A stretch of 64,000 nt of DNA from Marmoricola sp. (GCA_025964795.1 JAOPYC010000133.1:1-64000), one strand, 5' to 3'; shown: positions 1 to 64,000, numbered from the stretch's first letter. Program-made: numbers and translations. The notes: generated from the sequence alone by a model not told the origin.

Positions 1-168
1 CTGCTGTTCTTCTCCTTCACCAACCTGACCAGCGTCGGCCTCTCCGACATCCTGCCGACGGGCAGCCACGCCCGCTCGGTGGTGATCCTCGAGCAGGTCG
101 GCGGGGTCCTCTACGTCGCCATGGTGATCTCGCGCCTGGTCGCGATGACGGTCCGCGACCGCAAGTAG
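1..168 (+). CDS. C-terminal end of a two-TM ion-channel (pore-domain) protein, partial
   Basis: Only the last 55 residues are inside the window, in frame from base 1 to TAG at 166-168. They read as a pore loop followed by a hydrophobic helix and a short basic tail (TVRDRK), as at the end of Ion_trans_2-type potassium-channel domains. The filter-like segment reads TSVGLSDI where potassium channels usually have T-V-G-Y-G-D, so selectivity is uncertain. It converges on the MFS gene with a 4-base gap. Family inferred from a fragment. Confidence 0.6.
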   Translation: MLFFSFTNLTSVGLSDILPTGSHARSVVILEQVGGVLYVAMVISRLVAMTVRDRK

Positions 169-172
169 GGGC

Positions 173-1504
173 TCAGTCCGCGTTGGTCAGGCGCGGCTGG
201 TGGTCACTGCCCAGCTCGTCGCGCTCCGCGGTCCCCTCCTGCTCCCGGAGGGCCAGCGCCCGGGCCCGGAGGCGGTAGCGCCAGATCTGCACCACGCCCA
301 CCGCCCAGAGGAGGTACTGCACGCTCATCGCCCAGCGGAAGGCCGAGGCCGGGTAGGCACTGCCCCCTCCCGGGGTGCGCCAGTCGAGCACGAAGCCGAT
401 CGCGACCACCAGGGTCAGGCTGGCCAGGAAGCCGCCCTGGTTGATGATCCCCGTGGCGCTGGCCAGGCGGTGGGCCGGGTTGGAGGTCCGCCCGACGTCG
501 AAGCCGACCATCGAGGCGGGTCCCCCGATGCCCACGACGCAGGCGAGCAGCATCAGCAGGGGCAGCGGGGCGTCGCCCGGCCAGAGCAGGACCACCGTCC
601 AGACCGCGACGATCGCGCCCACGATGCTGAGCACGAACGTCGAGCGGTGCCAGGGATGGGCGCCGACGAGCAGACCCAGGACGGGGCCGCTGCACACGGT
701 CGCGATGACGATCAGCGTGAGCAGCAGTCCCGCCGTCGACGGCGAACGGCCCTCCCCGCGCACGAGGAAGGGGTAGCCCCACAGCAGGCTGAGCGTGGTG
801 GCGCTGAACTGCGAGGTGAAGTGCATCCAGAAGCCGAGCCGGGTGCCGGGGTGCGCCCAGGACGCGGCCAGGCTGTCCCTGATGGCGCGCGGCGAGAGGC
901 TCGGGCCGCGGAGGTTGCGGTCCTCGGGCGCGTCGTGGAGCAGGAGCAGCACGGCGACCATCAGGACAAGCCCGATCGACGCCGCGACGAGGTAGGCCCG
1001 GGTCCAGCCGGCGTGGCTCAGCGCCCACGTCATCGGCACCGCCGCCGCGATCGCGCCGGTCTGGCCGAGCATGCCGGTGAGCTGGGTGATCAGTGGGATC
1101 CGGCGCTGCGGGAACCAGGTGCTGACCAGCCGGAGCACGCAGATGAAGGTCATCGCGTCGCCGATCCCGACGAACCCACGGGCCAGCAGGGCGACCGGGA
1201 ACGACTCGGCGAACGCGAACACTCCCTGGGCCGCCGTCATCAGCACGAGCCCGGTGAACAGCACGCTCCGGGAGCCGAACCGGTCGACCGCCAGCCCGAC
1301 CGGGATCTGCATGCCGGCGTAGACGAGCAGCTGCAGCATCGTGAACGTCGCCAGCTGGGTGGCGGAGATGTGGAAGCGCTCGGCGGCCACGAGCCCGGCG
1401 ACGCCGAGCGAGGACCGGTGGAAGACCGCCAGGACGTAGACCAGCAGGCCGACGACCCAGACGACCCAGGGTCCGCGGAAGGTGGAGCTGGAAGGCGCCG
1501 TCAC
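173..1504 (-). CDS. MFS transporter
   Basis: About 443 residues, roughly twelve hydrophobic segments in two halves with a charged middle loop (HDAPEDRNL). An MFS signature-like loop (DRFGSRS) follows TM2. Overall it resembles nitrate/sugar-phosphate-type MFS carriers, but the substrate is not evident. I start at GTG 1504, not the in-frame TTG six bases upstream, because a TAAAAT -10 box at 1512-1517 lies exactly 7 bases before this GTG, as in other leaderless genes here. No metabolic neighbour hints at the cargo. Confidence 0.85.
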   Translation of the reverse strand: MTAPSSSTFRGPWVVWVVGLLVYVLAVFHRSSLGVAGLVAAERFHISATQLATFTMLQLLVYAGMQIPVGLAVDRFGSRSVLFTGLVLMTAAQGVFAFAESFPVALLARGFVGIGDAMTFICVLRLVSTWFPQRRIPLITQLTGMLGQTGAIAAAVPMTWALSHAGWTRAYLVAASIGLVLMVAVLLLLHDAPEDRNLRGPSLSPRAIRDSLAASWAHPGTRLGFWMHFTSQFSATTLSLLWGYPFLVRGEGRSPSTAGLLLTLIVIATVCSGPVLGLLVGAHPWHRSTFVLSIVGAIVAVWTVVLLWPGDAPLPLLMLLACVVGIGGPASMVGFDVGRTSNPAHRLASATGIINQGGFLASLTLVVAIGFVLDWRTPGGGSAYPASAFRWAMSVQYLLWAVGVVQIWRYRLRARALALREQEGTAERDELGSDHQPRLTNAD

Positions 1505-1511
1505 TTCCAAG

Positions 1512-1517
1512 ATTTTA
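1512..1517 (-). promoter_or_regulatory. -10 box of the MFS gene (leaderless)
   Basis: TAAAAT on the minus strand ends 7 bases before GTG 1504, so transcription should begin at or next to the start codon. Confidence 0.55.
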
Positions 1518-1551
1518 CGGGGTGGCTCCGGCGCTCCCGAAGCCGGTCAGG

Positions 1552-1989
1552 TCAGTCGAGGCAGAACTCGTTGCCCTCGGGATCACCCATCGTGATGAAT
1601 CCGAACTCCATCCGCCCGTCGGGCTCGACGCGGTAGAGCTCGGACGCCCCCAGAGCCACCAACCGGTCGGACTCGGCCTGCAGGACCGCCGTCCGCTCGT
1701 CCCCCACGAGGCCCGGCGCCGCGCGTACGTCGAGGTGCACGCGGTTCTTGGCGGACTTGCCCTCCGGCACCTGCTGGAAGAAGAGCCGCGGCCCGCTGCC
1801 GTCGACCGGCAGGGCGGCCGAGCGGGTGTTGCGCTGGTCCTCCGGGACGTGCACGGAGTCCAGGAACGCGTCCCAGGTCTCGAAGCCGGGTGGCGGCGGC
1901 TGCAGCTGGTAGCCGAGGACCTCGACCCAGAACCGGGCCAGTGCGTCCGGGTCGGCGCAGTCGAAGGTGATCTGGACGTCCTTGCTCAT
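1552..1989 (-). CDS. VOC (glyoxalase/bleomycin-resistance fold) protein
   Basis: 145 residues. The opening QITFDCADPDALARFW and the closing GDPEGNEFCLD are the two conserved ends of VOC-superfamily proteins; this subtype is common in actinobacteria (Glyoxalase_6-like). Ligands of a metal site can be guessed but not proved. Start chosen at ATG 1989: AGGAGG lies 6 bases upstream, while the longer frame has no ribosome site and is low-complexity. It follows the DivIVA-like gene by 22 bases and may end the uvrB operon. Substrate unknown. Confidence 0.85.
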   Translation of the reverse strand: MSKDVQITFDCADPDALARFWVEVLGYQLQPPPPGFETWDAFLDSVHVPEDQRNTRSAALPVDGSGPRLFFQQVPEGKSAKNRVHLDVRAAPGLVGDERTAVLQAESDRLVALGASELYRVEPDGRMEFGFITMGDPEGNEFCLD

Positions 1990-2011
1990 CTGCTTCCTCC
2001 TGAGGAGTCGT

Positions 2012-2290
2012 TCACTGGTCCTGTCTGCTGGTCCCGAGCGCGGCGGCGGCACCGATCTCGACGAGGAACTCGTCGACCTCGACCCGGTCGTATCCCTCAC
2101 GCCACCGGAAGGTCGGGAAGTGGGCTCCGTCGAGGAGGGGCTGGAGCGGCAGGCCACGAGTCGCAGACCGCTCCAGCTGGTCGAGGAGCTCGTCGACCGC
2201 GTTCATGGCGTAGCCCTCGCGGATCCGGACGGGGGTGAACCGCACGCTGCGGATCGTCTCGACGAGCTCGAGGTTCACCGCGGACGTCAC
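2012..2290 (-). CDS. small DivIVA-domain protein with two DivIVA-like motifs
   Basis: 92 residues starting with GTG 2290, which overlaps the uvrB stop (GTGA), so it is probably translationally coupled to uvrB. Two similar segments are visible: residues about 16-40 ([20 protein letters not shown]) and 56-80 ([20 protein letters not shown]). Both match the short N-terminal DivIVA signature with R-x-GY and (E/A)VDE(F/L)L. The long coiled coil of true DivIVA/Wag31 is absent. Such proteins are usually membrane- or pole-associated; the role here is unknown. Confidence 0.8.
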
Positions 2291-4404
2291 TTGGTCGCCT
2301 CCATCATCTGGCGCAGCTCCTTCTTGAGGTCGGAGATCTCGTCGCGGAGCCGGGCGGCCAGCTCGAACTGGAGCTCGGCCGCGGCGGCCCGCATCTGCTC
2401 GGAGAGCTGCTGGACGAGCTCGGCGAGGTCGCTGGACGGGATGCCGGCGGTGTCCGGCAGCTGCTCGTGCATCTTGGACAGGCCGGGGACGGGGGCCTTC
2501 TTGCTCTTGTCGCCACGCGCACCCGTGCCCTGCCAGGTCTGCAGCAGCTCCTGGGTGTTCTCGTCCTCGCGCGCGAGCATCTCCGTGATGTCGGCGATCT
2601 TCTTGCGCAGCGGCTGCGGGTCGACGCCGCGCTCGAGGTTGTAGGCGACCTGCTTCTCGCGACGCCGGTTGGTCTCGTCGATGGCCAGCTCCATCGACGG
2701 CGTCATCCGGTCGGCGTACATCACGACCTGCCCGGAGACGTTGCGCGCCGCGCGGCCGATGGTCTGGATGAGGGACTTGTCCGAACGGAGGAAGCCCTCC
2801 TTGTCGGCGTCGAGGATGGCGACCAGCGACACCACGGGCAGGTCGAGCCCCTCGCGGAGCAGGTTGATGCCGACGAGGACGTCGTAGTCGCCCAGCCGCA
2901 GGTCGCGCAGCAGCTCGATGCGCTTGAGGGTGTCCACCTCGGAGTGGAGGTAACGGGTGCGGACGCCGTTCTCGAGCAGGTAGTCGGTGAGGTCCTCCGA
3001 CATCTTCTTGGTGAGCGTGGTGACCAGCACCCGCTCGTTGCGCTCCACGCGAAGGCCGATCTCGTGCATCAGGTCGTCGATCTGGCCCTTGGTCGAGCGG
3101 ACCACGACCTCGGGGTCGATCAGCCCGGTCGGGCGGATGATCTGCTCGACGACGTTGTCGATGCCGCCGCCCTTGCTGATCTCGTACTTCCCCGGGGTCG
3201 CGGAGAGGTAGATGGTCTGGCCGATGCGGTCGAGGAACTCCTCCCACCGCAGCGGGCGGTTGTCCATCGCGCTGGGCAGCCGGAAGCCGTGGTCGACCAG
3301 GTTGCGCTTGCGGGACATGTCGCCCTCGTACATCCCGCCGATCTGCGGGACCGCCACGTGGGACTCGTCGACCACCAGCACGAAGTCCTCGGGGAAGTAG
3401 TCGAGCAGGCAGTTGGGAGCGCTCCCCCGGCTGCGGCCGTCGATGTGCATCGAGTAGTTCTCGATGCCCGAGCAGGAGCCGACCTGGCGCATCATCTCCA
3501 CGTCGTAGGTGGTGCGCATCCGCAGCCGCTGGGCCTCCAGCAGCTTGCCCTGCTTCTCGAACGCGGCCAGCTGCTCCTCGAGCTCGGCCTCGATGCCGGC
3601 GATGGCCCGCTCCATCCGCGCCCCGCCGGCGACGTAGTGGGTCGCGGGGAAGACGTAGAGCTCGGAGTCCTCAGTGATCACCTCGCCGGTCACCGGGTGC
3701 AGCGTCATCATCCGCTCGATCTCGTCGCCGAAGAACTCCACCCGCACGGCGTGCTCCTCGTAGACCGGGAAGATCTCGAGGGTGTCCCCGCGGACCCGGA
3801 AGGTGCCGCGGGTGAAGGAGAGGTCGTTGCGGGTGTACTGGATCTCGACCAGCTGGCGCAGCACGGCGTCGCGGTCCATCTCCTGGCCGACCTTGAGGCG
3901 GAGCATCCGGTCGACGTACTCCTGGGGGGTGCCGAGACCGTAGATGCAGGAGACCGTCGAGACCACGATCACGTCGCGGCGGGTGAGCAGCGAGTTGGTG
4001 GCCGAGTGGCGCAGCCGCTCGACCTCCTCGTTGATCGAGGAGTCCTTCTCGATGTAGGTGTCCGTCTGCGGGACGTAGGCCTCGGGCTGGTAGTAGTCGT
4101 AGTAGGAGACGAAGTACTCGACCGCGTTGTCCGGGAACAGCATCCGCAGCTCGTTGGCGAACTGGGCCGCGAGCGTCTTGTTGGGCTGCATCACGAGGAT
4201 CGGCCGCTGCAGGTTCTCCGCGACCCAGGCCACCGTCGCGGTCTTGCCGGTGCCGGTGGCGCCGAGGAGGACGACGTCCTTCTCCCCGCCCTGGATCCGC
4301 TTGGTGATCTCGGCGATCGCGGTCGGCTGGTCGCCGGACGGGGTGTAGTCGGACTGCACGTCGAAGGGCGCCACCCGGCGCTCGAGATCGGTCACTGGAC
4401 GCAT
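2287..4404 (-). CDS. uvrB: UvrABC excinuclease subunit B
   Basis: 705 residues, the usual UvrB size. Visible in order: Walker [14 protein letters not shown] near residue 50, the damage-probing beta-hairpin with [12 protein letters not shown], a helicase DESH motif, helicase motif VI region QTIGRAARN, and a C-terminal UVR domain ending [13 protein letters not shown] that contacts UvrC. It verifies damage after UvrA loading in nucleotide excision repair. Start is ATG 4404; TACGCT at 4412-4417 lies 7 bases away, giving a leaderless message with a damage-type upstream motif. Confidence 0.97.
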
Positions 4405-4411
4405 GAGTGCC

Positions 4412-4434
4412 AGCGTACGGGCCGCCTCTGACAC
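4412..4434 (-). promoter_or_regulatory. uvrB promoter with RecA-independent DNA-damage (PafBC-type) motif
   Basis: On the minus strand, GTGTCAGAG (4434-4426), eight bases, then TACGCT (4417-4412). The mycobacterial RecA-independent damage promoter is TTGTCRGTG-N8-TANNNT: 7 of 9 upstream positions match, with exact spacing and a matching -10. The predicted start site coincides with ATG 4404. Confidence 0.6.
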
Positions 4435-4501
4435 TCCGGTCGGGCTCCATGGCCGACTCTGCTTGGATGAGGTCGTGCAAGCCCGCCACCCGCTCATCAA
4501 C

Positions 4502-5743
4502 ATGCGCCACCCCGTGGCCCAGGTGGTACGCCGGACGCTGTCCACCATCTTCGGGATCCCCATGCTGGTCGCCATCGGGATGAGCCTCGTGGACTCCTAC
4601 CGGCGCCGCGGCAAGCGTCCGAAGCCCTTCCCGACCCGGACGGCCGCGGAGACGGTGGTCGGCGAGGGCACGGTGACGACGTACAGCTTCGGCCAGGACC
4701 TCTACGACGACATGCTCGCCGCCATCAACGGGGCCCAGAAGCAGGTTCTGCTGGAGACCTACATCTGGAAGGGCGACGCGGTCGGGCAGCGGTTCAAGAA
4801 GGCGCTGATCGACGCCGCGGACCGCGGGGTCGAGGTGCGGGTGATCTACGACTCCTTCGCCAACATCGTCGTCCGCCCGCCCTTCAAGCACTTCCCGTCC
4901 AACGTGAAGGTGCTCGCCTTCCCCGTCTACTCGGCCGGCTGGCGGTTCTTCGACCTGCGCCGCTACGGCCGGGACCACCGCAAGATCCTGGTCGTCGACG
5001 ACACGGTCGGCTTCGTCGGTGGCTACAACCTCGGCTCGGCGTACGCCACCGAGTGGCGCGACACGCACTGCCGGATCACCGGCCCCGGGGTGTGGGACCT
5101 CGCGCGCGCCTTCGCCGACTTCTGGAACCTGCACCGCAACAAGAGGTTCCGGCGCAGCGAGCCGCCGATGCTGCTCTCGACGGCCTCGACCTGGGAGCCG
5201 CGCATCCGGGTGCACCGCAACATCCCGCGGCAGTGGATGTTCCCGATCCGCGGGATGTACATCGAGGCGATCAACCGCGCCCAGCGCAACATCTGGATGA
5301 CGCACGCCTACTTCATCCCCGACGAGAGCTTCGTGGACGCGCTGGTCGGGGCGGCGAGCCGCGGGGTCGACGTACGCCTGCTGCTCCCGGCGAAGTCCAA
5401 CCACATCGTGGCCGACTGGATCTCCCGAGGCTACTTCCGGCGGATGCTCGACGCCGACCTGAAGATCTTCCGCTTCCGCGACGCCATGGTGCACGCCAAG
5501 ACCGCGACCATCGACGGCAGCTGGACGACGATCGGCACCGCCAACGTCGACCGGCTCAGCATGAGCGGCAACTACGAGATCAACGTCGAGATCATCGACG
5601 CCGCGCTGGCCGAGGAGATGGAGCGCATCTTCGAGACCGACCTGACCAACTCCCTCCCGCTCACTCTCGCGGAGTGGGAGGCCCGAGACGTCTACAGCCG
5701 GTTCACCGAGATGATCCTCAAGCCGCTGCGTCCGCTGCTGTAG
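4502..5743 (+). CDS. phospholipase D / cardiolipin synthase-type protein
   Basis: About 413 residues with one N-terminal hydrophobic segment, then two PLD catalytic motifs: [19 protein letters not shown] near residue 160 and [20 protein letters not shown] near 335 (H-x-K-x4-D plus G-G/S/T). This is the layout of bacterial cardiolipin synthases and related phosphatidyltransferases, acting at the membrane; a PLD-like nuclease is less likely. ATG 4502 lacks a clear ribosome site. GTG 4475, nine codons earlier, is the main alternative. Divergent from uvrB. Confidence 0.85.
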
Positions 5744-5783
5744 GTCGCCTCGGGCTGTGGGTGGGCGGGGCGCGGTCCGGATC

Positions 5784-5797
5784 GACATGCGAATGTC
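5784..5797. promoter_or_regulatory. palindromic operator 1 upstream of gabT (GACAT-N4-ATGTC)
   Basis: GACATGCGAATGTC has perfect 5-base arms with a 4-base spacer. It is the exact reverse complement of the second copy at 5837-5850; the centres are 53 bases apart, close to five helical turns. Confidence 0.6.
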
Positions 5798-5836
5798 GCT
5801 GCTGAGACCTCTGGGAGCCGCATCCTCCCCTCCAGT

Positions 5837-5850
5837 GACATTCGCATGTC
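5837..5850. promoter_or_regulatory. palindromic operator 2 upstream of gabT (GACAT-N4-ATGTC)
   Basis: GACATTCGCATGTC, the inverted twin of the site at 5784-5797, lies 110 bases before the gabT start codon. The remainder of the 216-base gap (5744-5959) shows only the GGAGGG ribosome site. Confidence 0.6.
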
Positions 5851-5959
5851 CAAGCCCGCCCCGGCCGCCCCACCACCCCCGGCTTGTCCTCCCCGCCCGG
5901 ACGGCGAATACTGGCCTGCGGACGCTCGTTTTCACACTGATCCGTTGCCGGAGGGCCAC

Positions 5960-7327
5960 ATGACGACCGAAACCGCCGCACCCGCACACCTCACCGGCGG
6001 CCCCGAGCTGCCGCAGGAGCGGCGGTTGGTCACCGAGATCCCCGGGCCCCGCTCGCGGGCGCTGCACGAGCGTCGCACCGCCGCGGTCGCGTCCGGTGTC
6101 GGCAGCGTGCTGCCGGTCTACGTCGCCGCCGCCGGTGGCGGGGTGGTCATCGACGTCGACGGCAACTCGCTGATCGACCTGGCCAGCGGCATCGCCGTGA
6201 CGAGCGTCGGCAACAGCGCCCCCGAGGTCGTACGACGGGTGAGCGACCAGGTCGCCGCCTTCACCCACACCTGCTTCATGGTCGCGCCCTACGAGGGGTA
6301 CGTCGAGGTCTGCGAGGCGCTGGCCAGGCTCACCCCCGGCGACCACGCGAAGAAGACGGCCCTGTTCAACTCCGGGGCGGAGGCGGTCGAGAACGCGGTG
6401 AAGATCGCCCGCGCGCACACCGGGCGCGGCGCCGTCGTGGTGTTCGACCACGCCTACCACGGCCGCACCAACCTGACGATGGCGATGACCGCGAAGAACA
6501 CGCCCTACAAGGACGGCTTCGGGCCGTTCGCCGGCGAGGTCTACCGCGCCCCGATGTCCTACCCGTTCCGCGAGCCGGTGCAGATCACCGGCGCCGAGGC
6601 GGCGGCCCGCGCCATCGACGTGATCGAGAAGCAGGTCGGCGCGGGGAACATCGCCTGCGTGGTGATCGAGCCGGTGCTCGGCGAGGGCGGTTTCGTCGTA
6701 CCCGCCGAGGGTTTCCTGCCCGCCGTCGCGCAGTGGTGCACCGACAACGGTGTCGTGTTCGTCGCCGACGAGATCCAGTCGGGCATGTGCCGCACCGGCG
6801 CCTGGTTCGCCTGCGACCACGAGGGCGTCGTGCCCGACCTGGTCACGGTCGCCAAGGGCATGGCCGGTGGCCTGCCGCTGGCCGGTGTGGTCGGCCGCGC
6901 CGAGATCATGGACGCGCCGCAGGCCGGCGGGCTCGGCGGGACCTACGGCGGCAACCCCGTCGCCTGCGCCGCCGCCCTCGGCGCCATCGCCACCATGGAG
7001 GACCTCGACCTGCCGGCCGCCGCTCGTCGCATCGAGCAGACGATGTTCACCCGACTGGGCGCGCTGGCCGAGAAGGCCCCGGCCATCGGCGAGGTCCGCG
7101 GCCGCGGCGCCATGATCGCGATCGAGCTGGTCAAGCCGGGGACCATCGAGCCCGACGCCGCCCTCACCGGCAAGATCAGCGCCGCCTGCCACCAGGCCGG
7201 CGTGCTCACCCTGACCTGCGGCACCTACGGCAACATCCTGCGGTTCCTGCCGTCGCTGGTGATGCCCGACCACCTCCTCGACGAGGCCCTCGACGTGATC
7301 GAGGAGGTCGTGCTCGGGCTCGTCTGA
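5960..7327 (+). CDS. gabT: 4-aminobutyrate (GABA) aminotransferase-type class III aminotransferase
   Basis: 455 residues, PLP fold-type I class III. The Schiff-base lysine is in VAKGMAGG (about K299), with the cofactor-contact segments NSGAEAVEN and ADEIQSG. It would move the amino group of GABA to 2-oxoglutarate, giving succinate semialdehyde. Start ATG 5960 has GGAGGG five bases upstream; the in-frame ATG at 5846 lies inside an operator and gives a proline-rich tail. The polyamine genes that follow would produce GABA. No succinate-semialdehyde dehydrogenase is seen. Subtype inferred. Confidence 0.88.
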
Positions 7328-7333
7328 GCCGGG

Positions 7334-8119
7334 TCAGCCCACCGACAGGATCCGGCTGAGGAACTGCTGGGTCCGCTCCTCCTGCGGGTCGGTGAGCACC
7401 TCGGGGCCGCCGCGCTCGGCGACCACGCCGCCGTCGAGGAAGAGCACCTGGTCGGCGACGTCGCGGGCGAAGCGGACCTCGTGGGTGACGATCGCGAGGG
7501 TCCAGCCCTGCCGGGCCAGGTCCTTGATCACGCCGAGCACCTCGCCGACCAGCTCGGGGTCGAGCGCCGAGGTGGGCTCGTCGAGCAGCACCACCTGGGG
7601 CTTGAGGGCGAGGGCGCGGGCGATGCCGACGCGTTGCTGCTGCCCTCCGGAGAGCTGGCTCGGATAGCTGTCGGCGCTCCCGGTGAGGCCCACCTGCTCG
7701 AGCAGGCGGCGGGCATCGGCCACGGCCTCGTCGTGGGCCTTCCCCTGGACCTGCACCGGTCCCTCGATCACGTTCTCCAGGGCGGTCTTGTGCGGGAACA
7801 GGTTGTGCGACTGGAAGACCATGCCGCTGCGCGCACGCAGCGCCCGGATCTCGCGCACCCGCTCCCCCTTGTCGCGGGGCAGCTGGGAGAAGTCGACCGA
7901 CGCGTCGGCGATCCGCACGAACCCGGCGTCCGGTGTCTCCAGGACGTTCAGCGACCGCAGCACCGTCGTCTTGCCCGACCCGGAGGGTCCCAGCAGGGCC
8001 GTGACCGTGCCCTCGCCCGTGGTGAAGTCGACCCCCTTCAGGACCGTGTTCTCGCCGAAGGTCTTGGTCAGCCCGGTCACCTCGATCAGCGGGGCCCGTC
8101 CGTCTGTCGGCTCGCTCAT
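7334..8119 (-). CDS. polar amino-acid ABC transporter ATP-binding protein
   Basis: 261 residues with Walker A GPSGSGKTT, signature LSGGQQQR, Walker B VVLLDEPTSALDP and the H-loop VTHEV, in the GlnQ/HisP style. It drives import through the permease half of the preceding gene; ATG 8119 overlaps that gene's stop (ATGA). Converges on gabT with a 6-base gap. Cargo could be a basic amino acid or agmatine given the adjacent agmatinase; that is inference. Confidence 0.92.
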   Translation of the reverse strand: MSEPTDGRAPLIEVTGLTKTFGENTVLKGVDFTTGEGTVTALLGPSGSGKTTVLRSLNVLETPDAGFVRIADASVDFSQLPRDKGERVREIRALRARSGMVFQSHNLFPHKTALENVIEGPVQVQGKAHDEAVADARRLLEQVGLTGSADSYPSQLSGGQQQRVGIARALALKPQVVLLDEPTSALDPELVGEVLGVIKDLARQGWTLAIVTHEVRFARDVADQVLFLDGGVVAERGGPEVLTDPQEERTQQFLSRILSVG

Positions 8120-9618
8120 GCGACGTACCTCCCGAGGCGTCGTTCCAGTGGTGGTTGGGCCCGGGAGACCAGGAAGCAGATCACCCAGTAGTAGAGGGCC
8201 GCGAAGGCGTAGAGCAGGAGGTACTGCCCGCTCACCGAGGCCGCGACGGTGGCCTCCCGCAGCAGCTCGGGCACCAGCACCACGGAGGCCAGCGAGGTGT
8301 CCTTGATCAGCGAGAGCAGCTCGTTGGACAACGGGGGTACGGCGATCCGCGCCGCCTGCGGCAGCACGACCCGGCGCATCGTCTGCCGGTAGTCCATCCC
8401 GATCGTGGTGGCCGCCTCGAACTGGCCTCGCGGCACCGAGAGGATCGAGGCGCGGATCGTCTCGGCGGCGTAGCCACCGACGTTGAGGCTGAGCGCGAGG
8501 CAGGCGGCGACGTAGCTGTTCAGCTTCACGCCCACCTCGGGCAGTCCGTAGAACACCACGAACAGCTGCACCAGCAGCGGCGTCCCGCGGATGACCGAGA
8601 TGTAGACGCGCGCGGGCAGGTCGAGCAACCGGGACCTCGACAACCGAGCGAGGGCGGCGGCGAGCCCGAGCGCCAGGCCCACCACGAAGGAGATCGCCGT
8701 CAGCGGGATGGTCCCCCGGATGACGCCCCACAGCATCGGCCAGGCCTCGTGCCGGAGCACCTCCCAGCGACTGCGCTGCGTGTCGGAGCCCTTCACCGAG
8801 ACCGTGCCGGACTTCTCCACGGAGACGTCGGCCTTGAAGTACTTCTCCGAGATCTTCTTGAGGGTGCCGTCGGAGCGCAGCTGGGCGAGCGCCTTGTCCG
8901 CCTGTTGCTGCAGGGTCGTGTCGGTCTTGCGGAAGGTGAGCGCCTGCTTGCCGACGTCCGACCCGGCGTTGCCGGCGATCTTGACCTTCGTCGACCCCGT
9001 GGAGGCGAGGTAGTCGAGCACGGCGATGTTGTCGTTGACCACCGCGTCCACGCGGCCCTGGTCCAGCAGGGCCGCGGCCTGGGCGAACTGCTCGACGTTC
9101 TCGACCTTGGCGCCCGCCTCCTTGGCCACCTCGTACCAGTTGCTGGTCGCGGACTGCGCGGTCGTCTTCCCGCGCAGGTCCTTCAGGCTGTGGATGTCCT
9201 TGTTGTCGGCCGCCGTGACGATGACCCCGTGGCTGTAGGTGTACGGCGTGCTGAACAGGTAGCGGGCCTGGCGCTCGGGATTGATGGTGATCTGGTTGGC
9301 GATCACGTCGATCCGCTTGGCGTCGAGCGCGGCGAAGATCGCGTCGAACTGCGACTGCACGAACTTCAGCTGCCAGCCGGTCTTCTTCGCGACCGCCTTG
9401 ACGACCTCGATGTCGTAGCCGGTCAGCTGGTTGGTGCGCGGGTCGACGTACGTGAACGGCGGGTAGGTGCCCTCGGTCCCGACACGTACGACGGGCGGGG
9501 CGTCCGCGGTGCGGGCGGCCTGCGCCGGAGCGGCGCTGTAGGCGCCGAGCAGCAGCACCGGCGCGAGGACCAGCAGGACGAGCCGGCGGGCCACGGATCT
9601 GCGTCTTCTTAACTCCAC
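8116..9618 (-). CDS. fused substrate-binding protein and permease of a polar amino-acid ABC transporter
   Basis: 500 residues. Basic N-terminus and signal-like helix (LVLLVLAPVLLLGAYSAAPAQA), then an SBP_bac_3 domain (about 40-265: VGTEGTYPPFTYVD, GYDIEVVKA), then a HisM/GlnP-type permease (about 285-490) with the EAA-type loop EAATTIGMDYRQTMRRVVLP. Fusions of this kind keep the binding domain tethered outside the membrane. GTG start 9618 is supported by TAAAGT six bases upstream. Codons 3-5 are TTA-AGA-AGA, rare in this genome. Confidence 0.9.
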   Translation of the reverse strand: MELRRRRSVARRLVLLVLAPVLLLGAYSAAPAQAARTADAPPVVRVGTEGTYPPFTYVDPRTNQLTGYDIEVVKAVAKKTGWQLKFVQSQFDAIFAALDAKRIDVIANQITINPERQARYLFSTPYTYSHGVIVTAADNKDIHSLKDLRGKTTAQSATSNWYEVAKEAGAKVENVEQFAQAAALLDQGRVDAVVNDNIAVLDYLASTGSTKVKIAGNAGSDVGKQALTFRKTDTTLQQQADKALAQLRSDGTLKKISEKYFKADVSVEKSGTVSVKGSDTQRSRWEVLRHEAWPMLWGVIRGTIPLTAISFVVGLALGLAAALARLSRSRLLDLPARVYISVIRGTPLLVQLFVVFYGLPEVGVKLNSYVAACLALSLNVGGYAAETIRASILSVPRGQFEAATTIGMDYRQTMRRVVLPQAARIAVPPLSNELLSLIKDTSLASVVLVPELLREATVAASVSGQYLLLYAFAALYYWVICFLVSRAQPPLERRLGRYVA

Positions 9619-9624
9619 CAGTCC

Positions 9625-9630
9625 ACTTTA
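9625..9630 (-). promoter_or_regulatory. -10 box of the fused ABC binding protein/permease (leaderless)
   Basis: TAAAGT on the minus strand, six bases before GTG 9618 and overlapping the TAA stop of the small upstream frame. It suggests the transporter has its own promoter besides read-through from speB. Confidence 0.45.
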
Positions 9631-9810
9631 CTTTGGCTGCGGTGTCTCGTCCCCCAGCGTCCGCGGTGAGCCGTCGTCGACCTCCGGCGACGGGTCGTCG
9701 CCGCTGCGCGGGCCGGGCACGTCCGGTGGCAGGTCGTTCGAGGGCGGGTCCGTGGGCGCCGAGCGCCTGGTGCGCTCGGGCCTCCGGGGGAAGGTCCCGG
9801 CAATGATCAT
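9628..9810 (-). CDS. small proline-rich hypothetical protein
   Basis: 60 residues, hydrophilic, rich in Pro, Asp and Arg, no membrane segment or known motif. Its ATG overlaps the speB stop (ATGA), and third codon positions are G/C-rich as in real genes here. It sits between agmatinase and the ABC transporter on the same strand. Function unknown; could be non-coding filler translated by coupling. Confidence 0.5.
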   Translation of the reverse strand: MIIAGTFPRRPERTRRSAPTDPPSNDLPPDVPGPRSGDDPSPEVDDGSPRTLGDETPQPK

Positions 9811-10814
9811 CTGCCTCGTCCCTCCAGTAGGGGGCCGGCCGGATCGTGCGTGATCCCTACTTTACGAGACGCCAGACCCGAGAGCGCCTCGAGGCACACC
9901 CGGTTGGCGAGCGCCGCGGTGATCTCCGCGTGGTCGTACGGCGGGGACACCTCGACCACGTCGATGCCGGCGATCGGCAGCTCGCGGCAGATCCGGCGTA
10001 CGGCGTCGAGCAGCTGGCGCGAGCTCAGCCCGCCCGGCTCCGGGGTGCCGGTGCCCGGCGCGTGGCCGGGGTCGCAGACGTCGATGTCCACGCTGAGGAA
10101 GACTGCGTCGCAGTCGTCGAGCGCGATCCCGAACGCCTCGTCCAGGCAAGCCTCCAGGCCGCGAGACCCGATCTCGGTCATCTCGTAGGAGCGCATCTCC
10201 TGGTCGGCCATCCAGTCGAGCGTCTCCGGCCCGGGCCAGTAGCCGCGCAGCCCCATCTGCAGGAATCGGTCGCCGCGCAGCGCCCCGGACTCGATCAGCC
10301 GCCGCATCGGCTGGCCGTGCCCGTAGAGCGAGCCGAACTCGATGTCGCCCGTGTCGGCGTGTGCGTCGAAGTGGATCATCGAGACGCGACCGTAGCCGAG
10401 GTGCCGGGCCACGCCGGTCGCGTCGGGCAGGGCGATCGAGTGGTCGCCGCCCAGGACCAGCGGGATCGCGCCCGCGGAGGCGACCGCGTAGACCGCGTCC
10501 TCGAGGTTGCCGAGCGCCTTCTCGATCTCTCCCGGCGGCATCTCCACGTCGCCCGCGTCGACGACCGCGATGTCCCTGAGCGCGTCGACGCGCAGCGCCA
10601 GGTGGGGGCGCGACCCGTCGTGGCCGAGGTAGTCGGTCTGCCGGATCGCCTGCGGCCCGAACCGGGCGCCGGGCCGGTGGCTGGTGCCGCCGTCGAAGGG
10701 TGCCCCGACGATGACGACGTCGGCCCGGGCCAGCGCCTCCGCGTCGGCGAGGTCCACGGGGTCGACCCCGAGGAACGTGATGTCGGGACCGAACTGGGCG
10801 CCGTACCTGGTCAC
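9807..10814 (-). CDS. speB: agmatinase-type ureohydrolase (arginase family)
   Basis: 335 residues. The Mn-binding motifs of the arginase fold are present: GGDHSIALP, FDAHADTG and SVDIDVCDPGHAPG. Agmatinase makes putrescine and urea; guanidinobutyrase or another guanidino hydrolase is possible. GTG 10814 overlaps the stop of the upstream saccharopine-dehydrogenase-like gene (GTGA), so the two are translationally coupled. Neighbours for putrescine use favour agmatinase. Confidence 0.88.
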   Translation of the reverse strand: MTRYGAQFGPDITFLGVDPVDLADAEALARADVVIVGAPFDGGTSHRPGARFGPQAIRQTDYLGHDGSRPHLALRVDALRDIAVVDAGDVEMPPGEIEKALGNLEDAVYAVASAGAIPLVLGGDHSIALPDATGVARHLGYGRVSMIHFDAHADTGDIEFGSLYGHGQPMRRLIESGALRGDRFLQMGLRGYWPGPETLDWMADQEMRSYEMTEIGSRGLEACLDEAFGIALDDCDAVFLSVDIDVCDPGHAPGTGTPEPGGLSSRQLLDAVRRICRELPIAGIDVVEVSPPYDHAEITAALANRVCLEALSGLASRKVGITHDPAGPLLEGRGR

Positions 10815-12040
10815 GTCGCCGGCTGGTCTTCCCGCTGGCCCCACGGGCTGCCGTAGTCGGTGAGGAGGTCGAGGAACGGCACCGCGTCGAACGCCTCCGG
10901 GCCGAGCACACCGGCTCCGGACCACTCGCCGGTGGCGATGAGCTCGAGGGCTATCACCGGGTTGACGGCCGTCTGCCAGACCACGCACTGGTGGCCGTAC
11001 TCGCGCATGGTCCACTCGTTGTCGACCACGTGGAACAGGTAGGTAGATCGGGGCAGTCCGTCCTTGCCTTTGCCTGTCACCCACAGGCCGGCGCAGGTCT
11101 TGCCCCTCATCTGCTCCCCCACGCTCGCCGGGTCGGGCAGCACGGCGGCGACGACGTCCCGGGGACTCACCTCCACGCCTTTGACGCGCACCTTCTCGGT
11201 GCGGTCGAGGCCGAGGGCGTGCAGCGCCTTGAGGATGTTGATGAACTCGTCGCCGAGGCCGTACTTGAAGGTCGCCCGCCGGCAGTCGACCCAGCGCGGC
11301 ATCAGCAGCACCTCCTCGTGCTCGACGTTCACGCACTCCACCGGCCCGATGCCCTCGGGGAAGTCGAAGGTCTCCGGCTCGCTGAACGGCGCCGTGGTGA
11401 ACCAGCCCCGGCCCTGCTCCCAGATCACCGGGGGGTTCAGGCACTCCTCGATCGTGGTCCACATCGAGAACGAGGGCGCGAAGATCTCGTTGCCGTCGTC
11501 GTCGGTGACGACGAGGTTGGCGCCGTCCCGCGTGCCGAGCTCGTCGATCTCGGAGAACAGGTGGTCGGCGGCGTAGCGCGCGAACACGTCGGAGAGCCCC
11601 GGCTCCACGCCGATCCCGACCAGGGCCAGTCGCCCTGCCTGCTCCCACTCCGCCGCCTTGGCGAACTGCTCGTCGCCCAGCTTCACGCCGCACTCCTCGT
11701 ACGGCGTGCTCGGGTGCGGCCGGGACAGCGACATGGCCATGTCGAGGTAGTCGGCACCCCCGGCGAACGCGCCGTCGAAGATCGGCATGTCGAAGACCGG
11801 GTCGACCGCGTTCATCACGTGCGTGACGCCGTGCTCGTGGGCCAGCGCCTCGACCAAGCCGGCGTCGGAGGCGTCGACCTGCGCGGCCACGAACCGGTCG
11901 TCGGCGAGGGCGGCGACCGCCTTCTCCGACCGGGCCTCGTCGTAGTCGGCGACGACGCAGAGCTCGAAGAAGTCGCGTCGCGCGGCGATCGCCGTGAACG
12001 CGGAGCCGACGCCGCCGGCACCCACCAGGAGGATCCTCAC
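10811..12040 (-). CDS. saccharopine dehydrogenase-family NAD(P)-dependent oxidoreductase
   Basis: 409 residues. Opens with a Rossmann motif ILLVGAGGVGSAF and continues as a Sacchrp_dh_NADP/LYS9-type protein (MNAVDPVFDMPIFDGAF, GVEPGLSDVFA). In this setting, between aldehyde dehydrogenase and agmatinase with overlapping ends, a polyamine role is more likely than lysine metabolism. Carboxy(nor)spermidine dehydrogenase, which joins a semialdehyde to putrescine, belongs to this fold. GTG start 12040 lies one base after the upstream stop. Exact reaction not provable here. Confidence 0.75.
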   Translation of the reverse strand: MRILLVGAGGVGSAFTAIAARRDFFELCVVADYDEARSEKAVAALADDRFVAAQVDASDAGLVEALAHEHGVTHVMNAVDPVFDMPIFDGAFAGGADYLDMAMSLSRPHPSTPYEECGVKLGDEQFAKAAEWEQAGRLALVGIGVEPGLSDVFARYAADHLFSEIDELGTRDGANLVVTDDDGNEIFAPSFSMWTTIEECLNPPVIWEQGRGWFTTAPFSEPETFDFPEGIGPVECVNVEHEEVLLMPRWVDCRRATFKYGLGDEFINILKALHALGLDRTEKVRVKGVEVSPRDVVAAVLPDPASVGEQMRGKTCAGLWVTGKGKDGLPRSTYLFHVVDNEWTMREYGHQCVVWQTAVNPVIALELIATGEWSGAGVLGPEAFDAVPFLDLLTDYGSPWGQREDQPAT

Positions 12041-12041
12041 G

Positions 12042-13475
12042 TCAGGCCCCGATGTAGGACATGACGTGCTTGATCCGGGTGTAGTCCTCGAGCCCGTACA
12101 TCGACAGGTCCTTCCCGTAGCCGGAGTGCTTGAAGCCGCCGTGCGGCATCTCGGAGACGAAAGGGATGTGGGTGTTGATCCACACCGCGCCGAAGTCGAG
12201 CAGGCGCGACATCCGCATCGCGCGGCCGTGGTCCTTGGTCCACACGCTGGAGGAGAGCCCGAACGGGACCCCGTTGGCCATCCGGAGCGCCTCGGCCTCG
12301 TCGCTGAACCGCTGCACCGTGATCACCGGCCCGAAGATCTCCGTCTGGATCTGCTCGTCGTCCTGCCGCAGCCCGGAGAGCACCGTCGGCGTGTAGAAGT
12401 AGCCCCGGTCGCCCTGCCGGGTGCCGCCCGTCTCGACGCTCGCGTGGTCGGGGAGCCGGTCGACCATGCCGCTCACGCGGGCGAGCTGGTCGCTGTTGTT
12501 CAGCGGTCCGTAGAGGACGTCCTCGTCGTCGGGCATCCCGGTCTTCGTCGCCTGGGCGGCCTCGGTCAGCGCGGCCACGAAGTCGTCGTGGACACCGGGG
12601 CCGGCGAGCACCCGGGTCGCGGCCGTGCAGTCCTGGCCGGCGTTGAAGTAGCCCGCCTCCGCGATCCCCTGGGCGGCGCGCTCGATGTCGGCGTCGTCGA
12701 AGACGATCACCGGCGCCTTGCCACCGAGCTCGAGGTGCACCTTCTTCAGGTCGGAGGCGGCGGACCGGGCCACCTCCATCCCGGCCCGCACGGAGCCGGT
12801 GATCGCGACCATCTGCGGCACCGGGTGCTCGACCAGGGCGCGGCCGGTGTCCCGGTCGCCGCAGACCACGTTGAAGGCCCCTGGCGGCAGGAACTCCTGG
12901 CACAGCTCGGCGAACAGCGTGGTGGACGCCGGGGTCGTGTCGCTGGGCTTGAGGACCACGGTGTTGCCGGCGGCCAGGGCCGGCGCGACCTTCCAGATCA
13001 TCATCAGCAGCGGGTAGTTCCACGGCGTCACCTGGCCGACGACCCCGATCGGCTCCCGGCGTACGAACGAGGTGTGGTCCTCCATGTACTCCCCCGCCGA
13101 CCGGCCCTCGAGCACACGGCTGGCGCCGGCGAAGAAGCGGAAGTGGTCGGAGGCGTAGGGCATCTCCTCCGACATGGTCACGCCGAGCGGTTTGCCGGTG
13201 TCCTTGCACTCGACGGCGTTGATCTCCTCGACGCGCTCGTCGACGGCCTCGGCGATCTTCAGCAGTGCAGCGGCCCGGTCCTTCGGGGTGGTCCGGCCCC
13301 ACGGCTCGAAGGCCCGCTCGGCGGCGGCGTAGGCCCGGTCGAGGTCCTCCTGCCCCGACATCGGGGCACTCGCGTAGACCTCTCCGGTGGTGGGATCGAT
13401 GACGTCGTACGTCTCCCCCGAGGCGGCCTCGACGAGCCCTCCGTCGACGACGTTGTGGAACCTGGTGACGGCCAT
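12042..13475 (-). CDS. aldehyde dehydrogenase, probable 4-aminobutyraldehyde dehydrogenase
   Basis: 477 residues, NAD(P)-dependent ALDH. Motifs: TPWNYPLLM, the glutamate site LELGGKAP, catalytic cysteine in NAGQDCTAATR, and EIFGPVI. GQDC is typical of the gamma-aminobutyraldehyde/betaine aldehyde branch. It would oxidise 4-aminobutanal to GABA. Start ATG 13475 is chosen over 13493 because TACGCT lies seven bases upstream and family members start at this point. First gene of the minus-strand operon ALDH, saccharopine-DH-like, speB. Confidence 0.87.
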   Translation of the reverse strand: MAVTRFHNVVDGGLVEAASGETYDVIDPTTGEVYASAPMSGQEDLDRAYAAAERAFEPWGRTTPKDRAAALLKIAEAVDERVEEINAVECKDTGKPLGVTMSEEMPYASDHFRFFAGASRVLEGRSAGEYMEDHTSFVRREPIGVVGQVTPWNYPLLMMIWKVAPALAAGNTVVLKPSDTTPASTTLFAELCQEFLPPGAFNVVCGDRDTGRALVEHPVPQMVAITGSVRAGMEVARSAASDLKKVHLELGGKAPVIVFDDADIERAAQGIAEAGYFNAGQDCTAATRVLAGPGVHDDFVAALTEAAQATKTGMPDDEDVLYGPLNNSDQLARVSGMVDRLPDHASVETGGTRQGDRGYFYTPTVLSGLRQDDEQIQTEIFGPVITVQRFSDEAEALRMANGVPFGLSSSVWTKDHGRAMRMSRLLDFGAVWINTHIPFVSEMPHGGFKHSGYGKDLSMYGLEDYTRIKHVMSYIGA

Positions 13476-13482
13476 GCGGGCG

Positions 13483-13510
13483 AGCGTAGTCATCCGACAA
13501 CGGAATCGGT
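13483..13510 (-). promoter_or_regulatory. ALDH promoter with possible Lrp-type site
   Basis: TACGCT (13488-13483, minus strand) is seven bases before ATG 13475. Just upstream, GATTCCGTTGTCGG recurs with one change (GATTCCGTTGCCGC) in the potD/lrp intergenic region at 20944-20957. Confidence 0.45.
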
Positions 13511-13571
13511 AGAGCTGGACCCGATCCACCAACGATTCCATCGAGTACGCCGCGCCCGACCCCTGAATCGT

Positions 13572-13582
13572 TTGCCACGACG
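13572..13582 (+). promoter_or_regulatory. TTGCCACG element in the ALDH/aminotransferase divergent region
   Basis: TTGCCACGACG. The core TTGCC(A/G)C is repeated at 20951, 20967 and 21035 in front of the pot operon and lrp, suggesting shared control by one of the local Lrp/AsnC proteins. Confidence 0.35.
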
Positions 13583-13639
13583 TACGACGGCAGGCAGACT
13601 GGAGGCTTCCACGAAGCCGAACCCCGAGGTGCTCCGAAC

Positions 13640-15031
13640 ATGACCGAACCCAGCAACGACGAGGCCCGCCAGCAAGCCGCCAAGGACCACCTCTGGATGC
13701 ACTTCACGCGCCACTCGTCCTACGACAAGCACGACGTCCAGACGATCGTGCGCGGCGACGGGGTGCACATCTGGGACTCCAAGGGCAACCGCTACCTCGA
13801 CGGCCTCGCCGGCCTCTTCGTGGTGCAGGCCGGCCACGGTCGCACCGAGCTCGCGGAGGCGGCTGCCAAGCAGGCAGCCGAGCTCGCGTTCTTCCCGCTC
13901 TGGTCCTACGCGCACCCCGGTGCGATCGACCTCGCCGAGCGCGTCGCCGGCTACGCCCCCGGTGACCTGAACCGCGTCTTCTTCACCACCGGCGGCGGCG
14001 AGGCGGTCGAGTCCGCGTGGAAGCTGGCCAAGCAGTACTTCAAGCTCACCGGCAAGCCGACCAAGCACAAGGTGATCAGCCGCGCGATCGCCTACCACGG
14101 CACGCCCCAGGGTGCGCTGTCCATCACCGGCCTGCCCGGGATGAAGGCGCCGTTCGAGCCGCTGGTGCCCTCGACCTTCCGGGTGCCCAACACGAACTTC
14201 TACCGGGCGCCCGAGCAGTTCCAGACCGGTGCTCCCGACGACGAGTACAAGTTCGGCCAGTGGGCCGCCAACCGGATCGCCGAGGCCATCGAGTTCGAGG
14301 GCGCCGACACCGTAGCCGCGGTCTTCCTGGAGCCCGTGCAGAACTCCGGCGGCTGCTTCCCGCCTCCCCCCGGCTACTTCGAGCGGGTCCGGGAGATCTG
14401 CGACGAGTATGACGTGCTGCTGGTCTCCGACGAGGTCATCTGCGCCTTCGGCCGGCTCGGCCACATGTTCGCCGCCGAGCGCTACAACTACCAGCCGGAC
14501 ATCATCACCTGCGCCAAGGGCCTCACCTCGGGCTACTCACCGCTCGGCGCCATGGTGGCCACCGACCGCCTCTTCGAGCCCTTCTCCAAGGGTGACAACT
14601 CCTTCGCCCACGGCTACACCTTCGGCGGCCACCCGGTCTCCACCGCGGTCGCGATGGCCAACCTCGACATCTTCGAGCGCGAGCAGCTCAACGAGCACGT
14701 GCGCGAGACCGAGGGCGACTTCCGGGCCACCCTGGAGAAGCTCAACGACCTCCCGATCGTCGGTGACATCCGCGGCGACGGCTTCTTCTACGGCATCGAG
14801 CTTGTGAAGGACAAGGCCACCAAGGAGACCTTCGACGACGACGAGTGCGAGCGCCTGCTGCGCGGGTTCCTCACCGGCGCCCTGTTCGAGGCCGGCCTCT
14901 ACTGCCGCGCCGACGACCGCGGAGACCCTGTCATCCAGCTCGCGCCGCCGCTCGTGGCCGACCAGGCCGTGTTCGACGAGATCGAGTCCATCCTCCGCGA
15001 CGTGCTGACCCGCGCCTGGGCCCAGCTCTGA
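13640..15031 (+). CDS. class III aminotransferase, probable putrescine--pyruvate aminotransferase
   Basis: 463 residues, PLP fold-type I. Cofactor lysine in TCAKGLTSGYSPLGA (about K293), with FFTTGGGEAVESAWK and LVSDEVICAFGRLG. The long form with GLFVVQAGHGRTELAEAA matches the SpuC/omega-transaminase group that takes putrescine or cadaverine with pyruvate as acceptor. Product 4-aminobutanal would go to the divergent ALDH. GAGGTG lies about ten bases before ATG 13640. Other omega-amino substrates remain possible. Confidence 0.85.
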   Translation: MTEPSNDEARQQAAKDHLWMHFTRHSSYDKHDVQTIVRGDGVHIWDSKGNRYLDGLAGLFVVQAGHGRTELAEAAAKQAAELAFFPLWSYAHPGAIDLAERVAGYAPGDLNRVFFTTGGGEAVESAWKLAKQYFKLTGKPTKHKVISRAIAYHGTPQGALSITGLPGMKAPFEPLVPSTFRVPNTNFYRAPEQFQTGAPDDEYKFGQWAANRIAEAIEFEGADTVAAVFLEPVQNSGGCFPPPPGYFERVREICDEYDVLLVSDEVICAFGRLGHMFAAERYNYQPDIITCAKGLTSGYSPLGAMVATDRLFEPFSKGDNSFAHGYTFGGHPVSTAVAMANLDIFEREQLNEHVRETEGDFRATLEKLNDLPIVGDIRGDGFFYGIELVKDKATKETFDDDECERLLRGFLTGALFEAGLYCRADDRGDPVIQLAPPLVADQAVFDEIESILRDVLTRAWAQL

Positions 15032-15050
15032 CTACTCCCCACTCGGCGTC

Positions 15051-15230
15051 CTACTGACCTCCGCCGGGCCCACCCCACTGGTCGGCCCGGTACTGGTTCT
15101 GCTGCCGGGTCTTCGTGTAGCCCGGTCCACCGGAGGACGCGTTCATGCCGCGTTGTCGCCGGTCGTAGCGGACTCCCACCGCGATGACGATGACGAGGAA
15201 CACGGCGAGGGCGATCAGGAAACCGGTCAT
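15051..15230 (-). CDS. small single-pass membrane protein, 59 aa
   Basis: One membrane helix (FLIALAVFLVIVIAVGV, residues 4-20), then a basic stretch RYDRRQRG and a Gly/Gln-rich tail. ATG 15230 is preceded by AGGGAGG at good spacing, one of the strongest ribosome sites in the window, so it is very likely real. It follows the flavoprotein gene of the pot operon by 142 bases on the same strand. No family recognised; it may serve the transporter or be independent. Confidence 0.7.
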   Translation of the reverse strand: MTGFLIALAVFLVIVIAVGVRYDRRQRGMNASSGGPGYTKTRQQNQYRADQWGGPGGGQ

Positions 15231-15328
15231 GACGGACCTCCCTGCTAGGCAGTCCCTTCATGGTCACCCCGTCGACGGCGGACGTCCACGCCCGCATTCG
15301 CGACCGATCAGGCACTTTCGCCCAGGTC

Positions 15329-15362
15329 AGGCGCTCGCTGGTGCTCGCTCCTCAACCACCGG
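15329..15362. repeat. degenerate copy of an interspersed repeat (CTCGCT...CTCCTCAACCACC)
   Basis: GCGCTCGCT, GGTG, CTCGCTCCTCAACCACC. From memory, very similar sequences are scattered through Nocardioides-type genomes; only one copy occurs in this window. It lies between the small membrane-protein gene and the flavoprotein gene. Confidence 0.35.
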
Positions 15363-15372
15363 GGTGCGACCA

Positions 15373-16773
15373 CTAGGAGTCGAAGCCCAGCCCGAGCCGG
15401 TCCATCGCCTTGAGCCAGAGGTTCTCCTGCCCGCCGTTGGCGTCGGCGCGGATCAGGGAGCGGCGGGTGGCCTCGATGCCGGCCCAGCGGAGGGGTTCCG
15501 GGGGGAACGGGACCGGCTTCGTGCGGACCATCTCCAGGCGGGTCCGCGGAGTGTCCTCGCCGGCGAGCAGGTCGAGGAGGACGTCCCCGGCGAACCGGGT
15601 CGCGCCGACGCCGAGGCCGGTGAAGCCCAGCGCGTAGCCGACCCGCCCCTGGAGCGCGGTGCCGTAGAACGCGGCGAACCTGGTGCAGGTGTCGATCACG
15701 CCGCCCCAGGTGTGCGAGAACGAGAGCCCGGCGAGCTGCGGGAAGGTGGTGAAGAAGTTCCGGGCCAGCGCCTCGAACGTCTCCGCACGCTGGTCGTACT
15801 CGTCCTTGACGCCGCTGGCGTAGTGGTAGATCGCGTCGTACCCGCCCCACAGGATGCGCCCGTCGCGGGTGGTGCGGAAGTAGTGGAACTGGTTGCCGAG
15901 GTCGGAGATCCCCTCGCGGCCACGCCAGCCGATCGCCTCGCGCTGCGTGGTGCTCAGCGGCTCGGTCATCAGCGCGTAGTCGTAGACCGGCACCGTCATC
16001 AGCCGCAGCCGCCGCAGCAGGGGCGGGAACGCGTTGGTGGCGAGCACGACCTGCCCCGCGCGCACCGGGCCCCCGGCGGTCTGCACCTCGACTCCGCCGG
16101 CCACGGCCGAGAGCCCGGTCGCCGGCGTCTGCTCCGCGATCCGCACGCCCAGCGACAGGCACGCGGCCCGCAGCCCCCACGCCAGCCGAGCGGGCTCGAG
16201 GATCGCCCCGTCCGGATCGTGCACGCCGGCCAGGAACGTCGGCGAGTCCACCCGCTCGCGCAGCGCGTCGGCGTCCAGCCAGGTGCTGGCCAGGCCGAGC
16301 GCGCGCATCTCGTTGTGCTCCGAGCGCAGGCCGGCGACCTGGTACGGCTCGGTCGCCACGGCCAGCGAGCCCGCGCGCACGAAGTCGCAGTCGATCGCGT
16401 GCTCGGCGATCGTGCGCTCGATCGCGTCGAGGTTCTCGCGACCCATCGCGAGGAGGGCTTCCAGCTCCGACGGCCAGCGGGACAGGCCGTTGCCGAAGCC
16501 GTGGGTCAGGCTGGCCTCGCAGAAGCCGCCGTTGCGCCCGCTCGCCGCGTGGCCGCAGGTCGCGCCCTCGAGCAGCAGCACGTCCCGGGAGGGTCTCCGG
16601 TCCTTGGCGAGCAGAGCCGTCCACAGCCCCAGGTAGCCGCCGCCCACGACCACCAGGTCGGCGGAGTCAGGACCGGCGAGGCCGGCCAGGACAGGCGGAT
16701 GGGCGGGGTCGTCGAGCCAGTACGGCATCGGGCTGGCCGACCGCAGCGACTCCGCAACGGGCACCGCGGGCAT
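15373..16773 (-). CDS. FAD-dependent amine oxidase (DAO/PuuB-like)
   Basis: 466 residues. N-terminal dinucleotide fold VVVGGGYLGLWTA, the DAO-family signature ATCGHAASGRNGG, and a C-terminal FTGLGVGATRFAG FAD motif. This arrangement is typical of gamma-glutamylputrescine oxidase-like flavoenzymes. ATG 16773 overlaps the potC stop (ATGA), so it is the fifth gene of the pot operon and probably oxidises what the transporter brings in. No PuuA ligase is present, so the substrate may be a free polyamine. Confidence 0.85.
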   Translation of the reverse strand: MPAVPVAESLRSASPMPYWLDDPAHPPVLAGLAGPDSADLVVVGGGYLGLWTALLAKDRRPSRDVLLLEGATCGHAASGRNGGFCEASLTHGFGNGLSRWPSELEALLAMGRENLDAIERTIAEHAIDCDFVRAGSLAVATEPYQVAGLRSEHNEMRALGLASTWLDADALRERVDSPTFLAGVHDPDGAILEPARLAWGLRAACLSLGVRIAEQTPATGLSAVAGGVEVQTAGGPVRAGQVVLATNAFPPLLRRLRLMTVPVYDYALMTEPLSTTQREAIGWRGREGISDLGNQFHYFRTTRDGRILWGGYDAIYHYASGVKDEYDQRAETFEALARNFFTTFPQLAGLSFSHTWGGVIDTCTRFAAFYGTALQGRVGYALGFTGLGVGATRFAGDVLLDLLAGEDTPRTRLEMVRTKPVPFPPEPLRWAGIEATRRSLIRADANGGQENLWLKAMDRLGLGFDS

Positions 16774-17591
16774 CAGGCGAGCGCCTTCTCCTGCCGTCGC
16801 CGGTTGAGCTCGGCCCCGACGACGATCGCGATCGAGACCAGGAACATGACCGTGCCGACGACGTTGACCTGCATGGGTACGCCGCGCTGGGCCACGCCCC
16901 AGACGTACATCGGGAACGTGGTCGTGTTCCCGGCGTTCAGGTTGGTGATGATGAAGTCATCGAAGGACAGCGAGAAGGACAGCAGCGCCGCACCCAGGAT
17001 GCCCGGGAAGACCAGCGGCAGGGTGACCCGCCTGAACGTCTGTGCCTCGGTGGCGTAGAGGTCCATCGCTGCCTGTTCGAGGTTGTTGTCCAGCCCCGCC
17101 AGCCGGGCGCGCACGGTCACCACCACGAACGACAGGCAGAACATGATGTGCGCGATCAGGATGGTCCAGAAGCCGAGCTGCCCGCCGAAGCCGGCCGCCA
17201 CGAAGAGCGCCAGCAGCGAGGAGCCCATCACGATCTCGGGCGAGGCCATCGGCAGGAAGACCAGCAGGTTGGCCACCGCCCGGCCCTCGAACCGGTGCCG
17301 GACCAGGGCGAAGGCCATCAGCGTGCCCAGCACCGTCGCGACCACCGTGGCCAGCAGCCCGATCTGGATGCTGCGGCTCAGCGCGCTGCACATGCTCTGG
17401 TCGGTGCAGGGGTGCAGCCAGTTCTGCAGCGTGAAGGAGTCGAAGCGGTAGATCAGCTTGCTCTTCGGCTTGTTGAAGCTCATCAGCACGACGACGAAGA
17501 TCGGGACGAACATGTAGACGATGACGAGCAGCCCGCCCATCAGGACCAGGTGCTGGCCGACCCACCGGCCCATGCGCTGCAACGGGGACAT
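16773..17591 (-). CDS. potC: polyamine ABC transporter permease PotC-like
   Basis: 272 residues, about six membrane helices. The ATPase-contact EAA loop reads EQAAMDLYATEAQTFRRVTL, and SFDDFIITNLNAG is a segment typical of PotC/YdcV permeases. It forms the channel with PotB. ATG 17591 overlaps the potB stop (ATGA). Start of the protein has no signal peptide, as expected. Confidence 0.92.
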   Translation of the reverse strand: MSPLQRMGRWVGQHLVLMGGLLVIVYMFVPIFVVVLMSFNKPKSKLIYRFDSFTLQNWLHPCTDQSMCSALSRSIQIGLLATVVATVLGTLMAFALVRHRFEGRAVANLLVFLPMASPEIVMGSSLLALFVAAGFGGQLGFWTILIAHIMFCLSFVVVTVRARLAGLDNNLEQAAMDLYATEAQTFRRVTLPLVFPGILGAALLSFSLSFDDFIITNLNAGNTTTFPMYVWGVAQRGVPMQVNVVGTVMFLVSIAIVVGAELNRRRQEKALA

Positions 17592-18508
17592 CAGAGCAGC
17601 TCCTCGGTGCCGGCCCGGCGTACGTAGAAGAGCACCATCGCCAGGATCAGCAGCATCAGCATCATCGAGAGGGCGCCCGCTGCCGGGTAGTCGTTGGCGT
17701 CGGTGAACAGGCTCTGGATGACGTTGCCGATCATCCGCTGCTTCGGGCTCCCGAGGAGCTCCGCGTTGATGTAGTCACCGACGGCCGGAATGAACGTCAG
17801 CAGGGTGCCGGAGACGACGCCCGGCAAGGAGAGCGGCCAGGTGACCTTGAAGAAGCCGACGATCGGCCGCGAGTAGAGGTCGCTGGCCGCCTCGATCAGC
17901 CGGTGGTCGATCTTGTCGATGCTGGCGAACAGCGGCAGCACCATGAACGGCAGGAAGTTGTAGACCAGGCCGGCGATCACCGCGACCGGGGTGGCCAGCA
18001 GGCGGCCGTCGCTGCCGAGCAGGTGCACGAACTGCAGCGCGTTCACGATGAAGCCGTCGTCGCGCAGCAGCAGCTTCCACGACAGCGTGCGCACCAGGAA
18101 GCTGGTGAAGAACGGCGCGATCACCAGGACCAGCATCAGGTTCTTCCAGCGGCCCGACTTGAAGGCGATCGCGTAGGCCAGGACGTAGCCCAGCGCCAGG
18201 CAGATCAGGGTGGCCAGGCCGCCGTACCAGAGGGACCGGACGAGCGGGCGCCAGTAGTCGTCGAGCGTGTGCCAGTAGTTGCTGAACTGCCACGCCATGT
18301 CGTAGCCCTGCAGCACCGACCCGGTGCGGTCGTAGAGGCTGGTGGCGACCAGGGAGTAGAACGGGATGACGAAGAAGACGGCGAGCCACAGCATGCCGGG
18401 CAGCAGCAGCCAGTAGCCCGTCAGCTTGCGCTTGCGGGCCGGCGGACGATCCGGCTGCTCGGGCGGCGTGGCCGGTGCGATCGGGGCCGCCGCGGTCGAG
18501 GCCGTCAC
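17591..18508 (-). CDS. potB: polyamine ABC transporter permease PotB-like
   Basis: 305 residues. A proline-rich cytoplasmic lead of about 28 residues precedes six membrane helices; FFTSFLVRTLSWKLLL and EAASDLYSRPIVGFFKVTWP (EAA loop) are PotB hallmarks. GTG 18508 overlaps the potA stop (GTGA). Pairs with PotC in the membrane. Confidence 0.92.
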   Translation of the reverse strand: MTASTAAAPIAPATPPEQPDRPPARKRKLTGYWLLLPGMLWLAVFFVIPFYSLVATSLYDRTGSVLQGYDMAWQFSNYWHTLDDYWRPLVRSLWYGGLATLICLALGYVLAYAIAFKSGRWKNLMLVLVIAPFFTSFLVRTLSWKLLLRDDGFIVNALQFVHLLGSDGRLLATPVAVIAGLVYNFLPFMVLPLFASIDKIDHRLIEAASDLYSRPIVGFFKVTWPLSLPGVVSGTLLTFIPAVGDYINAELLGSPKQRMIGNVIQSLFTDANDYPAAGALSMMLMLLILAMVLFYVRRAGTEELL

Positions 18509-19683
18509 GACGGAGCGTCCACCTTGTCGACCCCGGCCGAGGCGTCCTGGTGATGGTCGAGCAGGAAGGCGTACTCCGGGTGCCAGGAGATGTCGACCTG
18601 CTCGCCCTGGCGGAACAGCCGGCGCCGACCGGTGTTCTGCTCGAAGACCTGGATCTCCTGGCCCCACGGCATCCGGACGAGGTACTGCGTGCTGACGCCG
18701 ATGAAGCTCACGTCGCTGACCACTCCCCCGGGGATGCTGTTGCCAGGGGCGTCGATGCTCGCGCCGACCTCGGCGATCAACACCTTCTCGGGGCGGATCC
18801 CGACCCACGCCTTCTCGCCGACGGTCGGCTGGACGTGGGTGCGCTGGGTCGGGATGGAGGCGAGCGTCCCCTGCATGTCGACCACCACGAAGTCGCCCTC
18901 GGGACCGCGGATCTCCACCTCGATCAGGTTGGACTGGCCGAGGAAGTTCGCCACGAAGGTCGTCTCGGGGTTGTCGTAGAGCTCGGCCGGCGCGCCCATC
19001 TGCTCGATCACGCCCTGGTTCATCACCGCGATGGTGTCGGCCATCGTCATGGCCTCCTCCTGGTCGTGCGTGACGTGCACGAAGGTGAGCCCGACCTCGG
19101 TCTGGATGCGCTTGATCTCGATCTGCATGGAGCGGCGCAGCTTCAGGTCGAGCGCGCCCAGCGGCTCGTCGAGCAGCAGCACCTCGGGGCTGTTGATCAG
19201 CGCGCGGGCCAGCGCGACCCGCTGCTGCTGGCCACCGGAGAGCTGGGGCGGGCGCTTGCGGGTCTGGGACTCCAGCTCGACCAGCTGGAGCATCTCCCGG
19301 ACTGATCGGTCCACCTCCTTGGACTTGCGGCGGCGCAGGCCGAAGGCGACGTTCTCGTAGATGTCGAGGTGCGGGAACAGCGCGTAGTTCTGGAACACGG
19401 TGTTCACCGGGCGGCGGTAGGGCTTGTCCCAGGTGATGTCCTTGCCGCTGAGCTCGATCGACCCAGACGTCGGCGTCTCCAGGCCGGCGACCATCCGCAG
19501 CGTCGTGGTCTTCCCGCAGCCGGAGGGGCCGAGGAGGGCGAAGAAGGAGCCGCTCGGGACGTCGAGGTCGAGCGACTTCACCGCGGTGAAGCTGGCGAAC
19601 TCCTTGGTCAGGCTGCGGATCCGCAGGCCCTCGTAGGCCCCGACGTCGCCGGACTTCTCCGGGGCCTCAGCCACCTGTGACAT
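18505..19683 (-). CDS. potA: polyamine ABC transporter ATP-binding protein PotA-like
   Basis: 392 residues. Walker [11 protein letters not shown], signature LSGGQQQR, Walker [14 protein letters not shown]-loop VTHDQEEAM, then a C-terminal TOBE domain from about residue 290 ([12 protein letters not shown]). This is the CUT/spermidine type of ATPase. Its start overlaps the end of potD by 17 bases. Powers uptake of putrescine/spermidine-type cargo. Confidence 0.93.
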
Positions 19684-20887
19684 CCGACCACTCTCCTTCG
19701 TACTTCTGGCTCTGCTTGTCGTCGAGGACCATGAAGTCGAACGTGTCCTTCAGGTCATCTTCGCTGGGGAAGATCAGCTTGTTGTCCACGAGGGTGTCGT
19801 CGACCTTGGCCATCGCCTCCTGCGCACCCTGGACCGGACAGATGTAGTTGACGTACGCCGCGAGCTTGGCCGCCACCTCGGGCTCGTAGTAGTAGTCGAT
19901 CCACTTCTCGGCGTTCATCTGGTGCGTGGCCTCGTTGGGGACGAGCATGTTGTCGCTCCACAGCGACAGCCCCTCCTCGGGGATGACGAACTTGATGTCG
20001 GGGTTGTCGAACTGGGCCGCGAGCACGTCGCCGGACCACGCCTCGCAGGCGACGATGTTGCCGGCGGTGAGGTCCTGGATGTACTCGTTGCCGGTGAAGG
20101 CCCGGACCTGACCGGCCTTCACGGTGGCCCGCAGGCTGTCGATGGCGTTGTCCCACTCGTTGTCGGTGAACTTGTCGGGGTCGGCGCCCTCGAGCTTGAG
20201 CATGAACGCCATCGTGTCGCGCATCTCGCTGAGCAGCGTGATCCGGCCCTTGAGGTCCGAGCGCGTGAGCAGCTCCTTGAAGCTGCCGACCGGCTTGGTC
20301 AGCTTCGCGTTGTAGGCGATGCCGGTGAGCCCGCTCTGCCACGGCGCGGAGTACTCGCGCTTCTTGTCCCACTGACGGCCCTGCAGCGAGGCGATCAGGT
20401 TCTTGTGCAGGTTGGGGACCTTGGCGGCGTCGAGCGGCTGGACCCAGCCGAGGCCGATCATCCGGGCGGCCATCCAGTCGGTGAGCACCATCAGGTCGCG
20501 GCCGACCGGCTGGCAGTCGCTGAGCTGGTTGCGCACCTTGGCGAAGAACTCGGCGTTGTCGCTGACGTCGTCGGTGTAGGCGACGTCGATGCCCGTCTGC
20601 GCCTCGAAGTCCTGGAGGGTGTTCTTGTTCTTCTTCGTCGCCGGGTCGATGTAGGCGGGCCAGTTGGAGATGACCAGCTTCTTGGCCTTCGCCGAGACGT
20701 CGGCCGCCGCGCACTTCAACGGGTCCTGGACCGCGGACGGCGTGCCGAAGAGGGGAAGGACGGCCGCGCTGCCGATGCCGAACGCGGCGAAGCCGGCGCC
20801 CTTCAGGACTGTCCGCCGCGAGGGCCCCGGCCCGAGTCCACTCGCTCGTCGACCGCCGCCGTGCGGTGCTCTGCCTGTGTCGGCCAC
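19667..20887 (-). CDS. potD: polyamine-binding periplasmic-type protein with Tat signal (PotD-like)
   Basis: 406 residues. Twin-arginine signal PSRRTVLKGAGFAAFGIG, unusual since most PotD proteins use Sec or lipoprotein signals. Mature domain begins near LVISNWPAYIDP, with TGIDVAYTDD and NEYIQDLTAGNIVACEAWSGD, as in spermidine/putrescine-binding proteins. GTG 20887 is chosen because GGGAGGAG lies five bases upstream; an earlier in-frame ATG has no ribosome site. First gene of potD-A-B-C-oxidase. Confidence 0.9.
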   Translation of the reverse strand: MADTGRAPHGGGRRASGLGPGPSRRTVLKGAGFAAFGIGSAAVLPLFGTPSAVQDPLKCAAADVSAKAKKLVISNWPAYIDPATKKNKNTLQDFEAQTGIDVAYTDDVSDNAEFFAKVRNQLSDCQPVGRDLMVLTDWMAARMIGLGWVQPLDAAKVPNLHKNLIASLQGRQWDKKREYSAPWQSGLTGIAYNAKLTKPVGSFKELLTRSDLKGRITLLSEMRDTMAFMLKLEGADPDKFTDNEWDNAIDSLRATVKAGQVRAFTGNEYIQDLTAGNIVACEAWSGDVLAAQFDNPDIKFVIPEEGLSLWSDNMLVPNEATHQMNAEKWIDYYYEPEVAAKLAAYVNYICPVQGAQEAMAKVDDTLVDNKLIFPSEDDLKDTFDFMVLDDKQSQKYEGEWSDVTGG

Positions 20888-20943
20888 CCGGACTCCTCCC
20901 GTGTCCGGCACACCTAAGCACGGTGACCACTTCGTCGACAAGG

Positions 20944-20975
20944 GATTCCGTTGCCGCGACACACGATTGCCACGG
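20944..20975. promoter_or_regulatory. putative Lrp/AsnC control region between potD and lrp
   Basis: Contains TTGCCGCGAC (20951) and TTGCCACGG (20967), 16 bases apart, flanked by arms TTCCGT and ACGGAA. TTGCGGAACG (20996) and TTGCCACACGAC (21035) follow in the same 175-base divergent gap. These resemble the element at 13572. Confidence 0.4.
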
Positions 20976-21062
20976 AAACGTCACACAAGAAGCCATTGCG
21001 GAACGATTTACCGCCGTGAAGCGGCTCTGCGCGCTTGCCACACGACACTCCGAAGCACCACG

Positions 21063-21554
21063 ATGACCGGCATGGCCGACAAGAGCAACGCCAACGGGAA
21101 GGGCACCCCCGTCCTCGATGAGGTCTCGAAGTCGATCATCGAGCAGCTGCAGCAGGACGGGCGCCGGTCCTACGCCTCGATCGGCAAGGCGGTGGGGCTC
21201 TCCGAGGCCGCGGTCCGCCAGCGGGTTCAGCGGCTCACCGAGGCCGGGGTGATGCAGATCGTCGCGGTCACCGACCCCCTCCAGCTTGGCTTCGGCCGCC
21301 AGGCGATGGTCGGCGTGCACGTCGACGGGGCGATCCAGCCGGTGGCCGACGCGCTCTCGGCGATGGAGGAGGTCATCTACGTGGTGATGACCGCAGGCAC
21401 CTACGACGTGCTGTGCGAGGTGGTGAGCACCGGCGACGAGGAGCTGCTCGAGCTGGTCTCGGGCCGCATCCGCGCCGTGCCCGGCGTACGCAGCACCGAG
21501 ACGTTCATGTACCTCAAGCTGGCCAAGCAGACCTACTCGTGGGGCGTCCGCTGA
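21063..21554 (+). CDS. Lrp/AsnC family transcriptional regulator 1
   Basis: 163 residues. Winged HTH at about 20-65 (LQQDGRRSYASIGKAVGLSE, then AAVRQRVQRL) and an AsnC ligand domain with EEVIYVVMTAGTYDVLCEV. Divergent from potD and followed by an overlapping flavoprotein gene, so probably a local sensor of amine or amino-acid levels. ATG 21063 or 21072 (MADKSNA) could be the start; neither has a strong ribosome site. Close paralogue of the regulator at 23013. Confidence 0.9.
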   Translation: MTGMADKSNANGKGTPVLDEVSKSIIEQLQQDGRRSYASIGKAVGLSEAAVRQRVQRLTEAGVMQIVAVTDPLQLGFGRQAMVGVHVDGAIQPVADALSAMEEVIYVVMTAGTYDVLCEVVSTGDEELLELVSGRIRAVPGVRSTETFMYLKLAKQTYSWGVR

Positions 21555-22942
21555 GCGACTACCGCACCCTCTCCCTGTGGCACGAGACCGCGGGTGACGA
21601 CTGGCTGCCCCGACCTGCCCTGCCCGGCCCCGCGTCGTACGACGTGGTGGTGGTCGGCGCGGGACTGACCGGGCTGTGGTCGGCGTACTACCTGAACCGG
21701 GCCGACCCGAGCCTGCGGATCGCGGTGCTCGAGCAGGAGGTGGCCGGCTTCGGCGCCTCGGGCCGCAACGGTGGCTGGTGCAGCGCGCTCTTCCCCACCT
21801 CGTGGGACCTGCTGTCGAAGCGGTCGACGCCCGACGGTGCCCTGCGCCAGCACCGCGCCATGCAGGAGACCGTGCGCGAGGTCGGCCGGGTCGCCGACCT
21901 GGAGGGCATCGACGCCGACTACGAGCGTGGCGGCACCGTGACGCTGGCCAGCACCCCCGTGCAGCTCGAGCGGATCCGCGACGGCGTGGCCACCGCGCAC
22001 GCGCGCGGCTTCACCGAGGACGACGAGCGACTGCTCGAGCCCGACGAGGCCCGGGCCATGCTCGGTGCCGCCCAGGTGCTCGGCGGCTCCTTCACGCCGC
22101 ACACCGCGGCCGTCCACCCGGCGCGCCTGGTGCGCGGCCTGGCGCGCGTGGTCGAGGCGGCGGGCGTGCAGGTCTTCGAGCAGACGCGCGTGCTCGGCAT
22201 CGAGCCCGGCCACGTCGGGACCGCCGTGGGCACGGTGCGCGCCGACGTCGTGCTGCGCGCGACCGAGGGCTACACGCCACGGCTGGCCGGGCTGAAGCGC
22301 GCCGTGGCGCCGGTCTACTCGCTGATGGTGGCCACCGAGCCGATCGACGACGCCACCTGGGACTCGATCGGCCTGCACGACCGGCCGACGTTCTCCGACG
22401 GGCGGCACCTGATCATCTACGGGCAGCGGACGGCCGACGGACGGCTCGCGTTCGGGGGCCGCGGCGCGCCGTACCACTTCGGCTCGCGCATCCGGTCGTC
22501 GTACGACGTGGAGCCGCGGGTCTTCGAGGACCTGCGCTCGGTGCTCCGCACGATGCTGCCGCAGCTCGGCACGGAGCGCGACGGCGTGCGGTTCACCCAC
22601 CAGTGGGGCGGCTGCCTGGGCATCGCCCGGGACTGGGCCGCCTCCGTCGGCCTCGACCGGCAGACCGGGCTCGGCTGGGCGGGCGGTTACGTCGGTGACG
22701 GTGTCTCCACCACCAACCTCGCCGGCCGGACCCTGGCCGACCTGGTGACGGGGGCTGACAGTGACCTGGTCACGCTCCCGTGGGTCAACCACCACAGTCG
22801 CGGCTGGGAGCCGGAGCCGCTGCGCTGGCTGGGCATCAACACCGGCTTGCGCGCGATGACGCTGGCTGACGGCGAGGAGGCGCGCACCGGCCGCGAGAGC
22901 CGGATCGCCCACCTGATGGCGCCGCTGACAGGCGGACACTGA
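21539..22942 (+). CDS. FAD-dependent amine oxidase (DAO/PuuB-like) 2
   Basis: 467 residues. VVVVGAGLTGLWSAYYL dinucleotide fold, GFGASGRNGGWCS signature, and C-terminal GYVGDGVSTTNLAGRTLADL. Paralogous to the oxidase at 15373 but diverged. It starts with GTG 21539, 16 bases inside the lrp gene, so both are translated from one message. Likely oxidises an amine or amino acid sensed by that regulator; substrate not evident. Confidence 0.83.
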   Translation: MGRPLSDYRTLSLWHETAGDDWLPRPALPGPASYDVVVVGAGLTGLWSAYYLNRADPSLRIAVLEQEVAGFGASGRNGGWCSALFPTSWDLLSKRSTPDGALRQHRAMQETVREVGRVADLEGIDADYERGGTVTLASTPVQLERIRDGVATAHARGFTEDDERLLEPDEARAMLGAAQVLGGSFTPHTAAVHPARLVRGLARVVEAAGVQVFEQTRVLGIEPGHVGTAVGTVRADVVLRATEGYTPRLAGLKRAVAPVYSLMVATEPIDDATWDSIGLHDRPTFSDGRHLIIYGQRTADGRLAFGGRGAPYHFGSRIRSSYDVEPRVFEDLRSVLRTMLPQLGTERDGVRFTHQWGGCLGIARDWAASVGLDRQTGLGWAGGYVGDGVSTTNLAGRTLADLVTGADSDLVTLPWVNHHSRGWEPEPLRWLGINTGLRAMTLADGEEARTGRESRIAHLMAPLTGGH

Positions 22943-22981
22943 CGATCCTCCGCGCGGGAGCGGCGCCGCACAGTATGGTTG

Positions 22982-22997
22982 CGAGCCGATCGGCTCG
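22982..22997. promoter_or_regulatory. 16-bp perfect palindrome upstream of lrp 2
   Basis: CGAGCCGATCGGCTCG is fully self-complementary and ends just where the GGAGGG ribosome site of the gene at 23013 starts. A TATGGT -10-like box (22974-22979) lies directly upstream, so a bound protein would block initiation; autoregulation is likely. Confidence 0.5.
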
Positions 22998-23012
22998 GAG
23001 GGTGCCAGCACA

Positions 23013-23530
23013 GTGATCAAGGGCGAGCTCGGCGGAGACGCCGACAAACGGCAGCACCGGTCGTCGGCGACCCCGGAGATGATCATCGACCGGGTCTCCA
23101 AGGCGATCATCGAGCAGCTCCAGCAGGACGGCCGCCGGTCCTACGCCGAGATCGGCGCCTCGGTCGGCCTCTCCGAGGCGGCGGTCAACCACCGGGTCAC
23201 CCAGCTGATCGACGCGGGCGTGATGCAGATCGTGGCGGTCACCGACCCCCTCCAGCTGGGCTTCGCCCGGCAGGCCATGGTCGGCGTGGTCGTCGAGGGC
23301 GAGCTGAAGCCCGTCGCGGAGGCGCTCGCCGCCATCGAGGAGGTGGACTACGTGGTGATCACCGCAGGTGGCTTCGACATCCTCGCGGAGGTCGTCGGCC
23401 GCAGCGACGCACACCTGCTCGAGCTGGTGACCTCACGCATCCGGCCGATCCCGGGCGTGGTCTCGATCCACACCTTCCTCTACCTCGAGCTGGAGAAGCA
23501 GACCTACAGCTGGGGCGTGCACGACACCCG

Positions 23531-23534
<4 letters not shown>
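23013..23534 (+). CDS. Lrp/AsnC family transcriptional regulator 2
   Basis: 173 residues. HTH region LQQDGRRSYAEIGASVGLSE and effector domain EEVDYVVITAGGFDILAEV are nearly the same as in regulator 1, including an identical linker VMQIVAVTDPLQLGF. GTG 23013 has GGAGGG nine bases upstream. Its TAG stop shares the palindrome CTAG with the TAG stop of the convergent ligase gene. Probably arose by duplication with the adjacent oxidase. Confidence 0.9.
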
Positions 23535-25177
<1,643 letters not shown>

Positions 25178-25240
25178 CGTTGTCCTCCGGAGACTCATGG
25201 CGAGTGGCGTGCCCCGAGCCTCCCGCACGACGCAAGCCAA

Positions 25241-25262
25241 GACCAGACCCTACGGTCTGGTC
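25241..25262. promoter_or_regulatory. inverted repeat GACCAGACC-N4-GGTCTGGTC
   Basis: Perfect 9-base arms (25241-25249, 25254-25262) separated by CTAC, between the divergent acyl-CoA ligase and SDR genes. The inner AGACC-N4-GGTCT resembles TetR-family operators; no tetR gene is adjacent. Confidence 0.5.
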
Positions 25263-25372
25263 ATCCAACCTCGCATCGAACCGGTGGCGTCCGCGACCTC
25301 GGCGTTCTCAAGCCGGCCGCGCCGCCGCGCGGATTCGGGGTACTGACCCGTATCCCAGCTCACGGAGGCTCC

Positions 25373-26434
25373 ATGCGCATCGTCATCACCGGCGCCAGCG
25401 GCAACGTCGGCACCGCCCTGGTCCGCCGTCTGTCCACGGCCACCGGGCACGAGCTCGTCGGGGTGGTCCGTCGACCGCCCGCCTCCGGGTTCGCGGAGAT
25501 GGGGTGGGTCACGGCGGACCTGACCCAGGACAGCTCGCTGGAGGCCCTGCGTGCCGCCTGCACCGGTGCCGACGCCGTGGTGCACCTCGCCTGGGGCTTC
25601 CAGCCCTCGCACGACCTCGCCCACCTGGGCGAGCTCGGCATCGGCGGCACCCGTCGGGTCCTGGAGGCTGTCAGGGACACCGGCGTATCCCACCTGGTGC
25701 ACCTGTCCTCCGTCGGTGCCTACTCCCCCAAGCGGGACGATCGGCCGGTCGACGAGAGCTGGCCGACCGATGGGGTCCCGACCTCGCCGTACAGCCAGCA
25801 CAAGGCGGCGGCGGAGCGACACCTGGACACGTTCGAGCGGGACGTCCCTGGCACGCTGGTCACCCGGCTGCGCCCGGGCATCATCGGCCAGCGCAGCGCA
25901 GGCAGCGCCCTGCTGAGGTACGGCCTGCCGGGCCTGGTCCCGGCGACGGTGCTGGACCTGCTCCCCGTGCTGCCCCTGGACCGCAGCCTGTCCATCCCGG
26001 TGGTGCACGCTGACGACGTCGCGGATGCGATCGAGCGGGTGCTGCACGCGCGCGTCCGTGGTGCGTTCAACCTGGCTGCGGCACCCCCGGTGACCCGGGC
26101 CGTGGTCGCCGAGGTGCTGGGAGCGCGACCGGTGCACGTGCCGGCGCGCGCCCTGCGGGCCACGGTGTCCGCAGCCTGGCACGCGCGCCTGCTGCAGCTG
26201 GATCCCGGATGGATCGACCTGGCCTTCGCCGTCCCGCTGCTGGACACCTCCCGTGCCGTGCGCGAGCTGGGCTGGACGCCGTCGACCGACGCGGTCAGCA
26301 CCCTGCGCGAGACCGTGGCCGGGATGAGCGCCGCGTCCTCCGACGCCACCCCTGTCCTGCGCCCGCGAACGGTGCTGGGGGCCGTCCGCGACGCCGTGCT
26401 GCGCAAGCCGGTCAGCAACCGTGCACGCCCCTGA
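25373..26434 (+). CDS. NAD-dependent epimerase/dehydratase (extended SDR)
   Basis: 353 residues. Rossmann motif [14 protein letters not shown] at the start, then [13 protein letters not shown] and active-site-like YSQHKAA (Y-x3-K). GGAGG lies a few bases before ATG 25373. Only 46 bases separate it from the type III PKS gene, so it likely acts in the same lipid or polyketide pathway, perhaps reducing or modifying a precursor. Substrate unknown. Confidence 0.85.
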
Positions 26435-26480
26435 CCAGGGACGTGCTGGACTGGGACCACCCACTGAGGAGAAGCCGACC

Positions 26481-27569
26481 ATGCGCATCCTGAGCGTCCG
26501 GGGTGTACTCCCCGACCACCGCTACGAACAGTCCGAGATCACCGCGGCCTTCTGCGACACGATGCTCGAGGCCCACGCCGACCGCGATCTGGTCGAGAAG
26601 CTGCACCGCAACGCCGGGGTCGAGTCGCGTCACTTCGCCCTCCCGCTCGAGCGGTATGCCGAGCTGGCTGACTTCGGGGAGTCCAACGACGCGTTCATCG
26701 AGGCCGGCGTCGAGCTCGGGGCGACCGCCGTCGCCGAGGCGCTCAAGGCCGCGGGGCTGACCCCCGAGGACGTCGACCTGATCGTGAGCGCCACGGTGAC
26801 CGGTCTCGCCGTACCGTCCCTGGATGCGCGCGTCGCCACGGTCATCGGCCTGCGACCCGACGTCGTCAGGGTGCCGCTGGTGGGGCTCGGGTGCGTCGCC
26901 GGCGCGGCCGGTGTGGCCCGCCTCCACGACTACCTGGTCGGTCATCCCGACAAGGTGGCGGTGCTGATGTCGGTCGAGCTGTGCTCCCTCACCCTGCAAC
27001 GCGACGACTCGTCCGTCGCGAACCTGGTGGCCAGCGGGCTGTTCGGCGACGGGGCCGCGGCGGTCGTGGCGGCCGGGTCGGCCCGCGCGGGCAGGCACAC
27101 GCCCGACCCACGTCGGTCGCAACCCGACGTGCTGGCCAGCCGCAGTCGCCTCTACCCCGACTCGCAGCGGACGATGGGCTGGGACGTCGGCGCGTCCGGG
27201 CTCAAGATCGTGCTCGACAACAAGGTCCCGGAGCTGGTGCGGACCTACGTCGGGGACGACGTCTCGGCCTTCCTCGAGGACCACGGTCTCAGGCCGGGCG
27301 ACATCGAGTGGTACGTCGCGCACCCCGGTGGACCCAAGGTGCTCGAGGCGCTGGAGACGGCGCTGGGTGTGGAGCGGGAGGCGCTGCAGGTCACCTGGGA
27401 CTCGTTGGCCCGCATCGGCAACCTGTCCTCGGCCTCGGTGCTCAACGTGCTGGCGGACACGCTCGCCACCCGTCCACCACGGCCCGGCTCCTACGGGCTG
27501 ATGCTGGCCATGGGACCTGGCTTCTGCTCCGAGCTGGTGCTGCTGCGGGCTCCGGAGACGCCGGCGTGA
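26481..27569 (+). CDS. type III polyketide synthase (alkylresorcinol/pyrone type)
   Basis: 362 residues, chalcone-synthase fold. The catalytic triad is visible: Cys138 in [14 protein letters not shown], His281 in YVAHPGGPK, Asn314 in [10 protein letters not shown]. Bacterial members elongate fatty acyl-CoA with malonyl-CoA. GAGGAG precedes ATG 26481. Followed by overlapping genes for an ICMT-like methyltransferase and a flavoprotein, the same trio as srsABC of Streptomyces griseus, which makes methylated and hydroxylated phenolic lipids. Confidence 0.92.
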
Positions 27570-28102
27570 CCGAGGTCCTGTTCACCGTCCTCATCGTCCT
27601 GGTGGCGGTGGAGCGGCTGGCCGAGCTGGTCGTCTCGAAGCGCAACGCCGCCTGGAGCCTCGCCCAGGGAGGCGTCGAGACCGGGCAGCGGCACTACGTG
27701 GTGATGGTCGTGCTGCACGGCGGCCTGCTCGTCGGCGCGCTGGTGGAGGTGTGGGTCCGGCGTCCGGACCCGCACCCGGCGCTGGCGTGGTCGATGCTGG
27801 TGATGGTGCTCGCCTCGCAGGCCCTGCGGTGGTGGTGCATCGCGACGCTGGGACGGCGGTGGAACACGCGGGTCATCGTGGTCCCGGGACTCGCCCTGGT
27901 GACCGGCGGTCCCTACCGGTTCCTGCCGCACCCCAACTACGTCGCCGTGGTGCTCGAGGGGTTCGCGCTGCCGCTCGTGGGTGGAGCCTGGGTCACGGCG
28001 CTCGTGTTCACCGTGTGCAACGCCGTGCTGCTCACGGTGCGCATCCGCGTCGAGAACCTCGCGCTGCGCACGCTCGGAGAGCGCGCCGGGGCGGTGCCGT
28101 GA
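27566..28102 (+). CDS. isoprenylcysteine carboxyl methyltransferase-family protein (SrsB-like)
   Basis: 178 residues with about four hydrophobic helices and the ICMT/PEMT signature [18 protein letters not shown], whose R-H-P-x-Y residues bind S-adenosylmethionine. GTG 27566 overlaps the PKS stop (GTGA). In the srs cluster the equivalent enzyme O-methylates the alkylresorcinol. Membrane-bound, as expected for a lipid substrate. Confidence 0.87.
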
Positions 28103-29121
28103 TCGACGTCCTGGTCTCCGGTGGGGGTCCCGCCGGCCTGGCGACCGCGCTGTACGCCGTGCGCGCGGGGTTGTCCGTCACCGTGCGCGAGCCACGCACC
28201 GGCGAGATCGACAAGGCCTGTGGCGAGGGGCTGATGCCGGGAGCGCTCGCGGCGCTGCTCGACCTCGGCATCGACCCGCCCGGACAGGAGCTGACCGGTA
28301 TCCGCTACGTGGCTGGCGAGCGGTCCGTCGAGGCTGGGTTCACGGGCGGACCGGGGCGCGGGGTCCGGCGTACGACTTTGCACGGCGCGCTGCGTCGCGC
28401 CGCCCTGGACGCGGGGGTCACCCTGGAGCGGGCCACGGTCACGGACGTCGTGCAGCACGGTGGCCACGTCGTGGTCGACGGGACGCCCGCGCGCCACCTC
28501 GTCGCAGCGGACGGGCTGCACTCCCCGTTGCGGCGCTCGCTGGGCCTGGACGCCGGCCCGGCCTCGTTGCGGCGCTACGGGCTGCGCCGTCACTACTCCC
28601 GGGCACCGTGGACCAGCCACGTCGAGGTCCACTGGGCGGCGGCGACCGAGGCCTACGTGACCCCGGTGGCACCCGACCTGGTCGGGGTGGCGCTGCTGAC
28701 CTCGACGCGAGGCTCCTTCGACGACCAGCTGTCCCAGTTCCCGGGCCTCCGTGCACGGATCGCGGGGACCGAGGCCGGGGAGGCTGTGGGAGCCGGACCG
28801 CTGCGGCAACGGGCCAGGGCCCACGTCGCGGGTCGGGTGCTCCTGGTCGGGGACGCCGCGGGATACGTCGACGCACTCACCGGAGAGGGCATCGCGCTCG
28901 CCGTGGCGCAGGCGCGCGTCGCCGTCCGCGCGATCGCCGCCGAGGACGTGGCCCGCTACGAGCACGACTGGCGCACGGTCACGCGCCACTACCGGCTGCT
29001 GACCGCGTCGCTCCTCGGCGCCACCCAGGTGCGCCCGCTGCGGCGCGCGCTGGTGCCCGCGGCGCAGCGGCTGCCCGGACTCTTCAGCGGCGCCGTCAAC
29101 GCTCTCGCGCGCTCGGCCTGA
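28099..29121 (+). CDS. FAD-dependent monooxygenase/reductase (SrsC-like)
   Basis: 340 residues. N-terminal VSGGGPAGLATALYAVRAG, the geranylgeranyl-reductase/halogenase-like CGEGLMPGAL, and GDAAGYVDALTGEGIALA near residue 252. GTG 28099 overlaps the methyltransferase stop (GTGA). In srsABC the third gene encodes a flavoprotein hydroxylase, but this sequence also looks like geranylgeranyl-reductase-family proteins, so reduction is possible. Confidence 0.82.
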   Translation: MIDVLVSGGGPAGLATALYAVRAGLSVTVREPRTGEIDKACGEGLMPGALAALLDLGIDPPGQELTGIRYVAGERSVEAGFTGGPGRGVRRTTLHGALRRAALDAGVTLERATVTDVVQHGGHVVVDGTPARHLVAADGLHSPLRRSLGLDAGPASLRRYGLRRHYSRAPWTSHVEVHWAAATEAYVTPVAPDLVGVALLTSTRGSFDDQLSQFPGLRARIAGTEAGEAVGAGPLRQRARAHVAGRVLLVGDAAGYVDALTGEGIALAVAQARVAVRAIAAEDVARYEHDWRTVTRHYRLLTASLLGATQVRPLRRALVPAAQRLPGLFSGAVNALARSA

Positions 29122-29142
29122 GCGTCCCGCGTCGCGGCCCGC

Positions 29143-30078
29143 CTACCTCCGCGGCTGCGGCGGCATCATCACGGCGTTCAGCGCGAGCGCCTTGGAGCGG
29201 TCGCCCCTCACCTTCAGCGCCCCGGTGAGCACGCCGCGCACGGGGTTCAGCTGGCCTGTCGCGAGCCGCAGGAAGTCGGCGCCATCCATGGTGATCGTTG
29301 CGTCCCGGACCTGGCCCTCGGGAGGATCGGCCTCGATCGAGCAGGCGCCCTCCTCGATGTGCACGCAGTAGCGGTCGACCTCGCCGTCCCGGCGACCGCC
29401 GATCCGGAAGCCCACCGCGAGCTGCATGGTCCCCGCCTTGCCGGTGTCGATGAAGTCGGGGAAGCGGCGGAAGACCTCCTGCAGCACGATCGGCCGGAAG
29501 CCACCCTCCATCACCCCCTTCAGGTGCCTCGCGGACGTGGTGGCCACGGCCGTCGCCACGTCGATCGGGTCCAGCAGGGTCGGGTCGACGGCGGCGTGGT
29601 CGCTGCCCGGGACGGTGAAGACCGTGCCGACGGCCAGGGCGAGCAGCTCCTGGCCGCTGATCCCGAGCCGGTCGCCGAGGTAGAGCAGCGCGGCGTTGGA
29701 CTGCCCCGTCACGAGGCGCACGAAGTCCACGATGTCGGCGGTGATGGTCACGTCCGGGACGGCGTCCGCGTCCAGGGTCACGATGCCGTGCGCGAACCTG
29801 GCGGTGTGGCACTCGGGCCCCTTCCTCGCCCGGGTCAGCTCGAAGCGGACCACGCCGTCGATCTCTGTGAGCCGCTCGGTGTCGGCGAACTCCTCGAAGC
29901 GGTCGAGGATCGCGTCCACCGCCTCCCCGCGGAAGTGGTCGAGGTCGATGAGTCCGCGGAGCTCCTCGTCCGAGGCGTCGCGGATCATCGCGGTGATGGC
30001 CAGCACGTCGGTGGCGCAGAAGTAGGCGTTCATCTCGGCGTCTGACATGGCGGTGAAACGGTCGATCACGCTCGGCAC
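29143..30078 (-). CDS. SCP2 sterol-binding-domain protein with two repeats
   Basis: 311 residues. Two SCP2-like halves: about 70-140 (VTITADIVDFVRLVTGQSNA) and 230-305 (ATITMDGADFLRLATGQLNP). Both carry the D-x-x-DFxRLxTGQ-x-N pattern that closes SCP2 folds. Such proteins bind sterols or acyl chains. GTG 30078 has AGGAG upstream. Downstream of the DNA glycosylase gene on the same strand. Ligand unknown. Confidence 0.82.
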   Translation of the reverse strand: MPSVIDRFTAMSDAEMNAYFCATDVLAITAMIRDASDEELRGLIDLDHFRGEAVDAILDRFEEFADTERLTEIDGVVRFELTRARKGPECHTARFAHGIVTLDADAVPDVTITADIVDFVRLVTGQSNAALLYLGDRLGISGQELLALAVGTVFTVPGSDHAAVDPTLLDPIDVATAVATTSARHLKGVMEGGFRPIVLQEVFRRFPDFIDTGKAGTMQLAVGFRIGGRRDGEVDRYCVHIEEGACSIEADPPEGQVRDATITMDGADFLRLATGQLNPVRGVLTGALKVRGDRSKALALNAVMMPPQPRR

Positions 30079-30111
30079 GGGTGCTCCTGGGTCCGGGGAA
30101 CTCCGGACAGG

Positions 30112-31068
30112 CTAGTGCCCCGTTCGTCCGGGAAGGTGCGTTCTGGGGGCCATCCGCGGCCCGTGGCGCGGCCGGGCTAGTCCTGCCAGCTCCACCAGCC
30201 GCTGGACGCGGTGCCGGTGGCCGGCGTACGGCTCCAGCAGCACCGCCAGCTCGTCGTCGTCCACGGGCGTCCCGGTGAGCACGAACCCGATGTTCGCGGC
30301 GACGTGGTAGTCGCCGAAGCTCACCGAGTCGGCGTCGCCCATCGCCCGCGAGCGGGTCTCGGCGCTGGTCCAGACCCCGATGCCCGGCAGCGTGCGGACG
30401 CGGCGGTCGAACTCCTCGGGGGTCTCCCGCCCGGCGCGCTCCAGGGCGGTGGCCACCCGCGCGACCTGCTGGATCGGCCGGGACCGGCCGCCGTCGATCG
30501 GCAGCCGCAGCCACTCCCAGGAGGGGATCGCGCGCAGCTCGACCGGCGAGGGCTGGATCCACAGCCTGACCTCGGGGTCGGCTTCACCGGGCGGACCCGG
30601 GGCTCGCTCGCCGAAGCTGTGGACCAGGGCCCGGAAGGCTGCGAACGCCTCCTGCCCGGTCACCTTCTGCTCGATGATCGCCGGGACGAGTGACTCCATC
30701 ACCAGGTCGGTGGCGCCGAGCCGCCAGTGCTGGTGCCGCCGCCAGGCGTCGGCGATCGGCTTGTGCAGCGGCTCGAAGCCCGAGGGGTCGTCGTCGGCCC
30801 CGAGCATGCGCGGGAGCTGCTCGAGCACCCACTCGGCGCCACTCCCCCAGGCCTCGGCGTGTACGGTGCCCTCCTCCGGTCGCGGGAGCAGGCGCAGGGT
30901 GGTGGTCCCCTCGGGGGTGCGGATGCCGCGCCAGGTCGCCCCGTCCGTCGTACGCCGGAACGTGGGGTCGCCGCCGCCGCGACGGTGCGTGGACAGGATC
31001 GCGGCGACCGGGCACGGCCAGTCGGGACGCCAGTCGCGCACGAGGGGCTGGAGCGCGCTGCCGGGCAT
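30112..31068 (-). CDS. DNA-3-methyladenine glycosylase/AlkA-type HhH-GPD protein
   Basis: 318 residues. The HhH-GPD core is clear near residue 235: LPGIGVWTSAETRSRAMGDA followed by FGDYHVA, whose Asp is the catalytic residue of AlkA-type glycosylases. An upstream helix ESLVPAIIEQKVTGQEA matches the family. It would remove alkylated bases. TAGTCT six bases before ATG 31068 suggests a leaderless message. Divergent from the DNA ligase. Confidence 0.88.
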   Translation of the reverse strand: MPGSALQPLVRDWRPDWPCPVAAILSTHRRGGGDPTFRRTTDGATWRGIRTPEGTTTLRLLPRPEEGTVHAEAWGSGAEWVLEQLPRMLGADDDPSGFEPLHKPIADAWRRHQHWRLGATDLVMESLVPAIIEQKVTGQEAFAAFRALVHSFGERAPGPPGEADPEVRLWIQPSPVELRAIPSWEWLRLPIDGGRSRPIQQVARVATALERAGRETPEEFDRRVRTLPGIGVWTSAETRSRAMGDADSVSFGDYHVAANIGFVLTGTPVDDDELAVLLEPYAGHRHRVQRLVELAGLARPRHGPRMAPRTHLPGRTGH

Positions 31069-31074
31069 GTCCGC

Positions 31075-31102
31075 AGACTATGTCGGAGGGTGCCGACACA
31101 AT
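31075..31102. promoter_or_regulatory. divergent promoter region of glycosylase and DNA ligase
   Basis: Minus strand: TAGTCT (31080-31075) six bases before ATG 31068. Plus strand: ATGTCGGAG (31080-31088), eight bases, then CACAAT (31097-31102), seven bases before ATG 31110; the first part matches the RecA-independent damage motif TTGTCRGTG at 7 of 9 positions. TGTCGG and CCGACA form an inverted repeat. Confidence 0.45.
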
Positions 31103-31109
31103 GGGGGCC

Positions 31110-32624
31110 ATGTTGCTGGCTCGCCTCGTCGACGTCTCGGCCCAGGTGGCCGCCACCCGCTCCCGGCTGGCCAAGCGCGAGCTGATCGCCGGCCTGCTGC
31201 GCGAGGCAGCCGACTCCTCCGGAGCCGAGGACGAGATCGACATCGCCGCTTCCTACCTCTCCGGCACCCTGCGCCAGCGCCGCACCGGCCTGGGCTGGCG
31301 CGGCCTGGCCGACCTGCCCCCGCCCGCCGACGAGCCGTCGCTCGGGCTGGGTGAGGTCGACGCGACCTTGGCGGAGATCAGCGGGCTCACCGGATCGGGG
31401 TCGCAGGGCCTCCGGCGATCGGCGGTCGACGCGCTCTTCGCTCGGTTGACGAAGCCGGAGCAGGACTACCTGCGCGACCTGATCACCGGCAACGTCCGCC
31501 AGGGCGCGCTCGACTCGGTGATGCTCGACGCCGTCGCCGAGGCCGCCTCGCTGGACCTGGAGGCCGTTCGCCGCGCGGCGATGTTCAGCGCCCCGACCGG
31601 GCCGATCGCGGTGGCCGCCCTGACCGGCGGCCTGCCGGCCCTGCTCGAGTTCACCCTGCTCGTCGGCCGGCCCGTGCGACCGATGCTGGCCAGCGCGGCC
31701 GCCGATGTGCCGGCCGGCGTGGAGAAGGTGGCCGGGCCATTCGCGGTCGACACCAAGCTCGACGGCATCCGCATCCAGGTGCACAAGCACGCCGACGAGG
31801 TGCTGGTCTTCACCCGCAGCCTCGAGGAGATCGGCGGCCGGCTGCCGGAGGTGGTCGAGGCCACCCGCGCCCTGCCGGCCACCGACCTGATCCTCGACGG
31901 CGAGGCGCTGTCCCTGGACGAGACCGGCCGGCCGCGTCCCTTCCAGGACACCGCGTCGACGACGGCCACCCGCAGTGGAGCCACCGGCATCCAGCCCTTC
32001 TTCTTCGACCTGCTGCTGCACGAGGGCGACTCGTTGATCGAGGCGCCGACCAGCGAGCGGCTGGACCGGCTCGACTCCGTCGTCCCCGAGTCGCTGCGCG
32101 TACGCCGCCTGGTCACCGACTCCCCCGAGGAGGCGCAGTCCTTCTTCGGCCGGGCGGTGGCCGAGGGCCAGGAGGGCGTGATCATCAAGCGCCTCGACGC
32201 GCCGTACGACGCGGGCAGGCGGGGCTCGGCCTGGGTGAAGGTCAAGCCCCGGCACACCCTCGACCTCGTCGTCCTCGCCGTCGAGTGGGGCAGCGGCCGC
32301 CGCCAGGGCTGGCTCTCCAACATCCACCTCGGCGCCCTGGGCCCTGACGGCACGCCGGTGATGCTGGGCAAGACCTTCAAGGGGATGACCGACGAGATGC
32401 TCGCCTGGCAGACCGAGCGGTTCCTGGCCCTGGAGACCTCGCGCGAGGGTCACGTCGTACACCTTCGTCCGGAGCAGGTCGTCGAGATCGCCTTCGACGG
32501 CGTCCAACGCTCCACCCGCTACCCGGGCGGCGTCGCCTTGAGGTTCGCCCGCGTCCTCCGCTATCGCGACGACAAGCCCGCGACCGAAGCCGACTCCCTG
32601 GAGACCGTCCGCTCCTTTCTCTAG
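31110..32624 (+). CDS. lig: ATP-dependent DNA ligase
   Basis: 504 residues. N-terminal helical domain, then the nucleotidyltransferase motif DTKLDGIRIQVHK with adenylated Lys about 216, motif III TRSLEEIGGRLPE, motif IV DGEAL, motif V EGVIIKRLDAPY and AWVKVKP, then an OB domain. Comparable to mycobacterial LigB. I use ATG 31110 (MLLARLVD), matching family starts and the CACAAT box seven bases upstream; ATG 31101 overlaps that box. Likely a repair enzyme beside the NAD-dependent ligase encoded elsewhere. Confidence 0.92.
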   Translation: MLLARLVDVSAQVAATRSRLAKRELIAGLLREAADSSGAEDEIDIAASYLSGTLRQRRTGLGWRGLADLPPPADEPSLGLGEVDATLAEISGLTGSGSQGLRRSAVDALFARLTKPEQDYLRDLITGNVRQGALDSVMLDAVAEAASLDLEAVRRAAMFSAPTGPIAVAALTGGLPALLEFTLLVGRPVRPMLASAAADVPAGVEKVAGPFAVDTKLDGIRIQVHKHADEVLVFTRSLEEIGGRLPEVVEATRALPATDLILDGEALSLDETGRPRPFQDTASTTATRSGATGIQPFFFDLLLHEGDSLIEAPTSERLDRLDSVVPESLRVRRLVTDSPEEAQSFFGRAVAEGQEGVIIKRLDAPYDAGRRGSAWVKVKPRHTLDLVVLAVEWGSGRRQGWLSNIHLGALGPDGTPVMLGKTFKGMTDEMLAWQTERFLALETSREGHVVHLRPEQVVEIAFDGVQRSTRYPGGVALRFARVLRYRDDKPATEADSLETVRSFL

Positions 32625-32649
32625 CCCTGTCGGTCCGCATCCGGACACC

Positions 32650-32686
32650 CGGCACACGCGTGTGTAAACCGGAGTTGCATTACGAT
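32650..32686 (+). promoter_or_regulatory. tetR promoter and palindrome
   Basis: ACACGCGTGT, a perfect 10-base palindrome (32654-32663), lies upstream of TACGAT (32681-32686), which is six bases before ATG 32693. A GTAA-N12-TTAC inverted repeat spans most of the distance, so the TetR protein may repress itself here. Confidence 0.45.
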
Positions 32687-32692
32687 CGGGCT

Positions 32693-33367
32693 ATGACCCA
32701 GACGCGCACGACCCGGCAGCCGGCCGCTGCCCGCCGTCGCGCACGCGAGCGCGAGATCCTCAAGGCGACCCGTGAGCTGTTCGACGAGAACGGCGTGCGC
32801 GACGCGCAGATCGAGGACATCGCGCGCGCCGTCGGCGTGAACCGGGCCATCATCTACCGCCACTTCAGCGGCAAGGAGGAGCTGTTCGCGCTCACCCTGG
32901 TCAGCTACCTGGAGGACCTCGAGTCCCGGCTGGCCGCGGCGGCGACGAGCAAGCGCACGCCGATGACGCGCCTGGTCGCGGTCACGGAGGAGTTCATCGA
33001 CTTCGGGGTGGACTACCCCGCGTTCGTCGACTGCGCCCAGACGCTGATGCGTCGCCCTGGGCCGGAGCTGCTCGAGGAGATCAGCGAGAGCTCCCTGTTC
33101 CGGCTCGGCCGCGGCATCTCGGCCTGCCTGACCCAGCTCAGCGACGTGCTCGACGACGGGGTGGCCACCGGCGACTTCGCCGTCGCCGACTCCACCCTGC
33201 TGGCCAACCACATGTACGCCAGCGGCCTCGGCGCCCTCCAGCTCGCCCGCGTCGGCATGCTGATCAAGGAGTCCGCCCCCGGCATCCCCGCGATCAGCCC
33301 AGTGTCGGCAGCAGAGGTGAAGAAGTACGTCGTAGCCACAGCAGTAGCCCTGGCGACAGCCGCCTGA
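32693..33367 (+). CDS. TetR family transcriptional regulator
   Basis: 224 residues. N-terminal HTH reads VRDAQIEDIARAVGVNRAII followed by YRHFSGKEELFA, the standard TetR signature. The ligand domain has no clear hint. It stands next to a fadA2/fabG4/htdX-like set; in mycobacteria a TetR gene (Rv0238) sits in the same neighbourhood, so fatty-acid-linked control is plausible. TACGAT six bases before ATG indicates a leaderless transcript. Confidence 0.9.
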   Translation: MTQTRTTRQPAAARRRAREREILKATRELFDENGVRDAQIEDIARAVGVNRAIIYRHFSGKEELFALTLVSYLEDLESRLAAAATSKRTPMTRLVAVTEEFIDFGVDYPAFVDCAQTLMRRPGPELLEEISESSLFRLGRGISACLTQLSDVLDDGVATGDFAVADSTLLANHMYASGLGALQLARVGMLIKESAPGIPAISPVSAAEVKKYVVATAVALATAA

Positions 33368-33375
33368 AAAGCCCG

Positions 33376-33446
33376 CTGAGGCGTCGCATCTTGCGGCCAG
33401 GACATGCCTGAGGCGTCGCATCTTGCCGCAAGATGCGACGCCTCAG
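33376..33446. repeat. 32-base-period palindromic array between tetR and thiolase; possible bidirectional terminator
   Basis: The 19-mer CTGAGGCGTCGCATCTTGC occurs at 33376 and 33408, exactly 32 bases apart, and in inverted form at 33428-33446. The last two copies form a perfect 19-base-pair stem around one central base. It fills the 99-base gap of a convergent gene pair and could stop transcription from both sides. Confidence 0.75.
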
Positions 33447-33466
33447 CGTGTGTCTGTGGTTGCGGC

Positions 33467-34747
33467 CTACTTCTCTAGAATTGCGGTGACTCCCTGGCCA
33501 CCGGCGGCGCAGACGGAGATCAGGCCGCGGCCGGAGCCCTTCTCGTCGAGGATCTTGGCCAGGTTGGCCACGATCCGGCCGCCGGTGGCGGCGAAGGGGT
33601 GGCCGGCGGCGAGCGAGGAGCCGTTGACGTTCAGCTTGGACCGGTCGATCGAGCCGAGCGGGGCGTCCAGGCCCAGGCGCTCCTTGCAGAACACCGGGTC
33701 CTCCCAGGCCTTGAGCGTGGAGAGCACCTGCGAGGCGAACGCCTCGTGAATCTCGTAGTAGTCGAAGTCCTGCAGCGTCAGGCCGTTGCGCGCCAGCATC
33801 CGCGGCACGGCGTACGCCGGGGCCATCAGCAGGCCCTCGCCGCCGTGCACGAAGTCGACCGCAGCGGTCTCGGCGTCGACGAAGTAGGCCTGCACCGGGT
33901 GACCGTGCTCCTCGGCCCACTCCTCGGACGCGAGCAGCACCGCGGAGGCACCGTCGGTCAGCGGGGTGGAGTTGGCGGCGGTCATCGTGGCCGCCTCACC
34001 CTTGCCGAAGACCGGCTTGAGCTTGGCCAGCTTCTCCAGCGAGGAGTCGGCACGCAGGTTCTGGTCGCGCTCCAGGCCGTTGAACGGCGTGATCAGGTCG
34101 TCCTGGAACCCCCGGTCGTACGACGCGGCGAGGTTGTGGTGCGAGGCCACGGTCAGCTCGTCCTGCGCCTCCCGGGTGATCTGCCACTCCAGGGCGGTCA
34201 GGGCGGCGTGCTCGCCCATCGACAGCTTGGTCCGGGGCTCACCGTTCTGCGGGATCTCCAGGCCGATGTCGGTGGGCCGGATCGCGCCGAGCGCCTTGAG
34301 CCGGGAGACGGTGTCCTTCTGCTGGTTGACCTTGATCAGCTTCTTGCGCAGCCGCTCCGAGATCGCGATCGGGGCGTCGGAGGTGGTGTCCGAGCCACCG
34401 GCGACGCCGGCGTCGATCTGGCCGAGAGCGATCTTGTTCGCGATGTAGATCGCGGCCTGCAGGCCGGTGCCGCACGCCTGCTGGAGGTCGGTGGCCGGGG
34501 TCTCCGCGGCGAGCTTGGAGCCGAGCACCGACTCGCGGGTCAGGTTGAAGTCGCGGCTGTGCTTGAGCACGGCGCCGGCGACGACCTCCCCGAGCCGCTC
34601 GCCCTCCAGCCCGAACCGGGTGACGAGGCCGTCGAGCGCGGCGGTCAGCATCTCCTGGTTGGAGGCGGTGGCGTAGACGGTGTTGGAGCGGGCGAACGGG
34701 ATCCGGTTGCCGCCGAGGACGGCGACGCGGCGAGTGGTGGGCTGCAT
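33467..34747 (-). CDS. acetyl-CoA acyltransferase (thiolase), FadA2/FadI-like
   Basis: 426 residues, thiolase fold. Catalytic cysteine in QQACGTGLQA, histidine in EIHEAF and GHPFAATGGR, second cysteine in CAAGGQG. The length and the insert after SDTTSDAPIAI match FadI/FadA2-type thiolases. Divergent from the FabG4-like gene, the order seen for Rv0243/Rv0242c in mycobacteria. Would cleave or form 3-ketoacyl-CoA. Confidence 0.9.
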   Translation of the reverse strand: MQPTTRRVAVLGGNRIPFARSNTVYATASNQEMLTAALDGLVTRFGLEGERLGEVVAGAVLKHSRDFNLTRESVLGSKLAAETPATDLQQACGTGLQAAIYIANKIALGQIDAGVAGGSDTTSDAPIAISERLRKKLIKVNQQKDTVSRLKALGAIRPTDIGLEIPQNGEPRTKLSMGEHAALTALEWQITREAQDELTVASHHNLAASYDRGFQDDLITPFNGLERDQNLRADSSLEKLAKLKPVFGKGEAATMTAANSTPLTDGASAVLLASEEWAEEHGHPVQAYFVDAETAAVDFVHGGEGLLMAPAYAVPRMLARNGLTLQDFDYYEIHEAFASQVLSTLKAWEDPVFCKERLGLDAPLGSIDRSKLNVNGSSLAAGHPFAATGGRIVANLAKILDEKGSGRGLISVCAAGGQGVTAILEK

Positions 34748-34837
34748 GTGGGTGATCTGCTCCTCATCGGTGGGTGCGCGACCCTCATCTTGTCGCGCAG
34801 CGGTGCGAAAATAAACGAGGTGAGTGGCACATCACCT

Positions 34838-34873
34838 TGAATGGACACTGAGTTACACCACTCGTTACATTCA
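34838..34873. promoter_or_regulatory. nested inverted repeats in the thiolase/fabG4-like divergent promoter
   Basis: TGAATG (34838) pairs with CATTCA (34868), enclosing GAGT (34850) and ACTC (34860). The surrounding stretch is A/T-rich for this genome. A candidate operator for the nearby TetR protein. Confidence 0.35.
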
Positions 34874-34939
34874 TGACGTACCCATGAGTAGCAAGTCGTA
34901 CGATAGCCGAGCCGTGAGAAGTCAAGCAGAGGAACTCAG

Positions 34940-36277
34940 ATGACCGACCGTTACCAGTCCTTCACCGGCAGCCCGCTGGGCAAGCTGTTCGTCAAGAACC
35001 TGGGCCTGCCCAACCCCACTCCCCTGGAGCGCTGGACCGAGGGTGCCCCGGTCGTCGACGGCACCGTGGTCACCGGCGGTGACGGCCGGCTGGCCAAGTC
35101 GTTGGTCATCGCCCTGGACAACCTGGGCGTCACCAGCGTGGGCAACGCGGTCGAGGGTGAGAAGTACAAGGGCCTCGTCTTCGACGCCACCGGCATCACC
35201 GGCTCCGGTGGCCTCGTGGCCCTGGAGCAGTTCTTCACCCCGCTGATGCGCAGCCTGACCCCGAACGCCCGCGTCGTCGTGCTCGGCACGGTTCCGGAGC
35301 ACACCGGCGGCCCCGAGGAGCGGGTCGCGCAGCGGGCCCTCGAGGGCTTCACCCGCTCACTCGGCAAGGAGATCGGCAAGGGCAGCACGGTGAACCTGGT
35401 GTACGTCGCCCCCGGCGCCGAGGAGACCCTCGAGTCCACCCTCTCGTTCTTCCTCTCCCCCAAGAGCGCCTACGTCTCCGGCCAGGTCGCCCGTCTCGGC
35501 GCCACCGGCACCAGGGAGTCCGCCCCCGTGGCCGACCCGGCGAAGCCCCTGACCGGCAAGGTCGCGATCGTCACCGGGGCCTCGCGCGGCATCGGCGAGC
35601 AGATCGCCCGGGTGCTCCACCGCGACGGCGCGACCGTGCTCGGCATCGACGTCCCCCAGGCCGCCAGCGAGCTGCAGGCGCTGATGCGCGACCTCGACGG
35701 CGACCACCTCACCCTCGACATCACGGGCAAGGACGCGCCGCAGCGCATCGCCCAGCACGTCAAGACGAAGTTCGGCCAGGTGCACGCGGTCGTGCACAAC
35801 GCCGGCATCACCCGTGACAAGAAGCTCGCCAACATGGCCGAGGACCGCTGGAGCTCGGTGATCGCGGTGAACCTGACCGCGCCCGAGCGGATCACCCGCG
35901 AGCTCCTCGACCAGGACCTGATCGCCGACAACGGTCGCGTCGTCGGCGTCTCCTCGATCGCGGGCATCGCCGGCAACGTCGGCCAGACCAACTACGCCGC
36001 CTCCAAGGCCGGTGTCATCGGCCTCGTGGACGCCCTCTCCGGCGAGCTGGAGGACGGCATCACGATCAACGCCGTCGCGCCCGGCTTCATCATCACCCAG
36101 ATGACCGCCGCGGTTCCGTTCGCGACGCGTGAGGTCGGCCAGCGGATGAACGCCATGAGCCAGGGCGGCCTGCCGGTCGACGTGGCCGAGGCGATCGCGT
36201 GGTACCTCTCCCCCGGCTCGACCGCGGTCAACGGCAACGTGGTCCGCGTCTGCGGCCAGATGATGCTGGGGGCCTGA
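34940..36277 (+). CDS. 3-oxoacyl-ACP/CoA reductase, high-molecular-weight FabG (FabG4-like)
   Basis: 445 residues, nearly twice a normal FabG. A degenerate N-terminal flavodoxin-like half (to about 200) is followed by a full SDR half: VTGASRGIGEQIARVL, HNAGITRDKKLANM, catalytic YAASK. This layout is that of mycobacterial FabG4 (Rv0242c). GAGGAACTCAG precedes ATG 34940. The MaoC dehydratase follows four bases later, so reduction and dehydration are probably consecutive. Confidence 0.92.
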   Translation: MTDRYQSFTGSPLGKLFVKNLGLPNPTPLERWTEGAPVVDGTVVTGGDGRLAKSLVIALDNLGVTSVGNAVEGEKYKGLVFDATGITGSGGLVALEQFFTPLMRSLTPNARVVVLGTVPEHTGGPEERVAQRALEGFTRSLGKEIGKGSTVNLVYVAPGAEETLESTLSFFLSPKSAYVSGQVARLGATGTRESAPVADPAKPLTGKVAIVTGASRGIGEQIARVLHRDGATVLGIDVPQAASELQALMRDLDGDHLTLDITGKDAPQRIAQHVKTKFGQVHAVVHNAGITRDKKLANMAEDRWSSVIAVNLTAPERITRELLDQDLIADNGRVVGVSSIAGIAGNVGQTNYAASKAGVIGLVDALSGELEDGITINAVAPGFIITQMTAAVPFATREVGQRMNAMSQGGLPVDVAEAIAWYLSPGSTAVNGNVVRVCGQMMLGA

Positions 36278-36281
36278 CCCG

Positions 36282-37166
36282 ATGGCCGACGGCACCGACC
36301 GGATCATCGAGGGCCAGCCGAGCTCGCTGCCCACCATGCTCAAGGCGGCGCTGCCCGTGCTGCCCGGGGTGAACCTGATCCCGGGGATCCGCAAGTCGGG
36401 CAGCACGCTGCCGGACCTGACCCTGCACCGCAACGACGTGGCCGTCGACCGCGACCACGTCGCGGCGTACGCCGGGGTCTGCGGGTTCGAGCCCAGCCAG
36501 ACGCTGCCGTTCACCTACCCCCACATGCTGGCGTTCCCCCTGCACATGGGGATCATGACCGACGCGTCGTTCCCGTTCCCGGCCATCGGCACGGTGCACG
36601 TGGGCAACTCGATCACCCGGCACCGCGAGATCTCACCCGCGGAGAAGCTCAACGTGTCCGCGACCGCGACCAACCTGCGGCCGCACCCCAAGGGCCGGGT
36701 CTTCGACCTGGTCACCACCGTGACCTCCGGCGGCGAGACCGTCTGGGAGTCGACCTCGAACTACCTGCGGGTAGGCCGGGGGGACCAGGACGCGAAGGCC
36801 GTTGGCGGGCCTTTCGACCTGGTCCCCGGCACCGGCCTCGTCTGGAAGCTGCCGGCCGACCTCGGACGGCAGTACGCCTCGGTGTCCGGCGACCACAACC
36901 CGATCCACCTCTACCCGCTGACGGCCAAGGCCTTCGGCTTCCCGCGACAGATCGCCCACGGCATGTGGAGCAAGGCGCGCTGCGTGGCCGCCATGGCCAA
37001 CCGGCTACCGGCCGCAGCGACGGTCGAGGTCGAGTTCAAGAAGCCGATCTTCCTGCCCAGCAAGGTGGCCTTCGGCTCCCGGGTCGTTGACGAGGGTCTG
37101 GACTTCTCGCTCACCAAGCCCGGCGACGGCGCCCCGCACCTGCTCGGGCGCGCCCGCCGCGGCTGA
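36282..37166 (+). CDS. MaoC-like 3-hydroxyacyl dehydratase (HtdX-like)
   Basis: 294 residues, double hot-dog length. The C-terminal half has the hydratase motif SGDHNPIHLYPLTAKAFGFP, with Asp and His, followed by IAHGMWSKA. Equivalent to HtdX (Rv0241c) beside fabG4 in mycobacteria. Acts on 3-hydroxyacyl thioesters in fatty-acid synthesis or beta-oxidation-type cycles. Confidence 0.9.
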   Translation: MADGTDRIIEGQPSSLPTMLKAALPVLPGVNLIPGIRKSGSTLPDLTLHRNDVAVDRDHVAAYAGVCGFEPSQTLPFTYPHMLAFPLHMGIMTDASFPFPAIGTVHVGNSITRHREISPAEKLNVSATATNLRPHPKGRVFDLVTTVTSGGETVWESTSNYLRVGRGDQDAKAVGGPFDLVPGTGLVWKLPADLGRQYASVSGDHNPIHLYPLTAKAFGFPRQIAHGMWSKARCVAAMANRLPAAATVEVEFKKPIFLPSKVAFGSRVVDEGLDFSLTKPGDGAPHLLGRARRG

Positions 37167-37182
37167 CCTCCTGGCCGGGCTC

Positions 37183-38025
37183 CTAGGAGCGCAGCCGGAT
37201 CAGGCCCTCCTGGGCCACGCTGGCGACCAGCAGGCCGTCCTGGGAGAACACCCGCGCGATCGCGAGGCCCCGCCCGCCCGACGCCGAGGGTGAGGCCTGG
37301 TCGTAGAGCCACCACTGGTCGGCCCGGAACGGGCGGTGGAACCAGATCGAGTGGTCCAGGGACGCGACCTGCATCCCCTCGGTCTCGACGTTGCGGTCGT
37401 GCGGCGTCAGCGTCGCCGAGAGCAGCGTCATGTCGGAGGCGTAGGTGAACGCGGCGAGCTGGACGACCGGGTCGTCGGGAAGCTCACCGCTGGCCCGGAT
37501 CCACCACTGCGAGCGAGCCGCGTGGTCAGCGTCCTCCTCGGCGTCGCGAGAGCTCGGCACCGGGCGTACGTCGAGGGCGGCCCACTCCCGCAGCCAGGCG
37601 TCGTCGTACTTCGACTCGAGGTCGGGGACCGGCCCGCACTCCTCCGGCGAGGGCACCCGAGGCATCTTGTCCTGGTGCTCGAGCCCCTTCTCGGGGACCT
37701 GGAAGTTGGCGGTCAGGAAGAAGATCGGGCGTCCGTGCTGGCGGGCGGCCACGCGCCGGGTGCAGAACGAGCGGCCGTCGCGGATCTCCTCGACGTCGTA
37801 GATGATCGGCACCTTCGTGTCGCCGGGCCGCAGGAAGTAGGAGTGCAGCGAGTGGCACGCGAAGGTGCCGGGCACCGTGCGTACGGCGGCCACCAGCGAC
37901 TGGGCGAGCACCTGCCCCCCGAACACCCGTTGCATCTGGGTGTCGGGCTGGCGCCCGCGGAACAGGTTGTCCTCGATGGCCTCGAGGTCCAGCAGCTCGA
38001 CGAGCTCTTCGACGGAGGAGGGCAT
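37183..38025 (-). CDS. tesB: acyl-CoA thioesterase II
   Basis: 280 residues, two hot-dog domains. N-terminal VFGGQVLAQSLVAAVRTVP, C-terminal LDHSIWFHRPFRADQWWLYD, and the Gln-Thr-Asp type catalytic set is compatible (D at SLDHS). Hydrolyses acyl-CoA esters. Start ATG 38025 follows the PAC2 gene by eight bases. The stop lies in the 12-base palindrome at 37179-37190, facing the MaoC gene. Confidence 0.92.
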   Translation of the reverse strand: MPSSVEELVELLDLEAIEDNLFRGRQPDTQMQRVFGGQVLAQSLVAAVRTVPGTFACHSLHSYFLRPGDTKVPIIYDVEEIRDGRSFCTRRVAARQHGRPIFFLTANFQVPEKGLEHQDKMPRVPSPEECGPVPDLESKYDDAWLREWAALDVRPVPSSRDAEEDADHAARSQWWIRASGELPDDPVVQLAAFTYASDMTLLSATLTPHDRNVETEGMQVASLDHSIWFHRPFRADQWWLYDQASPSASGGRGLAIARVFSQDGLLVASVAQEGLIRLRS

Positions 38026-38033
38026 GTACGCGA

Positions 38034-38942
38034 CTACTCCTCGGGTTCTTCCAGCTTGGCCAGGAACTGCTCGAACTGGGCGCCGAGCTCCTCGCCGCTC
38101 GGCAGGGCCTCGTCCTCGGCCAGCAGGTTGGCGGCCTGGCGGTGGAACGCGTCGTACTGCTGCTCCAGGCCGCTGACGACCTCGCGCACGTCGTCGGAGT
38201 CGGCGATCTGGGTGGCGATCTCGACCTGGCGGGCCTCGCCCGCCTCCTTGAGCGAGGTCTGGTCCCACTGCAGCCCGGTGACGTCCTCGAGGCCCTCCAG
38301 CAGCGCGGCGGAGGCCTGCGGGTAGTCGAACTGCGCTAGGTAGTGCGGGATGTGCGCCACGAAGCCCATAGCGTCGTGACCCCACTCGCCGAGCCGGAGC
38401 TCCACGAGCGACTGCGCGCTCGCCGGGACGCGGATCTCGCCCTTCCACACGTTGTCCTGCACGAGCAGGCGGTGGGCCGTGGCGTGGTTGGTCAGCTGCA
38501 CCGGCCGGGTGTGCGGCACCGCCATCGGCACCGAGCCGAGCGAGACCGTGAGGCGGACGTCGAAGTGCGACACCACCGCGCGTACGGCGCGGGCGAAGGC
38601 CTCCCAGCGGATGTCGGGCTCGGGACCCGTCAGCAGGAGGTACGGCGCACCCAGCTCGTCCTCCTGGAGGCGCACGACCAGACGGGGCGCCTCGTAGTCG
38701 GCGTAGTGGTCCTCGAGGAACGTCAGCGGGGGCCGTCGGGCGCGGTAGTCGTAGAACTCGTCCACCTCGAAGCTCGCCACCACGCGGCCCGCCGCTTCAC
38801 CGGCCAGGTGTCCCACGGCCAGCGCCGAGGCGTTCCCGGCGTCCAGGAACCCCTCCAGCGCGGTCACCAGCACGGGTCCGTCGCTGCGTCCCTCGAGCTC
38901 GGGGACGTCGTCGACGATGTGCACGAACCTGGCCTCGGTCAC
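38034..38942 (-). CDS. PAC2 family protein (proteasome-assembly-chaperone-like)
   Basis: 302 residues. PVLVTALEGFLDAGNASALA at the start and MAVPHTRPV in the middle are typical of bacterial PAC2 proteins, and a charged helical C-terminus follows. Actinobacteria carry proteasomes or related machinery, but the role of PAC2 homologues is not settled. GTG 38942 is chosen because AGAGGAGG lies directly upstream; ATG 38960 would include that site. Confidence 0.85.
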   Translation of the reverse strand: MTEARFVHIVDDVPELEGRSDGPVLVTALEGFLDAGNASALAVGHLAGEAAGRVVASFEVDEFYDYRARRPPLTFLEDHYADYEAPRLVVRLQEDELGAPYLLLTGPEPDIRWEAFARAVRAVVSHFDVRLTVSLGSVPMAVPHTRPVQLTNHATAHRLLVQDNVWKGEIRVPASAQSLVELRLGEWGHDAMGFVAHIPHYLAQFDYPQASAALLEGLEDVTGLQWDQTSLKEAGEARQVEIATQIADSDDVREVVSGLEQQYDAFHRQAANLLAEDEALPSGEELGAQFEQFLAKLEEPEE

Positions 38943-39035
38943 GTGGCCTCCTCTGGGCATCGGCCATCACGGGTGGACCTCCCACCCTAGAGGTGCCAAC
39001 AGCCCGATCGACTCGGGTATGCCCCGCCGGGCAGG

Positions 39036-40550
39036 TCAGGACGGGGTGTCACCGCGCGCGGAGTAGTCGCGCGCCGGCTCGCCCTCGCCCTTGCCCACCA
39101 TGCTGTGCCGGTAGCCGTAGGTGAAGTAGATGAGGAAGCCGAGCGCCATCCAGACCAGGAACCGCAGCCAGGTCTCGATGCTCAGGTTCAGCGCCAGGTA
39201 GGCGCAGACCACGGCGGCCAGGATCGGCAGGAACGGGCTCCACGGGACCTTGAACGAGCGCTCGAGGTCGGGCCGGCTCTTGCGCAGGATCGGCACCGCG
39301 ATCGAGACGAGCGCGAACGCCGTCAGGGTGCCGATGTTGACCATCTCCTCGAGCTTTCCGATGGGCGTCAGCGAGGCGACGATCGCCACGAGGGCGCCGA
39401 TGGTCAGCGTGATGTTGATCGGGGTCCCGGTGCGCTTGCTGGTGTGGGCGAACTGCCGCGGCAGCAGCCCGTCGCGGCTCATCGAGAACAGCACGCGCAC
39501 GGCGCCGATCATCAGGGTCATCACCACTGTCGTGAGACCGGCCACCGCTCCCGCCGCGATCAGGGTCGCGAAGCCGTCCTTGCCCTGGTCCCGGAAGGCG
39601 CTGGCCAGCGCCGCCTCGGTGTCGATCTTGTTGTACTTGATCATCCCGGTGATCACGAGCGCGACCGCGATGTAGAGGAACGTGCAGATGACCAGCGAGC
39701 CGATGATGCCGCGGGGCAGGTCCTTCTGCGGGTTGCGGGCCTCCTCCGCCGTGGTCGCGACCACGTCGAAGCCGATGTAGGCGAAGAACACGATCGAGGC
39801 CCCCGAGACGATGCCCAGGACGCCGTAGGTCTGCGACTTGATCCCGAAGATCCACTGGAGCAGCGGCTGGGTCAGCCCGCTCGCGTCCTGCGGCCCGGCG
39901 TTGGGCGGGACGAACGGGTGGTAGTTGGCGCCCTTGATGTAGAACAGCCCGGCCACGATCACGAACAGGACGATGAACAGCTTGATGCCGACCAGCACCA
40001 GGTTGACGCGCAGGGACTCCTTGATGCCGACCGCGACGAGCGCCGTCAGGATCACCACGAGCAGGAACGCGGCCAGGTTGAAGTGGCCGAAGGACGCCGA
40101 GGCCGACGGGCCGAGGGTGTCGGGCCAGCCGAGGCCGATCTCGTCGAGGAACGTGACGAAGTAGGTGCTCCAGCCCTGCGCGACCACGGAGGCGCCGAGC
40201 ATCAGCTCGAGGATCAGGTCCCACCCGATGATCCACGCGACCAGCTCGCCGAGAGTCGCGTAGGAGAAGGTGTACGCCGAGCCGCTGACCGGGACCGTCG
40301 AGGCGAACTCCGCGTAGCAGAGCGCGGCCAGACCACAGCAGATGGCGGCGATCGCGAAGGAGAACACGACCGCAGGGCCGGCGAACTGGGCCGCCGCCTT
40401 GCCGGTCAGCGTGAAGATGCCGGCACCGATGATGACGCCGATGCCGAACACCATCAGGTCGAGGGCGGTGAGGTTCTTCTTGAGCTTGTAGTCCTCGTCC
40501 TCGGTGTCGTTCATGGACTGTTCGACCGACTTGGTGCGCAAGACGTTCAT
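39036..40550 (-). CDS. APC family amino-acid permease (CAT/YfnA type)
   Basis: 504 residues, about 12 to 14 helices. Diagnostic APC segments: GIGVIIGAGIFTLTGKAAA, ALCYAEFASTVPVSGSAYT, FFAYIGFDVVATTAEEARNP. This subgroup often carries cationic or neutral amino acids. Start ATG 40550 rather than GTG 40559: TAGCGT lies seven bases before it. Monocistronic by appearance. Confidence 0.92.
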   Translation of the reverse strand: MNVLRTKSVEQSMNDTEDEDYKLKKNLTALDLMVFGIGVIIGAGIFTLTGKAAAQFAGPAVVFSFAIAAICCGLAALCYAEFASTVPVSGSAYTFSYATLGELVAWIIGWDLILELMLGASVVAQGWSTYFVTFLDEIGLGWPDTLGPSASASFGHFNLAAFLLVVILTALVAVGIKESLRVNLVLVGIKLFIVLFVIVAGLFYIKGANYHPFVPPNAGPQDASGLTQPLLQWIFGIKSQTYGVLGIVSGASIVFFAYIGFDVVATTAEEARNPQKDLPRGIIGSLVICTFLYIAVALVITGMIKYNKIDTEAALASAFRDQGKDGFATLIAAGAVAGLTTVVMTLMIGAVRVLFSMSRDGLLPRQFAHTSKRTGTPINITLTIGALVAIVASLTPIGKLEEMVNIGTLTAFALVSIAVPILRKSRPDLERSFKVPWSPFLPILAAVVCAYLALNLSIETWLRFLVWMALGFLIYFTYGYRHSMVGKGEGEPARDYSARGDTPS

Positions 40551-40557
40551 GATCGGC

Positions 40558-40563
40558 ACGCTA
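40558..40563 (-). promoter_or_regulatory. -10 box of the APC permease (leaderless)
   Basis: TAGCGT on the minus strand, seven bases before ATG 40550. The remaining 80 bases to the upstream lipoprotein gene hold a GC-rich CGGCGCC/GGCGCCG inverted repeat with a long loop, perhaps a weak terminator. Confidence 0.5.
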
Positions 40564-40646
40564 CCGCCGGGGATGCCCCGTGGCGAGAGACGCGGCTGCG
40601 GCGCCGGGCTGTCCGGGCTCTCCAGGCGCCGGGCGCTCGAGCACCT

Positions 40647-41948
40647 TCAGCCGTAGAGGTTGCGGATCCGGGCCGCGGCCCGGCGGGCCAGCTCGTGGCC
40701 GTCGTAGCCGAGCACCTGCTGGAGCACACGGTCCTGCTGCGCGTCGGTGGTGCCCGCGCCGCCGTTGTGCATGGCCTCGACCAGCTCCCACAGCCGCGAC
40801 TCGCCGTTCGTCTCGGCGATGTAGTCGCACGCCATCCAGCTCAGCGCGTAGTGCCACTCCTGGTCGGTGTTGTTGAAGGTCGACGAGACCGGCATCCCGT
40901 TGTCCTCGGTCGCCGCCCGGCTCAGCGCCGAGGTGGGGATGATCCGTGCGCGCTGGGGGACGTCCCGCGCCCCGAGGTACTCCGCGATGCCCTCCGAGAC
41001 CCAGACCGGCGACCCGTCGTCGCGGACGCCGATGGCGACGTGGCTGAGCTCGTGGCGGGTGATCCGGCCGAGGAACACGGCCCCGGCCTTCACCGAGCTG
41101 GGCAGCACCAGCATGCGGGTCGAGGCCACCTGGCTGCGGTCCTTGCCGGCGTACGTCGGGAAGGTGAGCGCCCCGAGGTGGTCCAACGACCCTCCGGGCA
41201 CGTCGGTGAACGTGGCGAGCACACCAGGGTTCTGCACGCTGTAGACCACGACCTTGCCCGACCAGGAGAACGGCAGCGCCCGGTCGATCTGGGCGATGCC
41301 GTTGCTCACCGCCGAGGTGACCTGGCCGGCGTAGGCGCGGGTGCTGGCGTCGAAGACACCCAGCACGCCGGGTGCCGTGCGCACCGTGATCGCGGTCAGG
41401 TCCCACGGGGCCGGGGCGCCGACGAAGAGCGGCTTCCCCGCGCCCGTCCGGTCCGAGACGATCACCGCGCGGCCCTTGCGGAAGGCGAAGACGAAGCCGA
41501 CGGTGCGTACGACGGGGACCGCGTCGTACCCCTCGAGCTGGGTGGTGAGCTGGACCTGCGGAACCTGCACGTCCTTGCCCCAGCGGGGCCGCAGCCGCAC
41601 CTCCTGCCACTGCTCGTCCAGCACCCGGTAGCCGAAGGCCGACAGCGGCAGCTGGACGAGGTTGCGGAAGTAGCGGGTCTGGCGGGCGATCAGGGCCCGG
41701 TCGGTGTGGTCCACCCGGCGCAGGAACAGGTCGAGGTCGCGGTTGCGCACGGCCTGGACGCGCTGGTTCAGGACGCGCTGCTCCCTGGTCCGGGCCTGGG
41801 CGGCGGTGACCCCGCTCGCCTGGTCGGTCCCGAGCGCACTGCCCTCGGTGCTGTCGTCGTGCCCGCCGCAGGCGACCAGCCCGAGGAGGAGAACGAGCGC
41901 GGCCAGCAGGGAGGCCAGTCGACGGGGAGAGTCAGTCCCCCATGCCAC
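40647..41948 (-). CDS. secreted lipoprotein with HExxH metallopeptidase domain
   Basis: 433 residues. Signal peptide with lipobox LVACGG near residue 25. A zinc-binding HELSH at about 310, followed by [10 protein letters not shown] as likely third ligand, gives a gluzincin-type (Peptidase_MA-like) site. Acts outside the membrane; substrate unknown. GTG 41948 lies 17 bases inside dxs, so translation is linked to it. The pairing with isoprenoid synthesis has no obvious logic. Confidence 0.82.
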
Positions 41949-43911
41949 GGTCGACCGGCTGCTCGGCGTGCGCGCCGGTGTGCCGGCCCGGTTGGTGGCC
42001 GGGATGGTCCCCGAGGTCGTGGTCCCCGCGGTCGAGGGCGGTGACGTCCTCGACGATGCCGCGCGCCAGCGCCTGGGCCGTGAGCCCGATGCGCTCGAGG
42101 ATGGAGTCCCGCTTGGCATGGTCGAGGAACTCCTGGGGGATGCCGTACTGCCGGTAGGGAGTCTCCACCTGCTCGTCGTTGAGCAGCTGCAGCAGGGTCG
42201 AGCCGCATCCACCCACCCTGCCGTTGTCTTCAACGCAGACCACCAGTCGATGGTCACGCGCGAGTTCCACGACGGTGGGGTCCCAGGGCTTGACCCACCG
42301 CGGGTCGACGACGGTCACGCCGATCCCCTGGTCGGCGAGCCGGCCCGCCACGTCGACGGAGACCGCGGCCATCGAGCCGATCCCGACGATCAGCACGTCG
42401 CGCGCTCCGTCACGGACGAGCACGTCCATGCCGCCGGAGGTGTCCACCGCGACGAGGTCCTCCTGCGGGGGCCCCTTGGGGATCCGCAGCACGGTCGGGG
42501 CGTCGTCGATCGCGACGCACTCACGCAGCAGCTCACCGACGCGGGCGCCGTCGCGCGGCGCGCACATCCGCAGCCCGGGGACGACCTGCAGGATCGACAT
42601 GTCCCACATGCCGTTGTGGCTGGCGCCGTCGTCACCGGTCACCCCGGCGCGGTCGAGCACGAAGGTGACGCCGCACTTGTGCAGCGCCACGTCCATCAGC
42701 ACCTGGTCGAAGGCACGGTTGAGGAAGGTCGCGTAGATCGCCACCACCGGGTGCATGCCGCCCATCGCGAGACCGGCGGCGCTGGTCACGGCGTGCTGCT
42801 CGGCGATGCCGACGTCGAAGGTCCGGTCGGGGTACGCCGCGGCGAAGCGGTCGAGGCCCACGGGGTAGAGCATCGCCGCCGTGATCGCGACGAGGTCCTG
42901 CCGCTCGGCGCCGAGCGCCACCATCTCCTCGGAGAAGAAGTCGGTCCAGATCCGGCCCTTGGGCGGGCCGACCCCCGTGGCGACGTCGAAGGGGCCGATC
43001 TGGTGGAACTGGTCGGCCTCGTGCCGCTCGGCGGGGTCGTAGCCGAAGCCCTTGCGGGTCATCACGTGCACGATGACAGGGCCCCCGAAGCGCTTGGCCT
43101 GCGTCAGCGCGTGCTCGACGGCGTTGCGGTCGTGGCCGTCGATCGGTCCGACGTACTTCAGGCCGAGGTCCTCGAACAGTCCCTGCGGGGCCAGGGCGTC
43201 CTTCATGCCCTTCTTCATGGCGTGCAGCGCGTCGTAGACGGCCGGCCCGACGCCGCGCACCCCGTTGAGGCGACGCTTCACCACGTCGAGCAGCTGCTCG
43301 TAGCGCGGGTTGGTGCGCAGCGTGGTCAGGTGGTTGGCCAGACCGCCCACGGTCGGCATGTAGGACCGGCCGTTGTCGTTGACGATCATCACCAGCCGCC
43401 GGTCGCCCTCGCGGTTGTGCGGGCCCTCGGCGATGTTGTTCAGCGCCTCCCAGGCCATCCCGCCGGTGAGGGCGCCGTCCCCGATGACCGCGACGACGTG
43501 CCGGTCCTCGCCGCGGATCATGTAGGCCTTGGCCAGCCCGTCGGCGTAGGACAGCGAGGTCGACGCGTGGGAGTTCTCCACGACGTCGTGCTCGGACTCC
43601 TCCCGGCTCGGGTAGCCGGACAGGCCGCCTTCGGTCCGCAGCGTGTCGAACCGCCCCGCCCGGCCGGTGAGCATCTTGTGCACGTAGGCCTGGTGCCCCG
43701 TCTCGAACACCACGCGGTCGCGCGGTGAGTCGAAGACGCGGTGGATCGCCATGGTCAGCTCGACGACGCCCAGGTTGGGGCCGAGGTGGCCGCCGCGCGG
43801 GGAGCAGGTCCGGATCAGCTCGTCGCGGATCTCCGAGGCCAGCTCGGTCAGCTCGTGGTCGTCGAGCGTGCGCAGGTCCTGTGGACCTGAGAGGTGCTCG
43901 AGGTGACCCAT
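41932..43911 (-). CDS. dxs: 1-deoxy-D-xylulose-5-phosphate synthase
   Basis: 659 residues, a thiamine-diphosphate enzyme. [20 protein letters not shown], the ThDP motif [15 protein letters not shown] with NDN, and [12 protein letters not shown] are present. It condenses pyruvate and glyceraldehyde 3-phosphate in the first step of the MEP pathway. The C-terminus carries about 30 extra His/Asp/Arg-rich residues, partly overlapping the lipoprotein gene. AGGAG lies 11 bases before ATG 43911, with TAGACT further up as a possible -10. Confidence 0.96.
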
Positions 43912-43960
43912 CTGCTGGTGGCTCCTTCGGTGGTCGGCGGCGGTTGCTGAACGACTGAGT

Positions 43961-44398
43961 CTAGACGTCCCCGGTCGCGCCCAGCCGACGGTAGAGGTCG
44001 GAGGCGAGGAACCGCGGGAGGAAGTAGGCCAGCGACTCCGCCTGGTCGAGCGAGGGCGTGTCGGCCGGGTCGACGAACACGATCGCCCGGCCCTCGCCGA
44101 GGACGATGTCCTCGTCGGTCAGGTCCACCCGTCCGGCGTACACCCGGTAGTGGCTGCGGTGCCCGTCGGTGTAGCTGAACTCCTCCTCCGCCCAGAGCAC
44201 GAGGTCGCCCGGGACGGTGCGGATGCCGGTCTCCTCGAGGATCTCGCGGTGCACCGCGGTGTCGAAGTCCTCGCCGGGCTCGACGTGGCCGCCCACCATC
44301 CCCCACTGGTCGGCCGCCCGCGGCGCATGCTCGTCCCGGTGCTGGAGCAGCACGTGCCCGCGGGGGTCGACGAGCAGGACGACAGCGATGCGGGGCAC
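43961..44398 (-). CDS. NUDIX hydrolase
   Basis: 145 residues with a complete Nudix box: [20 protein letters not shown] then ETGI. It would hydrolyse a nucleoside-diphosphate-linked compound; substrate unknown. GTG 44398 is preferred to TTG 44404, since TAGGGT lies exactly six bases before it. Confidence 0.9.
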
Positions 44399-44404
44399 GA
44401 CCAA

Positions 44405-44410
44405 ACCCTA
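44405..44410 (-). promoter_or_regulatory. -10 box of the NUDIX gene (leaderless)
   Basis: TAGGGT on the minus strand, six bases before GTG 44398. Confidence 0.5.
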
Positions 44411-44446
44411 GACGGGCCTCACAGGCAGGCCCTCAGAGACGGGCCC

Positions 44447-44866
44447 TCACAGTCGGGCCACGAAGCGCCGGCCGCGCAACGCCTCCTCGACCAGACCGGC
44501 CGCCCGGCGTACGCCGATCAGCCGCGCCGACTCCCGCTGCCAGGTCTCGACCGCGGCGTCGACCACCGACGCCTCCGCCACCTCGCGCAGGCCGCCCCGC
44601 GCCTCGCTCAGGCCCTGGTTGACCGCCGCCTGGCACGCCTCGACGTGCAGCACCGCGAACCGGGCCAGCACCACCGCGTGCCGCCGCAACGTGGGGTAGG
44701 TGCGGTATTCGGGCGGGCACAGGTCCAGCAGCCAGGCGACCGCGGTGGACTCCCAGTCCGGCGCAGCGGGCGGGTGCACCTCCGCGGGCCAGCCCGGCGG
44801 CCGCACCCCGTGGCCCGCAGGGTTGGCTCGACGATGTTCCTGGCGTCGTGGTGGTGGTCCGAACAT
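44447..44866 (-). CDS. unknown protein under a perfect SOS box
   Basis: 139 residues, no recognised domain. After a basic, Pro/Arg-rich lead come PPGWPAEVHPPAAPDWE and WLLDLCPPEYR, then a helical stretch HAVVLARFAVLHVEACQAAV ending VEEALRGRRFVARL. Soluble, mostly helical. ATG 44866 is six bases after TAGCAT, and a LexA-type box overlaps the -35 region, so it is probably a DNA-damage-induced leaderless gene. The divergent neighbour is an SsgB-like division protein; a role in damage-linked division control is possible but unproved. Confidence 0.75.
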   Translation of the reverse strand: MFGPPPRRQEHRRANPAGHGVRPPGWPAEVHPPAAPDWESTAVAWLLDLCPPEYRTYPTLRRHAVVLARFAVLHVEACQAAVNQGLSEARGGLREVAEASVVDAAVETWQRESARLIGVRRAAGLVEEALRGRRFVARL

Positions 44867-44872
44867 CCGTCC

Positions 44873-44901
44873 ATGCTAGACCCTCTTCGAACACACGTTC
44901 G
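44873..44901 (-). promoter_or_regulatory. SOS (LexA) box and -10 of the unknown gene
   Basis: CGAACACACGTTCG (44888-44901) matches the actinobacterial LexA consensus CGAACRNRYGTTYG at every position. TAGCAT (44878-44873, minus strand) follows about ten bases later and ends six bases before ATG 44866. The box covers the expected -35 position. Confidence 0.8.
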
Positions 44902-45023
44902 TCCCGAATAGACCAGTTGAACCACTTTACTAGGCCAGTCGGGCCCTCCGTGTCATACCTCGGGCGGTGCCTCGTTTCACCTCCGACGGACATCACGCCC
45001 GACAGTGACTCGAGGACCTCATC

Positions 45024-45446
45024 ATGGACAACACCTCACGCACCACGGCCACCATCCGCACGATGGTGCCGTTCCTCTCCGGGGATGCCGCGAGCGAGCT
45101 CCTCGAGGGCGAGCTGGTCTTCGACCCCACCGATCCGTACGCCGTGACGATGCACCTCGACGCCCGCTCGGGCAGCGTCGTGTGGACCTTCGCCCGCGAG
45201 CTCCTCGCCGAGGGCGTCTACGAGCCCGTGGGCGACGGCGACGTCACCGTGTGGCCCTGCCTGAGCCAGACCGGCGACGCCGTGGTGATCATCGAGCTGA
45301 GCTCTCCCGACGGCACGGCGATGCTGCAGGCCCCGTCGCGCGTCGTGCACGACTTCGTGGCCGCTTCCCTGACCGCGGTCCCAGCGGGCCACGAGAGTGC
45401 CCGCATGGACCTCGACGGCCTGGTCTCGCGGCTGCTCGCGAGCTGA
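45024..45446 (+). CDS. SsgA-like protein (SsgB type)
   Basis: 140 residues. DPTDPYAVTMHLDARSGSVV and VWTFARELLAEGVYEPVGDG are the defining segments of the SALP family. In Streptomyces, SsgB recruits FtsZ to sporulation septa; homologues in other actinobacteria are less studied. GAGGA lies seven bases before ATG 45024. Divergent from the SOS-boxed gene with 157 bases between. Confidence 0.92.
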   Translation: MDNTSRTTATIRTMVPFLSGDAASELLEGELVFDPTDPYAVTMHLDARSGSVVWTFARELLAEGVYEPVGDGDVTVWPCLSQTGDAVVIIELSSPDGTAMLQAPSRVVHDFVAASLTAVPAGHESARMDLDGLVSRLLAS

Positions 45447-45457
45447 TCCGCCGCAGC

Positions 45458-45484
45458 TGTCGATTTCTGGTGGGTGAGTTCGTC
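45458..45484 (+). promoter_or_regulatory. ECF-type promoter upstream of the YCII gene
   Basis: TGTCGA (45458-45463), 17 bases, then CGTC (45481-45484). The -35 element TGTCGA is the one reported for ECF42 sigma factors, which are encoded next to YCII/DGPF genes as here. Confidence 0.55.
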
Positions 45485-45487
45485 ACA

Positions 45488-45514
45488 GTGGTGTGGCGAG
45501 GGACGCCACACCAC
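45488..45514 (+). promoter_or_regulatory. strong hairpin in the YCII 5' leader
   Basis: Arms GTGGTGTGGCG and CGCCACACCAC, 11 perfect pairs, loop AGGGA. It starts a few bases after the predicted ECF -10, so it would sit at the 5' end of the YCII message. It may also end read-through from the SsgB-like gene, but has no T-run. Confidence 0.6.
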
Positions 45515-45530
45515 ATCGAAGGGACCGGCC

Positions 45531-45917
45531 ATGACCGACACCTACATCTACCTGATCCGCGAGAACGACTGGGACTCAGACCGGTTCCTGCCCGGCGCCG
45601 AGCCCGCTGACGAGGACCTGGGCATGGCCTTCGGGGAGCACAAGCTCTTCCAGCAGGCCGTCGAGGAGCTGGGCGCCCGCATCGTCGGGGGCAACGCCCT
45701 CCAGAGCGCGAAGTACGGCGGGGTCGCGACGCCCGGGGAGGGCGAGCGCAAGGTCGACGACGCCGTCTACACCGACAGCCCGTACGCCGACTCCAGCGAG
45801 CTGATCACGGGCTTCTACGCCGTCGAGGTCGAGGACGAGGCCACCGCCCGCAAGGTCGCCGCCATGGTCCCGACCGGCGGCACGATCGAGTGGCGCAAGA
45901 TCTTCCCCACGACCTGA
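45531..45917 (+). CDS. YCII-related (DGPF) protein
   Basis: 128 residues. MTDTYIYLIRENDWDSDRFL opening, DDAVYTDSPYADSSELITGF in the middle, and a closing region that fits the ferredoxin-like YCII fold. These proteins are encoded beside ECF42 sigma factors and are their usual targets. ATG 45531 has AAGGG upstream. Biochemical activity of the family is unknown. Confidence 0.85.
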   Translation: MTDTYIYLIRENDWDSDRFLPGAEPADEDLGMAFGEHKLFQQAVEELGARIVGGNALQSAKYGGVATPGEGERKVDDAVYTDSPYADSSELITGFYAVEVEDEATARKVAAMVPTGGTIEWRKIFPTT

Positions 45918-45957
45918 GGTCTCGGTTCCTGCACCCGAGGGCTGCGACCATGAGCGG

Positions 45958-47187
45958 GTGCGGCCCACCGACGAGGAGTTCCGGGCGGCCTGGCCACGCG
46001 TCGTACGCATCCTGGCGGCGTGGTCGGGCAGCCTCGACGACGCCGAGGAGTACGCCGCCGAGGCGATGTCGCGCGCGGTCACCGCGACCGGCGTGGACGA
46101 CCTGGCGGCGTGGTGCGTGCGCGTGGCCAAGCGTGCCTGGATCGACGAGCACCGCCGGCGCGGTGTGTTCACCCGGATCGCGCCGGAGCTGGCCACAGGA
46201 GAATCCATGCCTGGCCCAGAGTTCCCCGACGACCTCCAGGACGACCTGACGGACCGCCTCGACGACCGGGTCGCGCTGCTGTTCGTCGCCTGCGACGAGA
46301 CGCTCGCGCCCGGCGCCCGGATGGTCCTCGCCCTGCGCGTCGTGTGCGGGCTGAGCATCGCCGAGGTGGCGATGCACCTCGGCGTCCAGGAGAGTGCCGC
46401 CGCGGCCCGGCTGACGCGGGCCAAGCGGACGCTCGCCCAGGAGCGGGGCGCGTTCCGGGTGCCCGACGACGCCGAGCGCAGGAGACGACTGCCGGTCGTG
46501 CTGGACTGCGTGGCTGGGATGTTCACGGTGGCGCACCGGACGGGCCTCGAGCCGCCCGACGCCCTGGCCGACACGGGCGGCCAGGCCCTGTCGATCGCGG
46601 ACGCGCTGGTGGTGCTGTTCCCCGAGGACCCCGAGGTGCGCGGGCTGCGAGCCGTCGTCCGGCTCGGGCTGGCCAGGCGCCCCGGCCGGGTCGACGACTC
46701 CGGGGTCGCGCTCACCCTCGACGAGATGGACCGGACCCGGTGGGACCCGCGCCTCCTGCGCGGCGGGCTCGCGGACGCCGCGTTCGCCGCGCGCGGTGAC
46801 GGGCGGTTCGCCCTGGAGGCCGCCATCTCCGGACTGCACAGCGCCGCAGCCTCGTTCGCGCAGACGGACTGGCCCCGGATCGTGCAGTTCTACACGGCGC
46901 TGCAGGAGGTGTGGCCCTCACCGGCCGTGGACGTCGCGCTCCTGGCCGCCCGGGTCCAGCTCGCGCTGGCGACCGGCGGCGACCTGGCGCCCGCCGAGGT
47001 CGGGCTGCAGCGGCTGGCGGACCAGGGCCCGGCGTACGCCCGCAGGGACGCGGCCTTCGCGCTCGCCGACCTGTGCTGGCGCACCGGGCGCCGCGACGAG
47101 TCGGCCACGCGTTACCGGGAGCTCGCCGACCAGGTGCAGCACGAGGCCGTACGCCGCTTCTGCCTACGTCGTTCGGGAACCGGCTGA
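45958..47187 (+). CDS. ECF sigma factor with long C-terminal extension (ECF42-like)
   Basis: 409 residues. Sigma2-like region 1-75 (AWPRVVRILAAWSGSLDDAE, AAEAMSRAV), Sigma4 HTH near 130-160 (GLSIAEVAMHLGVQESAAAA), then about 230 helical residues of DUF6596/TPR type. In ECF42 proteins this extension is needed for activity and replaces an anti-sigma factor. The YCII gene upstream completes the standard pair. GTG 45958 is the likely start; the ATG at 45950 is out of frame. Confidence 0.9.
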   Translation: MRPTDEEFRAAWPRVVRILAAWSGSLDDAEEYAAEAMSRAVTATGVDDLAAWCVRVAKRAWIDEHRRRGVFTRIAPELATGESMPGPEFPDDLQDDLTDRLDDRVALLFVACDETLAPGARMVLALRVVCGLSIAEVAMHLGVQESAAAARLTRAKRTLAQERGAFRVPDDAERRRRLPVVLDCVAGMFTVAHRTGLEPPDALADTGGQALSIADALVVLFPEDPEVRGLRAVVRLGLARRPGRVDDSGVALTLDEMDRTRWDPRLLRGGLADAAFAARGDGRFALEAAISGLHSAAASFAQTDWPRIVQFYTALQEVWPSPAVDVALLAARVQLALATGGDLAPAEVGLQRLADQGPAYARRDAAFALADLCWRTGRRDESATRYRELADQVQHEAVRRFCLRRSGTG

Positions 47188-47194
47188 GGCTCTC

Positions 47195-47686
47195 TCAGTC
47201 CCGGGGCATGCCGCCCATCGGCCCGCCGTCGCGGCCGTAGGACGTCGCGACCACCTGGGCCACCACCGACAGGGCGATCTCGCCCGGCGCCTTGCCACCG
47301 ACGTTCAACCCGGCCGGGACATGCAGCTTCTCGAGACCGGGCGCGCCCTCCTGCTCGAGCTCCGCGCGCAGCCCCTCCGACCGGCGCCGGCTGGCCATCA
47401 TCGCGACGTACGACGCGGAGGAGGCGAGTGCGTCCCGCAGGACCCGGGGCGCGTCCGGGGCGTCGTGGTCGCACAGCACCACCGCGTCGCCGTCGCGCAG
47501 CTGCAGACCGGCCAGTGCGGCCACTCCCCGCCCACCGTCGTCGTCCTCGATCACGACGACCGGGCGTCCGACGACCGTGGCGATGGACTCGATCGCCTCG
47601 GCGATCGGGTTCCGGGTGAGCAGCACGACGCGACGCGCGTCGGGGGCGTCGTCGGACCACGGCTGCTCACGCGTCGTCATGCTCAC
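47195..47686 (-). CDS. XdhC C-terminal-domain (Rossmann) protein
   Basis: 163 residues. Contains DGDAVVLCDHDAPDAPRVLR, SSASYVAMMASRRRSEGLR, LHVPAGLNVGGKAPGEIALS and VVAQVVATSYGRDG, as in the NAD-binding half of XdhC/CoxI proteins that handle molybdenum cofactor. The N-terminal XdhC half is missing and no molybdoenzyme is nearby. GTG 47686 overlaps the YjbQ stop (GTGA); ATG 47680 is an alternative. Confidence 0.8.
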   Translation of the reverse strand: MSMTTREQPWSDDAPDARRVVLLTRNPIAEAIESIATVVGRPVVVIEDDDGGRGVAALAGLQLRDGDAVVLCDHDAPDAPRVLRDALASSASYVAMMASRRRSEGLRAELEQEGAPGLEKLHVPAGLNVGGKAPGEIALSVVAQVVATSYGRDGGPMGGMPRD

Positions 47687-48087
47687 CCGGCCAGGAAGGA
47701 GAACCGCACCTGGCGGTCGGGATTGTCCACGTTGAGGTCGACCAGGCAGATGTTCTGCCAGGTGCCCAGCGCCAGGCAGCCGTCGAGCACGGGCACCGTC
47801 GCGTAGGGCGGGACGATCGCCGGCATCACGTGGGAGCGCCCGTGCCCCGCGGAGCCGTGTCGGTGCCGCCACCGGTCGTCCGCGGGCAGCAGGTCGCCCA
47901 GGGCCGAGAGCAGGTCGTCGTCGGAGCCGGCGCCGGTCTCGATGACGGCGATCCCGAGCGTGGCGTGCGGCACGAACAGCTGGAGCAGCCCGTCCCCCTC
48001 GCCGACGACGAACTCGGCGCAGTCCCGGGTGATGTCGAGCACCACCTCGTCGCCACCCGTGCGGTAGTCACGGATCTCCGACCTCAT
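47683..48087 (-). CDS. YjbQ/UPF0047 family protein
   Basis: 134 residues with the full family signature: VPHATLGIAVIETG, GHGRSHVMPAI and GTWQNICLVDLNVDNPDRQV. Some members have weak thiamine phosphate synthase activity; the natural role is unclear. ATG 48087 overlaps the upstream stop (ATGA). The upstream gene is a thiamine-binding UPF0045 protein, an interesting match. Confidence 0.9.
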   Translation of the reverse strand: MRSEIRDYRTGGDEVVLDITRDCAEFVVGEGDGLLQLFVPHATLGIAVIETGAGSDDDLLSALGDLLPADDRWRHRHGSAGHGRSHVMPAIVPPYATVPVLDGCLALGTWQNICLVDLNVDNPDRQVRFSFLAG

Positions 48088-48437
48088 CGCTCAACCTCCC
48101 GGCGCAGGTGCTCCTCCACGCGCTCCACCTTGGCGGCCAGCTGGCCGTCGTACCCCGGACGGATGTCGGCCTTGAGGACCAGCCCGACGCGGGGGTAGCG
48201 GGCGGTGACGACGTCGACGGCCTGCTTGACCACGGCCATCACCTCGTCCCACTCCCCCTCGACGTTGGTGAACATGGCGTTGGTCTCGCAGGGCAGCCCC
48301 GAGGCCCGGATCACCCGCACGGCCTCGGCGACCACCTCGCTGACCCCGGCCGCGTCGGCCGGGGACTCTCCCCCCGGGCCGCCGCCCGCGTCGCGCAGCG
48401 GCGGTCCGGAGGGGCTGATGCTCAACGCCACGATCAT
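48084..48437 (-). CDS. MTH1187/UPF0045 family thiamine-binding protein
   Basis: 117 residues. MIVALSISPSG opening, then GLPCETNAMFTNVEGEWDEV and VVKQAVDVVTARYPRVGLVL, typical of the YkoF-like ferredoxin fold that binds thiamine. A Gly/Pro-rich insert lies near residue 15. Follows aconitase by 11 bases on the same strand and overlaps yjbQ, so all four genes 48437-47195 may share the acn message. Confidence 0.87.
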   Translation of the reverse strand: MIVALSISPSGPPLRDAGGGPGGESPADAAGVSEVVAEAVRVIRASGLPCETNAMFTNVEGEWDEVMAVVKQAVDVVTARYPRVGLVLKADIRPGYDGQLAAKVERVEEHLRREVER

Positions 48438-48448
48438 GGATTCAGGGT

Positions 48449-51316
<2,868 letters not shown>

Positions 51317-51429
51317 GAATATCCCTCTGTTCGGGTCTCGATCGGTCGGTTTGCCCGGCGGGCCCATCTTGCCCACGCCCGGTGGGCCGTGGGAAGGAAG
51401 GCCACCCTTATCCGGACGTTCCGGGAAAC

Positions 51430-51447
51430 TATCTTGATGTCAAGATA
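51430..51447. promoter_or_regulatory. 18-bp palindrome in the acnA/aldo-keto reductase divergent promoter
   Basis: TATCTTGA-TG-TCAAGATA, perfect 8-base arms. Read toward acnA it contains TTGACA, a consensus -35; read toward the reductase it contains TTGATG, 19 bases before TAGGGT (51459). A bound regulator would affect both. Confidence 0.6.
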
Positions 51448-51458
51448 CCACGCTCGCC

Positions 51459-51464
51459 TAGGGT
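51459..51464 (+). promoter_or_regulatory. -10 box of the aldo/keto reductase (leaderless)
   Basis: TAGGGT six bases before ATG 51471. GGAGG follows too close to the ATG to work as a ribosome site. Confidence 0.5.
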
Positions 51465-51470
51465 GGAGGC

Positions 51471-52490
51471 ATGCGTTATCGAACCCTGGGAAACAGTGGC
51501 TGTGCCGTCTCCGAGCTGTGCCTCGGCACGATGACCTTCGGGGCCGAGACCGACGAGGCGGGGTCGCACGCCCAGCTGGACCGGTTCATCGAGGCCGGCG
51601 GCACCTTCGTCGACACCGCCGACGTCTACTCGGCCGGCATCTCTGAGGAGATCATCGGGCGGTGGTACGCCGCGCGCCCGGCCGAGGTGACCGAGCCCGT
51701 CGTACTCGCGACCAAGGGGCGGTTCCCGATGGCGACCGACCCCAACGGCAGCGGGCTGTCGAGACGGCACCTCACCCGCGCGCTCGACGCGTCGCTGCGC
51801 CGGCTCGGGCTGGACTCGGTCGACCTCTACCAGGTGCACTCCTGGGACCCGGTGACCCCGCTGGCCGAGACCCTGCGGACCCTCGACGGCTTCGTGCGGT
51901 CCGGGAAGATCGGCTACTACGGCTTCTCCAACTTCACCGGCTGGCAGCTGACCAAGGCGGTGCACACCGCTCGCGAGCTCGGCCTGGCCGAGCCGGTGAC
52001 GCTGCAGCCGCAGTACAGCATGATCGTGCGCGAGATCGAGTGGGAGATCGTCCCGGCGGCGCTCGACGCCGGCCTGGGGCTGCTGCCCTGGAGCCCGCTG
52101 GGCGGCGGCTGGCTGAGCGGGAAGTACCAGCGTGACCAGCGGCCCACCGGCTCCACGCGCCTGGGCGAGGACCCCGGCCGGGGCATGGAGGCCTGGGAGC
52201 GCCGGGGCACCGAGCGCACCTGGCGGATCATCGAGGCCGTCCAGCAGGTGGCCGAGGCCCGCGGCGCGACGATGGCCCAGGTGGCCCTGTCCTGGGTGAC
52301 CAACCGCCCGGCCGTCACCTCCACCATCCTCGGCGCCCGCACCCTCGAGCAGCTCGAGGACAACCTTGGCTCGGTCGACCTCGCCCTCAGCGAGGACGAG
52401 CAGGCCCTCCTCGACGAGGCCAGCGACCTGCACGCGAGCGACTACCCCTACGGCGGGCTGGGCCAGGACCAGCGCGCCCGCACCCTCTAG
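51471..52490 (+). CDS. aldo/keto reductase
   Basis: 339 residues. VSELCLGTMTFGAETDE, the catalytic-region FVDTADVYSAGISEEIIG (Asp, Tyr), LATKGRF (Lys), YQVHSWDP (His), and the NADPH site ILGARTLEQLEDNLGS. Full length of the AKR7/YajO-like group. Substrate unknown. Ends four bases before the repeat array at 52494. Confidence 0.93.
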   Translation: MRYRTLGNSGCAVSELCLGTMTFGAETDEAGSHAQLDRFIEAGGTFVDTADVYSAGISEEIIGRWYAARPAEVTEPVVLATKGRFPMATDPNGSGLSRRHLTRALDASLRRLGLDSVDLYQVHSWDPVTPLAETLRTLDGFVRSGKIGYYGFSNFTGWQLTKAVHTARELGLAEPVTLQPQYSMIVREIEWEIVPAALDAGLGLLPWSPLGGGWLSGKYQRDQRPTGSTRLGEDPGRGMEAWERRGTERTWRIIEAVQQVAEARGATMAQVALSWVTNRPAVTSTILGARTLEQLEDNLGSVDLALSEDEQALLDEASDLHASDYPYGGLGQDQRARTL

Positions 52491-52493
52491 CCC

Positions 52494-52660
52494 GCCGACC
52501 AGGCAGTCCTCTCGCGCCGCAGAATGCCGACCGGGCAGTTCTGGCCCGCGGCGCAGTGCCGAGCGGGCAGTTCTGGCCCGCGGTGCGTGACGAAACTGCC
52601 CGGTCGCCGTCGTACGACGTGACGAAACTGCCCGGTCGACGAGCCAGGGGTCACCCCTGG
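52494..52660. repeat. 32-base-period repeat array between convergent genes
   Basis: Three direct units start at 52494, 52526 and 52558 (core GCCGACCGGGCAGTTCTGG), exactly 32 bases apart. Two inverted units (GTGACGAAACTGCCCGGTCG) start at 52587 and 52619, again 32 apart, separated by the palindrome CGTCGTACGACG. CCAGGGGT/ACCCCTGG at 52644-52660 then spans the stop of the SDR gene. Likely a bidirectional terminator or REP-like element. Confidence 0.75.
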
Positions 52661-53484
52661 GCGAGCACCGAGACGTCGTTCCACTTCTCCCAGGTCTCGA
52701 GGCGGGAGGCGTAGTCAGCCTTCGCGATGCCAAGGGGGGCCGTGCCGAAGAAGACGCGCAGGGGCGGCTCGTCCGCGTCGACGATCCGGAGCACCGCCGC
52801 GGCGGAGGCCTGGGGGTCGCCGGGCTCGGCCATCCGCTGCTTGCGGGACTCGGCCACCTGCTCGCGCAGCTCGTCGTACGCCGCCAGGGGGGCCGAGCGC
52901 TTGGCCGAGGACCCACCCCAGTCGGTGGAGAACCCGCCGGGCTCGATCAGGGTGACGTGGATGCCGAAGCCCTCGACCTCCTGCGCGAGCGCCTGCGAGA
53001 AGCCCTCGAGGGCCCACTTGGAGGCGTGGTAGGCGCCGACGATCGGGAAGGCCGAGATGCCGCCGATGGACGAGACCTGCAGGATGTGGCCGGAGCCCTG
53101 CTCGCGCAGGAACGGCAGTGCGGCCTGGGTGACCCACATGGCGCCGAAGACGTTGGTCTCCATCTGGGCGCGGAAGTCGTCCTCGCTGAGCTCCTCGACG
53201 AAGCCGAACTGCCCGTAGCCCGCGTTGTTGACCACGACGTCGAGACGGCCGAAGTGCTCCTGCGCCGTCGCGACCGCGGCGAAGTCGGCGGCGCGGTCGG
53301 TCACGTCGAGCTCCAGGGGGAGGATCGCGTCGCCGTACTTCGCCACCAGGTCGTCGAGGCTCGAGAGGTCCCGGGCCGTGGCCGCGACGCGGTCGCCGCG
53401 CTCGAGGGCGGCGATGGCCCACTCGCGGCCGAATCCCCGCGAGCAACCGGTGATGAACCAGGTCTTGGAAGTCGTGTCAGTCAT
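52651..53484 (-). CDS. short-chain dehydrogenase/reductase
   Basis: 277 residues. Cofactor motif FITGCSRGFGREWA, NNAGYGQFG and active-site YHASKWALEGFS. Classical SDR of the oxidoreductase group that typically follows a TetR or MarR operator. TAGCGT is seven bases before ATG 53484, indicating a leaderless transcript, and a palindrome sits on the -35. Substrate unknown. Confidence 0.92.
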   Translation of the reverse strand: MTDTTSKTWFITGCSRGFGREWAIAALERGDRVAATARDLSSLDDLVAKYGDAILPLELDVTDRAADFAAVATAQEHFGRLDVVVNNAGYGQFGFVEELSEDDFRAQMETNVFGAMWVTQAALPFLREQGSGHILQVSSIGGISAFPIVGAYHASKWALEGFSQALAQEVEGFGIHVTLIEPGGFSTDWGGSSAKRSAPLAAYDELREQVAESRKQRMAEPGDPQASAAAVLRIVDADEPPLRVFFGTAPLGIAKADYASRLETWEKWNDVSVLAQG

Positions 53485-53491
53485 GTCCTCG

Positions 53492-53521
53492 ACGCTACGA
53501 CTTCGAGTGCACTCGAGTGCA
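53492..53521 (-). promoter_or_regulatory. SDR promoter with 14-bp palindrome over the -35
   Basis: TGCACTCGAGTGCA (53508-53521) is perfectly palindromic and includes TTGCAC as a -35 on the minus strand. TAGCGT (53497-53492) is the -10. A third half-site GAGTGCACTC overlaps, so two dimers could bind. Confidence 0.55.
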
Positions 53522-53527
53522 ACCGGC

Positions 53528-53875
53528 TCAGACCGGCAGCCGTTCGCCGCGCGAGGCGACCAGCGCCCGCGGCGCCGAGAGCCGCCACGCCTCGAAGGTG
53601 AGCTCGGCGAGCTCATCGCGCCCGACCCCGTCGAGGCGCACGACCACCCACCCGAACCCGCCGGCGGTGAACTGCACCTCGAAGAGCTCCGGACGCTCGG
53701 CGACCAGCGCCGCCTGCTCCGCCAACGTCTGCTTGAGCCCCACCGTCCGTGTGGGCTCCCACAGGTAGCCGAACGGGTGACCGGCCACCTCGAGCTTGAG
53801 GTAGCGGGAGTGGTCGACGACCCGTACCTCGTCGAGCTGCCCCACCAGGTCGAGGAACTCGGCGATCGCGGTCAT
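53528..53875 (-). CDS. MmcQ/YjbR family protein
   Basis: 115 residues. GHPFGYLWEPTRTVGLKQTL, QFTAGGFGWVVVRLDGVG and ELTFEAWRLSAPRALVA match the YjbR/CyaY-like fold of DNA-binding-like proteins. ATG 53875 shares its A with the stop of the old methyltransferase 3' end (TGATG), evidence that the two genes were once coupled. It is now probably without its original promoter. Function unknown. Confidence 0.87.
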   Translation of the reverse strand: MTAIAEFLDLVGQLDEVRVVDHSRYLKLEVAGHPFGYLWEPTRTVGLKQTLAEQAALVAERPELFEVQFTAGGFGWVVVRLDGVGRDELAELTFEAWRLSAPRALVASRGERLPV

Positions 53876-53940
53876 CAGCGGACCAGCAGCGCCACACACT
53901 CGACGTGGTGCGTCATCGGGAACACGTCGATGGGCCTGAG
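53875..53940 (-). pseudogene. left-behind 3' end of the RNA methyltransferase gene
   Basis: Reading the minus strand from about 53940 to TGA 53877-53875 gives LTLRPIDVFPMTHHVECVAL then LVR. The intact gene at 56653 ends DLRALDLFPMTSHVECVALL then VKSDSGLR. The fragment uses the normal G/C-rich codons of this genome and has no start, so it is the displaced original end of that gene. The shared DNA GTCATCGGGAACA (53912-53924 and 56708-56720) marks the probable crossover. Confidence 0.8.
53912..53924. repeat. putative attachment-site half (left), GTCATCGGGAACA
   Basis: Identical 13-mer at 56708-56720, 2796 bases away, at the same codons of the old and new methyltransferase ends. The inserted DNA lies between. 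Confidence 0.6.
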
Positions 53941-54056
53941 CGTGAGTGCCATCGTGTGCGACTGGGTGCACCCCACGGGCGTAACTGCCCTCTGACCTGC
54001 GGCGATGCCCCGAGAGGTCTGAGGTCGTCAGCACGCCGCTGAGGGCGCTTGCGAAT

Positions 54057-54069
54057 CAAAGCGAGCCCA
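54057..54069. repeat. 13-bp direct repeat CAAAGCGAGCCCA, left copy
   Basis: Same sequence and orientation at 56599-56611. The two copies bracket the three-gene operon and lie inside the methyltransferase duplication. The 244-base gap here (53876-54119) otherwise holds only the methyltransferase remnant. Confidence 0.55.
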
Positions 54070-54119
54070 TTCCGAGCCCTCGTGTCTGCGGGCACCGACG
54101 GTCGCAAACGACTGCATCT

Positions 54120-55094
54120 TCAGGTCTCGCCGCGAGCGCGTGCTTCGAGGTACTGATTCATCACCGCCACGGGGATCCGGCCGCGGTCGGAGACGACAAT
54201 GTCGTGCGTGGACGCCCAGCGACGTACGTCCGCAGGGGTCGGCGGTGCGGGCGCGAGCGGCCGTGCAGCTTCGAGGGCTCGTACGGCGTTGGCGCCGACC
54301 ATCTCCTCCGCCAGTCCGACGCGCGCAGCTGCGAGGAAGCGGTAGGTCCACTCCTGGGCGAGCTTGCGGGTCTCGCAGAAGACGATCGGCACTGTCGGGA
54401 ACCGGATCTGGCATTCGGCGATGCCATCGGCCACGACGCTGGGCCGGACGTGGTCGAGCTTGAAGACCCGCGAGTAGCCCTCTTCGACGACGACCGCAGC
54501 ACGCGGGATCGCGGCCAACTCAGTGAGCTGGAATTTGAGCTTGCCGGTCGTCAACGACGTGACGAGATCGGCCAGCGACTTGCGCTCCACCGTGGCCTGC
54601 AACAGCCCGTCGACGAGGAGACCGTAGTCACCGGCCTTGAGCGGCTCGGGGCGGGTCGTCGCCTGCCGGTCGGCGAAGGTGAACGGGTACCGCTCGCGGA
54701 TGTCGACCGCGATCTCCAGGTCCGCGACTCCACTGGCGCGGGCGCCCGGAAGAGAAACCGCGGGGCGCGCTTGCTTGGACGTGCGCGAGGTCTGCCAGAA
54801 GATCATCTGCCGCCCGCGAGCATTGGTGATGATGATCTGGGAGCGGTTCTCCCTCCCGCGATCGAGCACGAGGTCGATCGCTGCGCCCCGTCGTACGCAG
54901 GACCGCACCGCCACCCGCTCGACGATCTCGGCGTCGGCCGGCCACTCCTCGACCCGGTGGCAGTACACCTTGCCGGTGCGCGGCCACGTGTCCTTCGCCT
55001 TGAGGATGATCCCGTCCCCGAGCGGGACTCGGAGCAGGTACGGGAGCGTCGACCCGGGTTCGGTGTTGCGCGCGATGACGAAGTCCTCCGGCAT
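54120..55094 (-). CDS. ERCC4-type nuclease fused to an Lsr2-like DNA-binding domain
   Basis: 324 residues. N-terminal part (1-115) of unknown fold. ERCC4/XPF nuclease core about 127-255: AVDIRER (D131), AGDYGLLVDG (D156) and VERKSLADL, the E170-R171-K172 active-site triplet. C-terminal 286-320 (PADVRRWASTHDIVVSDRGR) matches the Lsr2 DNA-binding domain with its RGR minor-groove clamp. A GGGGGAG ribosome site precedes ATG 55094. Third gene of the island operon, two bases after the nucleotidyltransferase. Likely a structure-specific or AT-seeking nuclease; target unknown. Confidence 0.82.
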   Translation of the reverse strand: MPEDFVIARNTEPGSTLPYLLRVPLGDGIILKAKDTWPRTGKVYCHRVEEWPADAEIVERVAVRSCVRRGAAIDLVLDRGRENRSQIIITNARGRQMIFWQTSRTSKQARPAVSLPGARASGVADLEIAVDIRERYPFTFADRQATTRPEPLKAGDYGLLVDGLLQATVERKSLADLVTSLTTGKLKFQLTELAAIPRAAVVVEEGYSRVFKLDHVRPSVVADGIAECQIRFPTVPIVFCETRKLAQEWTYRFLAAARVGLAEEMVGANAVRALEAARPLAPAPPTPADVRRWASTHDIVVSDRGRIPVAVMNQYLEARARGET

Positions 55095-55096
55095 GG

Positions 55097-55819
55097 CTAC
55101 AGCTCCCCCGCCGTAGCGAGGCGCTCGAGCGAGTTCTCCGCGTCGGGCACCTCGAGCAGCAGCGCGCGGTCCTTCGTGGCCGCGGCAACCATCGCCCGCA
55201 AGCGCTGCCGGTCCTTCTTCGTGAGCTCCTCGTTCCTGAAGTCGCGGGCCGTGAGCAGCCCGGCGAGAATGACGAAGTCGCGCCGGTGCCGACCGAGGCC
55301 GGGGTCGCCTGCGTTGCTGAGCGCTGCCGCCTTGCCGACCAGTGCGCCGACGAGGTTGGGACGACGTACCGATCCTTCGCGGCCAGCGACAGTCACCGTG
55401 ACGGTCTCGCTGCGCTGCAGCGCCTGGGTTCCGCCGGCCGTCGGGAGGGCCGGGCTGCCGGTGACACCGGGACGGAGGCTTGCGCGCTCGCCAATCCCGT
55501 CCGGAAGAAGCACGTCGAGGGACGCGTCGCCACGAACCCAGCGATGTTGGAGACCCTCCGCCGAGATGCCTGCTGGTCTGAACCCGAGGTCGGTCAGCGT
55601 CTCGGTAAAGGTCGCGAGCATCGTCGGGTCGGCCCGTACGTCGATCACTGTGTCGGCGTCGTTCGTCGGTCGTACCGGGAACTGTCCTCGTTCGGCGCAG
55701 TGCACGTGGACGAGCTGGCCGCCGATCAGCGTCCAGCCCTGTGCAAGCCGCTCGTGGAGGTCGAGGAGCCCGACCCACGATGCGGTCTGCTCGGGGGGCA
55801 TGGGCGGCAGGACGATCAT
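55097..55819 (-). CDS. nucleotidyltransferase-fold protein, AbiEii-like toxin candidate
   Basis: 240 residues. WTLIGGQLVHVHCAERG and RPTNDADTVIDVR form the GG...D-x-D pattern of pol-beta-type nucleotidyltransferases such as AbiEii/MenT, which as toxins modify tRNA ends. A C-terminal helical part follows (RHRRDFVILAGLLTARDF). ATG 55819 overlaps the HTH stop (ATGA). Antitoxin-first order and coupling fit a type IV-like toxin-antitoxin pair; family assignment is from motif only. Confidence 0.7.
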   Translation of the reverse strand: MIVLPPMPPEQTASWVGLLDLHERLAQGWTLIGGQLVHVHCAERGQFPVRPTNDADTVIDVRADPTMLATFTETLTDLGFRPAGISAEGLQHRWVRGDASLDVLLPDGIGERASLRPGVTGSPALPTAGGTQALQRSETVTVTVAGREGSVRRPNLVGALVGKAAALSNAGDPGLGRHRRDFVILAGLLTARDFRNEELTKKDRQRLRAMVAAATKDRALLLEVPDAENSLERLATAGEL

Positions 55820-56535
55820 CGCTCGCCTGCCCTCCACTCCAAGGCAAGCTCGTGTAGCAGTTCCGCAGCCCGGGCCTCCTCGCGCGGCCTGCGGAGCTCG
55901 GCGAGATCGGCGGCTAGCCGGAGCCGTGAGTCCGGGTATGGGTACTGCCCGTCGGAGACGACGTGGAGCACGACGTTCGCATCACGATCGGCCTCGACCA
56001 AGAGGTAGTCCTTGAGGACACCCTCCACGAGCGACTCGGCGAGATAGCCCTCCACGTCGGGCGAGGCGATGCCACTCGAACCCAGGTCCACGATCATTGC
56101 CCAACGCTCGTCGGCCCTGAGATCGGCAAGGTCGGCCGGCGCTGCACGCAGCAGGCGCCGTCCGGCCCTGTTGCGCAACACCGACCGGAGCGACACCACA
56201 AGTTGCCTGACGACTTCCTCATCGGCGGCGGGCTCCGCGGCCGGCTCGAGCAAACGCTTCAACTGCATCCGCGCCCGCGCCGACACCGCAGGCCCGCTGC
56301 CGCCCACCCGGTCGCGGTCGTCCTCGGACGCCGCGATGACCGACCAGGCAGAGCGGGCCGAAAGCGGGCGACCCGCCTTGCTGCGCTCCTGGACCCGCAG
56401 CAGGGACCGCTCATCGACGACCCACTGGGATCCAATCCGCTCAGCAGACAATGAACCGTCCGCGATGCGCTGGTGGATCCGGGGCACGCTGACGCCCAGC
56501 CGCTCCGCGGCCTCTGCGACGCTGACTGCTCCCAT
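55816..56535 (-). CDS. HTH regulator, probable antitoxin/repressor of the island operon
   Basis: 239 residues. N-terminal excisionase/MerR-type HTH (VSVAEAAERLGVSVPRIHQR, then IADGSLSAERIG). The rest is helical and charged with VEGYLAESLVEGVLKDYLLV near residue 170; no family recognised. ATG 56535 is seven bases after TAGGAT, and a 9-base inverted repeat lies across that promoter, as expected of an autoregulated first gene. Confidence 0.75.
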   Translation of the reverse strand: MGAVSVAEAAERLGVSVPRIHQRIADGSLSAERIGSQWVVDERSLLRVQERSKAGRPLSARSAWSVIAASEDDRDRVGGSGPAVSARARMQLKRLLEPAAEPAADEEVVRQLVVSLRSVLRNRAGRRLLRAAPADLADLRADERWAMIVDLGSSGIASPDVEGYLAESLVEGVLKDYLLVEADRDANVVLHVVSDGQYPYPDSRLRLAADLAELRRPREEARAAELLHELALEWRAGER

Positions 56536-56538
56536 GCG

Positions 56539-56568
56539 CACAATCCTAGAAGAGTTTCAAGGATTGTG
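56539..56568. promoter_or_regulatory. operator and promoter of the island operon
   Basis: Perfect inverted repeat CACAATCCT (56539-56547) / AGGATTGTG (56560-56568), 12-base spacer, centres 21 bases apart (two helical turns). The minus-strand -10 TAGGAT (56548-56543) lies inside it. Confidence 0.7.
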
Positions 56569-56598
56569 GAAGAACGCTCGGGATCATCAAACCGAGCC

Positions 56599-56611
56599 CA
56601 AAGCGAGCCCA
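56599..56611. repeat. 13-bp direct repeat CAAAGCGAGCCCA, right copy
   Basis: Pairs with 54057-54069 around the island operon. A related GAGCCCA lies immediately upstream, so the repeat may be part of a longer recombination site. Confidence 0.55.
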
Positions 56612-56652
56612 ACGGCCCGTTCGCGGGCTCGTGCTCACGAGCCCCGATTACA

Positions 56653-57810
56653 TCACCGCAGGCCGGAGTCGCTTTTCACAAGAAGCGCAACGCACTCCAC
56701 ATGGGAAGTCATCGGGAACAGGTCCAAGGCGCGCAGGTCCGCCAGCCGGTAGCCGGCCTCGGCGAAGTAGGCCACGTCACGGGCGAGGGCCGCGGGGTCG
56801 CAGGCCACGTAGGTGACCGCGCGGGGGGCCCGCTCGGCGATCGCCCGCACCACCTGGCGCTTGGCCCCCGCGCGCGGGGGATCGAGTACGACGAGGTCGA
56901 CACCGGGGCCCTCGGCCTTGCCCATCCGGTTCAGCGCGCGGTCCACCCGATCGCGGACGACGGACACGCCGGGGAAGGCGGCGAGGTTGGTCGTCGCCAG
57001 GTCGGTGGCCTGCTTGTCGCTCTCGATGGCGGTCACGGCCCCGCGAGCACCCACCGCGTCGGCCAGGAAGGCACTGAACAGCCCCACCCCCGCGTAGAGG
57101 TCGAGCACCCGCTCCCCCGCCTGCGGCTCGAGCATCCCGAGCACCGTCTCAACCAGCACCCGAGGGGCCCCCGGGTGCACCTGCCAGAACCCGTCACCCG
57201 CGACGGTGAACGAGCGCGTGCCGAAGGAGGTCTCCACGACCTCCTCGACCGGCCCCGAGCGGTCGGGCTCACGCGCGTCGGGGTGGGCGATCAGGCAGCG
57301 GTCCACGAGGACGACCTCGTGCGACCGGTGCTTGCGCAGGCCCTGGTCGCCACCGGGGAGGTGGACGTACTGCATCCGCGTCCGCCAGAAGAGCCCGTCC
57401 TGGTCCCCCGGGACCGCCTCGACCTCGACCGACCGGGTGATGCCCGCCAGCCGGGACAGCTGCTCCATCACCACCGTGGCCTTGAGCGCGCGCTGCTCGG
57501 CAAGCTCGACGTGCTGGAAGTCGCAGCCGCCGCACCCACCCGGGTGCGCCAGCGGGCACGGGGCCGGCACCCGGTGCGGCGACGGCACGTCGACCGATAC
57601 GGCGTCCGCGCGCAGGAACCGCCCGCTGTCCTCGGTGATCTCGATCGTGACCTGCTCGCCGGGCAGCGCGTGCCGGACGAACGCGACCATCTCGCGGTCG
57701 TCGATGTCGGTGGGGATCCGCGCGACGAAGTGACCGCCGTGGGCGACGGCACCGACCTCGACGTCGAAGCGCTTCCCCACCAGCGAGTCGGCGTCCGGGG
57801 TCTCGGTCAC
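56653..57810 (-). CDS. class I SAM-dependent RNA methyltransferase (TRAM/RlmD-RumA-like) with replaced 3' end
   Basis: 385 residues. N-terminal TRAM domain (RFDVEVGAVAHGGHFVARI), Fe-S-type CPLAHPGGCGGCDFQHV, SAM site VLDLYAGVGLFSAFLAD, catalytic VLDPPRAGA and YVACDP. Methylates uridine-5 in rRNA or tRNA. GTG 57810 overlaps the KimA-like stop (GTGA). The last 20 codons (GTT, CTT, CTT, AAA, AGC) are unlike the rest of the gene; they arrived with the island and restore the reading frame. Confidence 0.9.
   Translation of the reverse strand: MTETPDADSLVGKRFDVEVGAVAHGGHFVARIPTDIDDREMVAFVRHALPGEQVTIEITEDSGRFLRADAVSVDVPSPHRVPAPCPLAHPGGCGGCDFQHVELAEQRALKATVVMEQLSRLAGITRSVEVEAVPGDQDGLFWRTRMQYVHLPGGDQGLRKHRSHEVVLVDRCLIAHPDAREPDRSGPVEEVVETSFGTRSFTVAGDGFWQVHPGAPRVLVETVLGMLEPQAGERVLDLYAGVGLFSAFLADAVGARGAVTAIESDKQATDLATTNLAAFPGVSVVRDRVDRALNRMGKAEGPGVDLVVLDPPRAGAKRQVVRAIAERAPRAVTYVACDPAALARDVAYFAEAGYRLADLRALDLFPMTSHVECVALLVKSDSGLR
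56708..56720. repeat. putative attachment-site half (right), GTCATCGGGAACA
   Basis: Twin of 53912-53924. Downstream of this point in the gene's reading direction the codons change style. Confidence 0.6.
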
Positions 57811-59834
57811 CGTCCGGTCCGGGTCCGGCCCCGGCGTACGTCACCGGGGCGCACGCGTTGGAGCTCGCCGTCGGCCCGGTTCTTGGCCTCCTCGGCACCG
57901 CGGAGCTGGTAGGGCACCGAGGTCACCATCACGCCCGGTGTGAACAGCAGCCGGCCCTTGAGGCGCAGCGCGGTCTGGTTATGCAGCACCTGCTCCCACC
58001 AGCGGCCCACGACGTACTCCGGGATGTAGACGGCCACGACGCCGCGCGGGTTGGCCTCGCGGATCTCCACGGCGTACTGCACGATCGGCCGGATCACCTC
58101 GCGGTAAGGCGAGTAGAGCATCTTCAGGGGTACGTCGATCCGCTGCGCGTCCCACTCGTCGACGAGCTTGTTGGACTTGCCCCCGTCGGTGTCGACGTAG
58201 ACCGCCTCGAGGATGTTGGGCCGGCTGGCCTTCGCGTAGGCGAGCGCGCGCATCGTCGGCTTGTGCAGCTTGGAGACCAGCACGATCGCGTGCACGCGGG
58301 TCGGCATCATCTGGTCGCTGTCACCGATGACCAGCTCCTCCTCGACCCGGTCGTAGTGGCTGCGGATCGAGCGCAGGATCACGAAGAAGACGACCATGGC
58401 CAGGATGGCGATCCAGGCGCCGGCCAGGAACTTGGTGATCAGCACGACCACGAAGACGACCGCGGTCATCGCCAGGCCGAAGGTGTTGATCACCCGCGAG
58501 CGGAACATCCGGCGGCGCACGGACGGGTCCTTCTCGGTCTTCAGCAGCCGCGTCCAGTGCCGGATCATTCCCAGCTGGCTGAGGTTGAAGGAGACGAACA
58601 CCCCGACGATGTAGAGCTGGATCAACCGGGTGGTCTCGGCGTTGAAGGCCAGGATCAGCACCATCGCGAAGCCGGCCAGGATCAGGATGCCGTTGCTGTA
58701 GGCGAGCCGGTCGCCGCGGGAGCCCAGCTGGCGCGGGGCGAACCCGTCCTTGGCGAGGATCGAGCCGAGCACCGGGAAGCCGTTGAAGGCCGTGTTGGCC
58801 GCGAGGATCAGGATGATGCCGGTCATCGCCACCAGGAAGTAGAAGCCAGGCGAGAAGTCGCTGAACACCGCCCGGGAGATCTGCGCGATCACCGTGTGCT
58901 GGTCGTAGTTGGCCGGCAGCGGCGACCCGTCGCCCCTGGTGAGCCGGTCCAGGTCGCGCTCGTCGACGTACCGCAGCCCCATGTTGCGGGCCAGGATGAT
59001 GATGCTCAGCATCATCGTGACGGCGATCGCGCCGAGCAGGAACAGGGTGGTCGCGGCGTTCTTGCTCTTCGGCTTGCGGAAGGCCGGGACGCCGTTGGAG
59101 ATCGCCTCGACCCCGGTGAGCGCCGCACAGCCGGAGGAGAAGGCCCGCGCCAGCAGGAAGATCATCGCCACCTGGGAGATGTCGCCCTCGTAGCCGTGCT
59201 GCGGGACGATCTTCAGGTTGGCGCTCTCGACGTCGGGCAGGGTCCCCTGCGCCGCGCGGATGGCGCCGTAGATGGCCATCCCGAAGACGCCGAGCATGAA
59301 CCCGTAGGTGGGCACCGCGAAGAAGGCGCCCGACTCACGCACCCCGCGCAGGTTGGTGGCTGCCAGCACGATCACCAGCCCGCAGGCGACCAGCGCCTCG
59401 TGCCCCGACAGGACAGGGATCGCGGAGGCCGCGTTCTGCACCCCCGAGGAGACCGACACCGCCACGGTGAGCACGTAGTCGACGAGCAGCGCCGCCGCGA
59501 CCGTCACCCCGGCGTTGTTGCCGAGGTTGACCTTGGCGACCTCGTAGTCACCGCCGCCGCTGGGGTAGGCGTGCACGTTCTGGCGGTACGACGCGACGAC
59601 CGTCAGCATCACGATGGCCACGGCGATGGCGATCTTCCAGCTGAAGGCGTACGCCGAGGCGCCCGCCACCGACAGCATGATGAAGACCTCGTCCGGGGCG
59701 TAGGCCACGGAGGAGAGCGCGTCGCTGGCGAAGACGGGCAGGGCGATGCGCTTCGGCAGCAAGGTCTCGCCCAGTTGGGAGCTTCGAAGCTTGCGGCCGA
59801 GCAGGATCCGCTTCGAGACATTTCCTACGCCCAC
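57807..59834 (-). CDS. APC superfamily permease, KimA-like potassium transporter
   Basis: 675 residues. About 12 helices starting ALPVFASDALSSVAYAPDEV, with YPSGGGDYEVAKVNLG. From about 500 a soluble alpha/beta domain (VHAIVLVSKLHKPTMRALAY) resembles universal-stress folds, as in KimA/YdaO. Two TrkA-type proteins are encoded divergently, supporting potassium; an amino-acid cargo remains possible. GTG 59834 is six bases after TAGCCT. Order equals Rv2690c in mycobacteria. Confidence 0.85.
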   Translation of the reverse strand: MGVGNVSKRILLGRKLRSSQLGETLLPKRIALPVFASDALSSVAYAPDEVFIMLSVAGASAYAFSWKIAIAVAIVMLTVVASYRQNVHAYPSGGGDYEVAKVNLGNNAGVTVAAALLVDYVLTVAVSVSSGVQNAASAIPVLSGHEALVACGLVIVLAATNLRGVRESGAFFAVPTYGFMLGVFGMAIYGAIRAAQGTLPDVESANLKIVPQHGYEGDISQVAMIFLLARAFSSGCAALTGVEAISNGVPAFRKPKSKNAATTLFLLGAIAVTMMLSIIILARNMGLRYVDERDLDRLTRGDGSPLPANYDQHTVIAQISRAVFSDFSPGFYFLVAMTGIILILAANTAFNGFPVLGSILAKDGFAPRQLGSRGDRLAYSNGILILAGFAMVLILAFNAETTRLIQLYIVGVFVSFNLSQLGMIRHWTRLLKTEKDPSVRRRMFRSRVINTFGLAMTAVVFVVVLITKFLAGAWIAILAMVVFFVILRSIRSHYDRVEEELVIGDSDQMMPTRVHAIVLVSKLHKPTMRALAYAKASRPNILEAVYVDTDGGKSNKLVDEWDAQRIDVPLKMLYSPYREVIRPIVQYAVEIREANPRGVVAVYIPEYVVGRWWEQVLHNQTALRLKGRLLFTPGVMVTSVPYQLRGAEEAKNRADGELQRVRPGDVRRGRTRTGR

Positions 59835-59840
59835 ACAGGG

Positions 59841-59846
59841 AGGCTA
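59841..59846 (-). promoter_or_regulatory. -10 box of the KimA-like gene (leaderless)
   Basis: TAGCCT on the minus strand, six bases before GTG 59834. The gap to ceoB is 101 bases and holds no riboswitch-like structure I can recognise. Confidence 0.5.
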
Positions 59847-59922
59847 GAGCACTCAGCAGCATTCCGAGGCCGCACCCGTGGTCATGTCCACGACTGCGGC
59901 CCCCGCGGGGTCGACCATGGCC

Positions 59923-59928
59923 TAGTGT
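59923..59928 (+). promoter_or_regulatory. -10 box of ceoB (leaderless)
   Basis: TAGTGT seven bases before GTG 59936. Confidence 0.5.
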
Positions 59929-59935
59929 TCCTCAC

Positions 59936-60598
59936 GTGCACGTCGTGATCATGGGCTGTGGCCGCGTCGGCTCGACGCTCGCCCGGAGCCTCGAGGACCG
60001 GAACCACACCGTGAGCGTCATCGACAGCAACCCCGATGCGTTCCGGCGGCTCGGCCCGTCCTTCAACGGCACCAAGGTGACCGGCTACGGGTTCGACCAG
60101 GCCGTGCTCACCGAGGCCGGCATCGAGCGGGCGGACGCCTTCGCGGCCGTCAGCAGCGGCGACAACTCCAACATCATCGCGGCCCGCGTGGCCCGCGAGA
60201 CCTTCGGCATTCAGCAGGTCGTGGCCCGGATCTACGACCCCGGTCGCGCCGAGGTCTACCAGCGGCTCGGCATCACCACGGTGGCGACGGTGAAGTGGAC
60301 CGCCGACCAGGTGCTCCGCCGGATCCTCCCCGCCGGCGCCGAGCCCGACTTCCGCGACCCCTCCGGCACGATCCGGGTCGACCAGATCCAGGTGCCCGAG
60401 CCCTGGGTCGGCCAGCGCACCGTGGTCTTCCAGGAGACCTCCAAGAGCCGGATCGCGTGGATCGACCGTCTCGGCGAGGGCATGCTGCCCACCCGGGACA
60501 CGGTCCTCCAGGAGGGCGACATGCTGCACCTCGTCATGCGCGAGGAGAACGCCAGCGGGGTCTACGACGTGCTCAAGAAGGGTCCGGAGGACGCATGA
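59936..60598 (+). CDS. ceoB: TrkA-family potassium regulatory protein (CeoB-like)
   Basis: 220 residues. N-terminal RCK/TrkA_N Rossmann domain HVVIMGCGRVGSTLARSLED with acidic VIDSN, and a C-terminal TrkA_C domain (IRVDQIQVPEPWVGQ, VLQEGDMLHLVMR). Binds NAD(H) or a nucleotide and gates a potassium transporter from the cytoplasm. Paired with CeoC by an ATGA overlap. Confidence 0.92.
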   Translation: MHVVIMGCGRVGSTLARSLEDRNHTVSVIDSNPDAFRRLGPSFNGTKVTGYGFDQAVLTEAGIERADAFAAVSSGDNSNIIAARVARETFGIQQVVARIYDPGRAEVYQRLGITTVATVKWTADQVLRRILPAGAEPDFRDPSGTIRVDQIQVPEPWVGQRTVVFQETSKSRIAWIDRLGEGMLPTRDTVLQEGDMLHLVMREENASGVYDVLKKGPEDA

Positions 60599-61284
60599 GG
60601 GTCGCCATCGCAGGGGCAGGAGCCGTGGGGCGCTCGATCGCCCGCGAGCTGATCGGCAACGGGCACGACGTCCTGCTCATCGACAAGGAGCCGTCCTCGA
60701 TCAAGCCCGACCGCGTCCCCGACGCCGAGTGGCTGCTGGCCGACTCCTGCGAGCTGTCCTCGCTGGAGGAGGCGCGCCTGCAGGACTGCGACGTGGTGAT
60801 CGCCGCCACGGGTGACGACAAGGCCAACCTGGTGACCTCGCTGCTCGCGAAGACCGAGTTCGGCGTGCCACGCACCGTCGGTCGCGTCAACCACCCCAAC
60901 AACGAGTGGCTGTTCACCGAGGCCTGGGGCGTGGACGTGAACGTCTCGACCCCGCGGATCATGTCGGCGCTGGTCGAGGAGGCGGTGACGGTCGGCGACC
61001 TCGTCCGGCTGTTCACCTTCCGCCAGGGCAACGCCAACCTGGTCGAGATGACGATGCCCTCTGACTCGCCGTACGTCGGGAAGCCGTCGGGCCTGGTGCC
61101 CTTCCCGGAGAACTGCGCCCTGGTGACGATCCTGCGCGACGGGCAGGTCTACACGCCCGACCCCGAGCAGCCCATCGAGGCCGGTGACGAGCTGCTCTTC
61201 GTCGTGCCCTCCGAGCTCGAGGAGCAGCTGGAGAAGATGCTCGCCCCCGACGAGCACAGCGGCCAGCCCCGCAGCACCAACTAG
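60595..61284 (+). CDS. ceoC: TrkA-family potassium regulatory protein (CeoC-like)
   Basis: 229 residues. RVAIAGAGAVGRSIARELIG with VLLIDKEP, then TrkA_C (VEMTMPSDSPYVGKPSGLVP, GDELLFVVP). ATG 60595 overlaps the ceoB stop. Likely a hetero-oligomer with CeoB. No TrkH-type pore is present, so the KimA-like permease is the nearest candidate partner. Confidence 0.92.
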   Translation: MRVAIAGAGAVGRSIARELIGNGHDVLLIDKEPSSIKPDRVPDAEWLLADSCELSSLEEARLQDCDVVIAATGDDKANLVTSLLAKTEFGVPRTVGRVNHPNNEWLFTEAWGVDVNVSTPRIMSALVEEAVTVGDLVRLFTFRQGNANLVEMTMPSDSPYVGKPSGLVPFPENCALVTILRDGQVYTPDPEQPIEAGDELLFVVPSELEEQLEKMLAPDEHSGQPRSTN

Positions 61285-61287
61285 CGG

Positions 61288-62007
61288 CTACAGCTGGGGC
61301 TCGGGCTCCCCGGGCCTCAGCGGCGTGTGGTTGCGCGTCAGCATCCACGCCATCGCCGCGAGGGCGGCGACCTGGACCGGCCAGCCCATGGTCAGCTTGG
61401 CGACACCGAGGGCGGCGACCGCCGAGTCGGTGGACCACCAGCCGTTGCGCCCGGCGAGGTAGATCGGGGCCTGGACAACGACCCGGAGCACGCACGGCAG
61501 CGCCAGCATCCAGGTGAGCTTGCTGCACAGGCGTACGACGTGCCGGTCGGCGTGCCACGCGGTCGGGTCGCCGGCGACGCTGCCGACGATGAAGCCGACC
61601 AGCGGCCACCGGATCGCGACGGTGAACAGCATCACCACGCCGTAGACGAGGTTGTAGAGCAGCCCCGGCAGGAAGTAGGCCAGCGCCTGGTCGCCCTCGT
61701 CGCCTCCCCCTCGCGCCGCCCGCCACGCGAACAGCGCGCCGATGCCGATGCCGACCAGCGCGTTCAGCACGAACTGGGGGGTCGAGCGCTGGGTCAGGCG
61801 CACGGCCAGCAGCACTCCTGCGCACGCGACGCTGACGATGATCGCCAGGCGGAGGTCGTGCGCGGTGAGGAAGATGACCGTGAACGCGATCGTGGGCACG
61901 GCCGCCTCGAGCATGCCGCGAACCCCGCCCAGGGCGTCGGAGAGCTGCTTGCGGACGACCTCCTCGACCGTGTGCCTGGTGGGCGCTCCCGGCACCTCCG
62001 CCGTCAC
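61288..62007 (-). CDS. DUF3159 membrane protein
   Basis: 239 residues with about five to six hydrophobic segments. VEEVVRKQLSDALGGVRGML opening, YFLPGLLYNLVYG and WHADRHVVRLCSKLTWMLAL are conserved family segments. GTG 62007 overlaps the OB-fold gene stop (GTGA). Ends three bases after the convergent ceoC stop. Function unknown; matches Rv2693c by position. Confidence 0.87.
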   Translation of the reverse strand: MTAEVPGAPTRHTVEEVVRKQLSDALGGVRGMLEAAVPTIAFTVIFLTAHDLRLAIIVSVACAGVLLAVRLTQRSTPQFVLNALVGIGIGALFAWRAARGGGDEGDQALAYFLPGLLYNLVYGVVMLFTVAIRWPLVGFIVGSVAGDPTAWHADRHVVRLCSKLTWMLALPCVLRVVVQAPIYLAGRNGWWSTDSAVAALGVAKLTMGWPVQVAALAAMAWMLTRNHTPLRPGEPEPQL

Positions 62008-62372
62008 GCGGGCCTCAGGTCGTAGCGCGGGTTGTACATCACCCGGGCGCCGTCCTGCACGCCGATGCGCCCCTCCACCCGGATGCCGCGACCGGGCGAG
62101 ACGCCGCCGATCCGCCGCCGGCCGAGCCAAACCACGCTGATCGAGCCGGAGCCGTCGTAGAGCTCGGCCTCCAGGGCCGGCACGCCACCCCGTGGGCGCA
62201 GGGTGACGGTCTTCAACGTCCCCTGCACGATGACCCGCTGCCGGTCCGGGGCCTCCCGGATGGTGACCAGCCCGGCCTTCTCGGTGTCCTTGCGCAGCTC
62301 CTGGGCCTCCTCGGCGTCCTGGTTGGCCCATCGGCTGATCGAGGCGCGCAGGCGGCTCTTGTGCTCGGACAT
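62004..62372 (-). CDS. OB-fold nucleic-acid-binding protein
   Basis: 122 residues. VIVQGTLKTVTLRPRGGVPA, ALEAELYDGSGSISVVWLGR and GIRVEGRIGVQDGARVMYNP form a single OB barrel as in RecG or ssDNA-binding wedge domains. TAGGCT six bases before ATG 62372 overlaps the upstream stop region, so besides read-through it may have its own leaderless start. Equivalent to Rv2694c. Confidence 0.87.
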   Translation of the reverse strand: MSEHKSRLRASISRWANQDAEEAQELRKDTEKAGLVTIREAPDRQRVIVQGTLKTVTLRPRGGVPALEAELYDGSGSISVVWLGRRRIGGVSPGRGIRVEGRIGVQDGARVMYNPRYDLRPA

Positions 62373-62378
62373 GTCAGG

Positions 62379-62384
62379 AGCCTA
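62379..62384 (-). promoter_or_regulatory. -10 box of the OB-fold gene (leaderless)
   Basis: TAGGCT six bases before ATG 62372; its first bases are the TAG stop of the DUF3710 gene. Confidence 0.4.
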
Positions 62385-63029
62385 GTCAGCGGGGGTGTCG
62401 GCGGCGGGCGGGTCCACGCGGCGTGCCTCGGGAGGCAGGTGCAGCGGCAGCGGGGCGCCGGGGGGCATCGCGTCGCGACCCCGGCGTACGACGACCTGGC
62501 GGATCGTCTCCTCCCAGGGGGCGGCGAGCTCGGGGTCGAGCGCGGGAGCGCCCATCAGGGTGGCCCGCAGCAGCCACGCCGGGCCCTCGTGGGCGACGAC
62601 CCGGCTGGCCTGGGTCGCCGCCTTGCCGTCGGGGGTCTGGATCGGCACCATGCACCGCAGCTCGGTGCCGAAGGTGCCCTGCTGCTCGTCGGTGGTGCCG
62701 CCCTGGCGGGCCATCTCCGCCGCGATCCGGGGGCGCAGCTCGTCCCACGCGCCGCCACCCCTCGAGGCGGCGAAGGCCCGGAGCTCGAGGGCGGCGTTCT
62801 CGCCGACGAGCACGGCGGCCATCACCTGGCCGGTCCCCTCGTCCACCTGGAGCTGGAGCTCCATGGCCCCGATCGGCGCGATCACCAGGCTGCCGAGGTC
62901 GACGCCCTCGTGCTGGTCGAGGTCGACATCGGAGGCGTCGAACGGACCGACTCGGGTGTCGGGGGCGGACTCCTGGCCCTCAGGGATGTCCGCCGATCCT
63001 GCCGAGCCTGACTTGCGGCCGAACCTCAC
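62382..63029 (-). CDS. DUF3710 protein
   Basis: 215 residues. [20 protein letters not shown] and [20 protein letters not shown] are family signatures, and the rest is soluble and acidic with a Pro-rich tail. GTG 63029 overlaps the dut stop (GTGA). Found beside dut throughout actinobacteria (Rv2696c); function unknown. Confidence 0.88.
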
Positions 63030-63520
63030 GTCGTCGTCCCTCCGGCCCGGATCTGCTGCGGGTCCTGTTCGTCGGTGCGGGGGCTGAAGCCCCCGGTCGA
63101 ACCGTAGCCCCCGGCGCCGCGGGGCGAGTCCGGCAGGTCGTCGGCCTCGACGAAGGTCGCGGTCTCGAACCGCTGGATCACCAGCTGCGCGATCCGGTCG
63201 CCGCGGTGCACCGAGAACGCCTCACGCGGGTCGGTGTTGACCAGGCAGACCTGCACCTCGCCGCGGTAGCCGGCGTCGATGGTCCCCGGCGCATTGACGA
63301 TCGAGATGCCGTGACGCGCGGCCAGTCCGGACCGGGGGTGCACCAGGGCGACGTACCCCTCGGGGAGCGCCATCGCGATGCCGGTCGGCACCAGCGCCCG
63401 CTCCCCCGGCGCCAGCGTCAGGTCCACCGCCGAGTGCAGGTCGGCCCCGGCGTCGCCGGGGTGGGCGTACGAGGGGAGCGGCAGCCCGGCGTCGATCCGC
63501 CTGATCGAGATGTCCACCAT
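63026..63520 (-). CDS. dut: dUTP diphosphatase
   Basis: 164 residues. The five motifs of trimeric dUTPases are visible: [46 protein letters not shown] and [10 protein letters not shown]. Removes dUTP and gives dUMP. ATG 63520 is eight bases after TAGGGT (63534-63529). First gene of dut, DUF3710, OB-fold, DUF3159. Confidence 0.96.
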
Positions 63521-63528
63521 GGCTGGCG

Positions 63529-63534
63529 ACCCTA
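63529..63534 (-). promoter_or_regulatory. -10 box of dut
   Basis: TAGGGT on the minus strand, eight bases before ATG 63520. Confidence 0.45.
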
Positions 63535-63572
63535 CCTGCGCCGGGCGAGGGTCAGGATGACAGGCTTCGGCC

Positions 63573-64000
63573 GTGCCACCGCCAGCCGTCACCGCCTACT
63601 CCGAGCGCCTGCACGTGCCGCTGCGCTGGTGGGTCCAGGCGACGATGCTGCTGGCCAGCCTGTGGCTGGCGTTCATCGTCGCGATGCCCGCGTGGGCCGC
63701 CTGGTCCTCGACCGGGGTGCTCCTGCTGGCCACCTTCGGGCTGTTCGCCTGGGTCGGGAGCAGCCGGGTCGCCGTGCGCGACGGCGTGCTGTACGCCGGG
63801 CGCGCCCACATCCCGGTCGCGCTGATCGGGCCGGTGGAGGCGCTCGACGCGGAGCAGACCCGGAGGGTGCACGGCGTGGAGGCCGACGCCCGGGCCTTCC
63901 TGCTGACCCGTCCCTACCTGAAGCGCTCGGTGAAGGTCACCATCGACGACCCGGCGGACCGGACGCCGTACTGGCTGGTCTCGACCCGGCACCCGCGCCG
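63573..64000 (+). CDS. DUF3093 membrane protein, partial
   Basis: 142 residues are visible before the window ends. Two hydrophobic helices (about 20-62: [31 protein letters not shown]) and a beta-rich tail ([20 protein letters not shown]). DUF3093 lies divergent to dut in mycobacteria (Rv2698), the same position as here. GTG 63573 is the likely start. Function unknown. Confidence 0.85.

Follow-up and report, generated by a model that had tools for sequence, protein, structure and literature searches.

Nucleotidyltransferases (NTases) of the DUF1814 type are defined by motifs I–IV, i.e., hG[G/S], R..DhD, K, and D (PMC3985639), and in MenT1 the phospho-acceptor T39 precedes D41 (PMC11375011). 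Streptococcal ICEs are known to integrate at rumA/rlmD (PMC4701971). The locus analyzed here lies in a 64,000-nt stretch of DNA from a Nocardioides-like genome (hereafter the window, with positions counted from its first letter) and contains both an NTase gene and an rlmD gene. It comprises three genes, all intact and located on the minus strand: gene 1 encoding an HTH protein (55816-56535), gene 2 encoding an NTase (55097-55819), and gene 3 encoding an ERCC4-Lsr2 protein (54120-55094). Genes 1 and 2 share a 4-base ATGA overlap, and genes 2 and 3 are separated by 2 bases. The initial annotation of this DNA, which joined the three genes into one putative anti-phage system, had drawn the ORFs, their order, and both junctions correctly.

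We favor, as a fairly probable reading, that what is left at this locus is a small, now eroded integrative element of the rlmD 3' end, with a cargo composed of a MenAT/AbiE-like toxin-antitoxin pair and a functionally separate XPF-Lsr2 nuclease. The rlmD cassette is the only place where the three genes move as a group, and they therefore probably do not constitute one dedicated anti-phage system. The analysis separates two things that had looked like one, the pair and the nuclease.

Cassette at the 3' end of rlmD

Genes 1–3 form the cargo of a 2.8 kb cassette that has a direct repeat of the rlmD 3' end at each boundary; these repeats give exact limits to the small island postulated in the initial annotation. 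The target gene, rlmD of the 23S rRNA uracil-C5-methyltransferase family, occupies positions 56653-57810 (minus strand), and its original downstream neighbor, a yjbR-family gene, is found at 53528-53875 (minus strand). A 52-nt direct repeat is present in the rlmD 3' end upstream of the cassette and again at a site between gene 3 and yjbR. The left attachment-like core (56687-56718, minus strand) lies inside the rlmD 3' end, and the right one (53891-53922, minus strand) corresponds to the displaced native rlmD 3' end. The 32-base core pattern occurs in exactly two copies in the window and in none of the shuffled sequences, with no copy expected by chance. Terminal inverted repeats, about CTCTGACCTGCGGYGATG as read from the sequence, are situated just inside the cores, the left one, CTCCGGCCTGCGGTGATG (56651-56668, minus strand), pairing with the right one, CTCTGACCTGCGGCGATG (53990-54007, plus strand). 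RlmD as it now stands ends with ...CVALLVKSDSGLR. Since the in silico removal of the cassette restored a complete RlmD of 379 aa, ending with FPMTHHVECVALLVR and having a stop codon that overlaps the yjbR start, the present C-terminal residues of RlmD are supplied by the cassette. The element would have entered the rlmD 3' end by site-specific recombination driven by a tyrosine recombinase, providing the gene with a replacement 3' end.

An intact recombinase of this class was found in a relative. At the rlmD site of genome G290 (contigs C150/C152), a tyrosine recombinase of 361 aa (Phage_integrase, E 1.1e-11; L078:8269-9354) is encoded between the core and gene 1, and internally deleted remnants of the same integrase ORF occupy the same place in N. 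acrostichi and N. daeguensis. This G290 site forms an array and includes a nitrate reductase (narGH-like) operon as well. Neither an integrase nor the remnants seen in the relatives were detected in the window cassette, and the N. szechwanensis copy is likewise devoid of an integrase. Because the window cassette carries no integrase, we infer its mobility from the relatives.

The cassette proteins of the window and N. szechwanensis are 92% (HTH), 94% (NTase), and 92% (ERCC4-Lsr2) identical, as against approximately 62% for RlmD, 76% for the APC permease, and 86% for TrkA; the gap between the cassette proteins and RlmD shows, at the level of sequence, that the cassette moved laterally. The nucleotide alignment of the two loci runs at approximately 75–80% through rlmD and jumps to approximately 97% exactly at the core and onward. 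In the alignment of the window with genome G259, the core region is the sole common part and is followed by unrelated cargo. Among the hosts, ERCC4-Lsr2 proteins are 87–92% identical regardless of host kinship: N. daeguensis and N. carbamazepini share 97% identity in TrkA but 87% in ERCC4-Lsr2. An ordinary rearrangement that brought chromosomal genes together by chance, with no mobile element involved, would fit a window copy that has no recombinase and none of the integrase remnants of its relatives, but it is contradicted by the exact rlmD repeats, the restoration of rlmD upon removal, the identity breakpoint at the core, and the integrase of the relative, and we regard it as hardly credible.

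Across 24 genomes of the same genus, the core was present once in 17, two or three times in five, and not at all in two. Different cargo was found between the same rlmD repeats in G259 (L094:5778-10013; two-component and ABC-transporter genes) and in G296 (L095:7860-13306; LuxR-type regulator and IPT/TIG-like protein), the product names being read from the sequence. As the cargo varies between the same repeats and no integrase accompanies it in these two genomes, the rlmD 3' end looks like an exchange site for small cassettes of varied cargo in Nocardioides. The genome from which the window comes has a third rlmD core near a contig end (G000:C81:151-182, L100), beside ABC-transporter and two-component genes. 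Two decayed NTase-ERCC4 copies stand in tandem on one contig of G337 (L079; G337:C66:1-6934), suggesting repeated insertion. Elsewhere in the window, between the aldo-keto reductase and SDR genes (52530-52640), repeated and partly palindromic units GGGCAGTTCTGGCCCGCGG / CGTGACGAAACTGCCCGGTCG with a REP-like look were noticed.

The HTH–nucleotidyltransferase pair

The product of gene 1 matched HTH_17 in the Pfam profile search as well as the excisionase HTH model TIGR01764 and the PHROGs excisionases, and PADLOC returned only cross-hits at the level of the HTH. Its C-terminal domain of approximately 190 aa is conserved together with the pair. Just upstream of gene 1 lies a palindromic operator, CACAATCCT-N12-AGGATTGTG (56539-56568), a perfect 9-bp inverted repeat that was absent from every shuffle of the window. 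The single operator that the initial annotation had placed before the genes is thereby borne out. It is kept in N. szechwanensis, N. caeni, and G290, and imperfectly in other relatives. In a set of 32 HTH genes, eight were preceded by an inverted repeat at p <= 0.05 versus shuffles (approximately 1.6 expected).

The excisionase matches, together with the position of gene 1 after the integrase in G290, could indicate that the operon is purely mobility machinery, with gene 1 acting as an excisionase (RDF) and gene 3 as an element-processing nuclease. This seems very unlikely, as many genomes contain pairs of genes 1 and 2 whose flanks lack a related integrase and, unlike small Xis proteins, the gene 1 product has the long C-terminal domain conserved with the pair. 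We predict that gene 1 encodes an antitoxin and autorepressor.

The gene 2 product had no family match in Pfam, NCBIfam, PADLOC, or PHROGs. The DUF1814/AbiEii and AbiEi (COG5340) models of Pfam, NCBIfam, and PADLOC matched neither gene 1, gene 2, nor any of the 30 NTase homologs. The AlphaFold model of gene 2 (pLDDT 93.5) adopted an AbiEii/MenT-type nucleotidyltransferase fold, with MenT1 as the top structural match (8an5_A; Z 12.9, rmsd 3.7, 176 aligned residues), MenT3 at Z of approximately 12, and the resistance NTases ANT(2'')/LnuA lower, at Z 9–10. Residues G33, G34, D54, D56, K163, and D181 were invariant in the 30 homologs, R50 and T52 were kept in at least 90% of them, and D102 was also listed among the nucleotidyltransferase residues. 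The hGG and R-x-T-x-D-h-D motifs, K163, and D181 correspond to the motifs by which DUF1814 is defined (PMC3985639). T52, two residues ahead of D54, is placed like T39 of MenT1 and S78 of MenT3, a correspondence of motif order and not a residue-level superposition.

PADLOC model PDC-M21B gave a match to one distant NTase; it was marginal, did not appear for six NTase members scanned singly, and was dismissed. Plasmid pTpau01 encodes a relative that carries the annotation AbiEii/AbiGii family protein and follows a DNA-binding protein. No relatives of gene 2 were found in the phage/virus sets IMG/VR or INPHARED, and the same held for gene 3, so a phage origin was rejected.

Outside the rlmD lineage, the HTH gene directly adjoined the NTase gene in 24 of 27 NTase loci, lay 1.7–1.8 kb away in two, and was absent from one. 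The MenT fold, the intact motifs, this conserved pairing, and the palindromic operator make it likely that genes 1 and 2 constitute an autoregulated MenAT/AbiE-like toxin-antitoxin pair, in agreement with the toxin-antitoxin-like pair put forward initially. The HTH protein would bind the operator, repress the operon, and neutralize the NTase. Upon loss of the element or a drop in its expression, the NTase, the predicted toxin, would modify nucleotide or tRNA targets and bring about growth arrest. Such arrest upon loss may hold the element in place, making the pair an addiction module, with abortive infection possibly a by-product.

The ERCC4-Lsr2 protein and its neighbors

Gene 3 encodes an N-terminal beta domain, an XPF/ERCC4 nuclease domain (PF02732, residues 130-253, E 8.8e-16), and an Lsr2 DNA-binding domain (PF23359, residues 284-318, E 9.8e-11, above the gathering score), the C-terminus also matching the solved Lsr2 domains 2kng and 6qkp by profile. 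The junction of an XPF-type active site with an Lsr2 domain was therefore recognized rightly at the outset, as were the active-site residues D131, D156, and E170-R171-K172; these, along with E134 and D176, are invariant in 27 homologs. The RGR motif corresponds to R304-G305-R306, with G305 invariant and R306 kept in at least 90% of the homologs. The closest folds of the nuclease domain are those of Hef and XPF (1j24, Z 15.9; 2bgw, Z 16.4). By fold alone, the N-terminal 105 residues tentatively resemble the LigD 3'-phosphoesterase (3p43, Z 9.3; 5dmp, 6.4). Profile similarity between this domain and 11 actinobacterial phosphoesterase (PE) domains was not observed, and the HxD metal-ligand motif of PE (H21 and D23 in A5) has no evident counterpart in it (LPYLL).

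The Hef/XPF folds and the tentative LigD-like N-domain, as well as the presence of Ku in all sampled genomes that gave a substantial match to gene 3 (152 of 198 genomes have Ku overall), would suit an accessory DNA-repair or end-processing nuclease captured by the cassette. It would act on 3'-flaps or branched DNA like XPF, with the Lsr2 domain merely replacing the (HhH)2 of XPF/Hef for DNA binding. However, genome size and lineage confound the Ku correlation; among 111 gene 3 loci, a single one had Ku within the flanks retrieved, so a link to Ku/NHEJ by position was discarded. Unlike core repair genes, gene 3 is patchy, often broken or lost, and plasmid-borne. We consider the repair reading rather unlikely.

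At least 336 gene 3 loci were counted in 84,980 species genomes, those listed all belonging to Actinomycetota. Any match to gene 3 was obtained in 38 of 198 class genomes and 37 of 198 family genomes, many of these matches being to the Lsr2 domain alone. The gene was also carried by 23 plasmids (Mycobacterium, Rhodococcus, and others), in several of them beside recombinases or a Tn7-like transposon; these contexts come from records other than the mycobacterial plasmids known for virulence genes. On Rhodococcus plasmid pDK3 (L236), the ERCC4-Lsr2 gene directly adjoins TnsA/TnsB/ATPase/TniQ of a Tn7-like transposon. Gene 3 is a patchy accessory gene and not a housekeeping one. The fused XPF-Lsr2 protein is widespread and conserved in actinobacteria, and uncharacterized; among the papers searched, none mentions both ERCC4 and Lsr2 or deals with an ERCC4 domain in mycobacterial plasmids.

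The initial annotation had proposed to look for co-occurrence of the three families across actinobacteria and for their enrichment in defence islands. Within the best 80 of the at least 336 gene 3 loci, the pair was adjacent to gene 3 in the rlmD lineage only. Beyond the lineage, 71 of the 71 best-matching gene 3 loci had no adjacent pair and 27 of 27 pair loci had no gene 3 in the flanks, so conservation of the three-gene module across actinobacteria was rejected. In two Blastococcus genomes a distant pair lies 2–6 kb from gene 3. PADLOC matches were not in excess among 72 genes adjacent to gene 3 as compared with 64 distal genes, arguing against a defence-island setting, and PADLOC gave only a weak match to gene 3 itself. 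No conserved partner of gene 3 emerged, the commonest neighbor family being DUF222 (4/72). Of the two observations named at the outset as speaking against a three-gene system, rare adjacency elsewhere is largely what we found, whereas a housekeeping role of gene 3 is at odds with its patchy, partly plasmid-borne occurrence.

Within the lineage, intact copies of each of the three genes evolve under purifying selection (dN/dS 0.09–0.23), and the genes have been lost independently. N. daeguensis and N. caeni kept genes 1 and 3 with only a stub of the NTase gene; G146 kept the pair, with gene 3 missing at the site; G136 has no pair and an N-terminally shortened gene 3; and G063 has a C-terminal relic. 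An operon-like distance between the pair and gene 3 is preserved in at least five cassettes. In N. carbamazepini (L145:5318-7975), a distant HTH-NTase pair (NTase 42% identical) takes this slot and is closely followed by the same gene 3. This slot swap and the spacing hint at a functional coupling. In a genome of a different genus (G310; L119), a pair of the N. carbamazepini subfamily follows rlmD by itself.

A dedicated three-component anti-phage system, in which an Lsr2-guided nuclease cuts incoming AT-rich DNA and the pair guards or back-stops it, would agree with the spacing retained alongside two different pair subfamilies, with the fact that, in a host of approximately 70% GC, an intact nuclease carries an AT-binding domain, and with the Blastococcus loci. 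The independent losses, the separate occurrence of pair and gene 3 beyond the lineage, and the PADLOC counts speak against it. Because of the operon-like spacing, such a system is possible for this lineage; as a general system it is not supported, and overall we judge it improbable.

We prefer the reading of an eroded element with a toxin-antitoxin pair and a separate nuclease. In it, the Lsr2 domain would draw the nuclease to AT-rich DNA, where branched or flapped DNA may be cut, to the presumed benefit of the element, the host, or both. A more ambitious proposal, which we put forward tentatively and hold to be unlikely, is that gene 3 encodes an interference nuclease guided by base composition. 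In the host of approximately 70% GC, AT-rich non-self DNA would be read by the Lsr2 domain and cut by the XPF domain, giving a sequence-independent restriction of incoming phage or plasmid DNA; the gene would have spread on its own through the chromosomes and plasmids of Actinomycetota and through small integrative cassettes.

Comparison with known systems

Like the streptococcal ICEs, the cassette has an rRNA methyltransferase gene of the rumA type as its target. The ICEs use serine integrases, insert within rumA, and carry conjugative modules (PMC4701971), whereas the cassette is associated with a tyrosine recombinase (in G290), replaces the 3' end of the gene, and has a cargo of three genes.

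The pair shares with MenAT/AbiE (DUF1814/COG2253) the bicistronic order of regulator and then NTase, the MenT1/MenT3 fold, the palindromic operator, and the hGG...R-x-T-x-D-h-D, K, and D motifs in gene 2, with T52 in the position that MenT1 T39 and MenT3 S78 occupy by motif order. It differs in that neither protein of the window matches an AbiE/MenT model of Pfam or NCBIfam, and the candidate antitoxin combines an HTH_17 N-domain with another C-domain instead of being a COG5340 AbiEi. The pair would bring an apparently undescribed antitoxin family to the MenT-fold toxins.

The gene 3 product resembles the XPF/Hef/Mus81 (ERCC4) nucleases in having the ERCC4 fold and an entirely invariant active site, GD...ERKxxxD, but it has neither a helicase nor (HhH)2 and possesses instead the beta N-domain and the Lsr2 DNA-binding domain. 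With the xenogeneic silencer Lsr2 it has in common the RGR-type DNA-binding domain, recognized by PF23359 and by the profiles of solved structures; unlike Lsr2, it has no N-terminal oligomerization domain and is joined to a nuclease. If the Lsr2 domain steers the cutting, a known xenogeneic silencer would become a xenogeneic cutter.
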